Assembly: GCF_007904085.1 (NCBI RefSeq)
Contig: NZ_CP042326.1
Coordinates: 682,001-746,000, forward strand
Source: Euhalothece natronophila Z-M001
GTDB taxonomy: Bacteria > Cyanobacteriota > Cyanobacteriia > Cyanobacteriales > Rubidibacteraceae
Length of the DNA: 64,000 nucleotides
Reading direction: 5' to 3'
Part shown: one piece after another, positions 1-64,000 of the stretch
Numbering within the stretch: the stretch's first letter is position 1
Layout: every line of letters begins with the position of its first letter
The notes under the pieces: generated by a model
What the model was told of the DNA's origin: nothing
What the model saw: only the letters and a program-made list of their open reading frames with translations
Database searches by the model: none
Translations under genes and position numbers: made by a program

Positions 1-672
1 GGCAATTTCTGGTTGCATATCGTGAGGCGTGGTATTGGGAGCCCGAGCCACTACATCGTCAATTCTTAACTGTGTCGGTTGCATTTGTAAAGCCAAAATA
101 CGACAAGCGCGATCGCCTTGACAGCCAGCATGGGCAACGCCTCGCAGTCTCCCCCAAATAATAATATCTCCTTGGGCAATTACTGCTCCTCCTGGATTAA
201 CATCCCCAATAACAATTAGAGTTCCATCGTGGCGAATTTCCATGCCTGAACGAACAGTAGTTTGCAGATAAAGGGGATCTCGATTTTTAATTTGATTCCG
301 TTCAATGGGGGCAAGCAGTACGTTAGGTGAGGGCTGTGTTACGGAGTACCCCGCACTAGCAGCAGCAACAGCAGTTTGGCGACGAGTGGTTTCTATATTA
401 GTGAGGGATAATTCTACTTGGGAGAGGGCTTGCGCGATCGCGCTTAACTGTGAGGTATCCAATAAGCGATCCCGTGCTTTGAGGGTAACTGAGGTTTGTG
501 GCTGCCAAAACTTCTCACTACCATTCAGATGATGTTTCAAATTTTGCCATAATGAGTCCCAATCATCAGTGGCTTCCGTTGTCGGGGCTGGGGGCAGAGA
601 TAATAACACTTGATTTTGGTCACGCTTTAAACGGACAGGGGAATCGTCTGTCGTTTGACCATTTTGGTTCAT
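1..672 (-). CDS. minC: Septum site-determining protein MinC, 3' end cut by window edge
   Basis: The reverse strand reads open from an ATG at 672 to the left edge, giving 224 visible residues. The region around residues 154-185 has the MinC C-terminal beta-helix signature, GDVNPGG followed by WGRLRGVAHAGCQG and then LQMQPTQLRI. MinC is the inhibitor of FtsZ assembly that acts with MinD and MinE to keep division at mid-cell. The N-terminal half is poorly conserved, as is usual for cyanobacterial MinC. The C-terminus, and any minD and minE beyond it, lie outside the window. The family call rests on the C-terminal motif. Confidence 0.9.
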   Translation of the reverse strand, partial: MNQNGQTTDDSPVRLKRDQNQVLLSLPPAPTTEATDDWDSLWQNLKHHLNGSEKFWQPQTSVTLKARDRLLDTSQLSAIAQALSQVELSLTNIETTRRQTAVAAASAGYSVTQPSPNVLLAPIERNQIKNRDPLYLQTTVRSGMEIRHDGTLIVIGDVNPGGAVIAQGDIIIWGRLRGVAHAGCQGDRACRILALQMQPTQLRIDDVVARAPNTTPHDMQPEIA

Positions 673-867
673 AAGATCACCAGTAAAGAGAATAAGTTAA
701 CAACTAGGGGAAGCAATGTCTCCTCCTATCTTAGGACTAAAGCTATTTCCTTAAAAGGGAGAATTGTTTTTGCTAGCAAGGGCTGATTGTTAAAATTCTA
801 ACCGTTAATCCTAAACTCGTTATCATAGTTCTAGTAAGTCTTAAATTCAAGCCAGTGACTACGTAAA

Positions 868-2064
868 ATGGAAGCCTTAAGTTGGGAAGAATTAGAAGCT
901 CGTAGTAACTTAGAGCGCGATCGCGTTAATGGTGCAACTAATCCTCAAGCACGATTACGCCTCTTTGGTCATGATGAATCAGAGGTGCGAGTAACTTTAT
1001 ATCGGGATCATCATGCCTGGTGTCCTTACTGTCAAAAAGTTTGGCTGTGGCTAGAAGAGAAACAAATCCCCTACCGCATCGAAAAAGTAACCATGTTTTG
1101 CTATGGGCAAAAAGAACGCTGGTATAAGCGCATTGTTCCCTCAGGAATGCTTCCTGCGTTAGAACTAGATAATCGCTTACTCACAGAAAGTGATGATATT
1201 TTAGTCGCCCTCGAACAGGCTTTTGGTTCCTTAGGGTGGAGTATGACGGATCCGAAAGTCATGTCTTTACGAAAATTAGAAAGATTATTATTTCGCGCCT
1301 GGTGTACTTGGCTGTGTTATCCCACTCGTAACCGACGAGAAGAGGAAAAAAACCGCGATCAATTTCTCAAAACCATGCAACAGGTGGAAAAAGCCCTTAG
1401 TGAAACGCCGAGTCCGTATTTTCTAGAAGATTTCAGTGTGGTTGATGTTATTTTTACGCCTTATGTCGAGCGAATGAACGCTAGTCTCTTTTATTACAAG
1501 GGCTACTCTATGCGAGAAGAAAACCCCTACTTTGCAAAATGGTTTGATGGCATGGAAACTCGCTCCACCTATCGGGGAACGCAGAGTGATTTTCATACTC
1601 ATGCCCACGACTTACCGCCACAGATGGGAGGTTGTTATGCCAATGATGACCCCCAGACTAAACTTAATCAAGCGCGGGTAGATAGTGGCCCCTGGATGGG
1701 CTTACCTGATGTCAATTACCCTGAACCTGAAACTTCACGTCAAGAAGCATTACATCGTGTTCTCAAACATCGTCAAAATCTCATCAAAGTTAATCCAGTT
1801 TCTGAGGAAATTTTTGACCCTGCTTTACGTTGTGCCTTAACCCATTTGATCACAGGAGAAGTTTGTCCCCCTCCTGCTGGGGCAGCCACTGGTTTAAGAT
1901 ATCTGCGCGATCGCGTGAGTGTTCCTCGGGATATGTCCATTTATGCGGCGAAACGGTTACGGGAATCTCTAGAAAAAACTGCTAGTTTAGACAGTCAAAA
2001 ACAGGCAGAGCCAATTCCAGTGCAACACCGACGCGATCAAAACCCTGCTAATTTTGTTAATTAA
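868..2064 (+). CDS. Glutathione S-transferase family protein (long cyanobacterial form)
   Basis: This 398-residue protein has a thioredoxin-fold GST N-terminal domain starting near residue 40, with a CPYC redox motif at residues 52-55 (WCPYCQKV). A cis-proline segment ([12 protein letters not shown]) and the ESDDI glutathione-binding turn follow. A helical GST C-terminal domain runs to about residue 240. The last 150 residues are an extension beyond normal GSTs (about 200-220 aa). The CPYC pair is more typical of glutaredoxin and omega-class enzymes than of conjugating GSTs, so a thiol-transferase or reductase role is as likely as conjugation. It is a single gene on the plus strand with an ATG start. 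Confidence 0.75.
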
Positions 2065-2078
2065 ACCATCAGAGTAAA

Positions 2079-2363
2079 TTAGTCTTCTGCATCTTCTGCT
2101 AAAGGAACTGCTCGTTCAGAAGAGCGATCCATTTTCTCATTTACTTCTTCTAAAAGATCGGCTTCTGAGACAAGGGCATCTTGACCACTAGAAGAATCAT
2201 CTTCATTATTCAATTTTCTTTCCCCACGTCTAATATCAGGCTGAGATACTTCCTGAAGTGCTTCATGCCCCAGAGTATAACCCTTTAAGCCACTAATGAT
2301 TCCACTTCCAACGGCGATGAGAATAAAGATAAAAATAAATGTCAAAGTAGAATTAAATCTCAT
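2079..2363 (-). CDS. Small membrane-anchored hypothetical protein
   Basis: This 94-residue protein has one N-terminal membrane segment at about residues 7-25 (LTFIFIFILIAVGSGII). A hydrophilic tail rich in Glu, Asp and Ser follows and is probably disordered. No catalytic motif is visible. It converges with the GST-like gene, with only 14 bp between the stops. I do not recognise the family. The hydrophobic anchor and a tail without stops support a real gene, but no homology backs it. Confidence 0.5.
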   Translation of the reverse strand: MRFNSTLTFIFIFILIAVGSGIISGLKGYTLGHEALQEVSQPDIRRGERKLNNEDDSSSGQDALVSEADLLEEVNEKMDRSSERAVPLAEDAED

Positions 2364-2397
2364 GATGTTAAATTATAATTAGTAACGTACAACTTAA

Positions 2398-2470
2398 CCA
2401 GGGTTGGCCGAGCGGTTGAGGCAGCGAACTCATAATTCGCCTTAGGCAGGTTCAACTCCTGCACCCTGGA
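2398..2470 (+). tRNA. trnI: tRNA-Ile2 (anticodon CAT, lysidine-modified type)
   Basis: A complete 73-nt cloverleaf is visible. The acceptor CCAGGGT (2398-2404) pairs with ACCCTGG (2463-2469), and the discriminator is A. The D-stem is GCC/GGC, the anticodon stem GCGAA/TTCGC holds loop CTCATAA, and the T-stem is GCAGG/CCTGC. The anticodon is CAT. The loop ACTCATAAT and the D-arm resemble plastid trnI-CAU rather than elongator tRNA-Met (TTTCATAC), so I assign it to Ile2, whose C34 TilS converts to lysidine. CCA is not encoded. tRNA-Met remains the alternative. Confidence 0.88.
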
Positions 2471-2474
2471 CTCT

Positions 2475-2930
2475 TCAAAATTGTTGATGGTTGTTCTGAG
2501 ACCCCACCGAAGTTGTATAAGGGTTTTCTAAATCCCGAGTCCTGATCGGAATTTCTCCTACTTGTTGCTTTCTATAATCTCGATGCAGAATATTCAAAAG
2601 TCTGGAATCACGAATAATTTCATTTTCTGGAAAAGAAGAACGGTCTAGAGACTCCCCTACGCCAAAAATTGGTTTCAATCGCCCTTCTAGAGAGTGATTA
2701 TCAAAAAAATTGCCAGACTCATAGTTAAGAGCTTCTCGAAATAACTGAGGAACATTTTGATATTCAATGGGTGTTTTGAAAGAAGAAGTTTCTTCTTCAG
2801 AGTTTTTGTCTGATGAGTGGGACCCAGCGTAAGCAACATTAGCACTAAAAGCTGTGAAACTGATCCCAAGCAGACTTGCCCAGAAAAGATGTGCTAGCGA
2901 CATTTTTAATTTGGTGCCTGAAATTATCAC
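2475..2930 (-). CDS. Secreted hypothetical protein
   Basis: The longest reading is 151 residues. An internal ATG at 2903 (MSLAHLFWASL) gives a cleaner signal peptide, with a hydrophobic core and a probable cleavage after AYA, and is the likely start. The mature part is polar, with no cysteines or repeats, and I recognise no domain in it. It lies 4 bp past tRNA-Ile2, on the opposite strand. It is probably periplasmic or extracellular. Function unknown. Confidence 0.5.
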   Translation of the reverse strand: MIISGTKLKMSLAHLFWASLLGISFTAFSANVAYAGSHSSDKNSEEETSSFKTPIEYQNVPQLFREALNYESGNFFDNHSLEGRLKPIFGVGESLDRSSFPENEIIRDSRLLNILHRDYRKQQVGEIPIRTRDLENPYTTSVGSQNNHQQF

Positions 2931-3188
2931 TTTGATTCTAGCATTATAAGGTTTTTTTTAGGTTTTTAGCCAAAAATAGATAAGTATATCAATAATATCA
3001 AGATTTCATGACATAATGATCCCCGAAGAAGGCTTAAATCCGTGTATAAGCGAAAAAAATAGATACCTTACTTGATCTCACCCTATAAGTATTTGCTAAA
3101 ACTATAGGTGTAACGATCCACACGGATAAGTTAAGGTTTTCTTTATTACCGTTTGTTGTTCTCGTTCTCAATTATTGAATCAAAGCCA
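2931..3188. other. Intergenic region with imperfect inverted repeats
   Basis: No gene is seen here. ATCCGTGT near 3041 is answered by ACACGGAT near 3118, each flanked by TTAA-rich sequence. CCTATA near 3082 is answered by TATAGG about 20 bp on. These could be regulatory or part of a small transcript, but nothing matches a known element. Confidence 0.3.
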
Positions 3189-4409
3189 ATGGCAAAATCA
3201 CGTCCGCCTCTAGAAGAAATGACATTGCGTCAGTTACGAAAAGTAGCCAGTAGCTATAACATCTCTCGTTATAGTCGGATGCGAAAGTCGCAACTCTTGG
3301 AAGCAATTTTAAATATTGAAGGGCAAAATCAGCACTCCCCTGCTTCCAGTTGGGAATCAGAAACCCAAGAACTCATGGAGGCGAGTAAGTTTGAATTGGG
3401 AACCAATAATAGTTCCAGTAACGTTGAAGAAGAACAAAATTTAGCTTCAGTGGATGAGGAATTGCCAGAATTACCTGGGGGGTATGGTAAAAGTCGAATT
3501 GTGATGATGCCTCGGGATCCACAATGGAGTTATGTATATTGGGATATTTCTAATGAGCATAAAGAGGAATTGCGTCATCAAGGCGGGCAACAATTAGTTT
3601 TGCGTTTATATGATGTGACAGAGGCTGAAGCAGAAAGTAATACTTTATCAACTGTTCAAGAATTTCCTGTGGACGAATTAGCAAGGGAGTGGTATGTCCC
3701 CATTCCTATCAGCGATCGCGATTACCTTTGTGAAATTGGTTATCGTTGTGCGGATAGCACTTGGCTAGTTTTAGCAACTTCTAAACCGGTTCATATGCCA
3801 CCAGTTTATCCCTCTGACTGGATTGAGGATCACTTTATTGAACTGGATTGGGAAAACAATTTGGAAGAAATTCCCGAAGAAGAATTAACTCTTCCAGAAC
3901 CAAAAAATGCCCAAGATAAATCTCGACATTTAGAGGATCGCAATCGGCAAATTTACGAAGAGATTTTTGAAATATCAGAACCATTAGAAGGGCAAAGGCT
4001 CACAGGCTCTTTTTATAATTCTATGCCTCCTTCTTCAGTGAGTTCTTATATTTTTGCCTCAGGAGTAGGATTTGAGCAAAGTTTTCAGGGAGAAGGAGAA
4101 ACCCCTAGGCAGTTTTTAGAAGACATTTCTCCACAATTCACTCTAGTGGGAGAAAAAAGATTAATGCTTTCTGGTGCCACTTACCCCGAAGCAACCGTAA
4201 TCCTTGGAGAACAGCAAATTCAGAGCAATGCTGAGGGAAAATTTTACTTTCTTATCCCTTTTACAGAAAACGTAATGGAATGCCCGATTACGGTTTATTC
4301 TAAAGAAGGTCACCATATTTTTTCCTTGCAAATGAAGTTAACCAAGCATCCGACAACAGTTGATACTGAAGTCAAAGCAGAAACAGTTTCTGAGGTAGTC
4401 AGGAACTAA
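3189..4409 (+). CDS. DUF4912 domain protein with Rho-N/SAP-like N-terminus
   Basis: I place the start at the ATG at 3189 (MAKSRPP); an upstream TTG at 3153 would add 12 residues. Residues about 8-42 (MTLRQLRKVASSYNI to LLEAIL) form a Rho-N/SAP-like helical nucleic-acid-binding motif. A DUF4912 domain follows, with RIVMMPRDPQWSYVYWDIS near residue 100 and LRLYDVT near 135. The C-terminal 80 residues are a beta-rich repeat of the same general kind (ATYPEATVILG). DUF4912 proteins are common in cyanobacteria and have no assigned biochemical role. It is monocistronic. Confidence 0.75.
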   Translation: MAKSRPPLEEMTLRQLRKVASSYNISRYSRMRKSQLLEAILNIEGQNQHSPASSWESETQELMEASKFELGTNNSSSNVEEEQNLASVDEELPELPGGYGKSRIVMMPRDPQWSYVYWDISNEHKEELRHQGGQQLVLRLYDVTEAEAESNTLSTVQEFPVDELAREWYVPIPISDRDYLCEIGYRCADSTWLVLATSKPVHMPPVYPSDWIEDHFIELDWENNLEEIPEEELTLPEPKNAQDKSRHLEDRNRQIYEEIFEISEPLEGQRLTGSFYNSMPPSSVSSYIFASGVGFEQSFQGEGETPRQFLEDISPQFTLVGEKRLMLSGATYPEATVILGEQQIQSNAEGKFYFLIPFTENVMECPITVYSKEGHHIFSLQMKLTKHPTTVDTEVKAETVSEVVRN

Positions 4410-4435
4410 GGATTTTAATTTTCTTAGTAGAGGAA

Positions 4436-5005
4436 TTAATTGAGTTTATAAATTACTGCACCATCGTCAGGGCGATTATCAACGATTAACAAGTTTTTGC
4501 TCATTAAATACTCAACTCGTTCCTCAATTTCCTCATATTCTCCCCTGACTTCTAGAAAAATCTCAGCTAAAGTTGCCCCCTGAGCATCTTTTACCGTTCT
4601 TAAAATGGCACGATCTAAATCTGGCTCTTGTTGTCTTTCTGTGAAGTACTGTTTTTCGGTTACTTCTGAGTTTACCTCTGGAGGCTGAGAACGAGGTAAA
4701 TTAACAACAATACTTTCAGGGGTTTGATAAAAACTAGCCTGGTTGGGTTGATAACCATAGAGAGCTTTCATCTTTAGGTTTTCTTCATCAACCATGTTGG
4801 GAATAAGAAATAAATCCATAAATTGCCCTAATCCAAAAAAGCCCCACGTCAATAGATAAATTACCCCTGACAGATAACGTCTAGCGTAGAAACGGTGAAT
4901 CCCACATACTGAGAATAAACAAAAACACCACAAGGCATAAGCAGTGGGCTTGTTCCTTTGATAGACAATGTAATTGGACATTTGCGACTCATCAGAAGTT
5001 TTCAT
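4436..5005 (-). CDS. TM2 domain-containing membrane protein
   Basis: The 189 residues contain a TM2 domain at about 18-75: two membrane helices joined by a short turn, with the hallmark GIHRFYARRYLSGVIYLLT and FGLGQFMDLFLIP. A linker and a soluble C-terminal region (about 130-189) follow, with a winged-helix-like pattern (LDRAILRTVKDAQGATLAEI). Function is unknown. The arrangement suggests a membrane-anchored regulator. It is convergent with the DUF4912 gene. Confidence 0.7.
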   Translation of the reverse strand: MKTSDESQMSNYIVYQRNKPTAYALWCFCLFSVCGIHRFYARRYLSGVIYLLTWGFFGLGQFMDLFLIPNMVDEENLKMKALYGYQPNQASFYQTPESIVVNLPRSQPPEVNSEVTEKQYFTERQQEPDLDRAILRTVKDAQGATLAEIFLEVRGEYEEIEERVEYLMSKNLLIVDNRPDDGAVIYKLN

Positions 5006-5149
5006 TCCTCTGCCTCAACCAAATTTGACTAATTTTTCCAGAAATTAACTATTATTAGAGAAAATAAGCATCAACCAAGAGAGCCCCTAAGCTTAATTCT
5101 CTATCTTTTTTTATATTAGCGCAGGTTTCTAGAGTGTATCAGTGTCTCT

Positions 5150-5638
5150 TTACTCGACATTCACATTTAGAATATTGCTAGGAAAAGTTTTTAAAAGATT
5201 GGATTTTTCTATAACTCCTTTTGGGGTATTAATGGTAAGATTGCCTTGATCATCGCAGAGCCAGACCTCTTTTGCGCCTTTAGCTAAATACAGATCGATT
5301 TTTTCTGCCATTTCTCCTTGAGAATTAGAAGGAGAAAGAATTTCGATGCAAATTTCTGGGGCAACAGGTAAAGGAGTCATTTCGCCATATTCAGCAAAAA
5401 ATTCTGGGGAAGCCCAAGCCACATCGGCAACTTTTATCCCTTTTCTTGTCTCAACCGAACATTCCAAATATAACTCTCCTTGTTTGCCATGTTGAGCTAA
5501 GAGTAAGGTTAATTTACTTTGTAGTCTCCCATGACGGTTAGAAGCAGGACTCATCTCAATTTTGCCATATTCATTAAGCTCAATTTTGAATGGCAAATCC
5601 TGTAAACTAGGATGCTCAATTACCTCTTGCCATTGCAT
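5150..5638 (-). CDS. Uma2 family endonuclease-like protein
   Basis: At 162 residues this is a typical Uma2 (DUF820) protein with a PD-(D/E)XK fold. Visible motifs are RHGRLQSKLTLLLA near the N-terminus, the acidic strand VADVAWAS, PEICIEILSPSN with the conserved Glu, and KGAKEVWLCD. Uma2 proteins are greatly expanded in cyanobacteria, and their DNA targets are mostly unknown. It lies 23 bp upstream of the DUF4870 gene on the same strand, so co-transcription is possible. Confidence 0.8.
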   Translation of the reverse strand: MQWQEVIEHPSLQDLPFKIELNEYGKIEMSPASNRHGRLQSKLTLLLAQHGKQGELYLECSVETRKGIKVADVAWASPEFFAEYGEMTPLPVAPEICIEILSPSNSQGEMAEKIDLYLAKGAKEVWLCDDQGNLTINTPKGVIEKSNLLKTFPSNILNVNVE

Positions 5639-5661
5639 ATCAATGATTCTCCCTTGTTTAT

Positions 5662-6000
5662 TTAAAGCAATCGGAAAATAAAGGGGTAGCGATAAGCTGT
5701 TTCTGGCTTAGTTAAGACATTTATAATAGCAATTATCGGCATAATCAAGTTAACAATTGCTAAAATTCCTAACAAAATCCATCCAATTAAAATTAAGGTA
5801 AGGATAAAAAAAATAATTTCGTAAAGCCACAAATTAAAATGAAAATTGAGGGCTTCTTTTGCATTTGCTTTGGCAACATCATCTTTACTCATCAATAAGA
5901 CAATAATGGGAATCGCAACTGAAAAAAATAATGTGCCAAAAAAGATAGAACCGTGACAAAGGGCGGAAAGCAGTTTACGTTGATCTAAATCTTCAGCCAT
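5662..6000 (-). CDS. DUF4870 domain-containing membrane protein
   Basis: The 112 residues match the DUF4870 pattern: QRKLLSALCHGSIFFG, a first helix, the conserved block AKEALNFHFNLWLYEII, then two more membrane helices and a short YRYPFIFRLL end. These small membrane proteins have no known function. The start overlaps the stop of the upstream kinase-like gene by 8 bp, which suggests translational coupling within one minus-strand operon. Confidence 0.8.
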   Translation of the reverse strand: MAEDLDQRKLLSALCHGSIFFGTLFFSVAIPIIVLLMSKDDVAKANAKEALNFHFNLWLYEIIFFILTLILIGWILLGILAIVNLIMPIIAIINVLTKPETAYRYPFIFRLL

Positions 6001-7315
6001 GATGTTTATTTAAGCGACGGTAAACAGTAACTAAGCCTTGATTATCTCCCACATTGCCGGGAAATAAGACAACAGGAAGACTCGGAAATTGAGGATGCGT
6101 TTCAGGGGTACGCACTAAGGAACAACCCGGAAGAATTTGTCCTAGGAGTCTTGCTGATTGTAATTGTAATCCATCACTTAAGACATCGTTGGAGGTAATG
6201 CCTCCTTTACTAATGAGAAAACTAATATTTTTAGGCAGTCGGCGCACAATATCCATTAAAAAGGAAGACACTTCTACCCCAAAGTCAAGACGGGCTTGGG
6301 TAGTTTCAAATTGGAGCTCTTCACGGCTAGTATAGATGACAGGGGTTTGTTCATTTTCGTAAGCCGTTTTAATGTCTTGCAGAATAGCGGTTAATAATTT
6401 ATCACGATTATTCGGATCATCTCGTAATTGCTTAACATCAACTTCAACGCCAGTGACAGTTTCTTCTTCTAGAAGGGCATAAAGTTGAGCGGTTGATTTT
6501 TTCACATGAGAACCGACTAAGACAACACCTGGGTTAGGGGTGGCATCATATTTGCCCATTTCTTCGGCAGGAATAGGTTGTTTCCCGAGTTGCGCGAGAG
6601 AGGTAAGGATACTAGCAGCGCTGCGGAATAAAAACTGTTTCCCTTCTTGGGCGACTGCAAGAACATCAGAGGCAAATTGATCTAAGTCGCTTTGGGTTTC
6701 TCCATCAACGGCAACACATTGATTATTATTCAGTTGTCGCAGCCGATCTTTTATTCCTTGACGAATATCAGCTAAAGTAAACCGTTGTACTTCATTGGCT
6801 TTAATTTTCCCTTGGGTTTTTTCTTCTACATAGTCAGGAAGATAGCTGTAAGAGTAACCAAAAACAGAATCTTTAGCAAATTCGGTTTCGTGAACGGGGG
6901 TTTCTACTCCATCAGAGACAATATAGTGGACACTGTCACGGGTGATACGTCCCCCTTCAAAAAAGGCAGGAACGAGGAAATGAGCATCAAATGAGCCTAA
7001 TTCTTCGGCAATGACATCAGTTTCTAGGGGATAATGTCCTCTAAGAGTAGAATCTGACCGACTCACTACTAAAAAGTCGTTAATATTTTCTTGGGCAAGT
7101 GCGCTTTTAAGGTTTTGGCAGACTTCACGAGTTCTTTTTACTGCATTGTCTGGGGAGAGGGCGCGAGTATTGGTGAGAACAAAGAAGATGGAAATATCAT
7201 CCTGTAAACCTAGACGCAATGTTTCTACATCCCACTGCATTAAGAGTAAGCAACTGTGGACAGTTTGAGAACCTGTGGGATCATCATCGAGGACAATAAT
7301 TTTGGGGGTGGTCAT
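5993..7315 (-). CDS. Four-carbon acid sugar kinase family protein (DUF1537/OtnK-like)
   Basis: The 440-residue protein begins with the N-terminal motif of this family, IIVLDDDPTGSQTVH, and continues with RSDSTLRGHYPLE. The C-terminal nucleotide-binding domain shows FLISKGGITSNDVLSDGL and VVLFPGNVGDN. Characterised members phosphorylate acid sugars such as erythronate, threonate or 3-oxo-tetronate using ATP. The substrate in cyanobacteria is unknown, and no partner aldolase or dehydrogenase lies next to it. The length is normal for the family. Confidence 0.85.
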   Translation of the reverse strand: MTTPKIIVLDDDPTGSQTVHSCLLLMQWDVETLRLGLQDDISIFFVLTNTRALSPDNAVKRTREVCQNLKSALAQENINDFLVVSRSDSTLRGHYPLETDVIAEELGSFDAHFLVPAFFEGGRITRDSVHYIVSDGVETPVHETEFAKDSVFGYSYSYLPDYVEEKTQGKIKANEVQRFTLADIRQGIKDRLRQLNNNQCVAVDGETQSDLDQFASDVLAVAQEGKQFLFRSAASILTSLAQLGKQPIPAEEMGKYDATPNPGVVLVGSHVKKSTAQLYALLEEETVTGVEVDVKQLRDDPNNRDKLLTAILQDIKTAYENEQTPVIYTSREELQFETTQARLDFGVEVSSFLMDIVRRLPKNISFLISKGGITSNDVLSDGLQLQSARLLGQILPGCSLVRTPETHPQFPSLPVVLFPGNVGDNQGLVTVYRRLNKHHG

Positions 7316-7348
7316 TACTCAATTAGAAATGAAAGTACCACTACTAGA

Positions 7349-7759
7349 CTAACTGTTTGCATATCGTTGATAAAGTGTCTGTACAGTTTTTAACACTTTT
7401 TCAAGGGGGGAGGTACTATCAGGATCATATTCTTGTAAGCTAGTGAGGAGTTTTGCTTCTTCTGTTGCCATTTCTCCGTCGCTATAAATTAATCCACTAA
7501 TAGCTTCAATGAGATTTTCATAATCTTTTTGGTTAGGAGAACTGCCCAAATATTCTTGTACCCAAGCGTAGCATTGATCAGGTTTGACAGCTTTTAGTTC
7601 GTTTAAAAGAGGTCGAATTTCTGGATCGTCGGCGAGGTTATGTTTTTGGGCAGTTTTTTGCAGGTATTGACGTTCCTCAGTCTGGATGTGACCATCGATC
7701 CAAGCTGCGCCAATTAAAATTTTGAGTAGCTGTTTTTCAGTATTTTTTTTGCCTTGCAT
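7349..7759 (-). CDS. TerB-family (tellurite resistance-like) helical protein
   Basis: The 136 residues are all helical and match TerB-like proteins: LLKILIGAAWIDGHIQTEERQYL, then a second half with AISGLIYSDGEMATEEAKLL. The acidic (I/D)DG-x-E/EE clusters are the probable metal-binding sites of this fold. In cyanobacteria these are stand-alone genes of unknown role; a link to tellurite is by name only. It lies 33 bp upstream of the kinase-like gene on the same strand. Confidence 0.75.
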   Translation of the reverse strand: MQGKKNTEKQLLKILIGAAWIDGHIQTEERQYLQKTAQKHNLADDPEIRPLLNELKAVKPDQCYAWVQEYLGSSPNQKDYENLIEAISGLIYSDGEMATEEAKLLTSLQEYDPDSTSPLEKVLKTVQTLYQRYANS

Positions 7760-7802
7760 GGTGAGTGATGGGTAATTACTGATGGGTTTTAATTGAGTAA
7801 AT

Positions 7803-7877
7803 CTTGTGATCCCCCCTAACCCCCCTTATTAAAGGGGGGAACTAAGGTGGCAGTTTACAACTAAATTAAAATTGCTA
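7803..7877. mobile_element. MITE-like remnant with C-rich palindrome
   Basis: CCCCCC and GGGGGG arms around 7810-7840 form a palindrome. They are followed by TTTACAACTAAATT and the end ATTGCTATA. The same end and palindrome occur in the complete 122-bp element inside vapC (50309-50430). The left terminal repeat is missing here. The right end (TGCTATAG) overlaps the stop codon of rsmB. Confidence 0.65.
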
Positions 7878-9212
7878 TAGTTTTAATTTGACCATAAAAA
7901 AGCCATCACTGTTGTGTTCTGTGGGCAAAATTTTTAAGAAATTTGACAAAGACGTTAAGGATGGTACGGGAAAGTTCCCTGCGGGTGGGATAATTTGCCA
8001 TTGAGGGTGATTGGCTAAGAAGGCTTGAATGACATCTTCGTTTTCTAAGGGGTTAATGGTACAAGTGGCATAAACGAGGATACCGTTAGGTTTTACCCAA
8101 GTGGCGGCTTCGGTGAGGATTTCTTGTTGCAGTTGGGCTAATTGTAGGAGATTTTCGGGAGTTTGTCGCCAACGTAAATCGGTGCGACGATGTAAGGTGC
8201 CTAAGCCAGAACAGGGGGCATCGACTAAAACGCGATCGCTGCTATTTTTAAATTGAGATAGGTTTCGCACATCACCAACACAAGTTTGAATAGAATTGAG
8301 TTTTAGCCGTTGGGCATTTTGAGTAACTTTTTTGAGGCGACTAGAAGCGCGATCGCTGCTATAAATAATTCCCTGATCTCCCATTAATTCGGCAATATGG
8401 GTACTTTTCCCCCCAGGGGCGGCACAGGCATCAATAATGGTTTCTCCTGCTTGGGGATTGAGTAAATAACTCACTAATTGGGCGCTATAATCTTGAACTG
8501 TCCACCACCCTTGAGTAAACCCTGGCAGTTGTTGAATATTTCCTACTCCAGAGGGGAGTCTTAGCCCATTGGGAAGGGGAAGGCGAGAATATTCGATATT
8601 GACTTCATTAAGGGCTTTTTCTACTGTTTCTTGAGTGGTTTGTAAGGGGTTGATTCTCAAGTCAATATTGGGGGGGTGATTGAACCATTGCGCGAGGAGA
8701 GGGGCCGTTTCTTCTCCATACTCCTCCCACCACAGTTTAACGATCCAATCGGGAAAGCTATGTAAAATACCAATACGCTGGATCGGATCTTCAGGGAGTT
8801 TTAAGGGATCAGCCGTGGTTGCTTGTTGACGGCTATAATTGCGGAGAAGACCATTAATTACCCCTGAAAGTTTCCCTAAGCCATTGCTTTTGGCAAGTTC
8901 GACACTTGTATCCACTGCTGCCGAATCAGGAACTTGCGTCAAATATCGTAGCTGATACAATCCGATAAGTAGAATTAGGCGCAGTTTGGGCGGTTGTTGG
9001 GAAGCTGGTTTACTGGCAAACTGATCAATTAACGCATCAAGGGTACGCTGACGACGAACAATTCCATAGATTAACTCACTGACAAATTTTTGATCTTGGG
9101 GGGTGAGAGAGATTTTCCCTAAAGCGCGATCGCGCGCTACTTCGGCATAGGCATCTTTCAAGATGATTTCATACAGAGCATTAAATACAACTTGGCGCGG
9201 ATTATGCTTCAT
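7875..9212 (-). CDS. rsmB: 16S rRNA (cytosine-967-C5)-methyltransferase RsmB
   Basis: The 445 residues combine an N-terminal NusB-like RNA-binding domain (PRQVVFNALYEIILKDAY; QFASKPASQQ) with a C-terminal SAM-dependent RNA m5C methyltransferase. Visible methyltransferase motifs are AAPGGKSTHIAELM (motif I), VDAPCSGLGTLHRRTDLRW (motif IV with PC) and VYATCTINPLENEDV (motif VI, with the catalytic Cys in TCT). The enzyme methylates C967 of 16S rRNA. The stop codon TAG (7875-7877) comes from the terminal repeat of the adjacent MITE-like sequence, so the natural C-terminus may have been slightly altered. Confidence 0.93.
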   Translation of the reverse strand: MKHNPRQVVFNALYEIILKDAYAEVARDRALGKISLTPQDQKFVSELIYGIVRRQRTLDALIDQFASKPASQQPPKLRLILLIGLYQLRYLTQVPDSAAVDTSVELAKSNGLGKLSGVINGLLRNYSRQQATTADPLKLPEDPIQRIGILHSFPDWIVKLWWEEYGEETAPLLAQWFNHPPNIDLRINPLQTTQETVEKALNEVNIEYSRLPLPNGLRLPSGVGNIQQLPGFTQGWWTVQDYSAQLVSYLLNPQAGETIIDACAAPGGKSTHIAELMGDQGIIYSSDRASSRLKKVTQNAQRLKLNSIQTCVGDVRNLSQFKNSSDRVLVDAPCSGLGTLHRRTDLRWRQTPENLLQLAQLQQEILTEAATWVKPNGILVYATCTINPLENEDVIQAFLANHPQWQIIPPAGNFPVPSLTSLSNFLKILPTEHNSDGFFMVKLKL

Positions 9213-9230
9213 AAATAGTTCGTCACCAGA

Positions 9231-12200
9231 TTAACCTGTATTACGCATTCCAGCTGCAATCCCATTAAGAGTCAGTAACGCGCCGCGTAATAATTCTTCT
9301 TTACTATAACGGAAATGAATCACGCCTGAGGCACTTTGATTACTATACTCACGAAGACGTTTTAAGAGGGAAACTTGTAAAAACCCTAAAGGCACAATGG
9401 TACGATTTCTCAATTGTACAGAGCGTTGTAAATCGGGATCGCCATCAAGAAGTTTTTCGTGATTGGTGACTAACCGCACTAAATCACTAGTGAGATAATA
9501 TTCATCAGCAATTTGTTGAAAAATCCGCTCAAACCGTTCGTGATCTTCAGGATTTGCTAACTCTTTTAGATAATGATGGGCAATTTGTAAATCAACTTTA
9601 GCAAGTGTCATCTCAACTTTAGAAATTGCCATGCGGAAAAAGGGCCATTTGAGATAAAAGTATCGTAGCAGTTTTAAGTTCTGGTCATAATTTCGTTCTG
9701 ATTCTTCCTCTAAAAAGTCTTTTAAGGCAGTTCCTACCCCATACCATGCCGGAAGGAGGAAACGAGTTTGCGTCCAGCTAAATACCCAAGGAATCGCACG
9801 CAGAGAGCTTAAATCTTTTTTCCCCCCTTGACGACGGGCGGGGCGAGAACTAATTTGCAACTGACTAATTTCTTGAATCGGCGTAACTGAGAGGAAGAAA
9901 TCTAAGAAATCTGGTTCTTCGTAAATTAAAGCCCGATAATGCTGGCGCGATCGCGCTGCCAACTTTTCCATAATCTCATTCCAAGAGGCAATATCATCAA
10001 AGCCACTTCCCAATAAGCTTCCTTGAATTACCGCAGTTGTTGCCGTTTCTAAATGATACAGCGCCAACTCAGGGAGAGAATACTTAGAAGCCACCACTTC
10101 CCCTTGTTCTGTAATTTTAATTCGTCCATTAATCGTGGAACTCGGTTGGGCTAAAATTGCCTCATAAGTGGGGCCACCACCGCGTCCTACTGAGCCACCG
10201 CGCCCATGAAAGATCCGCAGGGATACACCATACCCTTCTGCTAGCCTTTGTAGGGCTTTTTGCGCTTTATGAATTTCCCAGTTACTGCTTAAAAAGCCTG
10301 AATCTTTATTACTATCAGAATAACCGAGCATGACTTCTTGAATATCATACTCTCCTTTTTCCTTTTCTTTGCCATATCCCCCTGCTAAACAAGCGCGATA
10401 CAAGGGCAATTCAAATAAAGCCTTCATCACTGAAGGAGCACGTAACAAGTCATCTACTGTTTCAAAAAGAGGAACAACTTGTAAGCTACAACTTCCAGTG
10501 CCAGGATCATAAATTCCTGCTTCTTTTGCCAACAGTAAGACTTCTAAAAGATCACTTACTTCATGGCTCATGCTAATAATATAGGTTTGGCAAACTTGTT
10601 GACCAAACTCCTGTTGCAGTTTTCTTAACAGACGGAATGTTTCTACAGTTTCGTTGGTTTTTTCTGAAAAATGAAGCTCCCCAGGAATCAGAGGACGGCG
10701 AGTTTTCAGCTCTTGTGTTAGCCATTCCACTCGCTCTGACTCGTCTAGTTCGTTATAAGATTTCGGTAAAATCTGTAAGTATTCAGTTATCTCGTCTAAT
10801 GTGTCTGAGTGGCGAGAAGACTCTTGCCGCATATCCAACTCAGTGAGGTTAAACCCATAAATTTCCACTTGACAAATTAAATGCTCTAAATCTTGGCAAG
10901 TAAGCCCAGTTTCGGTTAAATTACGCTGAATCAGTTGTAATTCTGCTAAAAATTCTTCCCCAGAATGATAAAGGGTTTGATGATGTCGTTCCATCACTTC
11001 TGCTGGGGCTGATTCCTCAGAAGATAAGCATTGATTGCGATGGATGGTATTTTTCAAACGTTGCTCAATATAAGCAAGTTTCAGGCGATAAGGTTCTCGT
11101 CGGTAGCGAATTGCCAGGCCTTCATAAACTTCTGGCATCACCGCGCGATCTTGCTCTAAAGATTCTAAAAGTTCCGGTAAAACATCACTCCAATGTAAAG
11201 ACAGACTTAAAAGGGTAATCAGTCGTCTCACAGAGTCTAAATATCGTTCTAAAACAATTCCTCTTTGATAACAAGCAGTTTCCCAAGTGACAGCAGGGGT
11301 TACAGAGGGATTCCCATCGCGATCGGCTCCCACCCAAGAACCGAATCGACAAAAATTATTTTTAGGAGGAGTTAATTCCTTAAAAGATTGATTTAGGGCT
11401 TGTTTGAGTCGTTTAGAAAGATGGGGAATGGTATCAAATAAAACTTCTTGGAAGTAGTGAAGGGCATAATCTACTTCGTCTAATACTTCTGGCTTAAATT
11501 GATGTAATTCATCAGTACGCCACCAGAGACGGATTTCTTCTTTAAGTTGCTCTGTAGATTCCATCGCTTCTGGGGATTCTAAAAAGCCCAGATTCTGCGC
11601 CACCATTTCTGAGTAATCAATATGTTGCAATATTCCAGAGATCCGACGTTGTTTTTTGCGAATAGTTTGGCGGACAATTTCGGTAGGATGCGCCGTAAAA
11701 ACTAAACGAATATCAAGCTGGTTGAGTAATCTCTGGATGAGTTGGGGGGGAACATTTAATTTATTCAGGTAGGGAAAGAGCCAATTAAACGTCCCTGCTT
11801 TTTGATAAGTGGAATTTCCTTGCCAACTTTTTTCGAGAAATTCTGCCCCCAAAACACTCTGGGTATCTTCCTCCTGTAATTTTTCTCCCTGTAATGGTTG
11901 GTAACTAACTTGACGATTCAGCTGTTGTTCTCGCTGTTCGTAGTGTTGTTCCACAATATTAATCAGTTGGAAGTAAAGGGCAAATGCACGGGCTGCTCTA
12001 ACTGCATCATTAAGGGGGAGTTCTTCAATCAGTTTTGGTACAGAAGAAGTGGGCAATCCCGTAGCCTGTCCTTCCGGTGATCCCATAGAGCGCAACTGTT
12101 GCAATAAATCGACCAACTCTTGACCGCATTCAACTTTTAAAACTGATTCCCATAACTCTTCAATGAGTTTAATGCGCCGAGTCAAAAATAAATCAGAGTC

Positions 12201-12245
12201 AGTGTTATTGATATCTTGGCTAGAGGCTTGCAACAGAGAACTCAT
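9231..12245 (-). CDS. ppc: Phosphoenolpyruvate carboxylase
   Basis: I choose the ATG at 12245 ([11 protein letters not shown]), giving about 1004 residues; a TTG at 12305 would add 20 that look unlike the family. Signatures: [13 protein letters not shown] with the catalytic His, [32 protein letters not shown] with the active-site Arg/Gly loop, and the terminal NTG. The enzyme carboxylates PEP to oxaloacetate, the main anaplerotic reaction in cyanobacteria. The downstream rsmB start is 18 bp past the stop on the same strand, so read-through transcription is possible. Confidence 0.96.
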
Positions 12246-12384
12246 AGGGCTTTTAAAAATTAGATGATTGTGTTGATGCTTTCCTAGGAGATGAGGAACA
12301 GACAAACAAGTGCGCTTAATCGCAAACTTGCCTGTCCGTCATTATATCGATTACTGCCTTTATAAGAAGGGAAGCATAGAATTT

Positions 12385-12594
12385 TTATGCTTTAATTTCT
12401 ATATCGTTATGTTGCTCTAGATGAAGAATGGGTAAACGATCACCACGGAAAATTTCTTCACTAGCTTCTCCTAAACTAGTTAATCCATCTAACAGCGATC
12501 GCGATCCGAATAATGCCCCTAAAAAAGGAACAGTTAATAAACTGAGAGCAAGTTCAGTTTGTTCTGGCTTTTGCTGATTTGTCGATTCTGTCAT
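12385..12594 (-). CDS. Small hypothetical protein
   Basis: The 69 residues have a polar N-terminus, a short hydrophobic stretch (LALSLLTVPFLGALFG) that may be a weak membrane segment or amphipathic helix, and a polar tail. I recognise no family. It lies divergent to psbA, with its start about 80 bp from the psbA -35 box. It is supported mainly by its uninterrupted frame and its position. Confidence 0.4.
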   Translation of the reverse strand: MTESTNQQKPEQTELALSLLTVPFLGALFGSRSLLDGLTSLGEASEEIFRGDRLPILHLEQHNDIEIKA

Positions 12595-12675
12595 AATGGC
12601 GCTCCAATTGTAGGCTCTTGATTAAATATAAGTTTTGCTTATGACTCTTATTAGTTAAAAAAATCTTTACAAAAC

Positions 12676-12705
12676 TTGACATTAATCTAATCAAAGTAAT
12701 ATAGT
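12676..12705 (+). promoter_or_regulatory. psbA promoter, sigma70-type
   Basis: A consensus -35 TTGACA (12676-12681) and a -10 TATAGT (12700-12705) are separated by 18 bp. They lie about 75 bp upstream of the D1 ATG, which predicts a leader of roughly 65 nt, as for many cyanobacterial psbA genes. Confidence 0.75.
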
Positions 12706-12778
12706 GGTTTGTAATGCGTTAAATAAAAACGCTAAATTATATCCATCTTATCTTGTCGAAAACGGACTTATATCCAAT

Positions 12779-13861
12779 ATGACAACCACCTTACAACAAC
12801 AGCAAAGCCAAAACGTTTGGGAACGGTTTTGCCAGTGGGTGACCAGCACCAACAACCGCCTTTACATCGGCTGGTTCGGTGTCTTAATGATCCCCACCCT
12901 CTTAACCGCAACCACCTGCTTCATCATCGCCTTCATCGCAGCACCTCCTGTAGATATCGACGGCATTCGTGAACCCGTAGCTGGTTCTCTCCTCTACGGA
13001 AACAACATCATCTCTGGAGCAGTAGTTCCCTCCTCCAACGCCATCGGACTGCACTTCTATCCCATCTGGGAAGCAGCTAGCCTTGACGAATGGCTCTACA
13101 ACGGTGGCCCCTATCAGCTCATCGCCTTCCACTTCTTAATCGGAGTCTTCTGCTACCTCGGACGTGAGTGGGAACTCTCCTATCGTTTAGGAATGCGCCC
13201 CTGGATTTGCGTAGCCTTCTCCGCACCAGTAGCAGCAGCCACCGCAGTCTTCTTAATCTATCCCATCGGACAAGGAAGCTTCTCCGACGGAATGCCCTTA
13301 GGAATCAGTGGAACCTTCAACTTCATGTTCGTGTTCCAAGCTGAGCACAACATCTTAATGCACCCCTTCCATATGCTCGGTGTTGCCGGGGTATTCGGAG
13401 GCGCCTTATTCTCCGCCATGCACGGTTCTCTCGTTACCTCCAGCTTAGTACGTGAGACCACCGAAAACGAAAGCCAAAACAACGGCTACAAATTCGGACA
13501 AGAAGAAGAAACCTACAACATCGTTGCAGCCCACGGTTACTTTGGTCGCTTAATCTTCCAATACGCCAGCTTCAACAACAGCCGTAGCCTCCACTTCTTC
13601 TTAGCAGCGTGGCCAGTCATCGGAATCTGGTTTACCGCGTTAGGTGTAAGCACCATGGCGTTCAACCTCAACGGATTCAACTTCAACCAGTCGGTAATTG
13701 ACAGTCAAGGACGTGTCATCAACACTTGGGCAGACGTATTAAACCGCGCGAACCTCGGATTTGAGGTCATGCACGAACGTAACGCTCATAACTTCCCCTT
13801 AGACTTAGCCTCTGGTGAAGCGACTCCTGTTGCCATGCAAGCACCTGAAATCAATGGCTAA
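12779..13861 (+). CDS. psbA: Photosystem II reaction centre protein D1 (E130 form)
   Basis: The true start is the ATG at 12779 (MTTTLQQQQ), giving the standard 360 residues. The manganese and cofactor ligands are in place: Tyr161, Asp170, His190, His198, His332, Glu333, Asp342 and Ala344, with a cleavable C-terminal extension after Ala344 processed by CtpA. Residue 130 is Glu (YLGREWELS), the variant linked to high-light or robust D1 forms rather than the Gln130 form. Codon use is more GC-rich and biased than in neighbours, as expected for a very highly expressed gene. It has its own promoter and terminator. Confidence 0.98.
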
Positions 13862-13886
13862 TCTCTAATTAGTTAGTTCGATTTCA

Positions 13887-13913
13887 CCCCCTCTTTCGGG
13901 AGGGGGTTTTTTG
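13887..13913 (+). terminator. Rho-independent terminator of psbA
   Basis: A GC stem CCCCCTC/GGGGG with a short TTTCG loop is followed by six T residues, starting 26 bp after the psbA stop. Confidence 0.9.
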
Positions 13914-13945
13914 CTGATTCTTAGAGCTCATCAGCAATAAATCGA

Positions 13946-15346
13946 TTATTCCTTAGCGGGTTCAGCGGCTAATTTGGGTGTTTTGCCAACGGTTTGTGAC
14001 TCTTTTGCCACATCCTTAACCCACTGTACTAAAACTGCAGCAATCACCATAGATACGCCACCAACAGCAAGAGCAAAGATGCGATTATTACTTAAAAGGT
14101 TGTCCATCACCCAGCCCAAACCTAAAGCCGCGATAATTTGGGGGATAACAATAAAAGCATTGAAAATTCCCATGTAAATTCCTGTATCCCTCATCGGTAA
14201 AACATCTGAGAGCATAGAATAAGGCATAGTTAAAGCACTCGCCCACGCTAACCCAAAACAAGCCATAGGGATTAATAGTAAATAATGATTCTCTACCAAT
14301 AGCAGGGAAATTAAACCAGCGCCCCCACAGAATAAACTAAAAGCATGGGTAGTTTTACGACTGGTTGCAGCAGCAATGCGAGAGAGAAATAGAGAATAAA
14401 TAAAACAAACTACATTGTATAGAGCAATACAAATTCCAGCCCATTCAATGCCTTGTTGGTAGAGAGGAGAACTTTCTGTTGTGGCGCCAAAAATTTCATG
14501 TCCCACGGCTGGGGGAAAATAGAGAAAGACACAAAAAATGCCTAACCAGGTGAAAAACTGCACCCAAGCTAACTGTTTCATCAACTCAGGCATAGTACGA
14601 ACCTTATCAAAAATGCCTTTAATGATGCCAAAAACCCCACCTGTATTTTCTTGGCGGTTTTTCAGGGCCTCTAAATCTTGTGGCGGATATTCTTTCGTGG
14701 TGAAAACTGTCCATAAGACAGTGCCTAAAAATACTGCTGCTCCAACGTAATAGGAGATTTTGACGGTACTAGGAATTTCCCCTTCTGGGGTGACCACTTG
14801 ATTAAAGCCAAACCAATGATTAAGAATCCAAGGGCAAATGGAAGCCATCACTGCTCCCAAGCCAATGAAAAACGCTTGCATCCCAAAACCAAGAGTCCGT
14901 TGATTTTTGGGGACTAAGTCAGAAACAAAAGCCCGAAATGGCTCCATACTAATATTGACAGAGGTATCGAGCATCCATAAGGCTCCCGCTGCCATCCATA
15001 AACTAGAAGAGTTAGGCATTATAATCAGGGCTATGGAACTAAGAATCGCGCCCAAGAGGAAATAGGGTCGTCTGCGCCCTAATCTTGTCCAAGTGCGGTC
15101 ACTCATGTAGCCAATAATGGGCTGTGCGATTAACCCACTCATGGGAGCGGCTAACCATAAAATGGGGATTTGTTCAGGATTGGCTCCTAAATATTCATAA
15201 ATGGCACTGGTATTTGCCATTTGTAATGTCCAACCGAACTGAATTCCGAAGAAGCCAAAACTCATATTCCAGAGTTGGACAAAACCAAGGGGGGCTTTTT
15301 TAAATCTTTTTTGCCAGTTTTTAATTTTTTGGACGTTTTGTCTCAT
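13946..15346 (-). CDS. MFS transporter, SLC45/GPH-like sugar transporter
   Basis: The 466 residues form about 12 membrane helices. The conserved block QFGWTLQMANTSAIYEYLGA and the motif SDRTWTRLGRRRPYFLLGA are typical of the SLC45/plant sucrose-transporter-like branch of the major facilitator superfamily. Maltose, sucrose or glucoside transport coupled to cations is known for related proteins; the actual substrate here is a guess. A sucrose-phosphatase-like gene occurs at 40962 but is unlinked. The gene converges on psbA, with 32 bp between terminator and stop. Confidence 0.75.
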   Translation of the reverse strand: MRQNVQKIKNWQKRFKKAPLGFVQLWNMSFGFFGIQFGWTLQMANTSAIYEYLGANPEQIPILWLAAPMSGLIAQPIIGYMSDRTWTRLGRRRPYFLLGAILSSIALIIMPNSSSLWMAAGALWMLDTSVNISMEPFRAFVSDLVPKNQRTLGFGMQAFFIGLGAVMASICPWILNHWFGFNQVVTPEGEIPSTVKISYYVGAAVFLGTVLWTVFTTKEYPPQDLEALKNRQENTGGVFGIIKGIFDKVRTMPELMKQLAWVQFFTWLGIFCVFLYFPPAVGHEIFGATTESSPLYQQGIEWAGICIALYNVVCFIYSLFLSRIAAATSRKTTHAFSLFCGGAGLISLLLVENHYLLLIPMACFGLAWASALTMPYSMLSDVLPMRDTGIYMGIFNAFIVIPQIIAALGLGWVMDNLLSNNRIFALAVGGVSMVIAAVLVQWVKDVAKESQTVGKTPKLAAEPAKE

Positions 15347-15657
15347 ACAAGGTTGATATTAGACTCTCAATTCGTCAACTACAAAATATAGTGATTCCAA
15401 GTAAAAACCATATATTCAGTAATGTTTAATGACAGAATATGCCTTTAACCTTGTTGTACAGAACTGAATTGGAATAACTGTAGTGAACTCGGTAATAATG
15501 TATCAAGACAAGCGGATTACTGAGTTTAGGGAGCTTTTGCCATTTCAGGTTCGGAAAACCCTTTTCCCTAAAGCAGACAGTGAGCAGAAGTGGTTTTTAG
15601 CATTATTTCAAGAGAGGTAATTGTCTAAGTAGTAAGTAAGAAAAGGGAAGAAAGGCT
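15347..15657. other. Divergent intergenic region
   Basis: This is the 311-bp gap between the two divergent MFS genes, presumably holding both promoters. I see no RNA gene, strong hairpin or recognised operator. Confidence 0.4.
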
Positions 15658-16992
15658 ATGAGTGAGGAGGAATTGCTGTCTAAAACTGAGCCGTTACCAA
15701 AACAAAACTTAAATCAAGAGGAGTTATCTTCTCCAACTTCTGAGGAAAAGGTAATCAATCAAACGGAACAACCAAGTTCGGTTCAGGAAAATTCAAATTC
15801 TCTCTTAGAACTACAATTTAGCGATTTACGGATTAAACTGCAAATTGGCTTTGCTTTTCTTACGTTTGTGCTACTTGGTGCCAATGATGCCGCGATCGGT
15901 GTTTTGCTTCCTCATTGGGGAAGTTATTACAACGTAGATAAAGCGATGCTGAGTTTAGTGTTTTTTGCTGGCTCTTTGGGTTATTTAGTGGCAGCCTTAA
16001 ATAGTAATTTCTTATTCCGAAAGTTAGGGAATGTTAAATTTCTATCTTTGGGTAAGGCAGCCTTTTTAAGTGGCGTTATAATTTTTTGCTTTCAACCTCC
16101 TCTTTATCTAATTCTCACTGTTCCCTTTCTGTTAGGATTTGGCGCGGCAATTCTAGAGGCAGCCTTAAATGCTCATCTGACTAAATTCCCCAATAAAAGT
16201 GTTTTGCTAAACTACCTTCATTCCTTTTATGGAGTAGGTGCTCTCCTCAGCCCTTTTCTCGCGTCTCAAATTTTAGAAGCTGATTGGCGTTGGAGCGTTA
16301 TTTATTTTGGTATTTCTGCCCTCAGTCTAATTCTCTTAATTAGTATGCGTTGGTTATTTACTAGTGCAGATCGAGGTAACTCTAATAGCGACTCAGAAAA
16401 TACACCAGTAGAAAGCCCGTTGAGATACCGATTTGTTTGGTTATTTGCCTTCTTTTTGCTCTTCTATGCCGGTGCAGAAATTAGCTTAGGGAATTGGAGT
16501 TATAGTTTTCTCACGCAATATCGTCATGAAGATAATGTGCTAGCTGGTTGGTTAATGAGTGGGTATTGGTTCGGGTTAACAGTAGGGCGAGTTTGTATTG
16601 GCCCCTTGACCAATAAATTAGGAACTCGAAAAATTATTAATCTCTGTTTAGTGGGAGTAATGATTGGGGTTTTTACCTTAATTTTCATGAGCTTCAGTAT
16701 TACTAGTGCCTTTGGTTTATTACTAACAGGGTTTTGTCTTGGCCCCATTTTACCCACAGCTTTAGCCTTTTTATCAAATATTATTCCTTCCTATCTTTTA
16801 ACAGGTGCAATTAGTTTTATTGCTAGCTTGGGTAGTCTTGGGAAAGCATTTTTTCCTTGGATTGCTGGCAATATTGCTGATAATTTAGGCTTAGAAATGT
16901 TTTTACCTTATATTATCGTGCTCACTGCATTAATGATCACTTTATGGGCTCTCATTCTTGCTCGTGAGAATCAAAGTTATGCCAATTCTTGA
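15658..16992 (+). CDS. MFS transporter (FucP/fucose-permease-like)
   Basis: The 444 residues start with a polar, acidic N-terminal extension of about 55 residues. Twelve hydrophobic segments follow, beginning with IGFAFLTFVLLGANDAAIGVLLPHWG. The repeated PF-LLGFGAAILEAALNAHL and C-terminal LTGFCLGPILPTALAF segments resemble bacterial sugar/H+ permeases of the FucP type. The substrate is unknown. It is divergent from the SLC45-like transporter; a shared sugar-related role is only an inference. Confidence 0.65.
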   Translation: MSEEELLSKTEPLPKQNLNQEELSSPTSEEKVINQTEQPSSVQENSNSLLELQFSDLRIKLQIGFAFLTFVLLGANDAAIGVLLPHWGSYYNVDKAMLSLVFFAGSLGYLVAALNSNFLFRKLGNVKFLSLGKAAFLSGVIIFCFQPPLYLILTVPFLLGFGAAILEAALNAHLTKFPNKSVLLNYLHSFYGVGALLSPFLASQILEADWRWSVIYFGISALSLILLISMRWLFTSADRGNSNSDSENTPVESPLRYRFVWLFAFFLLFYAGAEISLGNWSYSFLTQYRHEDNVLAGWLMSGYWFGLTVGRVCIGPLTNKLGTRKIINLCLVGVMIGVFTLIFMSFSITSAFGLLLTGFCLGPILPTALAFLSNIIPSYLLTGAISFIASLGSLGKAFFPWIAGNIADNLGLEMFLPYIIVLTALMITLWALILARENQSYANS

Positions 16993-17083
16993 TAGCAACT
17001 AGAGAGATATGCCATTTTCAGTTAGGAATTTTTCTCTAATTGGTATTAGCCCCCTTTTCCAAGAGGGCAGTTATTAGAAAGGA

Positions 17084-19069
17084 TTAACGCCAATCATCCC
17101 AATCATTGTTAAAGATAGAAGTATCGGGAAAGGCAGTGGGATTGCCGTTATCTTCTAACCGTCGCTTCAACCCTTGCAATTGCTCATTAGAATAGAAGCG
17201 TCCATCAACTAATTCATAAGGATAGACATCTTCTTCTAAGGCAAAAGCAGCAGTTGTCCCGGCAGCAGCACCCACTGACCATTCAAAAGAATGCACCCGA
17301 TAAGCCGCAGCGGCAATATTACTGGTAGCAATACTTTTACCTGCAATGAGGAAGTTATCAATGTCTTGGGGAATTAAGGCGCGTAAGGGAATTTGGAAGG
17401 GATAGGCTTGCCCCTCAGCCCGTCTGGTTCCTTCTCGTTCAGTGTTACCCGGTTTTTCTGGAGGATGTTCGGTCATACAGGGATGAAAATCAATGGCATA
17501 GTGACCAATGCCCACTGAGTCGGGATAAATGCGCGATCGCGCTCTTTGGTCTGTGTCTTCTCCTAACATCGCAGCGATCGCCTCAGTTCCAGCTAATTCC
17601 TGTTTTAGCCACTGGTATTCACTATCAGATAGGGTTTCTTGATAATACTCATCGGTCAGATCATTACGGGTGATATCCACTTCCCAGATCGTAAAGCCAT
17701 CAGGATAACCTTCTCCTTCCCGTCCAATAATCCGTCGCCCTTCCCGAATATAGGGATACTTAGACAAGCCATGTTCCGTTCCCATTGGAGAATCTAACCC
17801 ACTCAAGAAGCGATTATTCGGATGAGGCTCTTTAAACTCATCTCCTAATTGGGAATCGGTGGTTCCTGCTACTAACCAGTGAAAATATCCTAAAGCGTGT
17901 TCTTCTCCTCTTCTGAGAGTTTCGGTGCGTAATCCTCCCATCCAGCCACCGGGAGATAATTGTCCAGACTCTTCTAGTTGTTCTCGGGTATAAATGAAAT
18001 TATCCTCAGCAGTGCCAGGACGATAATCATTTCCCCAAGTCCAATTCTGCATGGAAATATCTCCAGGGGTAGGCTTAGTGAAACCAATCCCGCCAAAACG
18101 GTCTTGTTCCCCTGTTTCTGGACTCCATAAGCGACGATAAGTAAAGACTAAATCAAAACTTGCCAACCGTTCTAACTCGTAGCTGTAATAGGGCTCATAC
18201 TGGGCATAAAAATCAGGCTCAGGGTGATCTTGTGGTTCTTCTGTCGCCTCCATCGCAAAGGTATAGGTAAAGCCTTGGGTACAATAGCGATCACCACTTT
18301 CAGTCACTGAAGAAGGTTCAAGATGAGAACGGGGATCAAGACCTAAACGATAAGGAACATCTGCTAATCCTACTAATTCCCCAGTTTCGGTAGCATCAAT
18401 CACATACCAATCATCATCTTGGGGCATAAATTCGATAATGGTTTTCTTGAACTGATCAGAATCTTCATACTGATACCAATCTTCGATGGTTTCCGAGAGA
18501 TGATAGGTATTGAGAGGAGGCGCGTCGTCAGTGGGTTCATGTTGAATCCCAATTACTCTCTCCATGAGAGTTCCATCAGCATTCAAATCTAAATCCTTAA
18601 CCACAGTAGATGGGAACCATTTGAGTGTTCCTTGTCCTTCCCTTTCCGCATCTTCTAACTGAGATTGAAGCATAGAGTGAGCATCATCAGGGAAAAAGCA
18701 AGATAGACTTACCCAACAGTCCCCAGGATTTAATTCTCCATAATAATCTTCAATCCGCTCGCGCAATTCAAGATATCCTTGAGGGAAGAAGAATTGTTCC
18801 CGTTGAGTGGGGCGTTCATCTAGTGCCGAAGTTCCTTGAGAGGAAATTTGCCCCCCCAGCCAATCAGTTATTTCTGTAACACAAACCGTTTTTCCAGCTA
18901 AAAGACCTTCATAAGCAGCAGCAGCACCAGCTAAGCCACCACCAGCGACAAAGATATCACAAGTGACAGTCTCATCAGGAGAAGGAACTGCTGCGGTAGC
19001 AGGACGAGAAATGGCGGTACTAGTAACAGCAAATACAAGCGAAAAAGCAGAAATTAAACGCAGTGACAT
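17084..19069 (-). CDS. Exported FAD-dependent oxidoreductase
   Basis: The 661 residues begin with a signal peptide (LISAFSLVFAVTSTAISRPATAA), so the enzyme is likely periplasmic. A Rossmann FAD-binding motif follows at once: CDIFVAGGGLAGAAAAYEGLLAGK (GxGxxG-like). A second dinucleotide-fold signature near the C-terminus (LIPQDIDNFLIAGKSIATSN) is typical of the FAD-dependent oxidoreductase family PF12831. The substrate is not predictable. A flavoprotein with an Sec-type signal is unusual, since FAD is normally loaded in the cytoplasm; a Tat route would need an RR motif, which I do not see. Confidence 0.7.
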   Translation of the reverse strand: MSLRLISAFSLVFAVTSTAISRPATAAVPSPDETVTCDIFVAGGGLAGAAAAYEGLLAGKTVCVTEITDWLGGQISSQGTSALDERPTQREQFFFPQGYLELRERIEDYYGELNPGDCWVSLSCFFPDDAHSMLQSQLEDAEREGQGTLKWFPSTVVKDLDLNADGTLMERVIGIQHEPTDDAPPLNTYHLSETIEDWYQYEDSDQFKKTIIEFMPQDDDWYVIDATETGELVGLADVPYRLGLDPRSHLEPSSVTESGDRYCTQGFTYTFAMEATEEPQDHPEPDFYAQYEPYYSYELERLASFDLVFTYRRLWSPETGEQDRFGGIGFTKPTPGDISMQNWTWGNDYRPGTAEDNFIYTREQLEESGQLSPGGWMGGLRTETLRRGEEHALGYFHWLVAGTTDSQLGDEFKEPHPNNRFLSGLDSPMGTEHGLSKYPYIREGRRIIGREGEGYPDGFTIWEVDITRNDLTDEYYQETLSDSEYQWLKQELAGTEAIAAMLGEDTDQRARSRIYPDSVGIGHYAIDFHPCMTEHPPEKPGNTEREGTRRAEGQAYPFQIPLRALIPQDIDNFLIAGKSIATSNIAAAAYRVHSFEWSVGAAAGTTAAFALEEDVYPYELVDGRFYSNEQLQGLKRRLEDNGNPTAFPDTSIFNNDWDDWR

Positions 19070-19191
19070 AACAAGTTCAGATTACTTCTAGTAAACACTG
19101 ATCATACAACAATAGAGAGTTTTAAGAGTTAGTTGCATAAAGCATGAGTTTTCTACCTATGGGAGAAGTGAAGGTAAGAAAATAGGAGGAA

Positions 19192-19434
19192 ATGATGAAA
19201 CTCTTAAACCAACGCCAAATCAAAAATATTCTCGGCTTAGTTCTCTTAGCCACTCCCTTAACCTTATCAGCTACCGCCATGAGTGCTGAAGCTGCCAGTT
19301 CTTCTAGTTTGCGCGATCGCGCTGTTGAAACTAATACCCATACTAAAGCAGAGGAAGGAAGTGACAAATACGCTTACCATCGTCGTGGCTGTGGTCATCG
19401 TTCGCGCCGTCGCCCCCCCAAAAAATGGTGGTAA
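19192..19434 (+). CDS. Small secreted basic peptide
   Basis: The 80-residue product has a signal peptide (NILGLVLLATPLTLSATAMSAEA, cut near AEA). The short mature part ends in a strongly basic tail: HRRGCGHRSRRRPPKKWW. An AGGAGG Shine-Dalgarno sequence lies just upstream of two adjacent ATG codons (19192 and 19195), which supports translation. A HIP1 site lies inside the gene. A terminator follows. The basic tail with one His/Cys cluster could bind nucleic acid, polysaccharide or metal, but I recognise no family. Confidence 0.6.
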   Translation: MMKLLNQRQIKNILGLVLLATPLTLSATAMSAEAASSSSLRDRAVETNTHTKAEEGSDKYAYHRRGCGHRSRRRPPKKWW

Positions 19435-19460
19435 TTGAACCTAAACACTAACCAAGATTT

Positions 19461-19490
19461 GAGCAGTTTAATTTCTAGGCTGCTCTTTTT
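19461..19490 (+). terminator. Rho-independent terminator
   Basis: GAGCAG (19461-19466) pairs with CTGCTC (19480-19485) and is followed by TTTTT. It ends the small secreted gene and overlaps the last codons of the convergent gene. Confidence 0.7.
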
Positions 19491-19983
19491 CTGATTTTTG
19501 GGGTTTGGGAAAATTCGGAGATTTTTGGTTAGTGGTTTCTAGATTTGCCCGAATCTCATCGAGATTTGCTTCTTCTTCTTTTAAGCGACTGGACAACTGA
19601 CTCAGATGCTTTTGGTTATCAATAGGAAGATGAGGTTTAGGAAGCTCATCATTCGGCCAATTTTCTAAATCTATGCAAGGACAAGGACCCGTTTTTGCCC
19701 CAGAGTGTTTTAACGGAATGGGCATTTGACAACGGGCACAAGAATTTAATTCCCAATCAGAAGTTAATAACTCTTCTACGGTTTGTTCAGTTCCCTGTAA
19801 GTAACATTGCCCCGTAGCAGCAGAAAGAATTTCTTCCCAGCAGGACTCAAATTCTGAGGAAAATTTCTCCTGCTGTAACACAGAGGTTGGTTGTCTAGTT
19901 TCTCGACCGTTCTTAATATAAACTTTTTTTCCTGCTAAAAACCAATAGGCAAGATAGTTTTTTACTTGTTGTTGAGAAGCCAT
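19468..19983 (-). CDS. Hypothetical protein with CxxC...CxC zinc-ribbon-like centre
   Basis: The 171 residues contain one central cysteine cluster, SCARCQMPIPLK followed by TGPCPCIDLE, which could hold a metal ion. The N-terminal part begins QQQVKNYLAYWFLAGKKVYI. A C-terminal coiled-coil segment (LSSRLKEEEANLDEIRANLE) ends in a polar, Pro/Lys-rich tail. The function is unknown. It starts 32 bp from the end of cobU on the same strand, so it could be the downstream gene of a small operon. Confidence 0.55.
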   Translation of the reverse strand: MASQQQVKNYLAYWFLAGKKVYIKNGRETRQPTSVLQQEKFSSEFESCWEEILSAATGQCYLQGTEQTVEELLTSDWELNSCARCQMPIPLKHSGAKTGPCPCIDLENWPNDELPKPHLPIDNQKHLSQLSSRLKEEEANLDEIRANLETTNQKSPNFPKPQKSEKEQPRN

Positions 19984-20014
19984 AATATTAATATTCCTAG
20001 ATTAAGTTGATTTG

Positions 20015-20554
20015 CTATAGGGGGTAGCCTATAGCTTTTAAGGGTAGGGCATAACCGCCAGTAATTAAGTAAACTTCTGCTGCATTTTCTCCAATTTGAC
20101 GCGTTAAATTTCCTAAGCGATCGCGAAATACCCGTCCACTTTTATAAGCTGGAATAACCCCCCAGCCTGTCTCTTCTCCCACTAAAATTACTTGGGAAGA
20201 AGTTTGTTGTAAGGTATCTAAAAAATGAGTGAGAGTCACCTCCCATTCTGCTTCTGTCTCAACCAGTAAATTTGCCACCCAAGTGCCAAGAGAATCTATT
20301 AATAGGCAATCTTGTGCTGTTCCTTGTGCAATAAATTCAGCTAAAGCAGTGGGAATTTCTTGAGTTTGCCAAGAAGTAGGACGACGAGAAGCGTGTTTTT
20401 GTAGCTTTTTTTGCCATCCTGGATCATTGGGATCAGCGATCGCGGTTGCTACATAAGTAACAGGGTGATTAGACTGTTTTGCCAGTTTCTCAGCCCATTC
20501 ACTTTTGCCAGAATTCGCTGGCCCTAAAACTAGGGTAACTTGATTTTTTGCCAC
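20015..20554 (-). CDS. cobU: Adenosylcobinamide kinase / guanylyltransferase
   Basis: The 179-residue protein has the CobU/CobP P-loop LVLGPANSGKSEWAEKLA, the family motif VTYVATA with HASRRPTSWQT, DSLGTWVANLL, and GEETGWGVIPAYKSGRVFRDRLG. It phosphorylates adenosylcobinamide and transfers GMP to it in assembly of the nucleotide loop of cobalamin or pseudocobalamin. Two corrin-ring genes, cobL and cobH, lie 30 kb away. Length is normal. Confidence 0.93.
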   Translation of the reverse strand: MAKNQVTLVLGPANSGKSEWAEKLAKQSNHPVTYVATAIADPNDPGWQKKLQKHASRRPTSWQTQEIPTALAEFIAQGTAQDCLLIDSLGTWVANLLVETEAEWEVTLTHFLDTLQQTSSQVILVGEETGWGVIPAYKSGRVFRDRLGNLTRQIGENAAEVYLITGGYALPLKAIGYPL

Positions 20555-20612
20555 TGCTATTAATATTCTACGGTAATTTAACTACAGTTTCCATCCTACT
20601 TTTAATTTTTTA

Positions 20613-21878
20613 TCATTCATTCATATTTCGATAAGTAGCGACAGCTGAGGGGGAAATTCGGTTAAGATAGCGAAAAATCCAATATTTAAAGATCGTATCT
20701 AGAATTACTGGAAATGTTGCAATAAAAATAAAATTAAATTCTCGATTTTCTGGCAAACCAAAATGTCGGGATATTTGTTCTAAAATAACTTCCCAGCCAT
20801 GAGGAGAATGATAACCAACAAAAATATCCGTGGACAGAATAATAATAAAAGCTTTAGCAGAATCACTTAACCCATAAACAAATTCATCAATAAATGACTT
20901 GAGTACCGCAATTTCTTCTCGGCTTCGATAAATAATAATTGTAAAAGCAATTACTGAACAAATATCAGCAATAATATTCTCAATAGCATTTAAGCTACGA
21001 TAACGATAATATTCAGCAATTTCTCGTGCTTTTTCTCTCACTTTTTCTTCCATTTCAGCCTCAGACATTTCAGGTTGCATCCCTAAAATTTCTTCAAAAC
21101 GTAATGTTTCTTCAAAGTGTTGTAGTTCTTGTAATGCCTCTTCCCGAAAGTCTCGATTAATAAATAAGACTTGTTGATCTTCTTGAACAAAATAATGTTC
21201 AGCGATAGGTGCAATAATAAAATTTTTAGTAATTTGATGAGTTAATAGCGGCACAATAATTAGGATTAATAAAAACCGAATTGAGATAGCTGTTTTATCC
21301 CGAGAACTGCGAAAATTCCTAATTACTTCTTCTTCAGCATCAGAAGACTTTTCGACCTCTCGCTTAATTCGATTAAGAGTTCTTAACAGCGATCGCGGTA
21401 AAACACTAGTTTGGTCAGAGATAGTTCTTGGCTTTGATGATCGCTCCTGATTGGCAATATTGCTTAATTTTTGCTGTTGTTCTTTTGGAGGTTGCTTAAT
21501 ATTTTTTCCTGATTCTAATTTTTCATAAGTGGAAATTATGTCCTCAGCAACATTTAGTTTCTCGATAATTAAATCAGTATTCTTAAAATATTGATTACGA
21601 GGGTAATCTTGGGCTGCCCAACGTAAAAAGGAGCGACTTTCCTTGAACTTTTTCAGATTATCACCAACAATTCGTAAATTACGATTAACCTCTTGCTCAA
21701 AATAAGAAAAAACTTCATCTGAATAAGAACTATTTTTCTGTTGGATAGGTTGTTGTTCAAAATACTCATCTTCAATGAGTTTAATCATTAAAGCCGCTTG
21801 ATAAGCCTTCTCTAAACTTTCTTCAGGAGATTCAGAGAACCACGGCACAAATTGACGAATTTTTCTTGGTAAATACAT
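20613..21878 (-). CDS. pxcA: Proton extrusion protein PxcA (CemA/CotA homologue)
   Basis: The 421 residues have a long soluble N-terminus (about 200 aa) with a coiled-coil character. The CemA core follows: a first helix (AISIRFLLILIIVPLLTHQI), a second near ICSVIAFTIIIY, and the C-terminal block AFIIILSTDIFVGYHSPHGWEVIL to FPVILDTIFKYWIFRYLNR. The HSPHGWE and FKYWIFRYLNR motifs are diagnostic. PxcA promotes light-induced Na+-dependent proton efflux at the inner membrane and helps cells acclimate to acid and to changing light. Confidence 0.93.
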   Translation of the reverse strand: MYLPRKIRQFVPWFSESPEESLEKAYQAALMIKLIEDEYFEQQPIQQKNSSYSDEVFSYFEQEVNRNLRIVGDNLKKFKESRSFLRWAAQDYPRNQYFKNTDLIIEKLNVAEDIISTYEKLESGKNIKQPPKEQQQKLSNIANQERSSKPRTISDQTSVLPRSLLRTLNRIKREVEKSSDAEEEVIRNFRSSRDKTAISIRFLLILIIVPLLTHQITKNFIIAPIAEHYFVQEDQQVLFINRDFREEALQELQHFEETLRFEEILGMQPEMSEAEMEEKVREKAREIAEYYRYRSLNAIENIIADICSVIAFTIIIYRSREEIAVLKSFIDEFVYGLSDSAKAFIIILSTDIFVGYHSPHGWEVILEQISRHFGLPENREFNFIFIATFPVILDTIFKYWIFRYLNRISPSAVATYRNMNE

Positions 21879-22124
21879 TCAATATGCTAATTTGTTATGG
21901 ATTACTGTTGATTTATTTGTAATAATATCTTAGTTAATTAAAAGAATAAAATTGAAACAAATTGACACCATGACTCACTTAATAATTCCAATAACAATCA
22001 ATAACCACGAAATAACCACGAACAAATAACAAACATTATAATAGATAAAAATTTTATCGTGCCGAACTCACTTTTAAGATAAGCTGGAAAATAGAAGTAT
22101 TTAGGGGAATTTTAACAAATATAC

Positions 22125-24188
22125 ATGGCAGTAAAACACGCCAGTTGGATCGTTGGTGATGCTAGAAGTGGTAAAACGACCTATTTAGTCGAAAATTTTC
22201 AGCAATGGGTACAACAGAAGCAAAATGCCATAGAGGATCAAAGCCAAGCGCAATGGATGCCTTCTGTGATTGTCCTTGCTGCTAATCATAACACTGCCGA
22301 GCAACTGAGCCAGAAATTAACTCATGCTGGTTATCCGATTGCGACTAAAACCCCTCTTGGCTTCATGGAAGAAGAGGTTAACTTATTCTTTCCTCTTTGC
22401 TGTGAAATTTTAAGCCTAACTCCCAAATTTCCCTTAAAATTACGCCCTGAAACCGAACAAACTCTTGCTAGCAGTTTCTGGCATTCTGCTTGGCCAGAAG
22501 CCATAATTCCAAATGGGAAAGTGGAGTCTCGCCTTGTTCGAACCACCTTAGATATTTTACAGCTTGCTGGTGCTAGTGGCACGCCACTAGAGGAAATTGC
22601 TACTCGCTTGAGTGTTACTCTCTCGGAAGAAGAAAAAGCTTTAATTGGCGATGAAGCATTAATCCCTTTAATGGCAGAATTAATAGTTAACTGGCGAGAT
22701 TGGTGCTTAAAACAAGGATTTCTCACCTATGGGTTAATTTACTACCTTTATGGACAAGTTTTGTTAACTCATCCCTTTTATCAAGCCTATTTGCAAGACT
22801 ACTATCAGGGAATATTTGCTGATGATGTGGATGATTATCCCGCGATCGCGCAACATTTAGCCAGTCTTTTTTTACAGAATCATGCCAAAGCCGCTTTTAC
22901 CTTTAACCCTAATGGTAAAATCCGTTTAGGACTTGGAGCCGACCCTGATGCTTGGGAAAAATTAGCCAGTGATTGTGAGATCATTCGCCTTACCCCTTCT
23001 CCTTCTCTAGACTCTCCCCCACAAGCGATTGCCCCTATTCTAGAGATGATTGCTAATCCACAAATTGTCAAGCCTCTTCCTCCCTGTATTCACCAGATTG
23101 AAACCTCCTCGCGTTCTCAACTTTTAAGAGAAACTGCCAAAACCATTATTAAGCTTATTGAAGAAGAAAATATTTCGCCTACAGACATTGCCATCATTGC
23201 CCCAGGTTTAGACGAAATAGCTCGTTATACCCTGATTAAGATTCTAAGCGATCACTCTCAACCGGTTAACCCACTCAGGGAACAACGTCCTCTGATCGCC
23301 TCTTCTTTAGTTCGCGCCCTTCTCAGCGTAACTTGTTTGATTTATCCCAATTTAGGGCGATTTTTAACGAATCATGATGTTGCTGAGATGCTAATTATCT
23401 TAACAGAACATTCCTCTCACCCCATTGATCCAGTACGCGCTGGATTAATTGCTGATTATTGTTATCAAGCTGATCCCAATGCGCCTCAGTTGTTAGAAAT
23501 TCAAAATTTTCCTCGCTGGGATCGAATTGGTTATAAAGCTGAAACTGCTTACAACCAACTTCGCCATTGGATAGAAGAAAAAAAAGCCCAAGAAAATCCA
23601 ATGTCTGTAACGGGTTTACTCAATGAGGCTATTACTAAATTTCTCTGGAAGGGAAATAATATTTCAGTGGCAAATTTAGCTAATCTTAAAGCTTTAACAG
23701 AAACCACCCAACATTATTGGGAGGTAGAAGAAAGAATTGCTCAGCAAGAAAGCAAGTTTTCTACAGAAAGTGATCTCATGGCTAACTTTATTCAACTGCT
23801 AAAACAGGGAACAATTACCGCTAACCCAGATCCTAATTCTTCTTTAGAATCTGATTTTCCCCAAGGCGTTACGATTGCTAATATTTTTCAATATCGCTCC
23901 CATCGTATCTCTCATGGTTATCAATTTTGGCTCGATATTGGATCAAGTTTATGGGAACAACCGGGAGTAGCTAATCTTTTTGCCTCTTCTGCCTTTATTC
24001 AGCAGAATCCTTATACTGATTCAACCTCAGAAGATAATGCCCATTTGCAACGGATCATTAATGATTTATTAGGAAGAGCCACTAAAAACGTTTATTTATG
24101 TCATAGTGATTTAGCTGTTAATGGCACGGAACAAAATGGGATACTATTAAGTTTATTATCTGCGCCCAATACGATCAAAAGTCATTGA
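22125..24188 (+). CDS. UvrD/AddB-like P-loop protein, degenerate SF1 helicase relative
   Basis: The 687 residues start with a Walker A loop (IVGDARSGKTTYLV) and then VIVLAANHNTAEQLSQKL, the order of motifs I and Ia in UvrD/AddB helicases. Middle motifs include FADDVDDYPAI, where a Walker B-like DDVDD box stands in for the usual DExx of SF1. Motif III and VI equivalents are poor. The C-terminal region (VTIANIFQYRSHRISHGYQFWLDIG) corresponds to the motif V area. No nuclease or Fe-S cysteines are seen. Similar proteins in cyanobacteria are annotated loosely as recombinase-related. ATPase activity seems possible, helicase activity less certain. Confidence 0.55.
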   Translation: MAVKHASWIVGDARSGKTTYLVENFQQWVQQKQNAIEDQSQAQWMPSVIVLAANHNTAEQLSQKLTHAGYPIATKTPLGFMEEEVNLFFPLCCEILSLTPKFPLKLRPETEQTLASSFWHSAWPEAIIPNGKVESRLVRTTLDILQLAGASGTPLEEIATRLSVTLSEEEKALIGDEALIPLMAELIVNWRDWCLKQGFLTYGLIYYLYGQVLLTHPFYQAYLQDYYQGIFADDVDDYPAIAQHLASLFLQNHAKAAFTFNPNGKIRLGLGADPDAWEKLASDCEIIRLTPSPSLDSPPQAIAPILEMIANPQIVKPLPPCIHQIETSSRSQLLRETAKTIIKLIEEENISPTDIAIIAPGLDEIARYTLIKILSDHSQPVNPLREQRPLIASSLVRALLSVTCLIYPNLGRFLTNHDVAEMLIILTEHSSHPIDPVRAGLIADYCYQADPNAPQLLEIQNFPRWDRIGYKAETAYNQLRHWIEEKKAQENPMSVTGLLNEAITKFLWKGNNISVANLANLKALTETTQHYWEVEERIAQQESKFSTESDLMANFIQLLKQGTITANPDPNSSLESDFPQGVTIANIFQYRSHRISHGYQFWLDIGSSLWEQPGVANLFASSAFIQQNPYTDSTSEDNAHLQRIINDLLGRATKNVYLCHSDLAVNGTEQNGILLSLLSAPNTIKSH

Positions 24189-24218
24189 TTATTGATTGAG
24201 TGAATTGCCAATTCTTAA

Positions 24219-25340
<1,122 letters not shown>

Positions 25341-25407
25341 AAAAAATCCGCGATCGCGCTTGCTATCTTGAGACCCCTGTGCTAGTATTAATAATTGCGT
25401 GGAAAAC

Positions 25408-25490
25408 GGGTCGGTGCCCGAGTGGTTAATGGGGGCGGACTGTAAATTCGCTGGCTATCGCCTACGTTGGTTCAAATCCAACCCGGCCCA
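25408..25490 (+). tRNA. trnY: tRNA-Tyr (anticodon GTA)
   Basis: This is an 83-nt class II tRNA. The acceptor GGGTCGG pairs with CCGGCCC (one T-G pair), and the discriminator is A. The anticodon stem GCGGA/TTCGC holds loop CTGTAAA. A long variable arm follows, then T-arm GTTGG-TTCAAAT-CCAAC. It lies 8 bp before tRNA-Thr. Confidence 0.95.
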
Positions 25491-25498
25491 CTACCCAC

Positions 25499-25570
25499 GC
25501 CCGTGTAGCTCAGCGGTAGAGCACACCCTTGGTAAGGGTGAGGTCACGAGTTCAAGTCTCGTCACGGGCT
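25499..25570 (+). tRNA. trnT: tRNA-Thr (anticodon GGT), homing target of the adjacent CAST
   Basis: This is a 72-nt cloverleaf. The acceptor GCCCGTG pairs with CACGGGC with discriminator T, the anticodon stem CACCC/GGGTG has loop TTGGTAA, and the T-arm follows. Bases 25541-25557 (AGGTCACGAGTTCAAGT) equal the guide at 25788-25804 (opposite strand), with GTG at 25538-25540 as the PAM. The tRNA is intact, and the transposon end lies 16 bp beyond it. Confidence 0.95.
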
Positions 25571-25586
25571 TACAAAAGTTAGTAGG

Positions 25587-25677
25587 TGTACATTCACTAA
25601 TTATTTGTCATCGGTAACAGATTAGTGTCGTCTTAACAAATTATTTGTCGTTATTACTAAAATTGTCGTTAGATCGC
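25587..25677. mobile_element. Type V-K CAST transposon end (TGTACA, TnsB-site repeats)
   Basis: The sequence starts TGTACA at 25587. Repeated TTTGTC/TGTCG/GACAAAT-type motifs follow: ATTATTTGTCATCGGTAACAG, AGTGTCGTCTTAAC, AAATTATTTGTCG, AAAATTGTCG. This is the same layout as the ends of known V-K CRISPR-associated transposons, where TnsB binds short repeats. It abuts the tRNA-Thr 46 bp downstream of the PAM. It is the CRISPR-proximal end of the element. The opposite end was not found. The 5 bp before TGTACA are GTAGG (possible target duplication). Confidence 0.8.
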
Positions 25678-25787
25678 TAGTCTTGAAAAATTAGCTTTAC
25701 AATAGAGTTTCGACTATTTTAACCGGTTATCAAAGAAATTTTTAATCTCTCTCCCGTTGCAATAGCTAGTCGAAACCTAAAAGCTAA

Positions 25788-26097
25788 ACTTGAACTCGTG
25801 ACCTCTTTCAATCCATCTCTAATTTTAATTGATGGATTCCTTCTTGCTCGAAGGTGATTCAGTAGCTATTCTATGATTAGCCCATCCCCCTATTGCTGGG
25901 AGCGCACCTACCTCGTAAGATCAAAGTACAAGACCTATTCTTTTACGAGTTAATCATTTCTACAAAATTGGCAGAAATCAGCATCAGGGTGAATCGCTAC
26001 TAGGGTCAGAAAGCACACCTACTTCTAGTAGATAAACTAACCCAAATTTTTCACAGTTCAGAGGCTCAAACTTGAGCATGACCAACGGCGCGATTAG
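25788..26097 (-). ncRNA. Naturally fused single-guide RNA (tracrRNA copy B + homing guide to tRNA-Thr)
   Basis: Reading on the minus strand from about 26097, the sequence follows the Cas12k tracrRNA: CGCCG-rich 5' end, CCTCTGAAC, GGGTTAGTTT, GCTTTCTGACCC, CACCCTGATGCTG, GGTGCGCTCCCAGCAA and ACTGAATCACC. At its 3' end, where a tracrRNA would stop at the anti-repeat, AATCCATC and GATGGATT form a perfect 8-bp hairpin with a 13-nt loop. The repeat-type end TGAAAG follows. The next 17 nt, AGGTCACGAGTTCAAGT, equal tRNA-Thr 25541-25557; the match ends exactly there. This is the same plan as an engineered Cas12k sgRNA. Promoter: a TATATA box lies near 26108. Confidence 0.82.
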
Positions 26098-26125
26098 ATT
26101 TATATAGATTTATATAGATTTATAT
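26096..26125. repeat. Three 10-bp tandem repeats (AGATTTATAT)
   Basis: Three exact copies of AGATTTATAT lie immediately upstream (minus strand) of tracrRNA copy B. On that strand they contribute TATA-like -10 sequences, and they may form or regulate its promoter. Confidence 0.8.
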
Positions 26126-26153
26126 TTCATATAAATGCCTTAGGAAGGATTAT

Positions 26154-26331
26154 CTTTCAATCAATCTTAAGGGCAAAACCTTATTGCAACCCCAATCTTT
26201 ATTTCCATTTTTAATGAAATGCACTTTCAATCAATCTTAAGGGCAAAACCTTATTGCAACTAAGAGGATAATCCGTAAGATAGTATAGGTTTTCCTTTCA
26301 ATCAATCTTAAGGGCAAAACCTTATTGCAAC
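26154..26331 (-). CRISPR. Type V-K CRISPR array: 3 repeats, 2 spacers
   Basis: Three identical 37-bp repeats are at 26154-26190, 26224-26260 and 26295-26331, separated by spacers of 33 and 34 bp. On the minus strand the repeat begins GTTGCAATAAGG, has an internal TAAGG/CCTTA hairpin and ends GATTGATTGAAAG, the terminal TTGAAAG being typical of Cas12k repeats. Transcription from the cas12k side is expected. No part of either spacer was seen elsewhere in the window. The array lies between the two tracrRNA copies. Confidence 0.95.
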
Positions 26332-26501
26332 CGCGCCTTTCAAAAGCACTGTCACACAAGGGTTCTAAAGGCAGTTTGCGCGAGTCTCAACTAAAACTGA
26401 ATTCTCTGGTCAAAGAAATACTAGAGATTATTAATCAAAAAGGCTGAAACGCCCGTCAGTGAAGACATAAAGAAAGTGCGCGAATCCCTCTAGAAAATTC
26501 T

Positions 26502-26780
26502 CTTGGTTCAAAAAGCCTCAAACCAAGTCCTCAAGGTGATTCCCCCTTGCTCGGAGGTGGTTCAGTCGCTGTCACAGCAGTTAGCCCGCGCCCTTTTTGC
26601 TGGGAGCGCACCGACCCGATCGAAATTGATCAGTTAATCATCCCTACTCAAAAGTAGAAATCAGCATCAGGGTGGACGGCGACTAGGGTCAGAAAGCACA
26701 CCTACTTCTAGCAGGCAAACTAACCCACATTTTTCGCAGTTCAGAGGCTTAAAGTTAAGCATGACCTGCGGCGCGATTAA
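26502..26780 (-). ncRNA. Cas12k tracrRNA, canonical copy A
   Basis: On the minus strand, about 60 bp downstream of the cas12k stop, the sequence carries the conserved Cas12k tracrRNA blocks: CGCGCCGCAGGTCATGC, CCTCTGAAC, GTGGGTTAGTTTGC, GTGCTTTCTGACCC, CACCCTGATGCTG, GGTGCGCTCCCAGCAA and GACTGAACCACC. It ends in AATCACCTTGAGG, which can pair with the 3' part of the CRISPR repeat (complement of CTTAAG and GATT, allowing G-U). A 7-bp hairpin CTTGGTT/AACCAAG at 26502-26527 follows, probably the 3' end. Candidate promoter on the minus strand: TACAAT at 26788-26793 and TTGTTT at 26812-26817, 18 bp apart. Confidence 0.88.
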
Positions 26781-26843
26781 TAATTTTATTGTATTGTCAA
26801 GGTTCAGAAGAAAACAAGGATTTTAATAATTTTTTACAAAAAA

Positions 26844-28709
26844 TCAACGAGCTTGATAAGCTAAAATTGCGATTTCTTTGGCTTCCTCTTGAGGAGAACC
26901 TCGAATCGTTTGTTGATTTTGCTCAATAGTAATTCCTCCTTGATTAGCTTTGGTTTTAATTTGTTCAATTAATCTGCCATAACTCCACTGATGAACTTCA
27001 ATTCGGTATTGTTTAGCATATTGTTTCTGTCCTTCGAGATAACCAGGAACTTTCTGTTCGGCTCGCATCTTGACTTCAGTTTGAATTAACTCACGGAGAT
27101 TTTCAAGTTTGGGTAGAACAATACTTCCCACTTGATAAGTTTGAGCAACTTTAACAATTGCTTTTGCGATTAAATGATCAATATATTCTCCTAGCTCAGA
27201 ATTTTTTAGCTGATTAGTGGCAAACTTTTTCTGATTTTTATGCCGTTGATGGGATTGCTTTTTCTTGGTTTGGCGTTGTCGATTGAGTAATTTATAGTTC
27301 TCACCTAATAGTTGTTTGATACTGCGATAAGTGATTGCTTTTCCAGTTGTACCATCAACGATCGCGATCGTGGCAGGTTTCTCTAATCTAAAAGCTACCC
27401 CAAGAAGGAGATGAGGTTGACCTTGATAGAGAGGTTTACTAGGACGGGGATAAGAATGCTTCAAGCGATCGCGCGTTGTTTGTTTACGCTTAATAAAGGC
27501 TTCTTGAGTTTGAGTTAAATTATCTTTCTCCTCCATGTTCGTGAGAATTTTAGTAATTTCATCACTTTTTTCCTGTTTGACTTGTTCAGTTCCTTCTGCT
27601 GTCCATAAGCGAGTATCAACTGTACACTGCAATGTTAAATAGTTAATCTGCCAAGGCTGACCTTTAGCTGTACCTTCTTGCCACAAAATACGGGCGGAAC
27701 GAAGAGTAAATAAGCTACTAGAATGGTGCTTTTTGCTGGCTCGTTTGGTTTCCTGATCTTCGTAAAATCGTTGAAACCACTTGAGTTGTCTTTGGTCACA
27801 ATAAATTTGAAATGTCTGCTTACTTAAGCCACTAAACCGAACACAAAGGCGACCTTTTTCGTTTTTACTCCACGTTAAATCCTCATTGGTTTCGTAACTG
27901 ATGGGAAAGGGAACAGATTTGGGCTTAGTCAGTAAGATATTTTGCCAAGATTTGAATTGTTCTTTATCTTTGGGAACGGTATTCGCTGCGGTGAGTAAGG
28001 TTTCTAACCATTGTTCCCCAGTTAAATCTCGTCCTTTGGGTAAACTGCTTTCGATTTGCTTGGTTAATCGTTCAACTTTGATTTCTGCTTTACGTCGTCG
28101 TTGAGCGAATTTTTCAGGGTCTTCTTCCTCTTTAGGAAGTTTACAATTGTTTTTGAGAAGGTACGCGATCGCGCTCCGAGTTAAACTATCTTCTGCATTG
28201 TCATGAGCATCAAACAGACTTTTTCCATAACTATTTTTTTGCTTTTTCGATTTCTTTTTGCTCTTACTTGTAGAAGGCTGAAGAGAGGCAAGGATTTCAC
28301 TGGCTTGATGGCGAAGTGTCTTTAAAGAACACTCTGCTTGGGTACAGAGTTCTTGATCACTTTTGAGAATTTCTAACCAGCGTTTTTGACCATTGAGCCT
28401 CCATTGCAAGCGTTGCTGTAGGGCAAGCCAAGATTGATAAATATATTCCACCAACTTAGTCGCGCTGGTATAAAATCTTGCTGGTTGACCAATGAAGCGA
28501 GAATCTTCTTTTAAAGGCTTACAGAGTTGGCTAACGATTCCCCCAGGAAGTTTTCCTTTCTGTCGCCAAGTTTCAAATTCAGGATGTTCCGCTACCTGTT
28601 TTAGCAGTTCGTTGATTAACGGCGTATTCTGTTGCGCCATTAACTGCCAAAGCTGATGGCGAGTGTCTTCGCTGGCAACAAGGCGACATTGAATCGTTAT
28701 TTGGCTCAT
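26844..28709 (-). CDS. cas12k: Cas12k, nuclease-dead effector of a type V-K CRISPR-associated transposon
   Basis: The 621-residue protein aligns by eye with Scytonema hofmannii Cas12k over its length. Matching blocks: start MSQITIQCRLV; NTPLINELL; SRSAIAYLLKNNCKL-like; PKGRDLTGEQWLETLLTA; SLFTLRSARILWQEG; PSKPLYQGQ; LEKPATIAIVDG; SYGRLIEQIKTKA; and IRGSPQEEAKEIAILAY. At the RuvC-I position, where active Cas12/TnpB has D-x-G, this protein has VAFRLEKPA, so the catalytic Asp is absent, as in all Cas12k. It is expected to bind the guide and target without cutting, and to recruit TniQ/TnsC/TnsB. Those partners are not in the window. It is divergent from cvkR. Confidence 0.95.
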   Translation of the reverse strand: MSQITIQCRLVASEDTRHQLWQLMAQQNTPLINELLKQVAEHPEFETWRQKGKLPGGIVSQLCKPLKEDSRFIGQPARFYTSATKLVEYIYQSWLALQQRLQWRLNGQKRWLEILKSDQELCTQAECSLKTLRHQASEILASLQPSTSKSKKKSKKQKNSYGKSLFDAHDNAEDSLTRSAIAYLLKNNCKLPKEEEDPEKFAQRRRKAEIKVERLTKQIESSLPKGRDLTGEQWLETLLTAANTVPKDKEQFKSWQNILLTKPKSVPFPISYETNEDLTWSKNEKGRLCVRFSGLSKQTFQIYCDQRQLKWFQRFYEDQETKRASKKHHSSSLFTLRSARILWQEGTAKGQPWQINYLTLQCTVDTRLWTAEGTEQVKQEKSDEITKILTNMEEKDNLTQTQEAFIKRKQTTRDRLKHSYPRPSKPLYQGQPHLLLGVAFRLEKPATIAIVDGTTGKAITYRSIKQLLGENYKLLNRQRQTKKKQSHQRHKNQKKFATNQLKNSELGEYIDHLIAKAIVKVAQTYQVGSIVLPKLENLRELIQTEVKMRAEQKVPGYLEGQKQYAKQYRIEVHQWSYGRLIEQIKTKANQGGITIEQNQQTIRGSPQEEAKEIAILAYQAR

Positions 28710-28756
28710 CTTTTATATCAAGCCTGTTTAATAAAAACACAAATGTATTATAACGG

Positions 28757-28770
28757 AATTTTATAAAATT
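28757..28770. promoter_or_regulatory. Palindrome between cas12k and cvkR, candidate CvkR operator
   Basis: AATTTTATAAAATT is a perfect 14-bp palindrome ending 6 bp before the cvkR ATG, inside the 67-bp divergent promoter region. MerR-type CvkR proteins of V-K elements repress this intergenic promoter. The palindrome's role is inferred from its position, not from a known motif. Confidence 0.45.
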
Positions 28771-28776
28771 GACGAT

Positions 28777-29214
28777 ATGAACAAACAATTTTTCACTAGC
28801 CGAGAAGCCGCTCAAATTACAGGTTGTTCCCTTCGTCAATTGCAGTATTGGCGGGAAAAAGAGGTGGTTGTACCAACAATTGCGGGGACGGGGACAGGAC
28901 GTAGTGTGTACTACTCCTATTCCGAGTTGGTGGAACTTAAGCTGATGGAATCTTGGTTAGCGATTGGTTTTAGCTTTGACCGTTCAAGGATGCTTCTGGA
29001 TAAGTTGAGGTTTTATAAGGATAAGTTTGATTATTTAAATCCTGAAACAACTGATCGAGTAATGTTCTATTGGAATCCTGATTGGGAGCGTTTATTATTA
29101 GACCCTTTTGAGCGCGATCGCGCTATTGAATGTCTGGATCAAGGATTAGCCGTCATTCCGTTATGGTTTGATCAAATTCATCATCAGTTACGTCTTAAGC
29201 TAAAATATTCTTGA
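28777..29214 (+). CDS. cvkR: MerR-type repressor CvkR of the type V-K CAST
   Basis: The 145 residues start with a MerR winged-helix DNA-binding domain: FFTSREAAQITGCSLRQLQYWREKEVVVP, then GTGRSVYYSYSELVELKLM. Only a short helical C-terminus follows, without an effector-binding domain. Such small MerR-like genes sit divergent to cas12k in cyanobacterial V-K elements. The characterised Anabaena homologue (CvkR) represses cas12k and the guide RNAs. Length and position match. A HIP1 site lies near residue 110. Confidence 0.85.
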   Translation: MNKQFFTSREAAQITGCSLRQLQYWREKEVVVPTIAGTGTGRSVYYSYSELVELKLMESWLAIGFSFDRSRMLLDKLRFYKDKFDYLNPETTDRVMFYWNPDWERLLLDPFERDRAIECLDQGLAVIPLWFDQIHHQLRLKLKYS

Positions 29215-29428
29215 AAAATCATGTAAATATATGATTCCTAAAAGTAGGATAAGCAAAACCTATAAAAGGTATAACCTCATGTTATCTTTATATTATTTCA
29301 GATATAAAGCAAGCCTGAAATCTGCTGGAGTGTTAATTTATTATGTGTAATACAAATAGTTTATCAAAACTCTTAGAATACATTTTTTCAATTTCTTATT
29401 CTTAATTTAGTATTAATTAAAGTGAATA

Positions 29429-29911
29429 GTGGCTAGATATTCAGATGTAGAAATTGACAATTTTATAAATGAGCCTAAACCATTACCATCAAACTTTAAA
29501 TCTAAAATTAAACTAAAATGCTGCAAGAGTTCTAAACAAGGAAGCTTAGAAATTGCATCCAAGTATGGAAATAAATTTACAGTTATTTTACGCCAGAGCA
29601 ATTTCAATCGTTTAGATTTTTCAATAATTGTAGCTTTTAAACCCAGTAACTCAAACAAATTGTTTCACTTGAAACGTTATGATGGTAAATCTCACGAACA
29701 CACTAATCCTATCGAAGACGAAAAATTTTATGACTTTCATATTCATACTGCTACAGAGCGATATCAAAACTATGGAAATGGAGAAGAAGATAAATATGCT
29801 TATCAAACAGATAGATTTAGTAATTATCAAAAAGCCTTTGAATGTATGTTAAAAGATTGTAATTTTATTTTGCCTTCTCAAATGCAGTTAGAGCTAGATA
29901 TTTTTGATTAG
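29429..29911 (+). CDS. Uncharacterised protein, first gene of a two-gene pair (DUF6978-like?)
   Basis: The 160 residues start at a GTG (29429). The protein is a compact alpha/beta type with an RQSNFNRLDFSIIVAF strand, LKRYDGKSHEHTNP, and a conserved-looking YDFHIHTATERYQNYG segment with two His. I tentatively place it in the DUF6978 family from these motifs but cannot confirm it. The next gene begins 10 bp after its stop, so the two are almost certainly co-expressed. AT-rich codon use is lower in GC than the flanking chromosome, which fits acquired cargo DNA. Confidence 0.6.
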   Translation: MARYSDVEIDNFINEPKPLPSNFKSKIKLKCCKSSKQGSLEIASKYGNKFTVILRQSNFNRLDFSIIVAFKPSNSNKLFHLKRYDGKSHEHTNPIEDEKFYDFHIHTATERYQNYGNGEEDKYAYQTDRFSNYQKAFECMLKDCNFILPSQMQLELDIFD

Positions 29912-29920
29912 TTTAAAGCG

Positions 29921-30700
29921 ATGCTTACAGACACAGTAATACAGGATTTTAAAAGAAAAGTCTGTGAAGAAGTCCGTCTATTAGAAGAGGGAAATAATCG
30001 TTTTCGTGTTTTCACTCCTTTCCGCTTTGATGATGGAGATCATTTAAGTATTGTTCTAAAAAAAGAAGATAATGAATGGCTTATATCTGATGAAGGTCAT
30101 ACTTATCTACATCTTAGCTATAAAATCCATCCTAATGATTTGTTCAGTGGAACGCGATGGGAAATTATTGAATCTACTCTCGCTGAATTTCAAGTAGAAG
30201 ATAGATTGGGTGAACTAATCATGAGAGTTGAAAATGATAGATATGGAAATGCTTTTTATAATTTTACTCAAGCCTTAATTAAAATTTCTGACATTACTTA
30301 TTTATCAAGAGAAAGGGTTAAATCTACATTTTATGAAGATTTTAAGGCTTTAATCGAGGAAAATATTCCAAAAGAAAGATATGATTTTGAATGGCATGAC
30401 GAACAAGTTGATCCCGAAGGAGTTTACACTGTTGACTGTCATATCAACAATCTAGCTACTCCTTTGTACCTCTATGCTATCAATAGCGATAATAAAATGA
30501 AAGATACTGCTATTTCTATATTTCAATTTGAAAAATGGGATAAAATATTTAAGCCTGTTGCAATATTTGAAGATGAGACTAAAATGACTAAAAAAGCCTT
30601 AAAAAAATTCTCTAAAATTTGTACAAAACAATTTCCTAGTTTAGAGAACAACCAAGCAAACATTATTGAATATTTAAAGAAACAGTTACAGTCAGTCTAG
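29921..30700 (+). CDS. DUF1828 domain-containing protein, second gene of the pair
   Basis: The 259 residues match the DUF1828 family: NNRFRVFTPFRFDDGDHLSIVLKKEDNEWLISDEGHTYLHLSY at about 25-70, followed by a helical region and a C-terminal region that may be the companion DUF1829. DUF1828/1829 proteins are found on mobile elements and near restriction or defence genes, with no known activity. The acidic residues in DDGDH and SDEGH could make a metal site. It ends 4 bp into the convergent YgjP-like gene. Together with the 160-aa partner, it is the only intact cargo of the element. Confidence 0.7.
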   Translation: MLTDTVIQDFKRKVCEEVRLLEEGNNRFRVFTPFRFDDGDHLSIVLKKEDNEWLISDEGHTYLHLSYKIHPNDLFSGTRWEIIESTLAEFQVEDRLGELIMRVENDRYGNAFYNFTQALIKISDITYLSRERVKSTFYEDFKALIEENIPKERYDFEWHDEQVDPEGVYTVDCHINNLATPLYLYAINSDNKMKDTAISIFQFEKWDKIFKPVAIFEDETKMTKKALKKFSKICTKQFPSLENNQANIIEYLKKQLQSV

Positions 30701-31026
30701 TTCTTCGACTTCATACGATCGCGCACAATCTCCTTTAACTCTTTCTCATAGGATTGATAATCTCCTAGATGGGCTTCCATTAAACATTGCCATAATCTCC
30801 CGTGATTGGGAATTTGTAGGTGTAAGAGTTCATGGACGATCGCGTAATCTTGTAAATGGGGAGGCAACTCTAATAAAGAACTATCAAAAGTTAAGCGTCC
30901 TGTAGAAGAACAAGATGCCCACTTGTTTCGCATGGATCGCAGTGTAATGAATTCAACAGAAACTTCCAATTTTTCTGCCCATTCCCACACTTTTTTCTTA
31001 AAGTTTGCTTTACTCTCTGATACCAT
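30697..31026 (-). CDS. YgjP-type (M48/SprT-like) metallopeptidase domain protein
   Basis: The 109 residues contain the zinc-protease motif YAIVHELLHLQIPNHG (HExxH, with the third ligand His in NHG) and the downstream helix RLWQCLMEAHLGDYQSYEKEL. An LRSMRNKWASCSSTGRLTFDSSLL block is the family's N-terminal signature. The protein is about half the length of E. coli YgjP, but the short form is common beside type I restriction operons. It lies 14 bp downstream of the hsdR stump on the same strand, which fits that context. Confidence 0.8.
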   Translation of the reverse strand: MVSESKANFKKKVWEWAEKLEVSVEFITLRSMRNKWASCSSTGRLTFDSSLLELPPHLQDYAIVHELLHLQIPNHGRLWQCLMEAHLGDYQSYEKELKEIVRDRMKSKN

Positions 31027-31040
31027 ACAGTTTTTTGATT

Positions 31041-31497
31041 TTATAGGGCTTGGTCTAATTTGGTAAAGACCTGTTCCACGATCGCGGTGACTGCTTCTAA
31101 GTCATCCATTTCAGCATAAATTGCAAAGGTTACTTTTTTCCTTAACTCTCTTAATTCTCCCTCACTATTTTGCCAGTTAGGATATTGGATAAAGGCTTCT
31201 CTAATTTTATTGCTTACTGCTTGCGGGTCTTCAATTCCTGCGTTTTCCAAAATTTGATAAACAAAATAACTTAAACTATCAAATCCTTTTCTGGCTTGTT
31301 CTTGTTTGCGTTTTTCGTCTCGCTCAATTTCTTGTAAGAGAACATCTAGAGTGTCTTGGGTACTGGTTTGACGATTTTCAAATTTATCTTGAATAGCTTT
31401 CGCTCGTTCTGCCATTGCGATTAAAAAGGGATCGTCACTATTTTCTTCAGCATTTCTGTCAATACTTTTGATTAAATTAATAACTTTAGCCCTCTTT
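31041..31497 (-). pseudogene. hsdR: Type I restriction enzyme HsdR, C-terminal stump
   Basis: The frame reads KVINLIKSIDRNAEENSDDP, FLIAMAERAKAIQDKFENRQ and then 110 more residues to the stop at 31041. This is the C-terminal helical region of the HsdR subunit of type I restriction-modification enzymes, which contacts the methyltransferase. The reading frame is open upstream of the internal ATG (31415) to about 31497, where the IS701-type sequence starts. The motor and nuclease domains are gone, as are hsdM and hsdS, so it is inactive. Confidence 0.75.
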
Positions 31498-31560
31498 TGT
31501 CACTTTCCGAGAAAAATGATAAGAAAAGAAAAGTAAGAACAAAGAGGGAAGCGACTGCTC

Positions 31561-31740
31561 ATGATGGATGTAGCATTACAGATTCGTCAACACCTACCGC
31601 GAGATCCAGAACCTACTAGCGCGATCGTAGACAACTATTGTGCTTACTATCAAGACCTGTTTCAAGATGTGAGAAATTATGAATGCTTTAAATTTTTACA
31701 TTTAGGGACTTGCGAAAAAATGAATTACCCAGGAAACTAG
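31561..31740 (+). pseudogene. IS701-family transposase, N-terminal fragment
   Basis: The frame begins MMDVALQIRQHLP and goes on to AIVDNYCAYYQDLFQDVRNYECFKFLHLG, the characteristic N-terminus of IS701-type transposases. After about 49 residues the similarity stops (near 31708), and the frame ends at 31740. The left inverted repeat is presumably near 31490. It truncates hsdR. Confidence 0.7.
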
Positions 31741-31774
31741 AAGAGATGATATTGGTAATACCATTTCTAAAAAC

Positions 31775-31920
31775 CTACACTACAGTAAGAGCTTTTTGTA
31801 GGTAATCCCAATTGGTTAGAGAGATGATAGTTTTCGGTGTAATTTTCTTTAAAATAGTTCTTACTTCTTCCTTAAGTTCTTCCAGTTCTTCAGAGACTGT
31901 TCCTAAAATAAACCTTAAGA
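31775..31920 (-). pseudogene. Transposase C-terminal fragment, IS630-like
   Basis: The minus-strand frame LRFILGTVSEELEELKEEVR to ITPKTIISLTNWDYLQKALTVV and a stop resembles the C-terminus of IS630-type cyanobacterial transposases. Only about 48 residues are left. The family assignment is tentative. Confidence 0.45.
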
Positions 31921-32160
31921 CTAAGCTGAAGATATAGCTAACCGTTTCAACATAAGACGAGTCATCGCCATTTCTATAAGAGCTTCACTGATTTCTGGCA
32001 ATTTTTCTGAATCAATGACTAACCGTCGATTCTGAACTAGCCAGGCAAATGTTCGTTCCACGACCCATCGTCGGGGAAGTACCTCGAAAGCTTTACTCGA
32101 ACGCTTAACTACTTCGATGGTATTAATACCTTCCCCACGTTTCGGAGAAAAATTCGGGCG
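31921..32160 (-). pseudogene. IS5-family transposase, C-terminal fragment
   Basis: The minus strand encodes [29 protein letters not shown], the classic end of IS5-type DDE transposases (the [11 protein letters not shown] motif), ending at the stop at 31921. The upstream part is lost at about 32160, where a reverse-transcriptase remnant starts on the other strand. Confidence 0.75.
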
Positions 32161-32555
32161 TGGCTTAACGCGGGTGTTATGGATGGCAAGGAGTTGTTCC
32201 CAACATCTGAGGGTACGCCTCAAGGTGGAGTCATCTCTCCATGATTGGCTAATATCGCTCTCCGCGGGATGGAAAACGAAATTAAAAACCTAGCAGAGAG
32301 TATGTCTGTGATAAGACCCGATAGGAAATTAGCAGGCAGAAAGCAAAAAAGGTCAGCAATAAGCCTCATTCGTTATGCCGATGACTTTGTGATTCTTCAT
32401 GAAGACATAACCGTCGTCCATAGATGTCAAGAGGTAATTTCCAAATGGCTAGCAAATATGGGGTTGGAACTAAAACCGAGCAAGACCAGAATCGCCCACA
32501 CCCTTGAAAATTATCAAAAAGAAAAAGCTGGACTTTTGCGACTTCGGGTATAAAT
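32161..32555 (+). pseudogene. Group II intron reverse transcriptase fragment
   Basis: The frame reads [27 protein letters not shown], then an in-frame TGA at 32242, then [13 protein letters not shown] and ISLIRYADDFVILHED. The last carries the YADD catalytic box of reverse transcriptases. A frameshift near 32525 leads into LDFCDFGYKS, a decayed LGF-type motif. Palm subdomain only; maturase and endonuclease domains are missing. Not functional. Confidence 0.8.
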
Positions 32556-33083
32556 CCGATGGTGCTGATAAAGCACTCACAAACAGCAATCGTCCGCCAT
32601 GTCAAAGTGACATACTCCCCAACCAATCTTTTGATGTGGTTGGGGCTTCTCACCAACTCCACCTATCGGTTCGGATACGAGTCGGAGCTTTATTTTACTT
32701 CTCCCGGATGCCCCTCGGTTGAAGGTTTAAGAAGTTAATTCTGTATTGTCAGCAGTAGGTGGCGATTAGCTCTTGGTTATATGCCTACTTGATTTTTTAT
32801 CTTACCACAACTGGGCTGATTCATGAGGGGCTGTCATCTGGGGTCTCCCCAGATGTTTATACGCCCCGTCTACCGACTAAATTAAAATTGACGAGTGACC
32901 CTGCGCCGTCGTACGGCGCAAAGGAACGCGCGAGTTGTAGTCGTAGGATTCTCAGCCCTCATGCTAAAATACATAATTATAAGTTATATATTATAGTTTT
33001 ATATTTATTTTTACTTATCTCTATAGACTCTCCCCTCGACTGGAGGATTTAGAATAAAGTCATCAACCTGCTGACGGGAGTTA
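32556..33083. other. Gene-free stretch with four strong hairpins
   Basis: No gene is seen. Perfect hairpins: ATGTCA-AAG-TGACAT (32599-32613); CCCCAACCA/TGGTTGGGG (32617-32645); CATCTGGGG-TCT-CCCCAGATG (32835-32855), itself inside a GGGGC/GCCCC outer stem; and GCGCCGT-CGT-ACGGCGC (32903-32919). They may be IS200/IS605-type ends or a decayed structured RNA at the island edge. The copA promoter presumably lies in the last 100 bp. Confidence 0.55.
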
Positions 33084-35366
33084 GTGATGACTACAAACAA
33101 GTTAGAACAGGAAACAACTACTCTGAAATTAGAGGGAATGAGTTGTGCTGGTTGCGCCAGTGCTATTGAGAAAGCAATTAGTAATGTCTCAGGAGTTGAA
33201 ACTTGTGATGTTAATTTTGGCGCAGAACAAGCAACAGTAGGATTTAACCCTGAAACAACCAATGTAGAGCGTATCCAAAAAGCCGTAGCAGATGCTGGCT
33301 ATGGGGCTTCTGTTTATTCCCAAGATGATTGGTTGGGAGGGCAACAAGATGAGGAGAAAGCCAAACAAGAAGCTGCCACCAAGGATTTAAAACGTAAAAC
33401 CATTGTTGGGGGCATTATCTCCGCAATTCTTATGGTGGGTGGACTCCCGATGATGACAGGTTTAGATATCCCTTGGATTCCTCATTGGTTACATAATTTC
33501 TGGTTACAGTTGGTGTTAACAACCCCTGTGCAATTTTGGTGTGGGGCTTCTTTTTATCGCAATAGCTGGAAGGCTTTTAAAAATCGGGCTGCCACAATGG
33601 ATACTTTAATTGCATTGGGAACCAGTGCAGCTTATTTTTATTCTCTATTTGTCACCCTGTTTTCAGGGGTGTTACGTGAGCAAGGAATTACCCCCGAAGT
33701 TTATTATGAAACCTCTGCTGTTATTATTACGATGATTCTGTTGGGGAACTTCTTTGAACTACGGGCGCGTGATAAAACCTCAGAAGCGATCCGTAAACTA
33801 ATGAGCTTACAAGCTCGTTCGGCGCGTGTGATTCGGGATGGTGAAGTGCAAGATATTCCCATTGAGGCGGTACAAATTGGTGATGTAGTTGTGGTACGCC
33901 CTGGGGAGAAAATTCCTGTGGATGGGGAAGTGATTGAAGGGGGATCAACCGTTGATGAAAGTATGGTGACGGGGGAAAGTATGCCTGTACAAAAACAGGC
34001 TGGTGATGAGGTTGTGGGGGCAACGATTAATAAAACAGGAAGTTTTCAATTTCGGGCCACCCGAGTGGGGAAAGATACCGTATTAGCCCAAATTGTGCAT
34101 TTAGTTCAGGAAGCTCAAGGATCAAAAGCCCCGATTCAAAATTTAGCGGATCAGATTACTGGTTGGTTTGTTCCAGCAGTGATCGCGATCGCGCTTTTGA
34201 CTTTTATCATCTGGTTTAACGCTATGGGGAATCTTACCCTTGGCATTATTAATATGGTTGCTGTTCTCATTATTGCCTGTCCTTGCACCCTTGGGTTAGC
34301 CACGCCTACCTCAATCATGGTGGGAACAGGAAAAGGGGCGGAAAATGGCATTTTAATTAAAGGGGCAGAAAGTTTACAAATTGCCCATGAACTCAATACC
34401 ATTGTTTTCGATAAAACGGGAACGTTAACCGTCGGAAAACCAAAAGTAACTGATTTTGTAACCACGATTGGTAATGATGGCAAGAAAGAGTTAAAGTTAC
34501 TGCGCTTAGTTGCTTTAGTAGAACAACAGTCAGAACACCCCCTAGCTGAAGCGGTGGTAGAGTATGCCCAATCCCAAGGGATACAGTTAGAAGAAACTAT
34601 CCAAAACTTTAATGCCATTCCCGGAAGCGGTGTAGAAGCGACCGTTTCTGATCGATGGTTACAAATTGGCACCGCCCGTTGGTTAAAAGAAGAAATTGGT
34701 ATTAATACGGATTTCTTTAGCGATCAAGCCCAGCAGTGGGAAGCAGAGGGCAAAACCGTGATTTGGATTGCCGTAGATGGTGAGTTACAAGGTCTGATCG
34801 CCTTAGCGGATACCGTTAAACCTGCTTCTACCGAGGCAGTGAAAGCCCTCCGAAATTTAGGGTTAGAAGTGGTAATGATTACTGGGGATAATGAAACTAC
34901 TGCAAACGCGATCGCGCGACAAGTGGGGATTCCTCGCGTCATGGCACAAGTTCGCCCTGATCAAAAAGCAGAACAAATTGTCGCCCTCCAAAAGGAAGGA
35001 AAACGGGTTGCTATGGTAGGAGATGGCATTAATGATGCCCCAGCCTTAGCCCAAGCTGATGTGGGAATTGCCATTGGCACTGGCACCGATATTGCCATTA
35101 CTGCCTCTGATATTACGTTGATTTCAGGGGACTTACAAGGTGTAGTAACTGCGATTCAACTAAGTCGCGCCACTATCCGTAATATTCGGCAAAATCTCTT
35201 TTTCGCCTTTGTCTATAATGTTGCAGGGATTCCCATTGCTGCAGGAATTTTATATCCCTTCTTGGGTTTATTATTAAATCCGATTATTGCGGGAGCGGCG
35301 ATGGCGTTTAGTTCCGTTTCTGTGGTGTCTAATGCCCTACGCCTACGGAATTTTAAGCCCAGTTAA
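33084..35366 (+). CDS. copA: Copper-translocating P1B-type ATPase (CopA/PacS/CtaA-like)
   Basis: The 760 residues contain an N-terminal heavy-metal domain with [14 protein letters not shown] (CxxC), eight membrane helices with the intramembrane CPC motif ([15 protein letters not shown]), the phosphorylation loop DKTGTLT, the SEHPLAEA metal-ATPase motif, and [16 protein letters not shown] near the C-terminus. CPC, HP and the CxxC domain point to Cu+ transport. In cyanobacteria two such ATPases exist, one at the plasma membrane and one supplying plastocyanin and oxidase in thylakoids; the sequence alone does not decide which. A small membrane protein follows 121 bp downstream. Confidence 0.95.
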
Positions 35367-35487
35367 AATGATTTTCAATCCAATACATCGGGTTAACGGG
35401 AGTGGGAGCATCCTGCTCCTTAGTAGCAGCCGAGATATCTTCACTACAGAACTTTATTGGAAGAACTATAAGAGATAATTAAAGATT

Positions 35488-35697
35488 ATGAAACAAAATA
35501 TTTTTTGGTCAACAGTAATTGGCTCTACGTTTCTTTTCACTAGCTTATTTCCGACGACAGTAATGGCGGAAGAGAGCAATCGTTTCCAGCAAGTAGAACA
35601 ACCCTTAGCAACAAAAATTCTAGTAACGGTAGGAGGAGTAGGATTAATTGGCTTAGAATTATGGTGGTTTTTAGGAAGCAATAATAAGAAAGAATAA
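35488..35697 (+). CDS. Membrane anchor of a truncated cupredoxin-like protein
   Basis: The 69 residues consist of a signal-like N-terminus (STFLFTSLFPTTVMA), a short linker with QPLATK and a membrane helix ILVTVGGVGLIGLELWWFLG. This N-terminus is shared by cyanobacterial proteins that continue into a cupredoxin domain and sit beside copper ATPases. Here the frame stops after SNNKKE. In the following 120 bp one frame contains ENPLINFLTSNPDHFCYQKR, which looks like a decayed start of a cupredoxin domain. It is probably a broken copper-binding protein, although the anchor could still be made. Confidence 0.5.
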   Translation: MKQNIFWSTVIGSTFLFTSLFPTTVMAEESNRFQQVEQPLATKILVTVGGVGLIGLELWWFLGSNNKKE

Positions 35698-35847
35698 TAT
35701 TAACTTCCTCATCTTGTCTAATTGATCCTTTAACAACTGTTACCAAGGAAAACCCATTGATTAACTTTTTGACCAGCAATCCTGATCATTTTTGCTACCA
35801 GAAACGGGCAATGTGACAATTAAGGGTGCGGAATTTGGGTCTTAAAT

Positions 35848-36078
35848 ATGTCAAAAAAACAAAAATTTCCACATTTAGTGGGTTCTAAATGGACAGCACA
35901 GCAAAAAACTTGGGGATGGCGACATTTTGAGGTGGTTAATCGAAAAAATCAGGGAAAATGGGTATTTGCAGAAATGGTAGCTTCTTGTGATCCTGATGTA
36001 AGATTTTGGATTAATGCCCAACAATTAAAAGATCAAAATTTATGGCAACCTGGTTGGAAGCCATTAAAGGAATTATAG
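35848..36078 (+). CDS. TIGR02450 family Trp-rich protein
   Basis: The 76-residue protein has the family layout: LVGSKWTAQQKTWGWRHFEV, FAEMVASCD, RFWINAQQLKD and WQPGWKPL. Seven Trp residues lie in conserved positions. These small proteins occur in cyanobacteria and some proteobacteria; their role is not known. It lies 20 bp before scpB on the same strand, so they are probably co-transcribed. Confidence 0.85.
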   Translation: MSKKQKFPHLVGSKWTAQQKTWGWRHFEVVNRKNQGKWVFAEMVASCDPDVRFWINAQQLKDQNLWQPGWKPLKEL

Positions 36079-36098
36079 GAATTACGAAGAATTAACGC

Positions 36099-36584
36099 AT
36101 GAATGAGCCTCGGTTAGCTACCAAGATTGAAGCAATTTTATACTTAAAAGCCCAACCCCTGTCCTTAAAAGAAGTAAGTGAATATACACAACGCGATCGC
36201 GCTGAAGTGGAAGACGCAATTCTAGAACTCATGTCCGACTATGCCCATCGAGATAGTGCCTTAGAGGTGGTGGAAACCCCAAATGGCTATAGTTTACAAT
36301 TACGCTCTACTTATCAAAATATCTTACAAGACTTAGTTCCAGCAGAACTCGGAGTCGGAGCTTTAAGAACTCTAGCCGCGATCGCGCTAAAAAACCCGAT
36401 TCGACAAACCGATTTAATTGAGCTACGAGGAAGCAGTGCTTATCAGCAAGTCCAAGAATTAGTAGAGCTAGAATTGGTCAAAAAGCGCAGAGAAGGGCGT
36501 TCTTACTGGCTTGAAGTAACCGAAAAATTTTATCAATATTTTGAAATTGACAACATTAATGAGCAATTACTCATGAATAATTAG
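36099..36584 (+). CDS. scpB: Segregation and condensation protein ScpB
   Basis: The 161 residues contain two winged-helix domains: LATKIEAILYLKAQPLSLKEVSEY near the N-terminus and GVGALRTLAAIALKNPIRQTDLIELRG in the middle. The motifs KIEAILYLKAQPLS and ALKNPIRQTDLIELRGSSA match ScpB. ScpB works with ScpA and SMC to condense and separate chromosomes. It lies immediately after the Trp-rich gene, while scpA is elsewhere. Confidence 0.9.
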   Translation: MNEPRLATKIEAILYLKAQPLSLKEVSEYTQRDRAEVEDAILELMSDYAHRDSALEVVETPNGYSLQLRSTYQNILQDLVPAELGVGALRTLAAIALKNPIRQTDLIELRGSSAYQQVQELVELELVKKRREGRSYWLEVTEKFYQYFEIDNINEQLLMNN

Positions 36585-36773
36585 GCTTGTTGTAGCCTTT
36601 ATTGATTTTGTAAGTAATTTCAGTCACTAAAGATAATGCAAAATAAGTAAATAGACCACCGAAACAGTTAGCTGATCGTGCCTTCATCAGTTTTGCCATT
36701 AGACACTTTTCCCCTGAAGCCCCTATTCTATCTCACTTTCTTTAAGTGAAATCTATTGCGATTGAGTAAAATT

Positions 36774-36813
36774 GTATTCTCTAATACAGAAAAATTCATG
36801 AAAAAAATACAGA
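36774..36813 (+). promoter_or_regulatory. NtcA-activated promoter of the ammonium transporter
   Basis: An NtcA palindrome GTA-N8-TAC (36774-36787) is followed, 20 bp on, by a TACAGA -10 box at 36808-36813. This is the class II NtcA-activated layout. It lies about 150 bp upstream of the amt ATG and predicts induction under nitrogen limitation. Confidence 0.75.
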
Positions 36814-36936
36814 ATTTGGGCGATTGCAATGATTAAATTGAATAAATACAGTAAATGCCCCTTGACTTTTTGACAGATCAAGGATTTATTGTCTAATTTC
36901 GAGTTCACCTACATAGATGAGGAAATTTCAGTAACA

Positions 36937-38424
36937 ATGTCTCAAAGCAAACAAAAGCAGGGAACTGGCTCTAACAAGCCCTCTCTGTGGCAATCACCGT
37001 TATTTCAACCCTTACGAGTGATCACTCGTTCCTTTTCTCCCTATTGGCTAGCTTGTATTCCCTTAGCCGCGCTTATTATTGTGCTTTGGGATACAGCAGC
37101 TCATGCTCAAGATTTTGAAGGTCCTGATAGTGTTGAAGAACTCAGAGCCGTTTTAGATTCCATTTTCTTACTTTTTGCCTCAGTTCTCGTTATTTTTATG
37201 AACGCTGGCTTCGGGATGCTAGAAACTGGCTTCTCTCGTCAGAAAAATGCAGTTAACATTCTCTCGAAAAACTTAATTGTATTTGCGGTAGCCACCATTG
37301 CTTATTGGGCAATTGGCTTTGCCTTTATGTATGGAGGCGCAGAAGGAAATCCCTTTATTGGCACTTCTGGCTTCTTCTTTGCTAATGAAGCTGCTCCTTA
37401 TGGTGATCCAGAGTATCCAGAGGGGGTTCCCATTGCCATTTCCTTTTTATTCCAAGTTGCCTTTGCCGCTACCGCTGCCACCATTGTTTCTGGGGCAGTT
37501 GCTGAACGGGTAAAATTTGGCCCCTTTTTAACATTTAGTTTCCTCTTAGTTGCCATTTCTTATCCCATTACGGGTCGTTGGGGCTGGGATGAGCTCGGAT
37601 GGCTCGGTGAAATGGAGTTTAATGACTTTGCAGGCTCAACCATTGTTCACTCCGTAGGAGGCTGGGCTGCTTTAGTGGGTGCATTTTTGATTGGCCCCCG
37701 TACTGGAAAATATCGGGAGGAGGGTGGTACTAATGCCATTCCTGGTCATAATATGAGTATTGCTACCCTTGGTTGCTTAATTTTATGGATTGGCTGGTTT
37801 GGCTTTAATCCCGGCTCAGAATTAGCCGCAACAGCAAATGTTCCTTATATCGCGCTGACTACTAACTTATCGGCGGCAGCAGGGGGAGTCACCGCAACTG
37901 CCACATCTTGGCTCCGAGATAAAAAACCTGACTTATCCATGATTATTAACGGTATTCTTGCTGGGTTAGTTGGCATCACAGCAGGTTGTGCTTCAGTCAA
38001 TTACATTTCAGCAATCATTATTGGTGGTATTGCAGGGGTGATTGTTGTTTTCTCCGTTAGTTTCTTCGATAAGATAAAAATTGATGATCCCGTCGGGGCA
38101 ATTTCGGTTCACCTCGTTTGTGGTGCTTGGGGAACATTTGCTGTAGGAATCTTTGATGGCGGTACTAATCCCATTACTCAAATCATTGGTATTTTAGCGA
38201 TTGGGGCATTTACCGTGGTCTTTAGCGGAATTGTCTGGGGAATTCTCAAAGCAACTGTTGGGATTCGTGTTAGTGCTGAAGAAGAAGTACAAGGACTTGA
38301 TATTGGCGAACACGGTATGGAAGCCTACAGTGGTTTTGTGAAAGAAGCTGATGTGTTAACAGGCGGTTTCAGCAGTTCCATGAGTAGCAAGGGTGAGGAA
38401 TTTCCTCGCGGTTCTGAGGGCTAG
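36937..38424 (+). CDS. amt: Ammonium transporter Amt
   Basis: I choose the ATG at 36937 ([11 protein letters not shown]), with GAGGAA 12 bp upstream; the longest frame starts at a TTG at 36889. The 495 residues begin with a cleavable signal or first helix ([16 protein letters not shown]) and then 11 membrane segments. The twin-His pore lies in [17 protein letters not shown] and [11 protein letters not shown], and [11 protein letters not shown] is the signature of helix 1. The C-terminal [12 protein letters not shown] motif is the regulatory end that binds PII (GlnB). It takes up NH4+/NH3 and is expected to be NtcA-regulated. Confidence 0.95.
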
Positions 38425-38452
38425 TCTGAATCAACATACGTTAATATACGAA

Positions 38453-38478
38453 GGGCAGGTTCTCACCTGCTTTTTTTC
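38453..38478 (+). terminator. Rho-independent terminator of amt
   Basis: GCAGGT-TCTC-ACCTGC with a run of seven T residues lies 28 bp after the amt stop. Confidence 0.88.
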
Positions 38479-38513
38479 TTTGTTGTCTCATTCAGCAAGC
38501 AGGTTTTCTCATT

Positions 38514-39875
38514 ATGACTGCAACAACTCCTCGCCGTTATCACATTACAACCTTTGGCTGCCAAATGAATAAGGCGGATTCAGAACGCATGGCAGGTATT
38601 TTAGATGCAATGGGGTATATTCCTGAAGATGACCCTAATTTAGCTAATTTAATTGTTTATAATACTTGCACCATTCGCGATAATGCCGAGCAAAAGGTTT
38701 ATTCTTATTTAGGACGACAGGCAAAACGGAAACAACAGTCTGCTGATTTAACTCTAGTTGTGGCTGGTTGCGTGGCGCAACAAGAAGGGGAAAAGTTACT
38801 ACGGCGTGTTCCTGAGTTGGATTTGGTTATGGGGCCCCAACATGCCAATCGCTTGGGAGAACTTTTAGAACAGGTGGAAGATGGGAATCAGGTAGTTGCC
38901 ACAGAACCCATCTATATTATGGAAGATATTACCCGGCCCCGACGAGATAGCAGTATTAGTGCTTGGGTTAATGTTATCTATGGCTGTAATGAACGCTGTA
39001 GCTATTGTGTTGTGCCTAATGTGCGCGGTGTGGAACAGTCTCGGACTCCTGAAGCAATTCGGAATGAAATGGAAATTTTAGGGGAACAGGGTTATAAGGA
39101 GGTAACGCTGTTAGGGCAAAATATTGATGCCTATGGGCGTGATTTACCGGGTTCTACCCCAGAGGGACGACATAAGCATACGTTGACCGATTTACTCTAT
39201 TATGTCCATGATGTGCCAGGAATTGAGCGCATTCGTTTTGCTACCAGTCACCCTCGCTACTTTACAGAGCGACTGATTCGCGCTTGTGCAGAGTTGCCAA
39301 AAGTGTGTGAGCATTTTCATATTCCCTTTCAATCTGGGGATAATGAAATACTCAAAGCAATGTCTCGCGGTTATACTCACCAGAAGTATCGGCGGATCAT
39401 TGATAAAATACGTCACTATATTCCTGATGCGGCAATTAGTGCTGATGCCATTGTGGGATTTCCGGGGGAAACAGAAGAACAGTTCCAGAATACATTACAG
39501 TTAGTGGAAGATATTGAGTTTGATCAGTTGAATACGGCGGCTTATTCCCCTCGCCCTGGCACTCCCTCGGCAAAATGGGAAAATCAACTCACTGATGAGG
39601 TGAAAAGTGATCGCCTGCAACGACTGAATCATTTAGTTTCCACGAAGGCGGCTGCGCGATCGCGCCGTTATCTCAATCGTACCGAAGAAGTTTTAGTAGA
39701 GGGACAAAACCCGAAAGATAGTTCCCAAGTGATGGGGCGTACTCGAACCAACCGCTTAACCTTCTTTGCTGGCGATATCGAAGCATTAAAAGGACAACAA
39801 GTTCCTGTAAAGATTACCGATGTGAGAGCCTTTAGTCTGACAGGAGAAATGATGGTTCCTATGCCTGTAACATAG
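38514..39875 (+). CDS. miaB: tRNA-2-methylthio-N6-dimethylallyladenosine synthase
   Basis: The 453 residues show the MiaB order: an N-terminal UPF0004 domain with [14 protein letters not shown] and a second Cys in [13 protein letters not shown] and [11 protein letters not shown]; the radical-SAM motif [15 protein letters not shown] (CxxxCxxC); [17 protein letters not shown]; and a C-terminal TRAM domain. It adds a methylthio group to i6A37 of tRNAs. Its stop overlaps the convergent hydrolase gene by 17 bp. Confidence 0.96.
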
Positions 39876-40794
39876 CTTCTTCTTGGAGAAACTGAATCAC
39901 TTTGGTCTTGATTTGTTCGGAAGCACAAGCGGTTGCATCATGCCCACAGTTCTCTAGAAACTCTAAACGGGAATTAGGGAGAGATTGGTGCAGTTTTTCG
40001 CCGTGACGGGGAGGAAACCAGCGATCGCTGTCTCCCCACAGAATTAAAGTAGGACAGAGTATATTTTCTAAATTATCGTGAACATAGCTGATTAAATTGG
40101 GCTGTTGTTTTTCTAGATACTGAATTTCTCGGGCTGCCTGTTGTAGAGTTTGGGTAAAATGCGCGATCGTGCCACTTTTCTCTACAAAGGGGTAAGTTAA
40201 CGCATAAACATCCTCATAGGTGACCATCTCTGGTGCTGTCACCACATCCCGACGGGCATACCGAACCACCTCTCGCACCACTGGCGCTAAAGGCTTCACT
40301 AAACGCGATTGATCAATTCCTCTTACCAAATGCAAAGGAACTCCTGCTAACCAGCGCATTCCCGCACTCGGTAATTCCTGAGGGAAAATTGCTGCATTGA
40401 TCAGGACTAAACGATCAAAATATTGAGAATAATCAATTGCCGCTGATACAGATACCAGACCTCCTAATGATTGTGCAATCACGGTTGCTGGTTCATCACA
40501 TAAGGCTTCAATAACTTGGGGTAACTCCTGCTGTAACTGAGTAATTTTCCATTGTTCAGGTTTATCCGAAAAACCATGTCCGGTTAAATCAAATGCAATA
40601 ACCCGATAATTCTCCGCTAAAATCGGGATCAGTCGTCGCCAACTATAACTCCAACTCCCAATCCCATGTAAAAAAATAATTGGCTTTCCCGTCCCAATTT
40701 CTCCATAAGCTAAGTAATGAGTAGTACCGCCTGGACTTTGAACTGGCAACATTTTTTGCCCTTCAGGAAATGTCGTTTGCCACCAATTTTCCAT
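39859..40794 (-). CDS. Alpha/beta hydrolase
   Basis: The ATG at 40794 ([12 protein letters not shown]) is my preferred start; six residues upstream give an alternative at 40812. The protein shows [15 protein letters not shown] (oxyanion loop HGxG), the nucleophile elbow [15 protein letters not shown] (Ser in AQSLGG), the acid in [13 protein letters not shown], and the His in [11 protein letters not shown]. It is a typical single-domain fold of about 300 residues. The substrate cannot be told; candidates include esters, lactones and lipids. It overlaps the miaB 3' end. Confidence 0.85.
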
Positions 40795-40961
40795 AACTGT
40801 TTCCTCCCTCAATCGAGATAACTACCAAATTAATTACCGAAACTCTAGCTTTTAAGTTCAATATAACAAATCATCTAAAAACAAGGAAAACCTTAACCCT
40901 TTCCTAACAAAAAGATAACCTTTATATAATATTTGCTACATCTTAACCATTTGGAGACTCA

Positions 40962-41717
40962 ATGATGAAAGAAAAATTATTTATTAGTGACCTTGATAAT
41001 ACTTTAATTGGTGATGATTTAAGCTTAGAAAAATTAAACAAAAAACTAGAAAAAAGCCGAGAAAACCATGGAACAAAAATTGTTTATGCCACAGGCCGAT
41101 CGCTGTTTTTATATCAACAGTTAACTCAACAAAAACCACTACTTCCACCAGATGCTCTAATTGCTGCAGTGGGAACAGAAATTTATCTTAATCCAGAAAC
41201 AGAAATAATGGATCAAGACTGGGAAAATTATCTTTCTCAAAACTGGCATCCTAAGAAAATTCTAGAAATTACCATGCAGTTTCCTGAATTAACTCTCCAA
41301 CCAGAGTTTGAACAAGGGCAATTCAAAATTAGTTTCAATCTTTCTTCACAAGCATTACAAAATATTATTAATCCTCTTGAAAAAGCGTTAACTGAAGCTA
41401 ACTTAAATGTTAAACTTATTTATAGCGGAGGTAAAGATTTAGATATTATCCCCAAAGAAGCCGATAAAGGGTTAGCTGTCCAGTTTTTACAAAAAAAATG
41501 GCAAATGAGTGATAAAAACACGATTGTTTGTGGCGATTCAGGAAATGATATTGCCCTTTTTGATACGGGACATCCTCAAGGAATTTTAGTTGGCAATGCT
41601 CAAAGTGAACTCAAACAATGGTATCAAAACAATGCAACCGAATATCGTTACTTAGCGCATCAAGAATATGCAGCAGGAATTATAGAAGGCTTAGAATACT
41701 TTAAATTGATTGAATAA
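40962..41717 (+). CDS. Sucrose-6-phosphate phosphatase-like HAD hydrolase
   Basis: The 251 residues match the S6PP/SPP group of HAD phosphatases: motif I FISDLDNTLIGDD, the substrate-cap region with VYATGRSLFLYQQL, AAVGTEIYLNP, DIIPKEADKGLAVQF (Lys of motif III), and motif IV VCGDSGNDIALFD. It likely dephosphorylates sucrose-6-phosphate, the last step in making sucrose as a compatible solute. A trehalose or glucosylglycerol phosphate substrate is possible. No sucrose-phosphate synthase lies beside it. Confidence 0.75.
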   Translation: MMKEKLFISDLDNTLIGDDLSLEKLNKKLEKSRENHGTKIVYATGRSLFLYQQLTQQKPLLPPDALIAAVGTEIYLNPETEIMDQDWENYLSQNWHPKKILEITMQFPELTLQPEFEQGQFKISFNLSSQALQNIINPLEKALTEANLNVKLIYSGGKDLDIIPKEADKGLAVQFLQKKWQMSDKNTIVCGDSGNDIALFDTGHPQGILVGNAQSELKQWYQNNATEYRYLAHQEYAAGIIEGLEYFKLIE

Positions 41718-41731
41718 AATTCTATGTTATT

Positions 41732-41777
41732 TGTCCTTTGTCCTTAATGACCAATGACTAATGACTAATGACTAATT
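41732..41777 (+). repeat. Intergenic heptamer repeat (STRR-type)
   Basis: CCTTTGT-like units followed by tandem AATGACT copies lie between the phosphatase and the ABC gene. The same family recurs at 42573, 49818, 52842 and 62314. Confidence 0.7.
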
Positions 41778-41780
41778 ACC

Positions 41781-42569
41781 ATGAACGAACCCTTAATTGA
41801 ACTCAAAGGAATTTCTAAAAAATTTGGTGACACTGTAATTCTTGATGAAGTTGACCTCACCATTTATGATGGCGAAGCCCTAGTGATTATTGGGCCCTCA
41901 GGAACAGGGAAATCAACTATATTGAGAATTATTGCAGGATTACTTGCCCCTGATAGTGGAGAGATTTATATTAAAGGAGAGAAAAGAGAAGGCTTAATTG
42001 AAGACCATAAAGATAGCATTCATATTGGGATGGTCTTCCAACAAGCAGCCTTATTTGACTCTTTAACCGTTAATGAAAATGTTGGTTTTTTTCTTTATCA
42101 AAATACTGATTTACCGCGCCAAAAAATTCGGAAATTAGTAGAAGAAAAACTAGAAATGGTTGGTTTACCTGGAACTGGCGATCTTTCGCCAGCACAACTT
42201 TCTGGAGGGATGAAAAAACGAGTTAGCTTTGCTAGGGCAATTATGTCTGATCCTGATAACCCTGACACTTCACCTGCCACTATTCTATATGACGAGCCGA
42301 CCGCAGGCTTAGACCCTATTGCTTCTACCGTTATTGAAGACTTAGTACGTCGATTACAAGGTCAAAACACAGGATGTGGCACGTATGTTATGGTAAGTCA
42401 CCAAGATAGTACCATTCGTCGGACTGCCGACCGAGTTATTTTTCTTTATGGAGGTAAAGTGCAATGGGAAGGCAATGTAAATGAAATTGATACCACCGAT
42501 CATGCTATGGTTCGACAATTTTTTAGTGCCAGTGTTAAGGGCCCAATTCGGGTAATTGGTGGTCAATAA
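41781..42569 (+). CDS. mlaF: ABC transporter ATP-binding protein, MCE/Mla type
   Basis: The 262 residues hold Walker A GPSGTGKSTILR, a Q-loop (VFQQAALF), the signature LSGGMKKRVSFARAI, Walker B ILYDEPTAGLDP and a switch His (MVSHQDS). Its sequence resembles MlaF, the ATPase that drives lipid movement between membranes; the plastid counterpart is TGD3. The next gene is an MlaD-type substrate-binding protein, which supports the lipid-transport call. The permease (MlaE type) is not in the window. Confidence 0.8.
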   Translation: MNEPLIELKGISKKFGDTVILDEVDLTIYDGEALVIIGPSGTGKSTILRIIAGLLAPDSGEIYIKGEKREGLIEDHKDSIHIGMVFQQAALFDSLTVNENVGFFLYQNTDLPRQKIRKLVEEKLEMVGLPGTGDLSPAQLSGGMKKRVSFARAIMSDPDNPDTSPATILYDEPTAGLDPIASTVIEDLVRRLQGQNTGCGTYVMVSHQDSTIRRTADRVIFLYGGKVQWEGNVNEIDTTDHAMVRQFFSASVKGPIRVIGGQ

Positions 42570-42572
42570 ATT

Positions 42573-42624
42573 CACCGGTAATCATTAGTCACTGGTTTAC
42601 AAAAGACGAAGGACAAAATCAAGA
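42573..42624. repeat. Intergenic heptamer repeat (STRR-type)
   Basis: TTAGTCACTGGTTTACAAA plus GAAGGACAAAATC lies between the ABC gene and mlaD. It is the reverse orientation of the family at 49818 and 62314. Confidence 0.6.
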
Positions 42625-42685
42625 ATGTGCTTCAAACTGAAAGTGAAAACCGCTATAGAAAATAAATAAAAATAAGGATAAAAAA

Positions 42686-43921
42686 ATGCGATCGCGTACA
42701 GTTCGAGAAGGCTCAGTTGGCTTGCTAATTTTAGTAGGATTCCTCTTATTTGGCGGGGTTTTTATGTGGCTCAGAGATTTTAGATTAGGGCAAGATAGTT
42801 ATAAAATTACTGCTACTTTTACCAATGCAAATCGAGTCATCGCAGGATCACCAGTGCGCTATCGCGGGGTAAGAGTTGGAGAAGTAGAGAGAACTGAACC
42901 CCACGCTAACGGTGTTAATATTGTCATTCGGATTAATCGGGTTGATTTAAGTCTTCCTCGACAAGGGTTAACCATTGAAGCTAATCAATCAGGGTTAGTG
43001 GGAGAAACCTCCATTGATATTTTTCCCCAAACCGAACTTGCTTCAGAACAGGCTGAAGTAAGCCCAATTAGTGAAGATTGTGATTCCACTATTGTTGTGT
43101 GTGAAAATGACACAGTACAGGGAGAAGTTGGAGCGAGTTTAGATGTTTTAATTCGTAATACTTCCCAAGCCGCAGAATTAATTAGTGATCCCGAATTATT
43201 TGAAAATATAAAAGAACTCACCGCTAGCAGTACTGAAGCAGCAGAAAGCATTGCCGAAGTGAGTCGAGATATATCAGATATCTCAGGAACAGTCACCCGA
43301 CAATTAGAAATTTTAACTGCTACTACAGAAGAAACTGGGGAAGAATTAGCCCTCACTGCAACAGAAACCCAAGAGTTAATTCGGAACTTAAATCGGATCG
43401 TAGTTACCAATGAGGAAAATATTGAAACAACCCTTTCTGAAATTGGTCAAACTAGTCAAGAATTAAATCGGGTGATGCAAACTCTCGGCCCTACCCTAGA
43501 AACCTTAAATACAAGCATTGAACAAACGGATACTGAAAAGTTAATCACGAACTTAGAAACCTTAACAACCAATGCCGCAGAAACGTCAGAAAATCTTAAA
43601 AATGCTTCTGAAGTCTTGAGTAGTTCCGAAAATTTAATGCTAATGCAACAAACCCTTGACTCAGCAAGAGCAACCTTTGAAAATACACAAAAAATTACGT
43701 CTGATCTCGATGAATTAACTGGAGACCCTGAATTTAGACGTAATTTAGAACGACTCATTGAAGGCTTAAGTGATCTCCTTTCCTCTACTCAGGAATTAGA
43801 GCAACAGTTAATTGCTGCTGAGAGACAAAAACAACTGGAAGAAACAGATAATGAACTTGAACGTACCATCAATTTTAGCAATATAGGCGAGAATCCGACG
43901 ACCACATCCCGAAGAGATTAG
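42686..43921 (+). CDS. mlaD: MlaD/MCE family protein
   Basis: The 411 residues have one N-terminal membrane anchor (VGLLILVGFLLFGGVFMWL) and an MCE domain at about 35-120: YKITATFTNANRVIAGSPV, RYRGVRVGEVERT and GLVGETSIDIFPQ. A long helical coiled-coil tail, rich in Glu/Thr/Ala, runs to the C-terminus. In the periplasm it likely forms a hexameric ring that binds lipids and hands them to the outer membrane. The start codon overlaps a HIP1 site (42688-42695), which encodes RSR. Confidence 0.85.
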   Translation: MRSRTVREGSVGLLILVGFLLFGGVFMWLRDFRLGQDSYKITATFTNANRVIAGSPVRYRGVRVGEVERTEPHANGVNIVIRINRVDLSLPRQGLTIEANQSGLVGETSIDIFPQTELASEQAEVSPISEDCDSTIVVCENDTVQGEVGASLDVLIRNTSQAAELISDPELFENIKELTASSTEAAESIAEVSRDISDISGTVTRQLEILTATTEETGEELALTATETQELIRNLNRIVVTNEENIETTLSEIGQTSQELNRVMQTLGPTLETLNTSIEQTDTEKLITNLETLTTNAAETSENLKNASEVLSSSENLMLMQQTLDSARATFENTQKITSDLDELTGDPEFRRNLERLIEGLSDLLSSTQELEQQLIAAERQKQLEETDNELERTINFSNIGENPTTTSRRD

Positions 43922-44010
43922 TCGTTAGACCTAGCGCCCACTTAAATTGCTAGACGATGTGAGTGTAAGTAGCTCACTCTATCCCCCGCTAGTGGCGAGG
44001 GAAGCAACAA

Positions 44011-44979
44011 TTAACCGATTAATGTTGCAGTGAGATGAGAGAGAGTATCGGTAATAAATGCCACCGTATGGCGAGTCAAGGGTAAACTATCAATGACCAT
44101 TCCCGTACATAACAGCATCATATAGAGAATGGAATACTTAAACAGCGATCGCGCTTTTAGTTTATCCTCAGGAGATTGTCGCAACACCCAAGCCTTCTTA
44201 ATAAAAACAAAGCCTAAAACCGTTGCAAATATGCCATAAATCCATCCCGACTCACCAAGAGGATAAATTAGACCAAAGGTTAAGGGAACAACAAATACTG
44301 TATAAGCAAATACCTGTTCTGCTGTTTCTTTCACCCCTTTCACCACTGGCAACATCGGAACATTGACTTCTGCATAATCATCACAGATCATCATCGCCAA
44401 AGCCCAAAAATGAGGCGGAGTCCAGAAAAAGACAATCGCAAATAAAAACCAAGCCGCCCAACTTAACTCATTAGTCACCGCGGCCCAACCCACTAAAGCA
44501 GGAATTGCCCCAGCAGCGCCACCAATAACAATATTCTGGGTACTATGACGCTTCAGCCAATGGGTATAAACCAGCATATAAACAAAAATACCAGACAGTG
44601 CTAGTAATGCACTTAAAACATTCACGAACCAGGCCATCAAACCAAAAGACAGCCCAGCTAAAACCATAGCAAACAGTAAAGCGTGTTGTGGCTGCACTCT
44701 TCCTGAAGGAATAGGACGTTTCCGCGTCCGTTGCATCTCATAATCAATATCCTTATCGTAGATGCAGTTCAAAGTTTGCGCTGAAGCCGCCGCTAAAGTT
44801 CCCCCAAGGAGGGTAATAAACAGATTAAGCGGATCCACTTCTCCATCTCCGGCAAGCCACATTCCAGCTGCCGTGGTAATTAGTAATAAGGGAATAATGC
44901 GTGGTTTCGTCAGTTGATAATAACTTTGAATAACTTGTAAAAAGGTTTCGTTGCGATGAGAAAGACTAGTCCCAGTCAT
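44011..44979 (-). CDS. ctaB: Protoheme IX farnesyltransferase (heme O synthase)
   Basis: The 322 residues carry nine membrane helices. Signatures: [19 protein letters not shown], the first Asp-rich motif [21 protein letters not shown], the second [16 protein letters not shown], and [17 protein letters not shown]. It farnesylates heme B to heme O, the first step towards heme A for the terminal oxidase. It lies downstream of ctaA on the same strand, with a 211-bp gap, and is divergent from ctaCDE. Confidence 0.95.
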
Positions 44980-45190
44980 GGGTAATTAATTCCTTGAAAA
45001 TTGAATAGTGTGCAGTTACTTAAAGTTTTCCAATTCAATGCAATGTAATATGAAATACCTAAATGCTTGCTACTAATAATTTTGCCTTTGCCACCCTTAA
45101 TAATGGGCATTGAGGGGATCAATATCAGTAGAGTTGCTTAGCTTTCATATAAGTAGTTCTGGGAACCTTTTGCTTCTTAATGAGCCAATA

Positions 45191-46114
45191 TTATACTGAT
45201 TGAGAAGAAGTCATTGCATCTCGCACGGCTAGAACTGTGTAAGCCACTAAGCCACCAAACAAGGCAGCACCAACAGCTTGATGTGTAACCGTAAGGGGTT
45301 CAACTTGCAGATGAAAGTGAAAAGTTGCAGTGCCGACTAAAATTTGCAAAATGAGTAAGACTCCTGAAGCATTAGAAATTTTCCGTAAAGCAGGATGCAA
45401 CGCTGGGGTTCGCCAAGAGAAAATGACCACAGCTAGAGTTGCTAGACTCGCCGGTAATACCCCCAATAAATGACTATTCATTACAGAACATAATTGGGAA
45501 CCTGTATAACATTGATGCACTGCCCAGCGAGAGGCAATGAGTCCACCGAGAAGACTTTGCCCATAAACTAATGCCACAGCAATTCCTCCTAGCCAAGGGA
45601 GTTTTTTGGCAGTAGTTGTCCCCTGATAGGGCAATAAAGCCGTTCCCATGCCCACTAATAACCCAAAGAATAAGAGGGCTGTTCCTAAATGGGCAGTAAC
45701 AATATCAAATCGTAACAACTCAGTGACTGTGAGTCCGCCGAGGAGTCCTTGCAAACTAACTAAAATCACAGCTAAGACCGAAGCCCAAGGTAGCCAACGG
45801 GGTAATGATTGACGATACCAAATTGAGAATCCCGCTAAAAAGAGGGTACTCAAGCCAATTAGGGCAGCATCAAGACGGTGAAACCACTCCAAAAATACTT
45901 GCAAGTTCATCTGTTGCGAGGGAACGATTTGACCATAACACAGGGGCCAATCGGGACAAGCTAACCCTGCATCCATTACCCTTGTCGCACTACCAATCGC
46001 CATCAAAATAAATGTCGCAATGGAAATTTTCCAAATTAGGCGTCGCACTTGCTGTTGCGCGGTTAATTGATTCTTAGATTGGGTAATTTTTTGCTGAATA
46101 ACTGATTCTGTCAT
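45191..46114 (-). CDS. ctaA: Heme A synthase (COX15/CtaA family)
   Basis: The 307 residues have eight membrane helices and the heme-binding His residues of CtaA: EWFHRLDAALIG (near 70), TAHLGTALLF, RWAVHQCYTGSQLCSVMNSHLLGVLP, and VTHQAVGAALF. VTRVMDAGLACPDWPLCYG is the CtaA signature with a Cys pair. The enzyme oxidises heme O to heme A. It is divergent from ctaC, so ctaB-ctaA and ctaCDE share the 376-bp control region. Confidence 0.93.
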   Translation of the reverse strand: MTESVIQQKITQSKNQLTAQQQVRRLIWKISIATFILMAIGSATRVMDAGLACPDWPLCYGQIVPSQQMNLQVFLEWFHRLDAALIGLSTLFLAGFSIWYRQSLPRWLPWASVLAVILVSLQGLLGGLTVTELLRFDIVTAHLGTALLFFGLLVGMGTALLPYQGTTTAKKLPWLGGIAVALVYGQSLLGGLIASRWAVHQCYTGSQLCSVMNSHLLGVLPASLATLAVVIFSWRTPALHPALRKISNASGVLLILQILVGTATFHFHLQVEPLTVTHQAVGAALFGGLVAYTVLAVRDAMTSSQSV

Positions 46115-46490
46115 AATCTTTGAAGATTATAAAAATCTAATTAGTTGCTAAGTCTTGTGTTTATTTTTAACTTAACCTTGCCAAAACAACATCTGGGGTG
46201 ATTCACCTACCACTCTAATCAGAATCGTCACTCCCTGCCATGGTTTTAGATATTCTTCAGATTAGAGACAATAATCTTTGTCTTTTCTTTAGATTTAATT
46301 GTTTTGGATTGTTAAGATTTATTGCGATCCCAAAGAAAACCCTAAAAAAGGTTGAAATTTGTCCCTGTCCCCTGAATTTTTCCATAAGTTTGTTTTACCG
46401 TAGATGAGGAACAAGCAATTGCCTACTCATTACTCTCCCCTAAAACGTTAAAAAAGAATTGTAAACTCAAACGACTATAACCTAAACACT
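46115..46490. other. Divergent promoter region of ctaA and ctaC
   Basis: This is a 376-bp gap without genes. It must hold the promoters for both oxidase transcripts. I see no clear -35/-10 pair, riboswitch, or NtcA-type palindrome. Confidence 0.4.
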
Positions 46491-47459
46491 GTGACTACCA
46501 CAAACAAAATTACAATTATTTCCCTGACAATTTTCATTGCTATCCTTAGCCTTTGGTACGGTCAGGATAATGGCTTATTGCCCGTTGCTGCCTCTCCCGA
46601 AGCAGAAGCAGTAGATGGCATTTTTAAACTGATGATGACCATTGCCACCGGCTTATTTCTACTGGTGGAAGGAGTTTTAATCTATTCGGTAATTCGCTTT
46701 CGACGAAAAGCTGGGGATGACAGTGATGGCCCCCCGATTGAAGGAAATGTTTCCCTAGAAATTCTCTGGACGGCAATTCCTACGGTAATTGTTTTGATTC
46801 TCTCGGTTTATAGCTTTGATGTCTATAACTCAATGGGAGGATTAAACCCAGAAGCCTCTAGAGATCCTGGCCCCCAAAAAGTGGCTCAAGAGAACCAGTC
46901 TGCTAACGGCTGGGAAGGCTTACTGGCTTCAGCGTCTAATTATCTGGCTCTGGGTTTAGGAGATTCCCCCAATAATCAGGTTAAGAACGTCGAGCCTTTA
47001 TCAGTGGATGTGAATGCCATTCAATATGCCTTCTTGTTTACCTATCCTGACAGTGGCATTGTTACTGGGGAACTGCACGTTCCTGTGGGTAAGCCAGTGA
47101 AATTAAATATTAGCGCTGGCGATGTCATTCATGCGTTTTGGGTACCGCAACTGCGTATAAAGCAAGATGCAATTCCAGGACGCGAAACTAAGTTGAGTTT
47201 TAACCCAGAGAAAATTGGAGAATATCCGATTATTTGCGCTGAATTATGTGGTCCCTATCATGGGGCGATGAAAACCCAGTTAATTGTTGAAAGTGAAGAA
47301 GATTATCAAGGGTGGTTAGAAAGCCAACAAGTGGCGCAAAGTAAACCTTTAGAGGAAACGATCGCGCGTAGTGATCAATCCCCTTTACTCACTCCCTATG
47401 CGGAAAAAATTGGGGTTAATGACAAAACTTTAGACACATTAGACGCACAGATTCACTAA
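46491..47459 (+). CDS. ctaC: Cytochrome c oxidase subunit II
   Basis: The start is GTG at 46491. The 322 residues have two membrane helices (LTIFIAILSLWYGQ and LMMTIATGLFLLVEGVLI) and a cupredoxin CuA domain: VIHAFWVPQLRIKQDAIPG, then ICAELCGPYHGAMKTQ (the CuA Cys, His and Met ligands). The periplasmic part has a loop of about 45 residues (PQKVAQENQ to NQVKNVEP) between the second helix and the CuA domain. It accepts electrons from cytochrome c6 or plastocyanin. The start of ctaD is 9 bp after its stop. Confidence 0.95.
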   Translation: MTTTNKITIISLTIFIAILSLWYGQDNGLLPVAASPEAEAVDGIFKLMMTIATGLFLLVEGVLIYSVIRFRRKAGDDSDGPPIEGNVSLEILWTAIPTVIVLILSVYSFDVYNSMGGLNPEASRDPGPQKVAQENQSANGWEGLLASASNYLALGLGDSPNNQVKNVEPLSVDVNAIQYAFLFTYPDSGIVTGELHVPVGKPVKLNISAGDVIHAFWVPQLRIKQDAIPGRETKLSFNPEKIGEYPIICAELCGPYHGAMKTQLIVESEEDYQGWLESQQVAQSKPLEETIARSDQSPLLTPYAEKIGVNDKTLDTLDAQIH

Positions 47460-47468
47460 ATAGAATTT

Positions 47469-49124
47469 ATGGCAAATCCAGCAACAACGGGACATATTGA
47501 AGAAACCCGAAAACTCAAAGATTACTTTACATTTAATACTGATCATAAAGTCATTGGGATTCAGTATTTAGTGACCTCTTTTATCTTTTATCTCATTGGC
47601 GGGGGTTTGGCGGCGATGGTTCGCACGGAGTTAGCTACCCCCCAATCTGATTTTGTTGATCCAGAAACCTATAATCAGCTGTTTACTGTCCATGGAACGG
47701 TAATGATCTTTCTCTGGATTGTTCCGGCGGGTGCAGGGTTAGCCAACTATCTGATTCCCCTAATGATTGGGGCAAAAGATATGGCTTTTCCTAAGTTGAA
47801 TGCCGTGGCATTTTGGATGATTCCTCCGGGTGGCTTGCTATTAATGGCAAGTTTCTTTGTGGGCGCACCGCAAGCAGGTTGGACTTCTTACCCCCCACTT
47901 AGTTTAATGACTGGGAAAGCTGGTGAGGAACTATGGATTCTCAGTATTTTAGTGCTGGGGACTTCCTCAATTTTAGGGGCGATCAACTTTGTTGCCACGA
48001 TTCTCAAAATGCGGATACCAGACATGGGCTTATTTGAAATGCCTCTGTTTTGCTGGTCAATGTTGGCAACAGGCGCAATGGTGTTGGTTAGTACCCCCGT
48101 ACTAGCAGCAGCGCTAATTCTCTTATCCTTTGATTTAATTGCGGGCACTGCTTTCTTTAATCCCACAGGAGGGGGTGATCCCATTGTTTACCAACATATG
48201 TTCTGGTTTTACTCCCATCCTGCGGTTTATATTATGATTTTGCCCTTTTTTGGGGTAATTTCGGAAGTGTTGCCTGTTCATGCCCGTAAACCAATTTTTG
48301 GCTATCGCGCGATCGCGTTTTCCAGTCTTGCCATTAGTTTCCTCGGCTTAATTGTCTGGGCACACCATATGTTTAGTAGTGGGACTCCAGGCTGGTTACG
48401 CATGTTTTTCATGGCAACCACAATGATTATTGCGGTTCCCACAGGCATTAAAGTATTTGGCTGGTGTGCCACGATTTGGGGAGGCAAACTCCGTCTCAAC
48501 AGTGCCATGTTATTCGGCATCGGCTTTGTGTCTGCATTCCTCATTGGCGGCTTAAGTGGGGTGATGCTTGCTTCTGTTCCCTTTGACATTCACGTTCACG
48601 ACACTTATTTCATTGTTGCCCACCTGCATTATGTTCTCTTTGGTGGTAGTGTTTTAGGACTCTTTTCAGCCATTTATCACTGGTTCCCGAAAATGACTGG
48701 GAAACACCTGAATGAGACTTGGGGGAAAATCCATTTTTGGTTAACCTATATTGGGTTAAATATTACGTTTCTCCCCATGCACCAGTTAGGATTACAGGGC
48801 ATGAATCGTCGCATTGCGGTTTATGATGCAGAATTTCAAACCCTCAATGTAGTCTGTACGATTGGATCATATATTTTGGCAGTTTCCACCTTTCCCTTTT
48901 TAATTAATCTGGTTTGGTCTGTCTTTAAGGGGGAAAAAGCTGGGGCAAATCCTTGGAAAGCCTTAACGTTAGAATGGCAAACCACCTCACCGCCAATCAT
49001 TGAAAACTTTGAGGAAGAACCCGTGTTATGGTCAGGCCCCTATGATTATGGCATTGATGTTACTGAAGATGACCAGTCGGTGGATGAGTTGCTATCAGAA
49101 GTGAAAGCTGACATGAGTTCGTAA
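47469..49124 (+). CDS. ctaD: Cytochrome c oxidase subunit I (A2-type)
   Basis: The 551 residues hold 12 membrane helices and the binuclear-centre ligands. The heme a ligand lies in TVHGTVMIFLWIVP; the CuB His and cross-linked Tyr segment is HMFWFYSHPAVYIMILP; HHMFSSG holds the next two CuB His; HDTYFIVAHLHYVLFGG holds the heme a3 and a His. The motif YSHPAVY, rather than GHPEVY, places it in the A2 class, which lacks the D-channel Glu. It reduces O2 to water and pumps protons. It is part of the tight ctaCDE operon. Confidence 0.96.
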   Translation: MANPATTGHIEETRKLKDYFTFNTDHKVIGIQYLVTSFIFYLIGGGLAAMVRTELATPQSDFVDPETYNQLFTVHGTVMIFLWIVPAGAGLANYLIPLMIGAKDMAFPKLNAVAFWMIPPGGLLLMASFFVGAPQAGWTSYPPLSLMTGKAGEELWILSILVLGTSSILGAINFVATILKMRIPDMGLFEMPLFCWSMLATGAMVLVSTPVLAAALILLSFDLIAGTAFFNPTGGGDPIVYQHMFWFYSHPAVYIMILPFFGVISEVLPVHARKPIFGYRAIAFSSLAISFLGLIVWAHHMFSSGTPGWLRMFFMATTMIIAVPTGIKVFGWCATIWGGKLRLNSAMLFGIGFVSAFLIGGLSGVMLASVPFDIHVHDTYFIVAHLHYVLFGGSVLGLFSAIYHWFPKMTGKHLNETWGKIHFWLTYIGLNITFLPMHQLGLQGMNRRIAVYDAEFQTLNVVCTIGSYILAVSTFPFLINLVWSVFKGEKAGANPWKALTLEWQTTSPPIIENFEEEPVLWSGPYDYGIDVTEDDQSVDELLSEVKADMSS

Positions 49125-49150
49125 GCGGAATTTGAGAAAAGGAAAATATC

Positions 49151-49759
49151 ATGCAAAGTTCAACCGTCAATCAATCACAAGCCATTACTTATGGGGAGGA
49201 AACATCCCATGAAGAACATCCTGATCTACGGATGTTTGGGGTAGTTTTGTTTCTAGTGGCTGAGAGTATGATTTTCTTGGGGTTATTCTCGGCTTATCTG
49301 ATTTACTATTCTGTTGTCCCAGAATGGCCCCCTGAAGGAACACCTGAATTAGAATTATTACTCCCTGGAATCAACTCCATTATTCTGATTTCCAGTAGTT
49401 TTGTCATGCACCGTGGACAAAGTGCCATTAAGAAAAATGATGTATCAGGATTACGGTTTTGGTTTGGCTTAACCGCCCTGATGGGAGCAATTTTTCTCGG
49501 GGGACAAATTTATGAGTATGCCAACTTGGAATTTGGTTTAACTACTAATTTATTCACCAGTTGCTTTTATGTTCTCACTGGCTTTCATGGGTTGCACGTA
49601 ACAGTGGGATTATTCCTGATTTTATTTGTACTGCTGCGATCGCGCCGTGAAAATCACTATACCAGCGAAGAACATTTTGGCGTAGAAGCCTCAGAACTTT
49701 ATTGGCATTTTGTTGATGTGGTTTGGGTGATTCTGTTTGGTTTAGTTTATTTGTTGTAA
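49151..49759 (+). CDS. ctaE: Cytochrome c oxidase subunit III
   Basis: The 202 residues form five membrane helices with the subunit III signatures GVVLFLVAESMIFLGLFSAYL, FTSCFYVLTGFHGLHVTVGL and YWHFVDVVWVILFGLVYLL. The protein is of the short five-helix type found in cyanobacteria. It supports the stability and proton uptake of the oxidase. It lies 26 bp after ctaD and is followed by a terminator. Confidence 0.95.
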   Translation: MQSSTVNQSQAITYGEETSHEEHPDLRMFGVVLFLVAESMIFLGLFSAYLIYYSVVPEWPPEGTPELELLLPGINSIILISSSFVMHRGQSAIKKNDVSGLRFWFGLTALMGAIFLGGQIYEYANLEFGLTTNLFTSCFYVLTGFHGLHVTVGLFLILFVLLRSRRENHYTSEEHFGVEASELYWHFVDVVWVILFGLVYLL

Positions 49760-49785
49760 TCGGAAAGCATTACTAATTAATAATT

Positions 49786-49817
49786 GGGGTTGACTTAGGT
49801 TGACCCCGATTTTTATT
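49786..49817 (+). terminator. Rho-independent terminator of ctaCDE
   Basis: GGGGTTGAC-TTAG-GTTGACCCC forms a 9-bp stem with two wobble pairs, followed by ATTTTTA, 26 bp after the ctaE stop. Confidence 0.8.
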
Positions 49818-49859
49818 TGTTATTTGTTGTTTGTAAACCAATGACTAAAAACAAAAGAA
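49818..49859 (+). repeat. Intergenic heptamer repeat (STRR-type)
   Basis: TTGTTATTTGTTGTTTGTAA followed by ACCAATGACTAAA resembles the 62314 copy. Confidence 0.6.
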
Positions 49860-49913
49860 TTAGAACTGCTATATAATAAAAAAAAGCGAGTAAAAATAAA
49901 GAGGGATTAAATT

Positions 49914-50159
49914 ATGGCAGAAACACAATCAGCAATTCATCTAACAACAAAGGTTTTACCCGGAAATCGCATTGAAGTAGAACTCCCCTCAGAATTAGAA
50001 GGAAAAGCTGTAGATGTATTTGTGGTTTTACCAAAAGAGTCTCCCAATCAGAAAAAAAATATCCTTGAAATCATTGAGGAAGCACGTAAGCATCGAATGG
50101 GAATGACTCCTGAAGAAATTGATGCTTATTTAGCAGAGGAAAGAGAGTCATGGGATTAA
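49914..50159 (+). CDS. Antitoxin-like protein of a VapBC-type pair
   Basis: The 81 residues have an N-terminal beta strand pair (KVLPGNRIEVELPSELEGKAVDVFVVLP) and a helical acidic C-terminus (GMTPEEIDAYLAEERESWD). This pattern is common for cyanobacterial antitoxins placed before PIN-domain toxins. The stop TAA overlaps the start of the toxin frame (ATGGGATTAA), the usual translational coupling. The toxin gene is broken, so this is likely an orphan antitoxin. Confidence 0.65.
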   Translation: MAETQSAIHLTTKVLPGNRIEVELPSELEGKAVDVFVVLPKESPNQKKNILEIIEEARKHRMGMTPEEIDAYLAEERESWD

Positions 50160-50711
50160 CATTACCCAATTCAAGTCTAGTTTAGCTCGATACTTCTATT
50201 GTAATTTATAGTGTGGAGCAAGTACCAAATTACTATCAAATTTTAGAACCTTTATGGGAAAAAGTACAAAGTGAAGAAATTAGAGTTTTTAGTAGTGAAT
50301 TAATCTTATAGCAATATGATCTCATTTGTAAAAACTAGCTCAACATTACGATCCCCCCTACCCCCCTTAGTAAGGGGGGAATTAAAGGGGGGATCACAAC
50401 TAAAAATTTACAACTGATTTAGGATTGCTATATTAGAAACATTAGTTTTACCATTACGAACTGGAAACCAAGATTTATTACAAGCCTACGAGCATCTTCT
50501 GTTATCATCCTTACAGTTAATCTCAATTAGCCAAGAAATTCTACGAAACGCAGCGCAATTACGGGCGAATTATAATCTTAAAACCCCTGATGCAATTCAT
50601 GTGGCGACGGCTCTAAAAGAAAATTGTACTCTGTTATTAACGAATGATGTCCAGTTTCGTCGTGTCACTGGCTTATCAGTTACCATTCTTCAGGATGTTT
50701 TGTTTGATTAA
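50150..50711 (+). pseudogene. vapC: VapC-like PIN-domain toxin, broken by nonsense codon and MITE
   Basis: The frame starts MGLTLPNSSLV, then has TAG where Tyr is expected, then LDTSIVIYSVEQVPNYYQIL (the PIN motif D-S-x-V-I-Y) and SSELIL. There a 122-bp MITE (50309-50430) interrupts it. After the MITE the frame resumes as LETLVLPLRTGN, then TPDAIHVATALKENCTLLLTNDVQF, the last two Asp clusters of the PIN active site. Removing the MITE and one TA rejoins the frame exactly. The TAG also blocks it. Confidence 0.8.
50309..50430. mobile_element. Complete 122-bp MITE with TA target duplication
   Basis: The element begins TAGCAAT and ends ATTGCTA as inverted repeats, with TA on both sides (50307-50308 and 50431-50432). 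The centre holds a long palindrome of CCCCCC and GGGGGG blocks with GATCCCC/GGGGATC arms. TA duplication suggests mobilisation by an IS630/Tc1-type transposase. Confidence 0.85.
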
Positions 50712-50756
50712 ATCTCATGATTTTAGTTAAAATATCGCGTTTTCATTGTATTTTTA

Positions 50757-50885
50757 TCACTCTTTATAAGAATTAATGTATTTCAATAATTCTTGTTCAC
50801 ATTGAAACCACTCTCCCATAATCCAAAGTGCAGTAAATTTTTCGTGTAAAGAACGCTCTATTTTTTTTGCAGATCTGGAGTTATT
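50757..50885 (-). pseudogene. C-terminal stump of a T5orf172/GIY-YIG-like nuclease
   Basis: On the minus strand the frame AKKIERSLHEKFTALWIMGE, then WFQCEQELLKYINSYKE and a stop resembles the C-terminus of T5orf172/Mug113-type nuclease domains (HEKF...GEWF). About 40 residues remain. No start. Tentative. Confidence 0.4.
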
Positions 50886-50929
50886 TGTTTTTATCGTAAA
50901 ATCACGGGTTCAAAACCCCGCCATTCAGA

Positions 50930-52177
50930 CTAAGAATGCCATCCAGTGAGAAGAGTGACAGGGTTTAAGGGAGAAAAACGGGTAAGATTAGCAATAGGAA
51001 GAGAGCGAGAGATTTGAATTTGTAAAGCGCGATCGCGCCACCCATGTTTTTTTAACCAGTTTCTAGCTTCTTCTAAATGTTCGAGAGTAGCTAAAGCAAA
51101 AACAATGATCCCATCGGAGGCTAATTTGGTTTCACAGTGATCTAAAATTGCGGTTAAGTTGCCCCCTGTTCCCCCAATAAAAATCCGTTGCGGGGGGGGA
51201 GAATCAGGTAAAATGGTAGGAGCATTTCCCGCGATCGCGCTAACGTTATTAACCTGAAGACGCTGACAATTTTCTTGAATTAAAGACACTCCCATGGCAG
51301 TTTTTTCAATTGCATAAACCTGAGAAGTCGGGAATAAACGAGCAATTTCTATGGCGACAGAACCGGTTCCAGCGCCTATATCCCAGATAATTTGATTGGG
51401 TTTTAGGGCTAATTCTGCTAAAATTAAGGGTCTAATTTCCCGTTTTGTCATTAATCCAGGGCGATCAGGAAAACTTAAAAATGTCTCATCACTTAACCCT
51501 AGCTTTGGTAAAGTTTCAGGATTGGGAATTGCTGAAGGCTGACGGATTAAAATTACCACATTCAGGGGAGAAAAGTCTAAACTTTTAACCGTTTCTAAGT
51601 CAAAACATTGACACTGTTCTTCTGTTCCTTCTAAATTTTCGCAAACCCATAGCTGATAAGAAAAGGCTAAATCTAAAGCTGTTATTAATTGCGCGATCGC
51701 GCTAGGAGTATTTTGGCTATCAGTGAGAATCCCAATCTTTTTATCTCCTCGTTGAATCGCTTTAATTAAGGCTTCTGTATTTCTGCCGTGGGCGCTAATG
51801 AGGGTTGCATCTTGCCAAGGAATTTTAATGCGATTAAAGGCAAGTTGTAGGGAAGATAAATGAGGATAAAATGCTAGTTGCTGAGGAAAAAAATGTTCTA
51901 ATAAAAATCGTCCTAACCCAAAAAATAACGGATCACCACTGGTCAAAATAACAATTTTTTCTTGAGAATTGAGATCAGTTTTAATTTGCGCGATTGTTTC
52001 CTGAAAGTTTCCTAACTGAATCTTCCTTGCTGAGGTTTGAGAGAAATAACTCAGTTGCCTTTCACTTCCCACTAAAACAGTCGCTTGATCAATAATCCCT
52101 CGTACCTTTTCTGTTAACCCTGCTTCGCCATCTAAGCCTATCCCTACCACATTAATCAGTAATGCCATTTTCAACAA
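50930..52177 (-). CDS. cobL: Precorrin-6Y C5,15-methyltransferase (decarboxylating)
   Basis: The 415 residues combine an N-terminal CbiE-type domain (INVVGIGLDGEAGLTEKVRG, VLVGSERQLSYF, LTSGDPLFFGLGR) with a C-terminal CbiT-type SAM methyltransferase domain (TKREIRPLILAELALKP, IWDIGAGTGSVAIEIARLFP, FIGGTGGNLTAILD). It methylates C5 and C15 of the corrin ring and removes the C12 acetate carboxyl. It starts 9 bp after cobH on the same strand and is probably translationally linked. Confidence 0.95.
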   Translation of the reverse strand: MLKMALLINVVGIGLDGEAGLTEKVRGIIDQATVLVGSERQLSYFSQTSARKIQLGNFQETIAQIKTDLNSQEKIVILTSGDPLFFGLGRFLLEHFFPQQLAFYPHLSSLQLAFNRIKIPWQDATLISAHGRNTEALIKAIQRGDKKIGILTDSQNTPSAIAQLITALDLAFSYQLWVCENLEGTEEQCQCFDLETVKSLDFSPLNVVILIRQPSAIPNPETLPKLGLSDETFLSFPDRPGLMTKREIRPLILAELALKPNQIIWDIGAGTGSVAIEIARLFPTSQVYAIEKTAMGVSLIQENCQRLQVNNVSAIAGNAPTILPDSPPPQRIFIGGTGGNLTAILDHCETKLASDGIIVFALATLEHLEEARNWLKKHGWRDRALQIQISRSLPIANLTRFSPLNPVTLLTGWHS

Positions 52178-52186
52178 GTTACCCCC

Positions 52187-52837
52187 CTATATCTTCCCTT
52201 CGCCCCCCTTAGTAAAGCAGTGGGGGGATCGCATTTCTTCTTGACTTAACAGCAGTAAGGCATTAATAATTGAACCTGTTACAGCCGATCCACCTTTACG
52301 CCCTTCCACCCGAATTTGTGGAACATTGGTTGTTGCGAGCGCTTCTTTTGACTCAATCACAGAGACAAACCCCACTGGCGCGCCAATCACTAATTGCGGT
52401 TGAGCCTGCCCATTTTTGATAGAATGACATAAAGCTAAAAGAGCCGTGGGCGCGTTTCCAATGGCATAGATTCCATTGGGATATTTTTCAAGACAATTGA
52501 GCAATCCTGTTTCCGTGCGTGTTTGATTTGGGGCTGCTTTTTCTGCTTCTTCAATGGCACAAATAACAGGATTATTAGACGTTTTCTTAATCATTCCCTG
52601 AATACTTTGTTTAACCATCCCCACATCAACAATTATGGGAGTTTTTTCTAAGATAGCCTTGATTGCAATTTCAATTACTTGATCACTAAAGTAAAACAGA
52701 TCTAAAAATTCAAAATCAGCCGTAGCATGAATCGCCCGACGAATTACCTGATACTGTTTTTCAGGATAATGATGTTCCCCAACTTCTTGATCAATAATGG
52801 CAAAACTTTCTTCGACAATGGGATGATTTTTACTCAT
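52187..52837 (-). CDS. cobH: Precorrin-8X methylmutase
   Basis: The 216 residues match CobH: HATADFEFLDLFYFSD with the key His, PIIVDVGMVKQSIQG, IYAIGNAPTALLALC, VIGAPVGFVSVIESKEAL and VEGRKGGSAVTGSIINALLLL. It moves the C11 methyl to C12 to form hydrogenobyrinate. The last residues (HCFTKGGEG) come from C/G-rich sequence like that in the MITE palindrome, so the C-terminus may have been altered. It is the first gene of cobH-cobL. Confidence 0.95.
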   Translation of the reverse strand: MSKNHPIVEESFAIIDQEVGEHHYPEKQYQVIRRAIHATADFEFLDLFYFSDQVIEIAIKAILEKTPIIVDVGMVKQSIQGMIKKTSNNPVICAIEEAEKAAPNQTRTETGLLNCLEKYPNGIYAIGNAPTALLALCHSIKNGQAQPQLVIGAPVGFVSVIESKEALATTNVPQIRVEGRKGGSAVTGSIINALLLLSQEEMRSPHCFTKGGEGKI

Positions 52838-52841
52838 TCTT

Positions 52842-52911
52842 TTCGTTATTCGTTATTTGTTATTAGTCACTGGCTTACAAACAACAAAGGACTAAGGACT
52901 AAGGACAACTA
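52842..52911. repeat. Intergenic heptamer repeat (STRR-type)
   Basis: GTTATTCGTTATTTGTTATT, then TTAGTCACTGGCTTACAAA and tandem AAGGACT units lie between cobH and the next gene. It is the same family as 42573. Confidence 0.65.
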
Positions 52912-52912
52912 A

Positions 52913-53713
52913 TCACTGATTATTACTAAAACTAACGACAGGAAAATCAGGTTCACGAATAAACGCCGTCATATCAGGAAACTTTCTTAATTCAGCTTGA
53001 TAAATTGTTAATAACTTCGGATCAATTTCTAACCATTGATCATTAATCGCGGTTAAAGTTGTACAAATATCATCACGTTCTGACTGTTCAGGCACTTTTC
53101 CAAAATACCCTAATGTAACATGAGCTAAAAAGTGATAATGTTGTTCTAAACCTAAAGATAATAAATCTCGGTTTTGATAAATTGCCCGACGCAATTGAAT
53201 GATCTGTTGATAAGAATATTCATCTTTAGGTAATAAGCCAACCACGATCGCGCGAGGACGGATAATTAACCCTAATAACTGCCACTGTAGTGGCTTATAA
53301 ACAGGATTTTCTTGTTGATACTGTTTAAAACTGATAGCAATTTGTTGTTTCAGTTGACTTTCAAACTTGGGATTTTTTTCCACAGCCGTTTTGAATTGAT
53401 CTCCCCAAATTAAATCCGCTAGGGTGACATGGAAACTGCTAGGAGGAACTGGGAGAAGAAAATCTTGGGGGAGTTGACTCAACAGACGCTGTTGGGTTTG
53501 ATGCAAATGATAATAAAACCCTTCGTTATTACTATCTTCCTCGCAGGGAGGAGTAGTCACACTATATCCAGGGAATGATCGCGCCTCGACTTTCCCCTGT
53601 TCATCCCGCTGAAATTTGGGGGATTCTTGAATATTCTTCAATTGTGTCGGATACTGGGCTGGTTGCGATAAGCGTCCGACTTCTTCCACATACTTTTGAT
53701 AGGCTTCGTCCAA
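52913..53713 (-). CDS. DUF1868 / 2H-phosphoesterase-like protein
   Basis: The 266 residues contain both H-x-T motifs of the 2H phosphoesterase fold: PPSSFHVTLADLIWGD near 95 and HFLAHVTLGYFGKV near 200. ARSFPGYSVTTPP at the N-terminus is typical of DUF1868. Related 2H enzymes act on 2',3'-cyclic RNA ends or cyclic nucleotides; the substrate here is unknown. It is a stand-alone gene, divergent from holA. Confidence 0.8.
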   Translation of the reverse strand: MDEAYQKYVEEVGRLSQPAQYPTQLKNIQESPKFQRDEQGKVEARSFPGYSVTTPPCEEDSNNEGFYYHLHQTQQRLLSQLPQDFLLPVPPSSFHVTLADLIWGDQFKTAVEKNPKFESQLKQQIAISFKQYQQENPVYKPLQWQLLGLIIRPRAIVVGLLPKDEYSYQQIIQLRRAIYQNRDLLSLGLEQHYHFLAHVTLGYFGKVPEQSERDDICTTLTAINDQWLEIDPKLLTIYQAELRKFPDMTAFIREPDFPVVSFSNNQ

Positions 53714-53788
53714 GGCTGATTTATCTCCTAATTAACCGCTCATACAACTACCATAAAGGAAAAATCGACAAAAAACATCATTTCAGTT

Positions 53789-54772
53789 ATGCCTGTTTAC
53801 TTTTTTTGGGGAGAAGATGACTATCGCCTAAACCAAGCCATTACAGCTTTACGAAAGGAAGTGATTGATCCGCTTTGGGGAGACTTCAATGAGGATATTA
53901 TTTCAGGAGACAGTGAAGAAGGGATGAGAGAAGCCCTCTATCAGGGGTTAACGCCTCCGTTTGGTGCAGGAAATCGCTTAATCTGGGTACAAAATACTAC
54001 AATCGGTCAACGTTGCTCAGAAGGGTTATTATCAGAGTTAGAGCGGACATTACCGAAACTCCCTGATACCTCCCATTTATTACTAAGCAGTTCCAAAAAA
54101 CCTGATGGGCGGCTGAAGTCAACCAAGTTACTGAAAAAATATGCAACTGTTAAAGAGTTTAGTTTAATTCCCCCTTGGCAAACCGAAGAATTGTTGAAGC
54201 AGGTGGAAACGATGGCAGGGGAAAAAGGGGTACAACTGACAAAAACCGCAGTGGAATGTTTAGCTGATGCAGTGGGGAATAATACGCGCCTATTGTCTCA
54301 GGAATTAGATAAGTTATCTTTATATGCTAGCGAAGAACATGGGAAATTAGACGAAAGCGCGATCGCGCAACTGGTTACTACCAATACCCATAACAGTTTA
54401 CAACTCGCTACAGCTATCCGTAGCGGGGATACCAATCAAGCCCTATCATTACTCACTGATTTATTAAACCGCAATGAACCCCCTCTAAAAATTGTTGCCG
54501 TATTAGTGGGGCAATTTCGCACTTGGCTGTGGGTAAAATTAATGATAGAGAAAGGGGAAAGAGATAATAGCGCGATCGCGAAATCTGCCGAAATCAATAA
54601 CCCGAAACGAGTTTATTTTCTCCGTAAAGAAGTGCAAAACCTATCATTACAGAAACTTTTAACCCTATTTCCTCTGTTATTAAATCTAGAAGCAACTCTC
54701 AAACGGGGAGAAGATTCCACAATTACTCTACAAACTTATCTGATTCAAATGTCTCAGGTGTTTCAACCCTGA
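53789..54772 (+). CDS. holA: DNA polymerase III subunit delta
   Basis: The 327 residues begin with the HolA pattern YFFWGEDDYRLNQAITALRKEV and contain GAGNRLIWVQNT, HLLLSSSKKPDGRLKSTKLLKK, VECLADAVGNNTRLLSQELDKLSLYA (the conserved LxxExxKL helix) and the helical C-terminal collar domain. It opens the beta clamp in the clamp-loader complex. Two HIP1 sites lie inside it. Confidence 0.93.
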   Translation: MPVYFFWGEDDYRLNQAITALRKEVIDPLWGDFNEDIISGDSEEGMREALYQGLTPPFGAGNRLIWVQNTTIGQRCSEGLLSELERTLPKLPDTSHLLLSSSKKPDGRLKSTKLLKKYATVKEFSLIPPWQTEELLKQVETMAGEKGVQLTKTAVECLADAVGNNTRLLSQELDKLSLYASEEHGKLDESAIAQLVTTNTHNSLQLATAIRSGDTNQALSLLTDLLNRNEPPLKIVAVLVGQFRTWLWVKLMIEKGERDNSAIAKSAEINNPKRVYFLRKEVQNLSLQKLLTLFPLLLNLEATLKRGEDSTITLQTYLIQMSQVFQP

Positions 54773-54876
54773 GATAAATTTTAGCTCCCTATTTTGGTGA
54801 TTCTCTCCACTTCATTGATTAATTGAAAACGGTTTTGTACCATTCAGTTATTATAATTGCAAGTGAGGAGTGAGTT

Positions 54877-56079
54877 ATGGTCTTGAGCAGAGATATCGAG
54901 CTAGATTTAGAAACCGCATTAATCCCTGATCAATCTACGCCGACACAGCAAAATTGTTCCCCCACCCAACGGGCTTGGATTGAAATTAATGAAACAGCCC
55001 TGCGACAAAATGTCAAAGCCATTAAACAGTCTCTCTCTCCCCAGACGAGTCTAATGGCAGTTGTCAAAGCCGACGCTTATGGACATGGGGCAGTAAACGT
55101 TGCCCAAACGGTTTTAGAAGCCGGGGGAGAAGCTTTAGCCGTAGCAACCCTACAAGAAGGAATTGAGTTACGACAAGCTCAAATTCAGGCTCCAATTCTC
55201 ATTTTAGGGGCCATTCATACGGTTGAAGAAATTCAAGCTCTTGTCAAGTGGAATTTAGAACCAACTTTATGTTCTCTGCAACAAGCCTCTGTTTTTGGGG
55301 AAACCTTACAAACCCTACAGACTTCTTTGCCTGTGCATCTGAAATTAGATACTGGAATGTCTCGTTTAGGGGTACTGTGGAAAGATGTAGTTCCCTTTGT
55401 TCGTTGCGTGCAGAAATTTCCTCAACTAGAAATTAAAAGTATTTACTCTCATTTAGCGACTGCAGATGAAAAAAATGATACGTTTATGGAAGTGCAGCGA
55501 GAACGGTTTGAAAGCGCGATCGCGCAATTAAATTCTATCGGTTTCACTCCTCCTTGTTTCCACCTTGCCAACTCCGCTGCTACTCTTCGTGATCCTAATT
55601 GTCACTATGATCTGGTGCGTGTGGGGTTAGCCCTTTATGGGTTATCGCCTTCTCCTCATTTAGCTTCAGTTTCTCCCCTGCAACCTGTTTTAGAAGTCAA
55701 AGCTCGCATCACCCAAATTAAAGAACTTCCCGCAGGGGCAGGTGTTAGTTATGGACATCAATTTATCACCGAAAAACCCACTCCCATCGCTGTGATCGGC
55801 ATTGGCTATGCTGATGGCGTTCCCCGTAACCTCTCAAACCATCTTGAAGTCTTATTACACGGAAAAAAAGTTCCCCAAATTGGAGCAATCACTATGGATC
55901 AGCTGATGTTAGACATTTCCAATTGTGAACAGGTTCAACCTGGGGACATTGTTACCTTAATTGGCAAACAAGGAGAGCACACCATCACTGCTAATGACTG
56001 GGCACAAAAATTGGGGACAATTTCTTGGGAGATTTTATGCAGCTTTAAGCATCGTCTCCCCCGAATTTTTACCACTTAA
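54877..56079 (+). CDS. alr: Alanine racemase
   Basis: The 400 residues carry the PLP Lys motif AVVKADAYGHGAVNVA, LDTGMSRLGV, NSAATLRDP, the catalytic Tyr in AGVSYGHQF and the C-terminal MDQLMLDIS. There is an extra N-terminal leader of about 30 residues before WIEINETALRQNV. GAGGAG lies upstream of the ATG. It makes D-alanine for peptidoglycan. The convergent DUF1499 gene stops 5 bp past its end. Confidence 0.96.
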   Translation: MVLSRDIELDLETALIPDQSTPTQQNCSPTQRAWIEINETALRQNVKAIKQSLSPQTSLMAVVKADAYGHGAVNVAQTVLEAGGEALAVATLQEGIELRQAQIQAPILILGAIHTVEEIQALVKWNLEPTLCSLQQASVFGETLQTLQTSLPVHLKLDTGMSRLGVLWKDVVPFVRCVQKFPQLEIKSIYSHLATADEKNDTFMEVQRERFESAIAQLNSIGFTPPCFHLANSAATLRDPNCHYDLVRVGLALYGLSPSPHLASVSPLQPVLEVKARITQIKELPAGAGVSYGHQFITEKPTPIAVIGIGYADGVPRNLSNHLEVLLHGKKVPQIGAITMDQLMLDISNCEQVQPGDIVTLIGKQGEHTITANDWAQKLGTISWEILCSFKHRLPRIFTT

Positions 56080-56084
56080 AAACT

Positions 56085-56582
56085 TCAAGATAACTGTTCT
56101 CGGATCCGCTCAATACGACGACGATTTACCCCTAAGTCTGATTCTCCAATTCGCGATGCAGAACGAACATGGATCACCTCTGCTTGGGGGTCTAAATAAA
56201 ATTCTACGTCATCAACAAATCCCATAATATTACTAGTAAATTGTGCATATAAGTAATTATCTTTCTCCTCAATAATTTCAGCATTATCAATCTCTTTAAG
56301 AATTGTTGTTAGCTCACCTAAGGCTCTTTCAGAAGAGGAATTATAAGTTAAGGGATCAATTTTATGATTAATATCTTTACTCTGACTAGAGACACAATTA
56401 GGCGTTTGCGGACAGTTGGCTAGCTTACCATTCTCCACACCAAGATTATCAGGTTGTTCTCCAGAAAAAGAGAAAATACTCGCCACTTGGACAGAGTTAC
56501 TGGCTAGTGAAGGAGATGCGAAAAACATCGTGAAGCTAATGGCAGTTATTAAAAAAGTAGATAGAAGAAATCGCAGTTGCAT
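56085..56582 (-). CDS. DUF1499 domain-containing secreted protein
   Basis: The 165 residues start with a signal peptide (FLLSTFLITAISFTMFFASPSLA). The DUF1499 core follows: NCPQTPNCVSSQSKD, YLYAQFTSNIMGFVDDVEFYLDP and IHVRSASRIGESDLGVNRRRIERIR. The family is widespread in cyanobacteria and plastids and has no known function; export to the periplasm or thylakoid lumen is likely. It is downstream of the LptF/G-like gene on the same strand, at 31 bp. Confidence 0.85.
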   Translation of the reverse strand: MQLRFLLSTFLITAISFTMFFASPSLASNSVQVASIFSFSGEQPDNLGVENGKLANCPQTPNCVSSQSKDINHKIDPLTYNSSSERALGELTTILKEIDNAEIIEEKDNYLYAQFTSNIMGFVDDVEFYLDPQAEVIHVRSASRIGESDLGVNRRRIERIREQLS

Positions 56583-56613
56583 GGCATAATTCTAAAAAAC
56601 AATCACTCCTATT

Positions 56614-57759
56614 CTAATTGGCAGCTCGAAAGAGTAACCACCCACCGATGCCTAGCCCTAAAAAATTAGGAATCCAAGCAGACATAAAGGGTGATAAAAA
56701 TCCTAATTGTCCCATTGCACCAGTAATAAAAGATAGTAAGTAATAGCCAAAAATAATTAAAACACTAATGCCAAAACTTGTGGCACGTCCCGTGTTTTTA
56801 GGGCTGGTTCCCAAAGCTGCACCCACTAAGCCAAACACTAAACAAACAAAGGGTAATGATCCTTTTTGCTGGATTCTAACCTTTAATTTTTGAACTTCTT
56901 CCTCATCGCTAGTGGCTTTGACTAACTCTAATTGTTCTAGAGATTGAGCAATATTCATTTCTCCATAATCGCGAGACTCTTGGGTTAAATCTAATGGCGT
57001 TCTTGGTAAATTTAATTCTTTATGCTCAAATCTAACGACATTATTATAAGAAGAATCAGAACCAATAATATAACTTGTCCCCTCATAAAAATCCCACTTA
57101 TTAATACTAGGATTCCAAGTAGCAGACTGAGCATTAATAATTTGGCTAATCGCACCACGGCTACGTTCAATTACCGTTATTTGTCGCATTTGTTCTCCAT
57201 CAAATTGTTCCGCATAAAATAATCGTTTTAACACTTCTTCTTCACTGCCATCAGGTTGTTCTACATTCCCATAATCAGTATAAAGAATATTGCGCTCTCG
57301 AAATGGTGGCGTATCATTTTCTAAAGCCTGTTCTAAAGTTATTCTTGCTTCATAGTTGGCGGTAGGGACGAGTAATTCATTAAAAGCAAATGTCATGCCT
57401 GTAATGAATAAACTCATCATTAAAGCTGGAATCACTAATCGGTAAATACTAATTCCAACACTTCTCAAAGCAATAATTTCACTATCACTCGATAGGCGAC
57501 TATAAGTCATTAAGGTTGCTAATAAAGTAGCCATCGGAAATGCCAAAACAATAAATTCTGGCATACTTAATAAGAAAACACGGGCAGCGACGGTTAAGGG
57601 TAATCCTGATTCAGCTACTCGCCTCACTAACTCAAAAACTGTTCCCACAGAAACGCCAATTGAGGTAAATGCCCCTACCCCAAATAAAAACGGTGGAATG
57701 AGTTGTTGAATTAAATAGATATCTAAGATAGGAATAATTTTTGCTTTATTGATAAACAT
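56614..57759 (-). CDS. LptF/LptG family permease
   Basis: The 381 residues have three membrane helices before and three after a periplasmic domain (about residues 125-285). The first block DIYLIQQLIPPFLFGVGAF, then MPEFIVLAFPMATLLATLMTYSRLSSDSEIIALRSVGIS is the LptF/LptG signature, as is LPFVCLVFGLVGAALGTSPKNTGRAT. Such permeases form the LptBFG complex that lifts lipopolysaccharide to the outer membrane. Cyanobacteria usually have only one, so it likely pairs with itself. Confidence 0.88.
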   Translation of the reverse strand: MFINKAKIIPILDIYLIQQLIPPFLFGVGAFTSIGVSVGTVFELVRRVAESGLPLTVAARVFLLSMPEFIVLAFPMATLLATLMTYSRLSSDSEIIALRSVGISIYRLVIPALMMSLFITGMTFAFNELLVPTANYEARITLEQALENDTPPFRERNILYTDYGNVEQPDGSEEEVLKRLFYAEQFDGEQMRQITVIERSRGAISQIINAQSATWNPSINKWDFYEGTSYIIGSDSSYNNVVRFEHKELNLPRTPLDLTQESRDYGEMNIAQSLEQLELVKATSDEEEVQKLKVRIQQKGSLPFVCLVFGLVGAALGTSPKNTGRATSFGISVLIIFGYYLLSFITGAMGQLGFLSPFMSAWIPNFLGLGIGGWLLFRAAN

Positions 57760-57864
57760 AATTAATATTTTTGAGTCTCCCAGACTACAGATAATAAAAA
57801 AGTAGTAAAATTAGTCATTAGTATAGAAATAACGAAGGACAAAGAACAAAACAATTTTATTATA

Positions 57865-58563
57865 ATGGGTAGTGGCATGATTGATTTCTCGCTTTGGGAT
57901 AGTTTACTCCGAGAATATGTTAACCAATCTGGACAAGTTGATTATCAACGTTGGCAATTAGAAACCCAAGGAGAATTAGATCAATGGTTGAATACTGTCT
58001 CGAATTTACAATTGAATGAACTTAAGGATGCAGAAAGTCTGTCTTTTCTCATCAATATTTATAATGCCCTTGTAATTGCTAAAATTTTGAAAAAATATCC
58101 CATTAAATCTATTTTACCAAGGACTTTGGGAGTTCCAAATTGGTTAGCATTTTTTATCTTCTTTTCTCAGCCTGTCCATAAACTGAATAATCAGCAGGTT
58201 AGTCTCAATGATATTGAACATAAAATCCTTCGTCAACAATGGCAAGAACCTCGCATTCATTTTGCCTTAGTTTGCGCCGCTATTGGTTGCCCCCTGTTGC
58301 GTAATGAAGCCTATCAGCCTGAGTTTGTTTATGATCAACTTGAGGCTGATGCAGTTCGTTTTATTAATAATACAGATAAGGTAAGTTATGATCCTGAGTT
58401 AAATCAGTTATTTTGTAGCAAAATTTTTAAGTGGTATGAAAAAGATTTTCTCCATCATTCTAAGTCAGTTGCTGACTATATTAAATCCTATTTAAGGATA
58501 CCAATAACTGAGCCAATTTCTATTCAGTATCTTCCTTACAGTTGGCAACTCAATGAGCAATAA
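57865..58563 (+). CDS. DUF547 domain-containing protein
   Basis: The 232 residues are of DUF547 type: LLREYVNQSGQVDYQRWQ, SFLINIYNALVIAKILKKYP, VSLNDIEHKILRQQWQEPRIHFALVCAAIGCPLLRNEAYQP, and FLHHSKSVADYIKSYL. The Asn-Ala-Leu and Cys-Ala-Ala-Ile-Gly-Cys blocks are conserved. The fold is related to cysteine-protease-like folds, but the role is unknown. An in-frame ATG five codons in (MIDFSLW) is an alternative start. Confidence 0.83.
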   Translation: MGSGMIDFSLWDSLLREYVNQSGQVDYQRWQLETQGELDQWLNTVSNLQLNELKDAESLSFLINIYNALVIAKILKKYPIKSILPRTLGVPNWLAFFIFFSQPVHKLNNQQVSLNDIEHKILRQQWQEPRIHFALVCAAIGCPLLRNEAYQPEFVYDQLEADAVRFINNTDKVSYDPELNQLFCSKIFKWYEKDFLHHSKSVADYIKSYLRIPITEPISIQYLPYSWQLNEQ

Positions 58564-58704
58564 ATAAATCTCATTTTGACTCTCCTAAACGAAATATGAT
58601 AAAAAATTAGTAAAAAATGTACGATATAATTAAATTGCAGTTGAGGCTGAGATTTTAAGTCGATAAATTCTCAAGCTACTTCAAGGAATCAATTACAAAT
58701 TCAG

Positions 58705-59625
58705 ATGGTCAATATTTCTAAAGCAAATAGTGAAACAAGACAACAATGGCGTTCCGAAATTACTGCGTTACCTTCTTGGCTAAAACGCCCCATTGGTAAT
58801 GCAAGTGAAATTTCCTCGGTACAGCAAATTATTAAACAGCGTCAAATTCATACGATCTGCGAGGAAGGACGCTGTCCAAATCGCGGAGAATGCTATAGTA
58901 ATAAGACTGCCACATTCTTGTTAATGGGAGCAACGTGTACCAGAGCTTGTGCATTTTGTCAAGTAGATAAAGGTCACGCCCCGATGACGCTTGATCCAGA
59001 AGAACCTGAAAAAGTTGCTGAGGCGGTGGAAGCGTTGGGATTAAAGTATGCGGTGTTAACCTCAGTGGCAAGAGATGACCTTGAAGACGGCGGTGCAAGT
59101 TGGTTTGTGAAAACCATGGAGGCAATTTGGAAGCGTTCTCCAGAAACGGGAATTGAAGTGTTAACTCCTGATTTTTGGGGCGGTAAAGATTCCCAACAAA
59201 AACAGCGCGATCGCGTTGCTACCGTGGTCAAAGCGAAACCAGCGTGTTATAACCATAATGTGGAAACTGTTCCCCGTTTACAGGGGCCTGTACGTCGAGG
59301 GGCAAAATATGATCGCTCCTTAGAAGTATTAAGAATTGTCAAAGAAATTGACCCCGAAATTCCCACCAAATCAGGATTAATGTTGGGCCATGGCGAGACG
59401 GAAGAAGAAGTAATTGAGACTTTGCAAGACTTACGGGCAATCAACTGCGATCGCGTTACCATTGGACAATATATGCGCCCTTCCCTAGAACACCGCCCTG
59501 TGCAAAAATATTGGACACCAGAAGAATTTGATCGCCTCGGCGCGATCGCCCAAGAAATGGGATTTAATCATGTTCGATCCGGTCCTCTTGTGCGGAGTTC
59601 CTATCATGCCGGCGAGGCGGCTTAA
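58705..59625 (+). CDS. lipA: Lipoyl synthase
   Basis: The 306 residues have both iron-sulfur sites: the auxiliary cluster [15 protein letters not shown] and the radical-SAM site [13 protein letters not shown] (CxxxCxxC). [17 protein letters not shown] and [16 protein letters not shown] follow, and the C-terminal RSSYHAGE matches the conserved R-S-S-Y motif. It inserts two sulfurs into octanoyl groups of the E2 and GcvH proteins. Confidence 0.96.
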
Positions 59626-59669
59626 TTCTTTGCAGTAAATCACTTTAATAACAAAAAGGAGAAACAACT

Positions 59670-59810
59670 ATGGCAAAAACATCTGCGGATAAAATGCCCG
59701 TTCCCCAATCTGGACAACCCCCCTACCGTTTTCGTCTAATTTGGGCAGTAGTCCTGTTGGCAATCAACTTTGTAGTGGCGGGAATCTACTTCCACCTCTT
59801 TAATATCTAA
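59670..59810 (+). CDS. psaX: PsaX-like small photosystem I subunit
   Basis: This 46-residue frame is below the usual length cut-off. It has an AAGGAG ribosome site 8 bp upstream of the ATG. After a polar lead, PPYRFRLIWAVVLLAINFVV, then AGIYFHLFNI matches PsaX, the single-helix PSI subunit seen in Thermosynechococcus (similar FRxxWAVLLLAINF core). Many cyanobacteria lack it. It lies 44 bp after lipA on the same strand, and a weak C/G palindrome without T-run follows at 59824-59846. Confidence 0.8.
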   Translation: MAKTSADKMPVPQSGQPPYRFRLIWAVVLLAINFVVAGIYFHLFNI

Positions 59811-59864
59811 AAACGCTAATTCGCCCCCTTAATTAAGTTGAGGGGGTGAATGTTTAGAAAAAAG

Positions 59865-60536
59865 CTAAGCGCGATCGCCGGTAACAATATAAGAAACTCG
59901 CTGACCAATATTGGTTGCATGATCAGCCATACGTTCTAGATGTCGAATTACTAGCCCTAGCAATAAAATTGGTTCAACAGCCCCTCGAACATCTGTATTT
60001 TTAGCAAGAATTGTATAAAGGTGTTCATAAGCTTCATCTACTGTATCATCCATCTCTTTCACTCTTCTCCCAGCGGTATCATCTAAATCTGCCAACGCTA
60101 CTAAACTTGCCGCTAGCATCATTTGGGTTTGATGGGACATAGTAGCCACTTGAGGTAAACAGGGATGAGAGGAATAAGGAAAGAGTTTTACGGCAAACTC
60201 AGCTAAATCCTCGGCATAATCACCAATTCGTTCTAAATCTCGAATTAACTGCATAAAGGCGCAAATGAGTCGTAAATCATTCGCTACCGGGGCTTGTAAG
60301 GTCATTAAAGTGACACAATCTAGTTCAATCTGGCGATAGTATTGATCAATTTGCTTATCAAGACCATTGATTTGGTTTGCCGCTTCCATATTATGATCAA
60401 AAAGAGCCTCATGGCTTAATCGAAAAGATTGCTCCACTAAAGCTCCCATGCGAAGAATATCTTGCTCAATTTGCTTTAAGCAACGTTCAAAGTAGAAATT
60501 AGATGAGTTTTTATTAGAAGATATGGAATAATTCAA
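59865..60536 (-). CDS. phoU: Phosphate signalling protein PhoU
   Basis: The 223 residues form two PhoU three-helix bundles: ILRMGALVEQSFRLSHEALFDHN and then DLRLICAFMQLIRDLERIGDYAEDLAEFA, with the second repeat ILLLGLVIRHLERMADHATNIGQRVSY. The E/DxxRxxD metal motifs (DLERIGDYAEDLAE and LERMADHATNI) are in place. PhoU restrains Pst transport and the SphS/PhoR kinase under high phosphate. There is no pst operon beside it. Confidence 0.94.
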   Translation of the reverse strand: MNYSISSNKNSSNFYFERCLKQIEQDILRMGALVEQSFRLSHEALFDHNMEAANQINGLDKQIDQYYRQIELDCVTLMTLQAPVANDLRLICAFMQLIRDLERIGDYAEDLAEFAVKLFPYSSHPCLPQVATMSHQTQMMLAASLVALADLDDTAGRRVKEMDDTVDEAYEHLYTILAKNTDVRGAVEPILLLGLVIRHLERMADHATNIGQRVSYIVTGDRA

Positions 60537-60698
60537 TACACTCCAAGTGGGCTCTTTTCAATAGATTTAATGGCAACTTTCCCTCTAAAAACTACGTTAA
60601 TCATTTTCATAACTAATTGACAACTTGTTTTCCTATCTTAGGATAGTTATGATTATTGTATAACTTTATGGCAAATCAGTTAAGATACAGACGATAAT

Positions 60699-61307
60699 AT
60701 GAACAGCACTTTTTATCCAGAATTTTGGGAATCTCGCTATCAAGAAGGAACTGATCGCTGGGATATTGGCAAAGCAGCTCCCGCTTTAGTGAACTTTTTA
60801 AATTCTCCTCAAGCGCCTACTATGGGGAAAACATTAGTGATCGGTTGTGGTCGTGGGTATGATGCGCTATTATTCGCCGAGAAAGGACATGAGGTAGTAG
60901 CAGTAGATTTCGCCCCGAGCGCGATCGCGCAAGCCAAAGAATTAGCCCAACAAGCACATTTAAGTGTGGAGTTTATCCAAGAAGATATTTTTACTCTGCC
61001 TAAATACTATCAAAACTGCTTCGATTACATTATTGAACACACTTGTTTTTGTACTTTACCCCCAGAAAAGCGCACCAGTTATCTTGATCTTGTGATTTCT
61101 CTTCTGAAACCAAAAGGGGAATTAATCGGTGTCTTTTTTACCCATAACCGCGAAGGAGGGCCCCCCTACGGCATTCAGCCCTCAGAGATTAAGGAGTTAT
61201 TCAATCCTAAATTTGAAATTATAAATTTAGTTTCCGTAGAAAATTCAATTCCTTCTCGACAAGGAGAAGAACATTTTGGACATTTTCGGATCAAGCAGGG
61301 AATTTAA
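60699..61307 (+). CDS. SAM-dependent methyltransferase, TPMT family
   Basis: The 202 residues show FWESRYQEGTDRWDIGKAAPALVNFL, VIGCGRGYDALLFAEKGHEVVAVDFAPSAIAQAK, EDIFTLP and DYIIEHTCFCTLPPEKR. The DRWDIG and EHTCFC motifs are typical of the thiopurine S-methyltransferase/halide methyltransferase family. Likely reactions are methylation of halide, thiol or thiocyanate ions; the substrate is not resolved. Confidence 0.85.
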   Translation: MNSTFYPEFWESRYQEGTDRWDIGKAAPALVNFLNSPQAPTMGKTLVIGCGRGYDALLFAEKGHEVVAVDFAPSAIAQAKELAQQAHLSVEFIQEDIFTLPKYYQNCFDYIIEHTCFCTLPPEKRTSYLDLVISLLKPKGELIGVFFTHNREGGPPYGIQPSEIKELFNPKFEIINLVSVENSIPSRQGEEHFGHFRIKQGI

Positions 61308-61421
61308 ACGTCTCCCTTAATGTTAAATTTTCAGCAATGGTAGCCACTTGGTTAAGTTTTTCATATTGAGTTAATGTGGCTAATGAATATTCCGATAGAG
61401 ATTTTCTTAAAATAAAAAAAT

Positions 61422-62306
61422 ATGAGTTCTTCACAAGATAAGCAGTCTAAAAAAACTTGGATATTAGTGGTACTTGCCTTAATTGTCATTGCTTTTGTTG
61501 GAGTTTCGATTTTGCCGTTTCTCGCCAATCGAGATCAACCACAGCAAGCAACTAACGGGGCAAATCAACAACAGCAGGAAGAATTAGCGGATCAAGCAAG
61601 AGGGTATGAGGCGGTTTTAGAACGAGAACCTGATAATGAAAATGCCTTGCAAGGGCTATTAGAAATTCGTTTACAGCAAGGAGATGTGGAAGGAGCTATT
61701 GCCCCCTTAGAACAGTTAGCAGATCTCAATCCTGAACAAGAGGCTTATCGCATTCTTCTAGCTCAAGCCAAACAAGAAACCGGAGATGTGGAAGGGGCTG
61801 CTAGTGCTTATCGTTATATTCTAGATGAGCAACCCGGTGATCCGCGTGCTTTACAAGGGTTAGTAGATTTATATCTACAAAAAGATCGCCCAGAAGCTGC
61901 TATTGGAGAATTAGAAGAAACGTTAGAGTTGGCAGAAAATAATGAGATTGACGTAGATACTACTTCCATTCGACTTCTATTAGCTCAAGTGTACGCTCGT
62001 ATGGATGATTTTGACCGCGCGATCGCGCTTTATCAAGAATTAGCTGAAGCAGATCCCAGTGATTTTCGCCCCGTTTTAGGACAAGCCCTTGTTAAGCAAG
62101 AACAAGGAGATGAGGAAGCTGCCAAACCCTTATACGAAGAAGCCTTTGCTCTCGCCCCTGCTGAATATAAGGATCAAATTAGAGATATGACTCCCCTTTT
62201 AGACGATGAAAATGCGGAGTTACCTGAACAAGCACCAGAAAGTGACTTACCAGCCCAAGAGCCAGAAACAGAAGAAATCCCCGTTTCTCCTGTTCCTGAA
62301 GAGTAA
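61422..62306 (+). CDS. Membrane-anchored TPR protein
   Basis: The 294 residues have one N-terminal membrane helix (TWILVVLALIVIAFVGVSILPF), then about five TPR repeats with the typical A-x-x-G/P spacing: GYEAVLEREPDNENALQGLL, GAIAPLEQLADLNPEQEAYR, GAASAYRYILDEQPGDPRAL and RAIALYQELAEADPSDFRPV. A Glu/Pro-rich tail ends it. Likely a scaffold for membrane protein assembly; partner unknown. Confidence 0.85.
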   Translation: MSSSQDKQSKKTWILVVLALIVIAFVGVSILPFLANRDQPQQATNGANQQQQEELADQARGYEAVLEREPDNENALQGLLEIRLQQGDVEGAIAPLEQLADLNPEQEAYRILLAQAKQETGDVEGAASAYRYILDEQPGDPRALQGLVDLYLQKDRPEAAIGELEETLELAENNEIDVDTTSIRLLLAQVYARMDDFDRAIALYQELAEADPSDFRPVLGQALVKQEQGDEEAAKPLYEEAFALAPAEYKDQIRDMTPLLDDENAELPEQAPESDLPAQEPETEEIPVSPVPEE

Positions 62307-62313
62307 TTTTGTC

Positions 62314-62383
62314 CTTTGTTAGTCCTTCGTCCTTTGTCCTTCGTTGTTTGTACACCAATGACTAATAACTAATGACTAATGAC
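62314..62383 (+). repeat. Intergenic heptamer repeat (STRR-type), largest copy
   Basis: CCTTTGT-, CCTTCGT- and GTCCTT-type units are followed by GTTTGTACACCAATGACTAA and further TAATGAC copies. This is the most extended member of the family. Confidence 0.75.
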
Positions 62384-62384
62384 T

Positions 62385-62669
62385 TTATTTAAATTGATCT
62401 TGGGCTTTTTCAAAGGCTCGGTTTAAATCATCCCAAGCAGATTGAAATCCAGATTTGACTTCCTCCCAGGCTTCTCCTGTTGATTCTTGGAGATTATTGA
62501 GTTGGCTTTGCATCTCATTTCTGCGTTCTTGAAGCTGACTAATTTGTTGTTCCAATTCAGCTTTTCTTTCTTCACTTGCTTGGGAAGCCTTTGCTTTTAA
62601 TTCATCAATCTTGGATCCCATTTCCCCAAGTTTTTGTTCCATTTCGCCTTTAGAATCTGGTGGTGACAT
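62385..62669 (-). CDS. Coiled-coil hypothetical protein
   Basis: The 94 residues are nearly all helical with a heptad pattern: MEQKLGEMGSKIDELKAKAS, AELEQQISQLQERRNEMQSQ, then GEAWEEVKSGFQSAWDDLNRA. It is highly charged and has no membrane segment. Similar small coiled-coil proteins are found in cyanobacteria and stress-related contexts. Function unknown. Confidence 0.6.
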   Translation of the reverse strand: MSPPDSKGEMEQKLGEMGSKIDELKAKASQASEERKAELEQQISQLQERRNEMQSQLNNLQESTGEAWEEVKSGFQSAWDDLNRAFEKAQDQFK

Positions 62670-62963
62670 AATGTAAAAACCTTCTATATTAATGATGAAA
62701 CAAGTATATCGAAGCTCCTTTTTACGTCATCTATCCTTAGGTAGTTTTTAAAACTTCATACAATGATTAAGAATAATTAAAAAAATAAGCCCTGCTGTGT
62801 CATTTTTCCAAAATTACGTTTTATCTAAGTCTGATACCGCAACCGATTGCGCTATTGCTTATCTCAGAAAGGGCAGCTTGAAAAATCTTTGAGTTTACCT
62901 TATAATTAGCACGAATTTTGTAAGCATAATTACATTCATCAGTCAAGAAGGAGGTAACGGAAC
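62670..62963. other. Intergenic region
   Basis: This 294-bp stretch between divergent genes holds presumed promoters only. No gene, RNA or repeat was seen. Confidence 0.4.
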
Positions 62964-63281
62964 TTGGCAAGAAAACGGAAACGCAAAAGTCGTCGTCGTC
63001 AGGAAGGACGCAAGATCCTTGCCTTAGTACCTCAATATAATATCGAAAGTGGGGAATATAAACCAGTGACGGCAGCGAGAAAATATATTTCTGCAAAAGG
63101 AATCGCGCCACCAGCACTGGTTGTAGTTAGACGCAATGAGCATACCACAGATCGGTATTTTTGGGCAGAAAAGGGTCTATTTGGAGCGCAGTATGTGGAA
63201 GAAAACCACTTTCTCTTCCCCAGCTTAAGAGTTGTCCAACCTGAGGAAGAGCAAGTTGCAGTTGCAAGTAGTCGAGCTTAA
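62964..63281 (+). CDS. DUF3155 domain-containing protein (TTG start)
   Basis: A TTG at 62964 is the start. AAGGAGGTA lies 9 bp upstream and decides this choice. The 105 residues begin with a very basic segment (ARKRKRKSRRRQEGRKILA), then QYNIESGEYKPVTAARKYISAKGI and RYFWAEKGLFGAQYVEENHF, the DUF3155 signature. These proteins are restricted to cyanobacteria and plastids and have no known role. The N-terminus suggests nucleic-acid binding. Confidence 0.85.
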   Translation: MARKRKRKSRRRQEGRKILALVPQYNIESGEYKPVTAARKYISAKGIAPPALVVVRRNEHTTDRYFWAEKGLFGAQYVEENHFLFPSLRVVQPEEEQVAVASSRA

Positions 63282-63394
63282 CACAGCATTGCGAAGACAC
63301 TTCAGCATTATGAAAAAGCTAGGATAACATCTTTCGGCTCAACTTGACAACTAGTTGAGTCGATTTTCTATCATCAATCGAAAGCAAAAAATAG

Positions 63395-64000
63395 ATGAGT
63401 CAATTAGTTTTAGTAACAGGAGTCAGTCAGGGGTTAGGTCGTGCGATGACCGAAGAATTCATTACCCAAGGCTGTACCGTGATTGGTTGTGCGCGAAATG
63501 AGAGCGCGATCGCGCATTTAAGTCAAACCTATGGTAATCCTCACAGTTTTAGCTGTGTTGATGTTTCTCAAGAAGGGCAAGTGAAGCAATGGCGAGAGGA
63601 AATTTTATCTTCTTATGATCCCCCAGACTTATTAATTAATAATGCCGCGCTGATTAATCAGTCCCTAAATTTTTTGGAAGTGCCTACTACAGAATTTGAC
63701 CAAATTATTGATGTAAATATCAAAGGCGTTGCCAATGTCATGCGCCAATTTTTACCTGCAATGATAGCAAAAAAGCATGGTATTATTGTCAACTTTAGTT
63801 CAGGGTGGGGACGTTCTACTTCTCCCAATGTTGCCCCCTATTGTGCTACAAAATGGGCAATTGAAGGCTTGACTCGGGCGATCGCGCAAGAACTCCCCTC
63901 AGGAATGGCCGCTATTCCCCTCAACCCAGGAATTATTCATACAGAAATGCTAGAAACTTGTTTTGGAAAAAGTGCTGCTAACTTTACTCCTATTGAGGTT
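63395..64000 (+). CDS. Short-chain dehydrogenase/reductase, cut by window edge
   Basis: The plus strand is open from ATG at 63395 to the right edge (202 residues). The Rossmann motif is VLVTGVSQGLGRAMTEEF (GxxxGxG). LLINNAALINQS (NNA), a catalytic Ser in VNFSSGWGRS, and YCATKWAIEGLTRAIAQ (Tyr-x-x-x-Lys) follow. It is a classical SDR; the substrate is unknown. The 3' end is outside the window. Confidence 0.88.
   Translation, partial: MSQLVLVTGVSQGLGRAMTEEFITQGCTVIGCARNESAIAHLSQTYGNPHSFSCVDVSQEGQVKQWREEILSSYDPPDLLINNAALINQSLNFLEVPTTEFDQIIDVNIKGVANVMRQFLPAMIAKKHGIIVNFSSGWGRSTSPNVAPYCATKWAIEGLTRAIAQELPSGMAAIPLNPGIIHTEMLETCFGKSAANFTPIEV

What the first reader, a model, noticed from the sequence alone, without database searches (positions are those of the whole stretch)
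25788..26097. A naturally encoded single-guide RNA for Cas12k homing to tRNA-Thr
Seen: tracrRNA copy B does not stop at an anti-repeat. It runs into AATCCATC, a 13-nt loop and GATGGATT, then TGAAAG and a 17-nt guide. The guide equals tRNA-Thr 25541-25557 exactly and stops matching after 17 nt. GTG precedes the match, as expected for a GTN PAM. Known: homing in V-K transposons uses a delocalised guide with a partial repeat, and laboratory sgRNAs join tracrRNA and repeat by a loop. Inference: here the joint is genomic, so homing would need no RNA processing or duplex formation. I do not recall a duplicated tracrRNA fused in this way, but novelty has to be checked.
Basis: partly seen in the sequence, partly recalled or inferred. 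Interest (0 to 1): 0.96.

Follow-up and report, generated by a model that had tools for sequence, protein, structure and literature searches.

The report
Natural single-guide RNA for Cas12k homing
A cyanobacterial CRISPR-guided transposon carries a second, duplicated tracrRNA that is joined in the genome, through a small hairpin, to the guide that matches its tRNA landing site, so nature appears to have built the one-piece guide RNA that laboratories make by hand.

Summary
On the minus strand, tracrRNA copy B (26095-25834) runs into an 8-bp hairpin (25838-25810), GAAAG and a 17-nt guide (25804-25788) identical to tRNA-Thr 25541-25557 behind GTG; the transposon end starts 46 nt after the PAM. 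The setting is a type V-K CAST: Cas12k, CvkR-position regulator, tracrRNA A, three-repeat array. The layout is neither unique nor standard. Of 78 loci with a tracrRNA and a target-matched homing guide, 12 are fused (guide within 60 nt of the tracrRNA end); 66 are not (80-3287 nt, median 536). In all 11 two-tracrRNA loci the second copy has the fused layout. There the array tracrRNA is predicted to pair poorly with the homing half-repeat (10 of 11 weaker than all of 65 standard loci), so homing probably depends on the cis copy. Guides changed between tRNAs while the fused backbone stayed conserved. Three A/B chimeras have no detected array and keep only the fused RNA; one has uninterrupted tns genes. 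Expression and activity are untested; in this genome tnsBC lie about 250 kb away and tniQ is shortened. New variant of a known kind; not found in ten searches, but two key papers were not held.

The parts
25499..25570 (+). tRNA-Thr (GGT), attachment-site gene
   Evidence: ARAGORN; Rfam RF00005
25538..25540 (+). GTG, fits the GTN PAM
   Evidence: sequence; GTN PAM from PMC9938897
25541..25557 (+). protospacer, 17 of 17 identical to the guide
   Evidence: same bases at tRNA-Thr without the transposon end in three same-genus genomes (L171, L173, L175)
25587..25592 (+). TGTACA, start of the transposon left end, 46 nt after the PAM
   Evidence: published range 46-82 nt, one exception of 147
25788..25804 (-). 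17-nt homing guide
25805..25809 (-). GAAAG, 3' end of the half-repeat
25810..25838 (-). joint hairpin: anti-repeat AATCCATC, 13-nt loop, half-repeat GATGGATT
   Evidence: folds -8.7 kcal/mol, z -3.1, 0 of 200 shuffles; stacked on the CCTTC/GAAGG stem in the fold of the whole RNA
25834..26095 (-). tracrRNA copy B (fused copy)
   Evidence: profile match 158.9 bits, model 1-214
26099..26104 (-). TATAAA, possible -10 box of copy B; five f8 loci have TATAAT 3-4 nt before copy B in the same place
   Evidence: upstream sequences printed, read by eye; not picked as a full promoter by the consensus scan
26154..26331 (-). CRISPR array, three 37-nt repeats
26502..26527 (-). terminator-like hairpin after tracrRNA A; the scan listed none after copy B
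   Evidence: 2 found in the region, 1.1 expected: weak
26537..26778 (-). tracrRNA copy A (array copy)
   Evidence: profile match 173.1 bits, model 1-214
26844..28709 (-). cas12k, 621 aa, uninterrupted
   Evidence: NCBIfam NF038191 E 1.8e-291
28777..29214 (+). MerR-family regulator in the CvkR position
   Evidence: Pfam PF13411 E 1.1e-17; position as in PMC9938897

Best explanation
Copy B is a naturally encoded single-guide RNA for Cas12k. A duplicate of the tracrRNA stands directly in front of the delocalised homing half-repeat, so that anti-repeat and half-repeat close a hairpin in cis and the 17-nt guide follows. Cas12k loaded with it would find tRNA-Thr behind a GTN PAM and direct insertion some 46-62 nt downstream. 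Copy A, with its own anti-repeat, would serve the array for other targets. Shown here: the sequence anatomy, its recurrence, conservation of the fused backbone with changing guides, and the predicted poor pairing of A with the homing half-repeat. Inferred: transcription as one RNA, loading on Cas12k, and use in transposition.
For: 12 of 78 assessed loci are fused, in two places of the Cas12k tree. In all 11 two-tracrRNA loci the second copy runs into [TC]GAAAG within 17-49 nt of its profile end. In four f8 loci the tracrRNA is invariant at 190 of 212 positions and the rest of the joint at 16 of 17, but the guide at 8 of 17, and guides match tRNA-Arg(tct), tRNA-Leu(gag) and tRNA-Arg(acg). Fifteen fused copies share a consensus tracrRNA fold: 741 of 765 cells paired, 21 of 51 pairs with changes on both sides (the fold was derived from these same sequences). 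The joint arms of 17 loci (11 distinct pairs, L088/L089 included) match each other better than swapped arms: 73 of 88 standard pairs against a mean of 59.3, 0 of 2000 permutations. Copy A pairs with the homing half-repeat at +1.2 to -6.5 kcal/mol (median -1.7); in 65 standard loci the sole tracrRNA does so at -6.0 to -19.9, median -13.1. Three chimeric loci (A-like 5', B-like 3') have one tracrRNA in the stretch searched and no array by the exact-repeat test; in L062 tnsB, tnsC and tniQ frames and cas12k are uninterrupted.
Against: No RNA data. Joints of L101 and L133 fold no better than shuffles (80 and 205 of 300 as good). The consensus fold does not contain the joint, whose unequal lengths did not align. 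In L101, L130 and L149 copy B is predicted to pair at least as well with a repeat-like sequence as with its own half-repeat. L136 overlaps the weakest standard pairing (-6.5 against -6.0). Five of the 11 two-tracrRNA loci (L063, L130, L136, L149, L150) show no array by the exact-repeat test, so the two-channel reading rests on six. In this genome tnsB-tnsC lie about 250 kb away and tniQ is shortened, so current activity is doubtful. The scan found no convincing promoter for B.
Confidence: 0.82

Rival explanations
1. Ordinary two-piece homing: the loop is cut, or A serves the homing half-repeat in trans, and the adjacency is only a by-product of duplication.
For: In the 65 standard loci tested the sole tracrRNA is predicted to pair well in trans with the homing half-repeat. 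L088/L089 show a half-repeat 80 nt from the tracrRNA end, where folding does not favour a cis joint.
Against: A pairs poorly with the half-repeat in 10 of 11 two-tracrRNA loci. Joints of 7 bp with 3-nt loops in f8 are too short for RNase III by general knowledge (recalled). In L038, L062 and L074 no second tracrRNA was found between 150 bases before and 3500 after the cas12k end, coding strand only.
Confidence: 0.1
2. Copy B is a decaying remnant of an old duplication with no present use.
For: The window's element is not intact: no tns genes in the window, tnsBC far away, tniQ shortened.
Against: Guide and protospacer still match 17 of 17 here. B copies form supported groups in f8 (100/99) and f11/f53 (98/99) and share a consensus fold.
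Confidence: 0.05
3. The fused RNA mainly guides Cas12k to bind and regulate the tRNA or element promoters rather than transposition, as tracr-L does for Cas9.
For: A natural single-guide RNA acting as a repressor is known for Cas9 (passages of PMC8616872 and PMC11417352); Cas12k here is intact although tns genes are not beside it.
Against: In the fused loci the guide's target lies next to the element's end; PAM-to-TGTACA spacing is 46-62 nt in 9 of the 10 where TGTACA was found (L136 gave 114; L130 and L133 none found), as expected if the guide chose the insertion site.
Confidence: 0.03

Closest known systems
Delocalised homing crRNA ('anchor spacer' with half-repeat R*) of type V-K CASTs
   Same: 17-nt guide, GTN PAM, tRNA target next to the left end, half-repeat ending in GAAAG
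   Different: There the half-repeat is separate and, by predicted pairing, uses the array's tracrRNA in trans; here a second tracrRNA is joined to it in the genome and the trans pairing is weak
Laboratory Cas12k single-guide RNA (layout recalled)
   Same: tracrRNA, short loop, half-repeat, guide in one RNA
   Different: Here the joint is in the genome (13-nt loop in the window, 3-nt loops in f8) and carries a dedicated homing guide
tracr-L of type II-A Cas9 (natural single-guide RNA)
   Same: One natural RNA holds tracrRNA and guide for a Cas effector
   Different: tracr-L is a longer isoform whose 5' end holds an 11-nt match and it represses the cas promoter (passages); here a duplicated gene carries a 3' guide matching the transposon's landing site
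TnpB omega RNA (recalled)
   Same: One RNA with scaffold 5' and guide 3'
   Different: Cas12k B is a tracrRNA duplicate, a secondary one-RNA state, not an ancestral omega RNA

Membership tests
Type V-K CAST | Cas12k effector | tested here: met
   NF038191 968 bits, cut-off 150
Type V-K CAST | tnsB-tnsC-tniQ next to the right end of the same element | tested here: not met
   none in the window (tblastn with the genome's own tns proteins); tnsB-tnsC and a shortened tniQ stand at G000:C1 958-963 kb, about 250 kb away, with a TGTACA end whose flank TGAAG does not match GTAGG at the left end. The left half has the family's parts; the element as a whole is not intact here
Type V-K CAST | left end downstream of a tRNA gene with PAM-to-end distance 46-82 nt | tested here: met
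   46 nt; tRNA-Thr neighbourhoods without the end in three same-genus genomes
Delocalised V-K homing guide | about 17-nt spacer matching the flanking tRNA with a GTN PAM | tested here: met
   17 of 17, GTG
Delocalised V-K homing guide | separate half-repeat served by the array tracrRNA in trans | tested here: not met
   guide starts 29 nt after the profile end of tracrRNA B; A predicted to pair at only -1.7 kcal/mol
Natural single-guide RNA | tracrRNA and guide in one continuous stretch | tested here: met
Natural single-guide RNA | one transcript that loads and directs the effector | not testable with these tools
   no RNA or activity data
tracr-L type single-guide RNA | guide at the 5' end, from a longer isoform of the tracrRNA gene | tested here: not met
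   guide is 3' and the gene is a second copy

The most novel reading that the evidence does not exclude
Type V-K transposons have repeatedly split their guide supply into two private channels (tracrRNA A with the array, fused B for homing) and then, by A x B recombination, dropped the CRISPR array altogether, leaving homing-only transposons run by one omega-RNA-like guide gene: a return from CRISPR to the one-RNA state of TnpB.
Probability: 0.5. Interest if true: 0.86.

Novelty: new variant of a known kind. Interest (0 to 1): 0.77.

Why it matters
It would be a natural precedent for the engineered Cas12k single-guide RNA. It gives a concrete way in which V-K transposons could keep homing and spreading guides apart, and a route by which a CRISPR-guided transposon loses its array. 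Natural joints paired with real 17-nt homing guides may be useful for CAST tools, where off-site insertion in the laboratory contrasts with guided insertion in nature (PMC11406308, section on type V-K read).

Tried and rejected
Motif alone is not enough: one search also listed [TC]GAAAG within 5-35 nt of a tracrRNA end in L144, L121, L124, L084, L068, L097 and L098. None is counted as fused, because the target scan gave no match for the 17 nt there. L097/L098 are a degenerate array set against the tracrRNA, with an ordinary homing half-repeat further on. L088/L089 (80 nt) were considered as long-loop fusions; folding gives no support (175 and 240 of 300 shuffles as good).

Rfam has no family for this tracrRNA; at the gathering score only tRNAs rang, and weak CRISPR repeats below it. 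That left end and distant tnsBC are one element was tested by the flanking 5-mers and not supported. A protein search of plasmid records found two with Cas12k relatives; not followed.

Dropped or incomplete: the lists hold many partial matches, and one search's list was cut. I fetched 120 stretches from them (40), chosen by hand for the cas12k 3' side; six loci came. With the window, 127 loci were loaded and 126 oriented (L039 has no cas12k); three with identical 800-nt downstream sequence (L055, L064, L129) were dropped, leaving 123. The standard-locus pairing control has 65, not 66, because L088 fell under its distance filter. Five loci with the fused layout (L114, L133, L136, L149, L150) gave no full Cas12k frame and are not in the Cas12k tree.

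Literature: ten searches; three lists were capped (40 of 51, 8 of 10, 40 of 64). Not held: Saito 2021, the Hsieh and Peters 2021 preprint (title recalled), and the papers asked for. A mention there cannot be excluded. Supplements were not read.

Full report
Observation. The sequence is as described. On the minus strand, tracrRNA B ends in GAAGG and runs into AATCCATC, a 13-nt loop, GATGGATT, GAAAG and a 17-nt guide at 25804-25788. The guide equals 25541-25557 inside tRNA-Thr; one further base matches only if the last G of GAAAG is counted. GTG precedes the match. The joint folds at -8.7 kcal/mol with 0 of 200 shuffles as good. In the fold of the whole RNA it stacks on the last tracrRNA stem, the place where laboratory single-guide RNAs are joined (recalled).

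Surroundings. Cas12k is certain, with a MerR regulator in the CvkR position, tracrRNA A, an array of three repeats and the left end TGTACA at 25587, 46 nt after the PAM. tnsB, tnsC and tniQ are not in the window. In the same genome tnsB and tnsC stand about 250 kb away with a shortened tniQ (148-aa frame; 157-181 aa in L061-L063 and L168) and a TGTACA end. Its outer flank TGAAG does not match GTAGG at the left end, so the two halves are not shown to be one element. Of five same-genus relatives looked at around the tRNA-Tyr/tRNA-Thr pair (L171-L175), three (L171, L173, L175) show the pair without the TGTACA end and with the protospacer intact; in L172 the pair lies on the other strand and was not searched, and in L174 no tRNA was found.

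Survey. Cas12k was found in 42 of 386 genomes drawn from the phylum and 124 of 388 from the order; the draws overlap. From these and, 126 loci with the window were oriented; after removal of three exact duplicates 123 remained. A tracrRNA profile reached its 3' end in 100, with two copies in 11; 23 had none. A scan for GAAAG plus 17 nt matching downstream antisense DNA behind GTN (up to 4 mismatches) found a guide in 86, and 78 had both. In 12 of 78 the guide lies within 60 nt of the tracrRNA profile end: the window, L038, L061, L062, L069, L094, L101, L114, L130, L133, L136, L150. In 66 it lies 80 to 3287 nt away, median 536. In all 11 two-copy loci (those of the 12 except L038, L062 and L133, plus L063 and L149) the second copy is the one followed by [TC]GAAAG, 17-49 nt from its profile end. 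Six of the 11 have an array by an exact-repeat test; L063, L130, L136, L149 and L150 do not.

Conservation. In four f8 loci (L061, L069, L114, L136) the fused tracrRNA is invariant at 190 of 212 positions and the rest of the joint at 16 of 17, against 8 of 17 in the guide; in four f11/f53 loci the figures are 179 of 213, 11 of 26 and 8 of 17. The f8 guides match tRNA-Arg(tct), tRNA-Leu(gag) and tRNA-Arg(acg), each next to its own element; the match in L136 was not called a tRNA. Fifteen fused copies share a consensus tracrRNA fold, 741 of 765 cells paired and 21 of 51 pairs with changes on both sides; the fold was derived from the same sequences and does not include the joint, whose unequal lengths did not align. 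Over 17 loci with 11 distinct arm pairs, L088/L089 included, the joint arms form 73 of 88 standard pairs; swapped arms average 59.3 and reach at most 70 in 2000 trials. Single joints beat shuffles clearly in the window (0 of 300) and L038 (1), less so in the f8 loci (3-8), L130 (4), L149 (9), L150 (11) and L094 (12), and not in L101 (80) and L133 (205).

Two channels. In the six loci with at least two exact array repeats (window, L061, L069, L094, L101, L114), A pairs better with the repeat than with the homing half-repeat in 6 of 6, and B better with its own half-repeat in 5 of 6 (not L101). In the other five the 'repeat' was a motif found once and is unsure; there B favoured it over its own half-repeat in L130 and L149. 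With equal 13-nt windows, A to the half-repeat ranges from +1.2 to -6.5 kcal/mol in the 11 loci (window -1.7). In 65 standard loci the sole tracrRNA reaches -6.0 to -19.9, median -13.1, so 10 of 11 lie outside that range; L136 (-6.5) overlaps it. This suggests that homing in the fused loci no longer works with the array's tracrRNA. These are model energies of short duplexes, not measurements.

Origin. On the tracrRNA tree (48 rows) A and B of the window lie together with L038 (99/95). In f8 all A (100/95) and all B (100/99) form separate groups inside one f8 group (100/98). In f11/f53 B forms a supported group (98/99) and A a weaker one (93/96), not resolved as sisters. Starred branches force at least three changes of the label. 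Separate duplications in three lineages are the plain reading; one duplication followed by gene conversion is not excluded. On the Cas12k tree (103 rows, quick method, SH-aLRT only; L063 and L074 labelled fused by layout) fused loci sit in two places within one 30-row clade (99); three label changes are needed, one because of L116, where no tracrRNA was found and the layout could not be judged. The nearest standard relative of the window pair is L078. L062, L074 and L038 are chimeras. Against L063, L062 has 50 A-like and 3 B-like sites in its first 120 columns, then 2 and 50. L074 against L069 gives 54 and 3, then 2 and 42. L038 against the window is less clean: 42 and 15 in the first 200 columns, then 12 and 38. 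L133 against L101 shows no such switch. The three chimeras have no array by the exact-repeat test. L062 and L063 lie in one genome (G054) and have identical Cas12k proteins, so the recombination may be recent there. L062 has uninterrupted tnsB, tnsC and tniQ frames over the matched stretches.

Mechanism. Most likely B is transcribed as one RNA, folds like a tracrRNA-crRNA pair, loads Cas12k and sends the element to the tRNA. In five f8 loci copy B has TATAAT 3-4 nt before its profile start, and the window has TATAAA at the same place (by eye), but the consensus scan gives no convincing full promoter. One-transcript status, loading and use are inferred. The PAM-to-TGTACA spacing of fused loci (46-62 nt in 9 of 10 found; L136 114) is like that of 43 other loci (36-86, median 60, values over 200 left out).

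Comparison with what is known. The CvkR paper (architecture section with Fig. 1 legend read) describes a 17-nt anchor spacer behind a half-repeat of about 12 nt, usually clearly separated from the array. Passages of reviews from 2024 and 2025 and the V-K section of one of them describe truncated, separately placed homing crRNAs; the passages seen mention no fused copy. Passages of PMC10293859 do not bear on it. tracr-L of Cas9 is the nearest natural single-guide RNA met in the library, but has its guide at the 5' end and acts as a repressor (passages). Ten library searches listed no description of a natural Cas12k single-guide RNA by title or abstract start; Saito 2021 and the Hsieh and Peters preprint were not held, so novelty is provisional.

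Noticed in passing
L088, L089, +300 to +950 after cas12k: The homing half-repeat and guide come before the array, 80 nt from the tracrRNA end; between guide and array lies what looks by eye like a degenerate tracrRNA 3' half with an A-type anti-repeat. Possible intermediate with reversed order.
   Followed up: partly
L097, L098, +265 to +480: Two copies in one genome with the tracrRNA set directly against a degenerate array (anti-repeat, half-repeat, non-tRNA spacer) and a separate homing half-repeat further on; a possible fused RNA with an array-type guide.
   Followed up: partly
L167 (G000:C1 957-963 kb) and window 31487-31892: tnsB-tnsC with a shortened tniQ beside ORFs that look like transposases by eye, about 250 kb from cas12k; two repeats link the places, 220 bp (97%, opposite strands) and 138 bp (97%, same strand).
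   Followed up: partly
L168, 12396-12794: Same-genus genome G366 has, beside a different tnsB-tnsC-tniQ operon (TnsB 61% identical), a tniQ piece 87% identical to that of the window's genome.
   Followed up: no
L062 and L063 (genome G054): Two elements with identical Cas12k, one with both tracrRNAs and one reduced to a chimeric fused RNA. The guide of L063 found no match next to its end, so that copy may have moved to another kind of site.
   Followed up: partly
window 26098-26130: Near-tandem TATATAAATC-like units directly upstream of tracrRNA B.
   Followed up: no
L065, L068: Nearly the same tRNA-Thr(GGT) guide as the window in standard, non-fused layouts; the same attachment site is used by both layouts.
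   Followed up: partly
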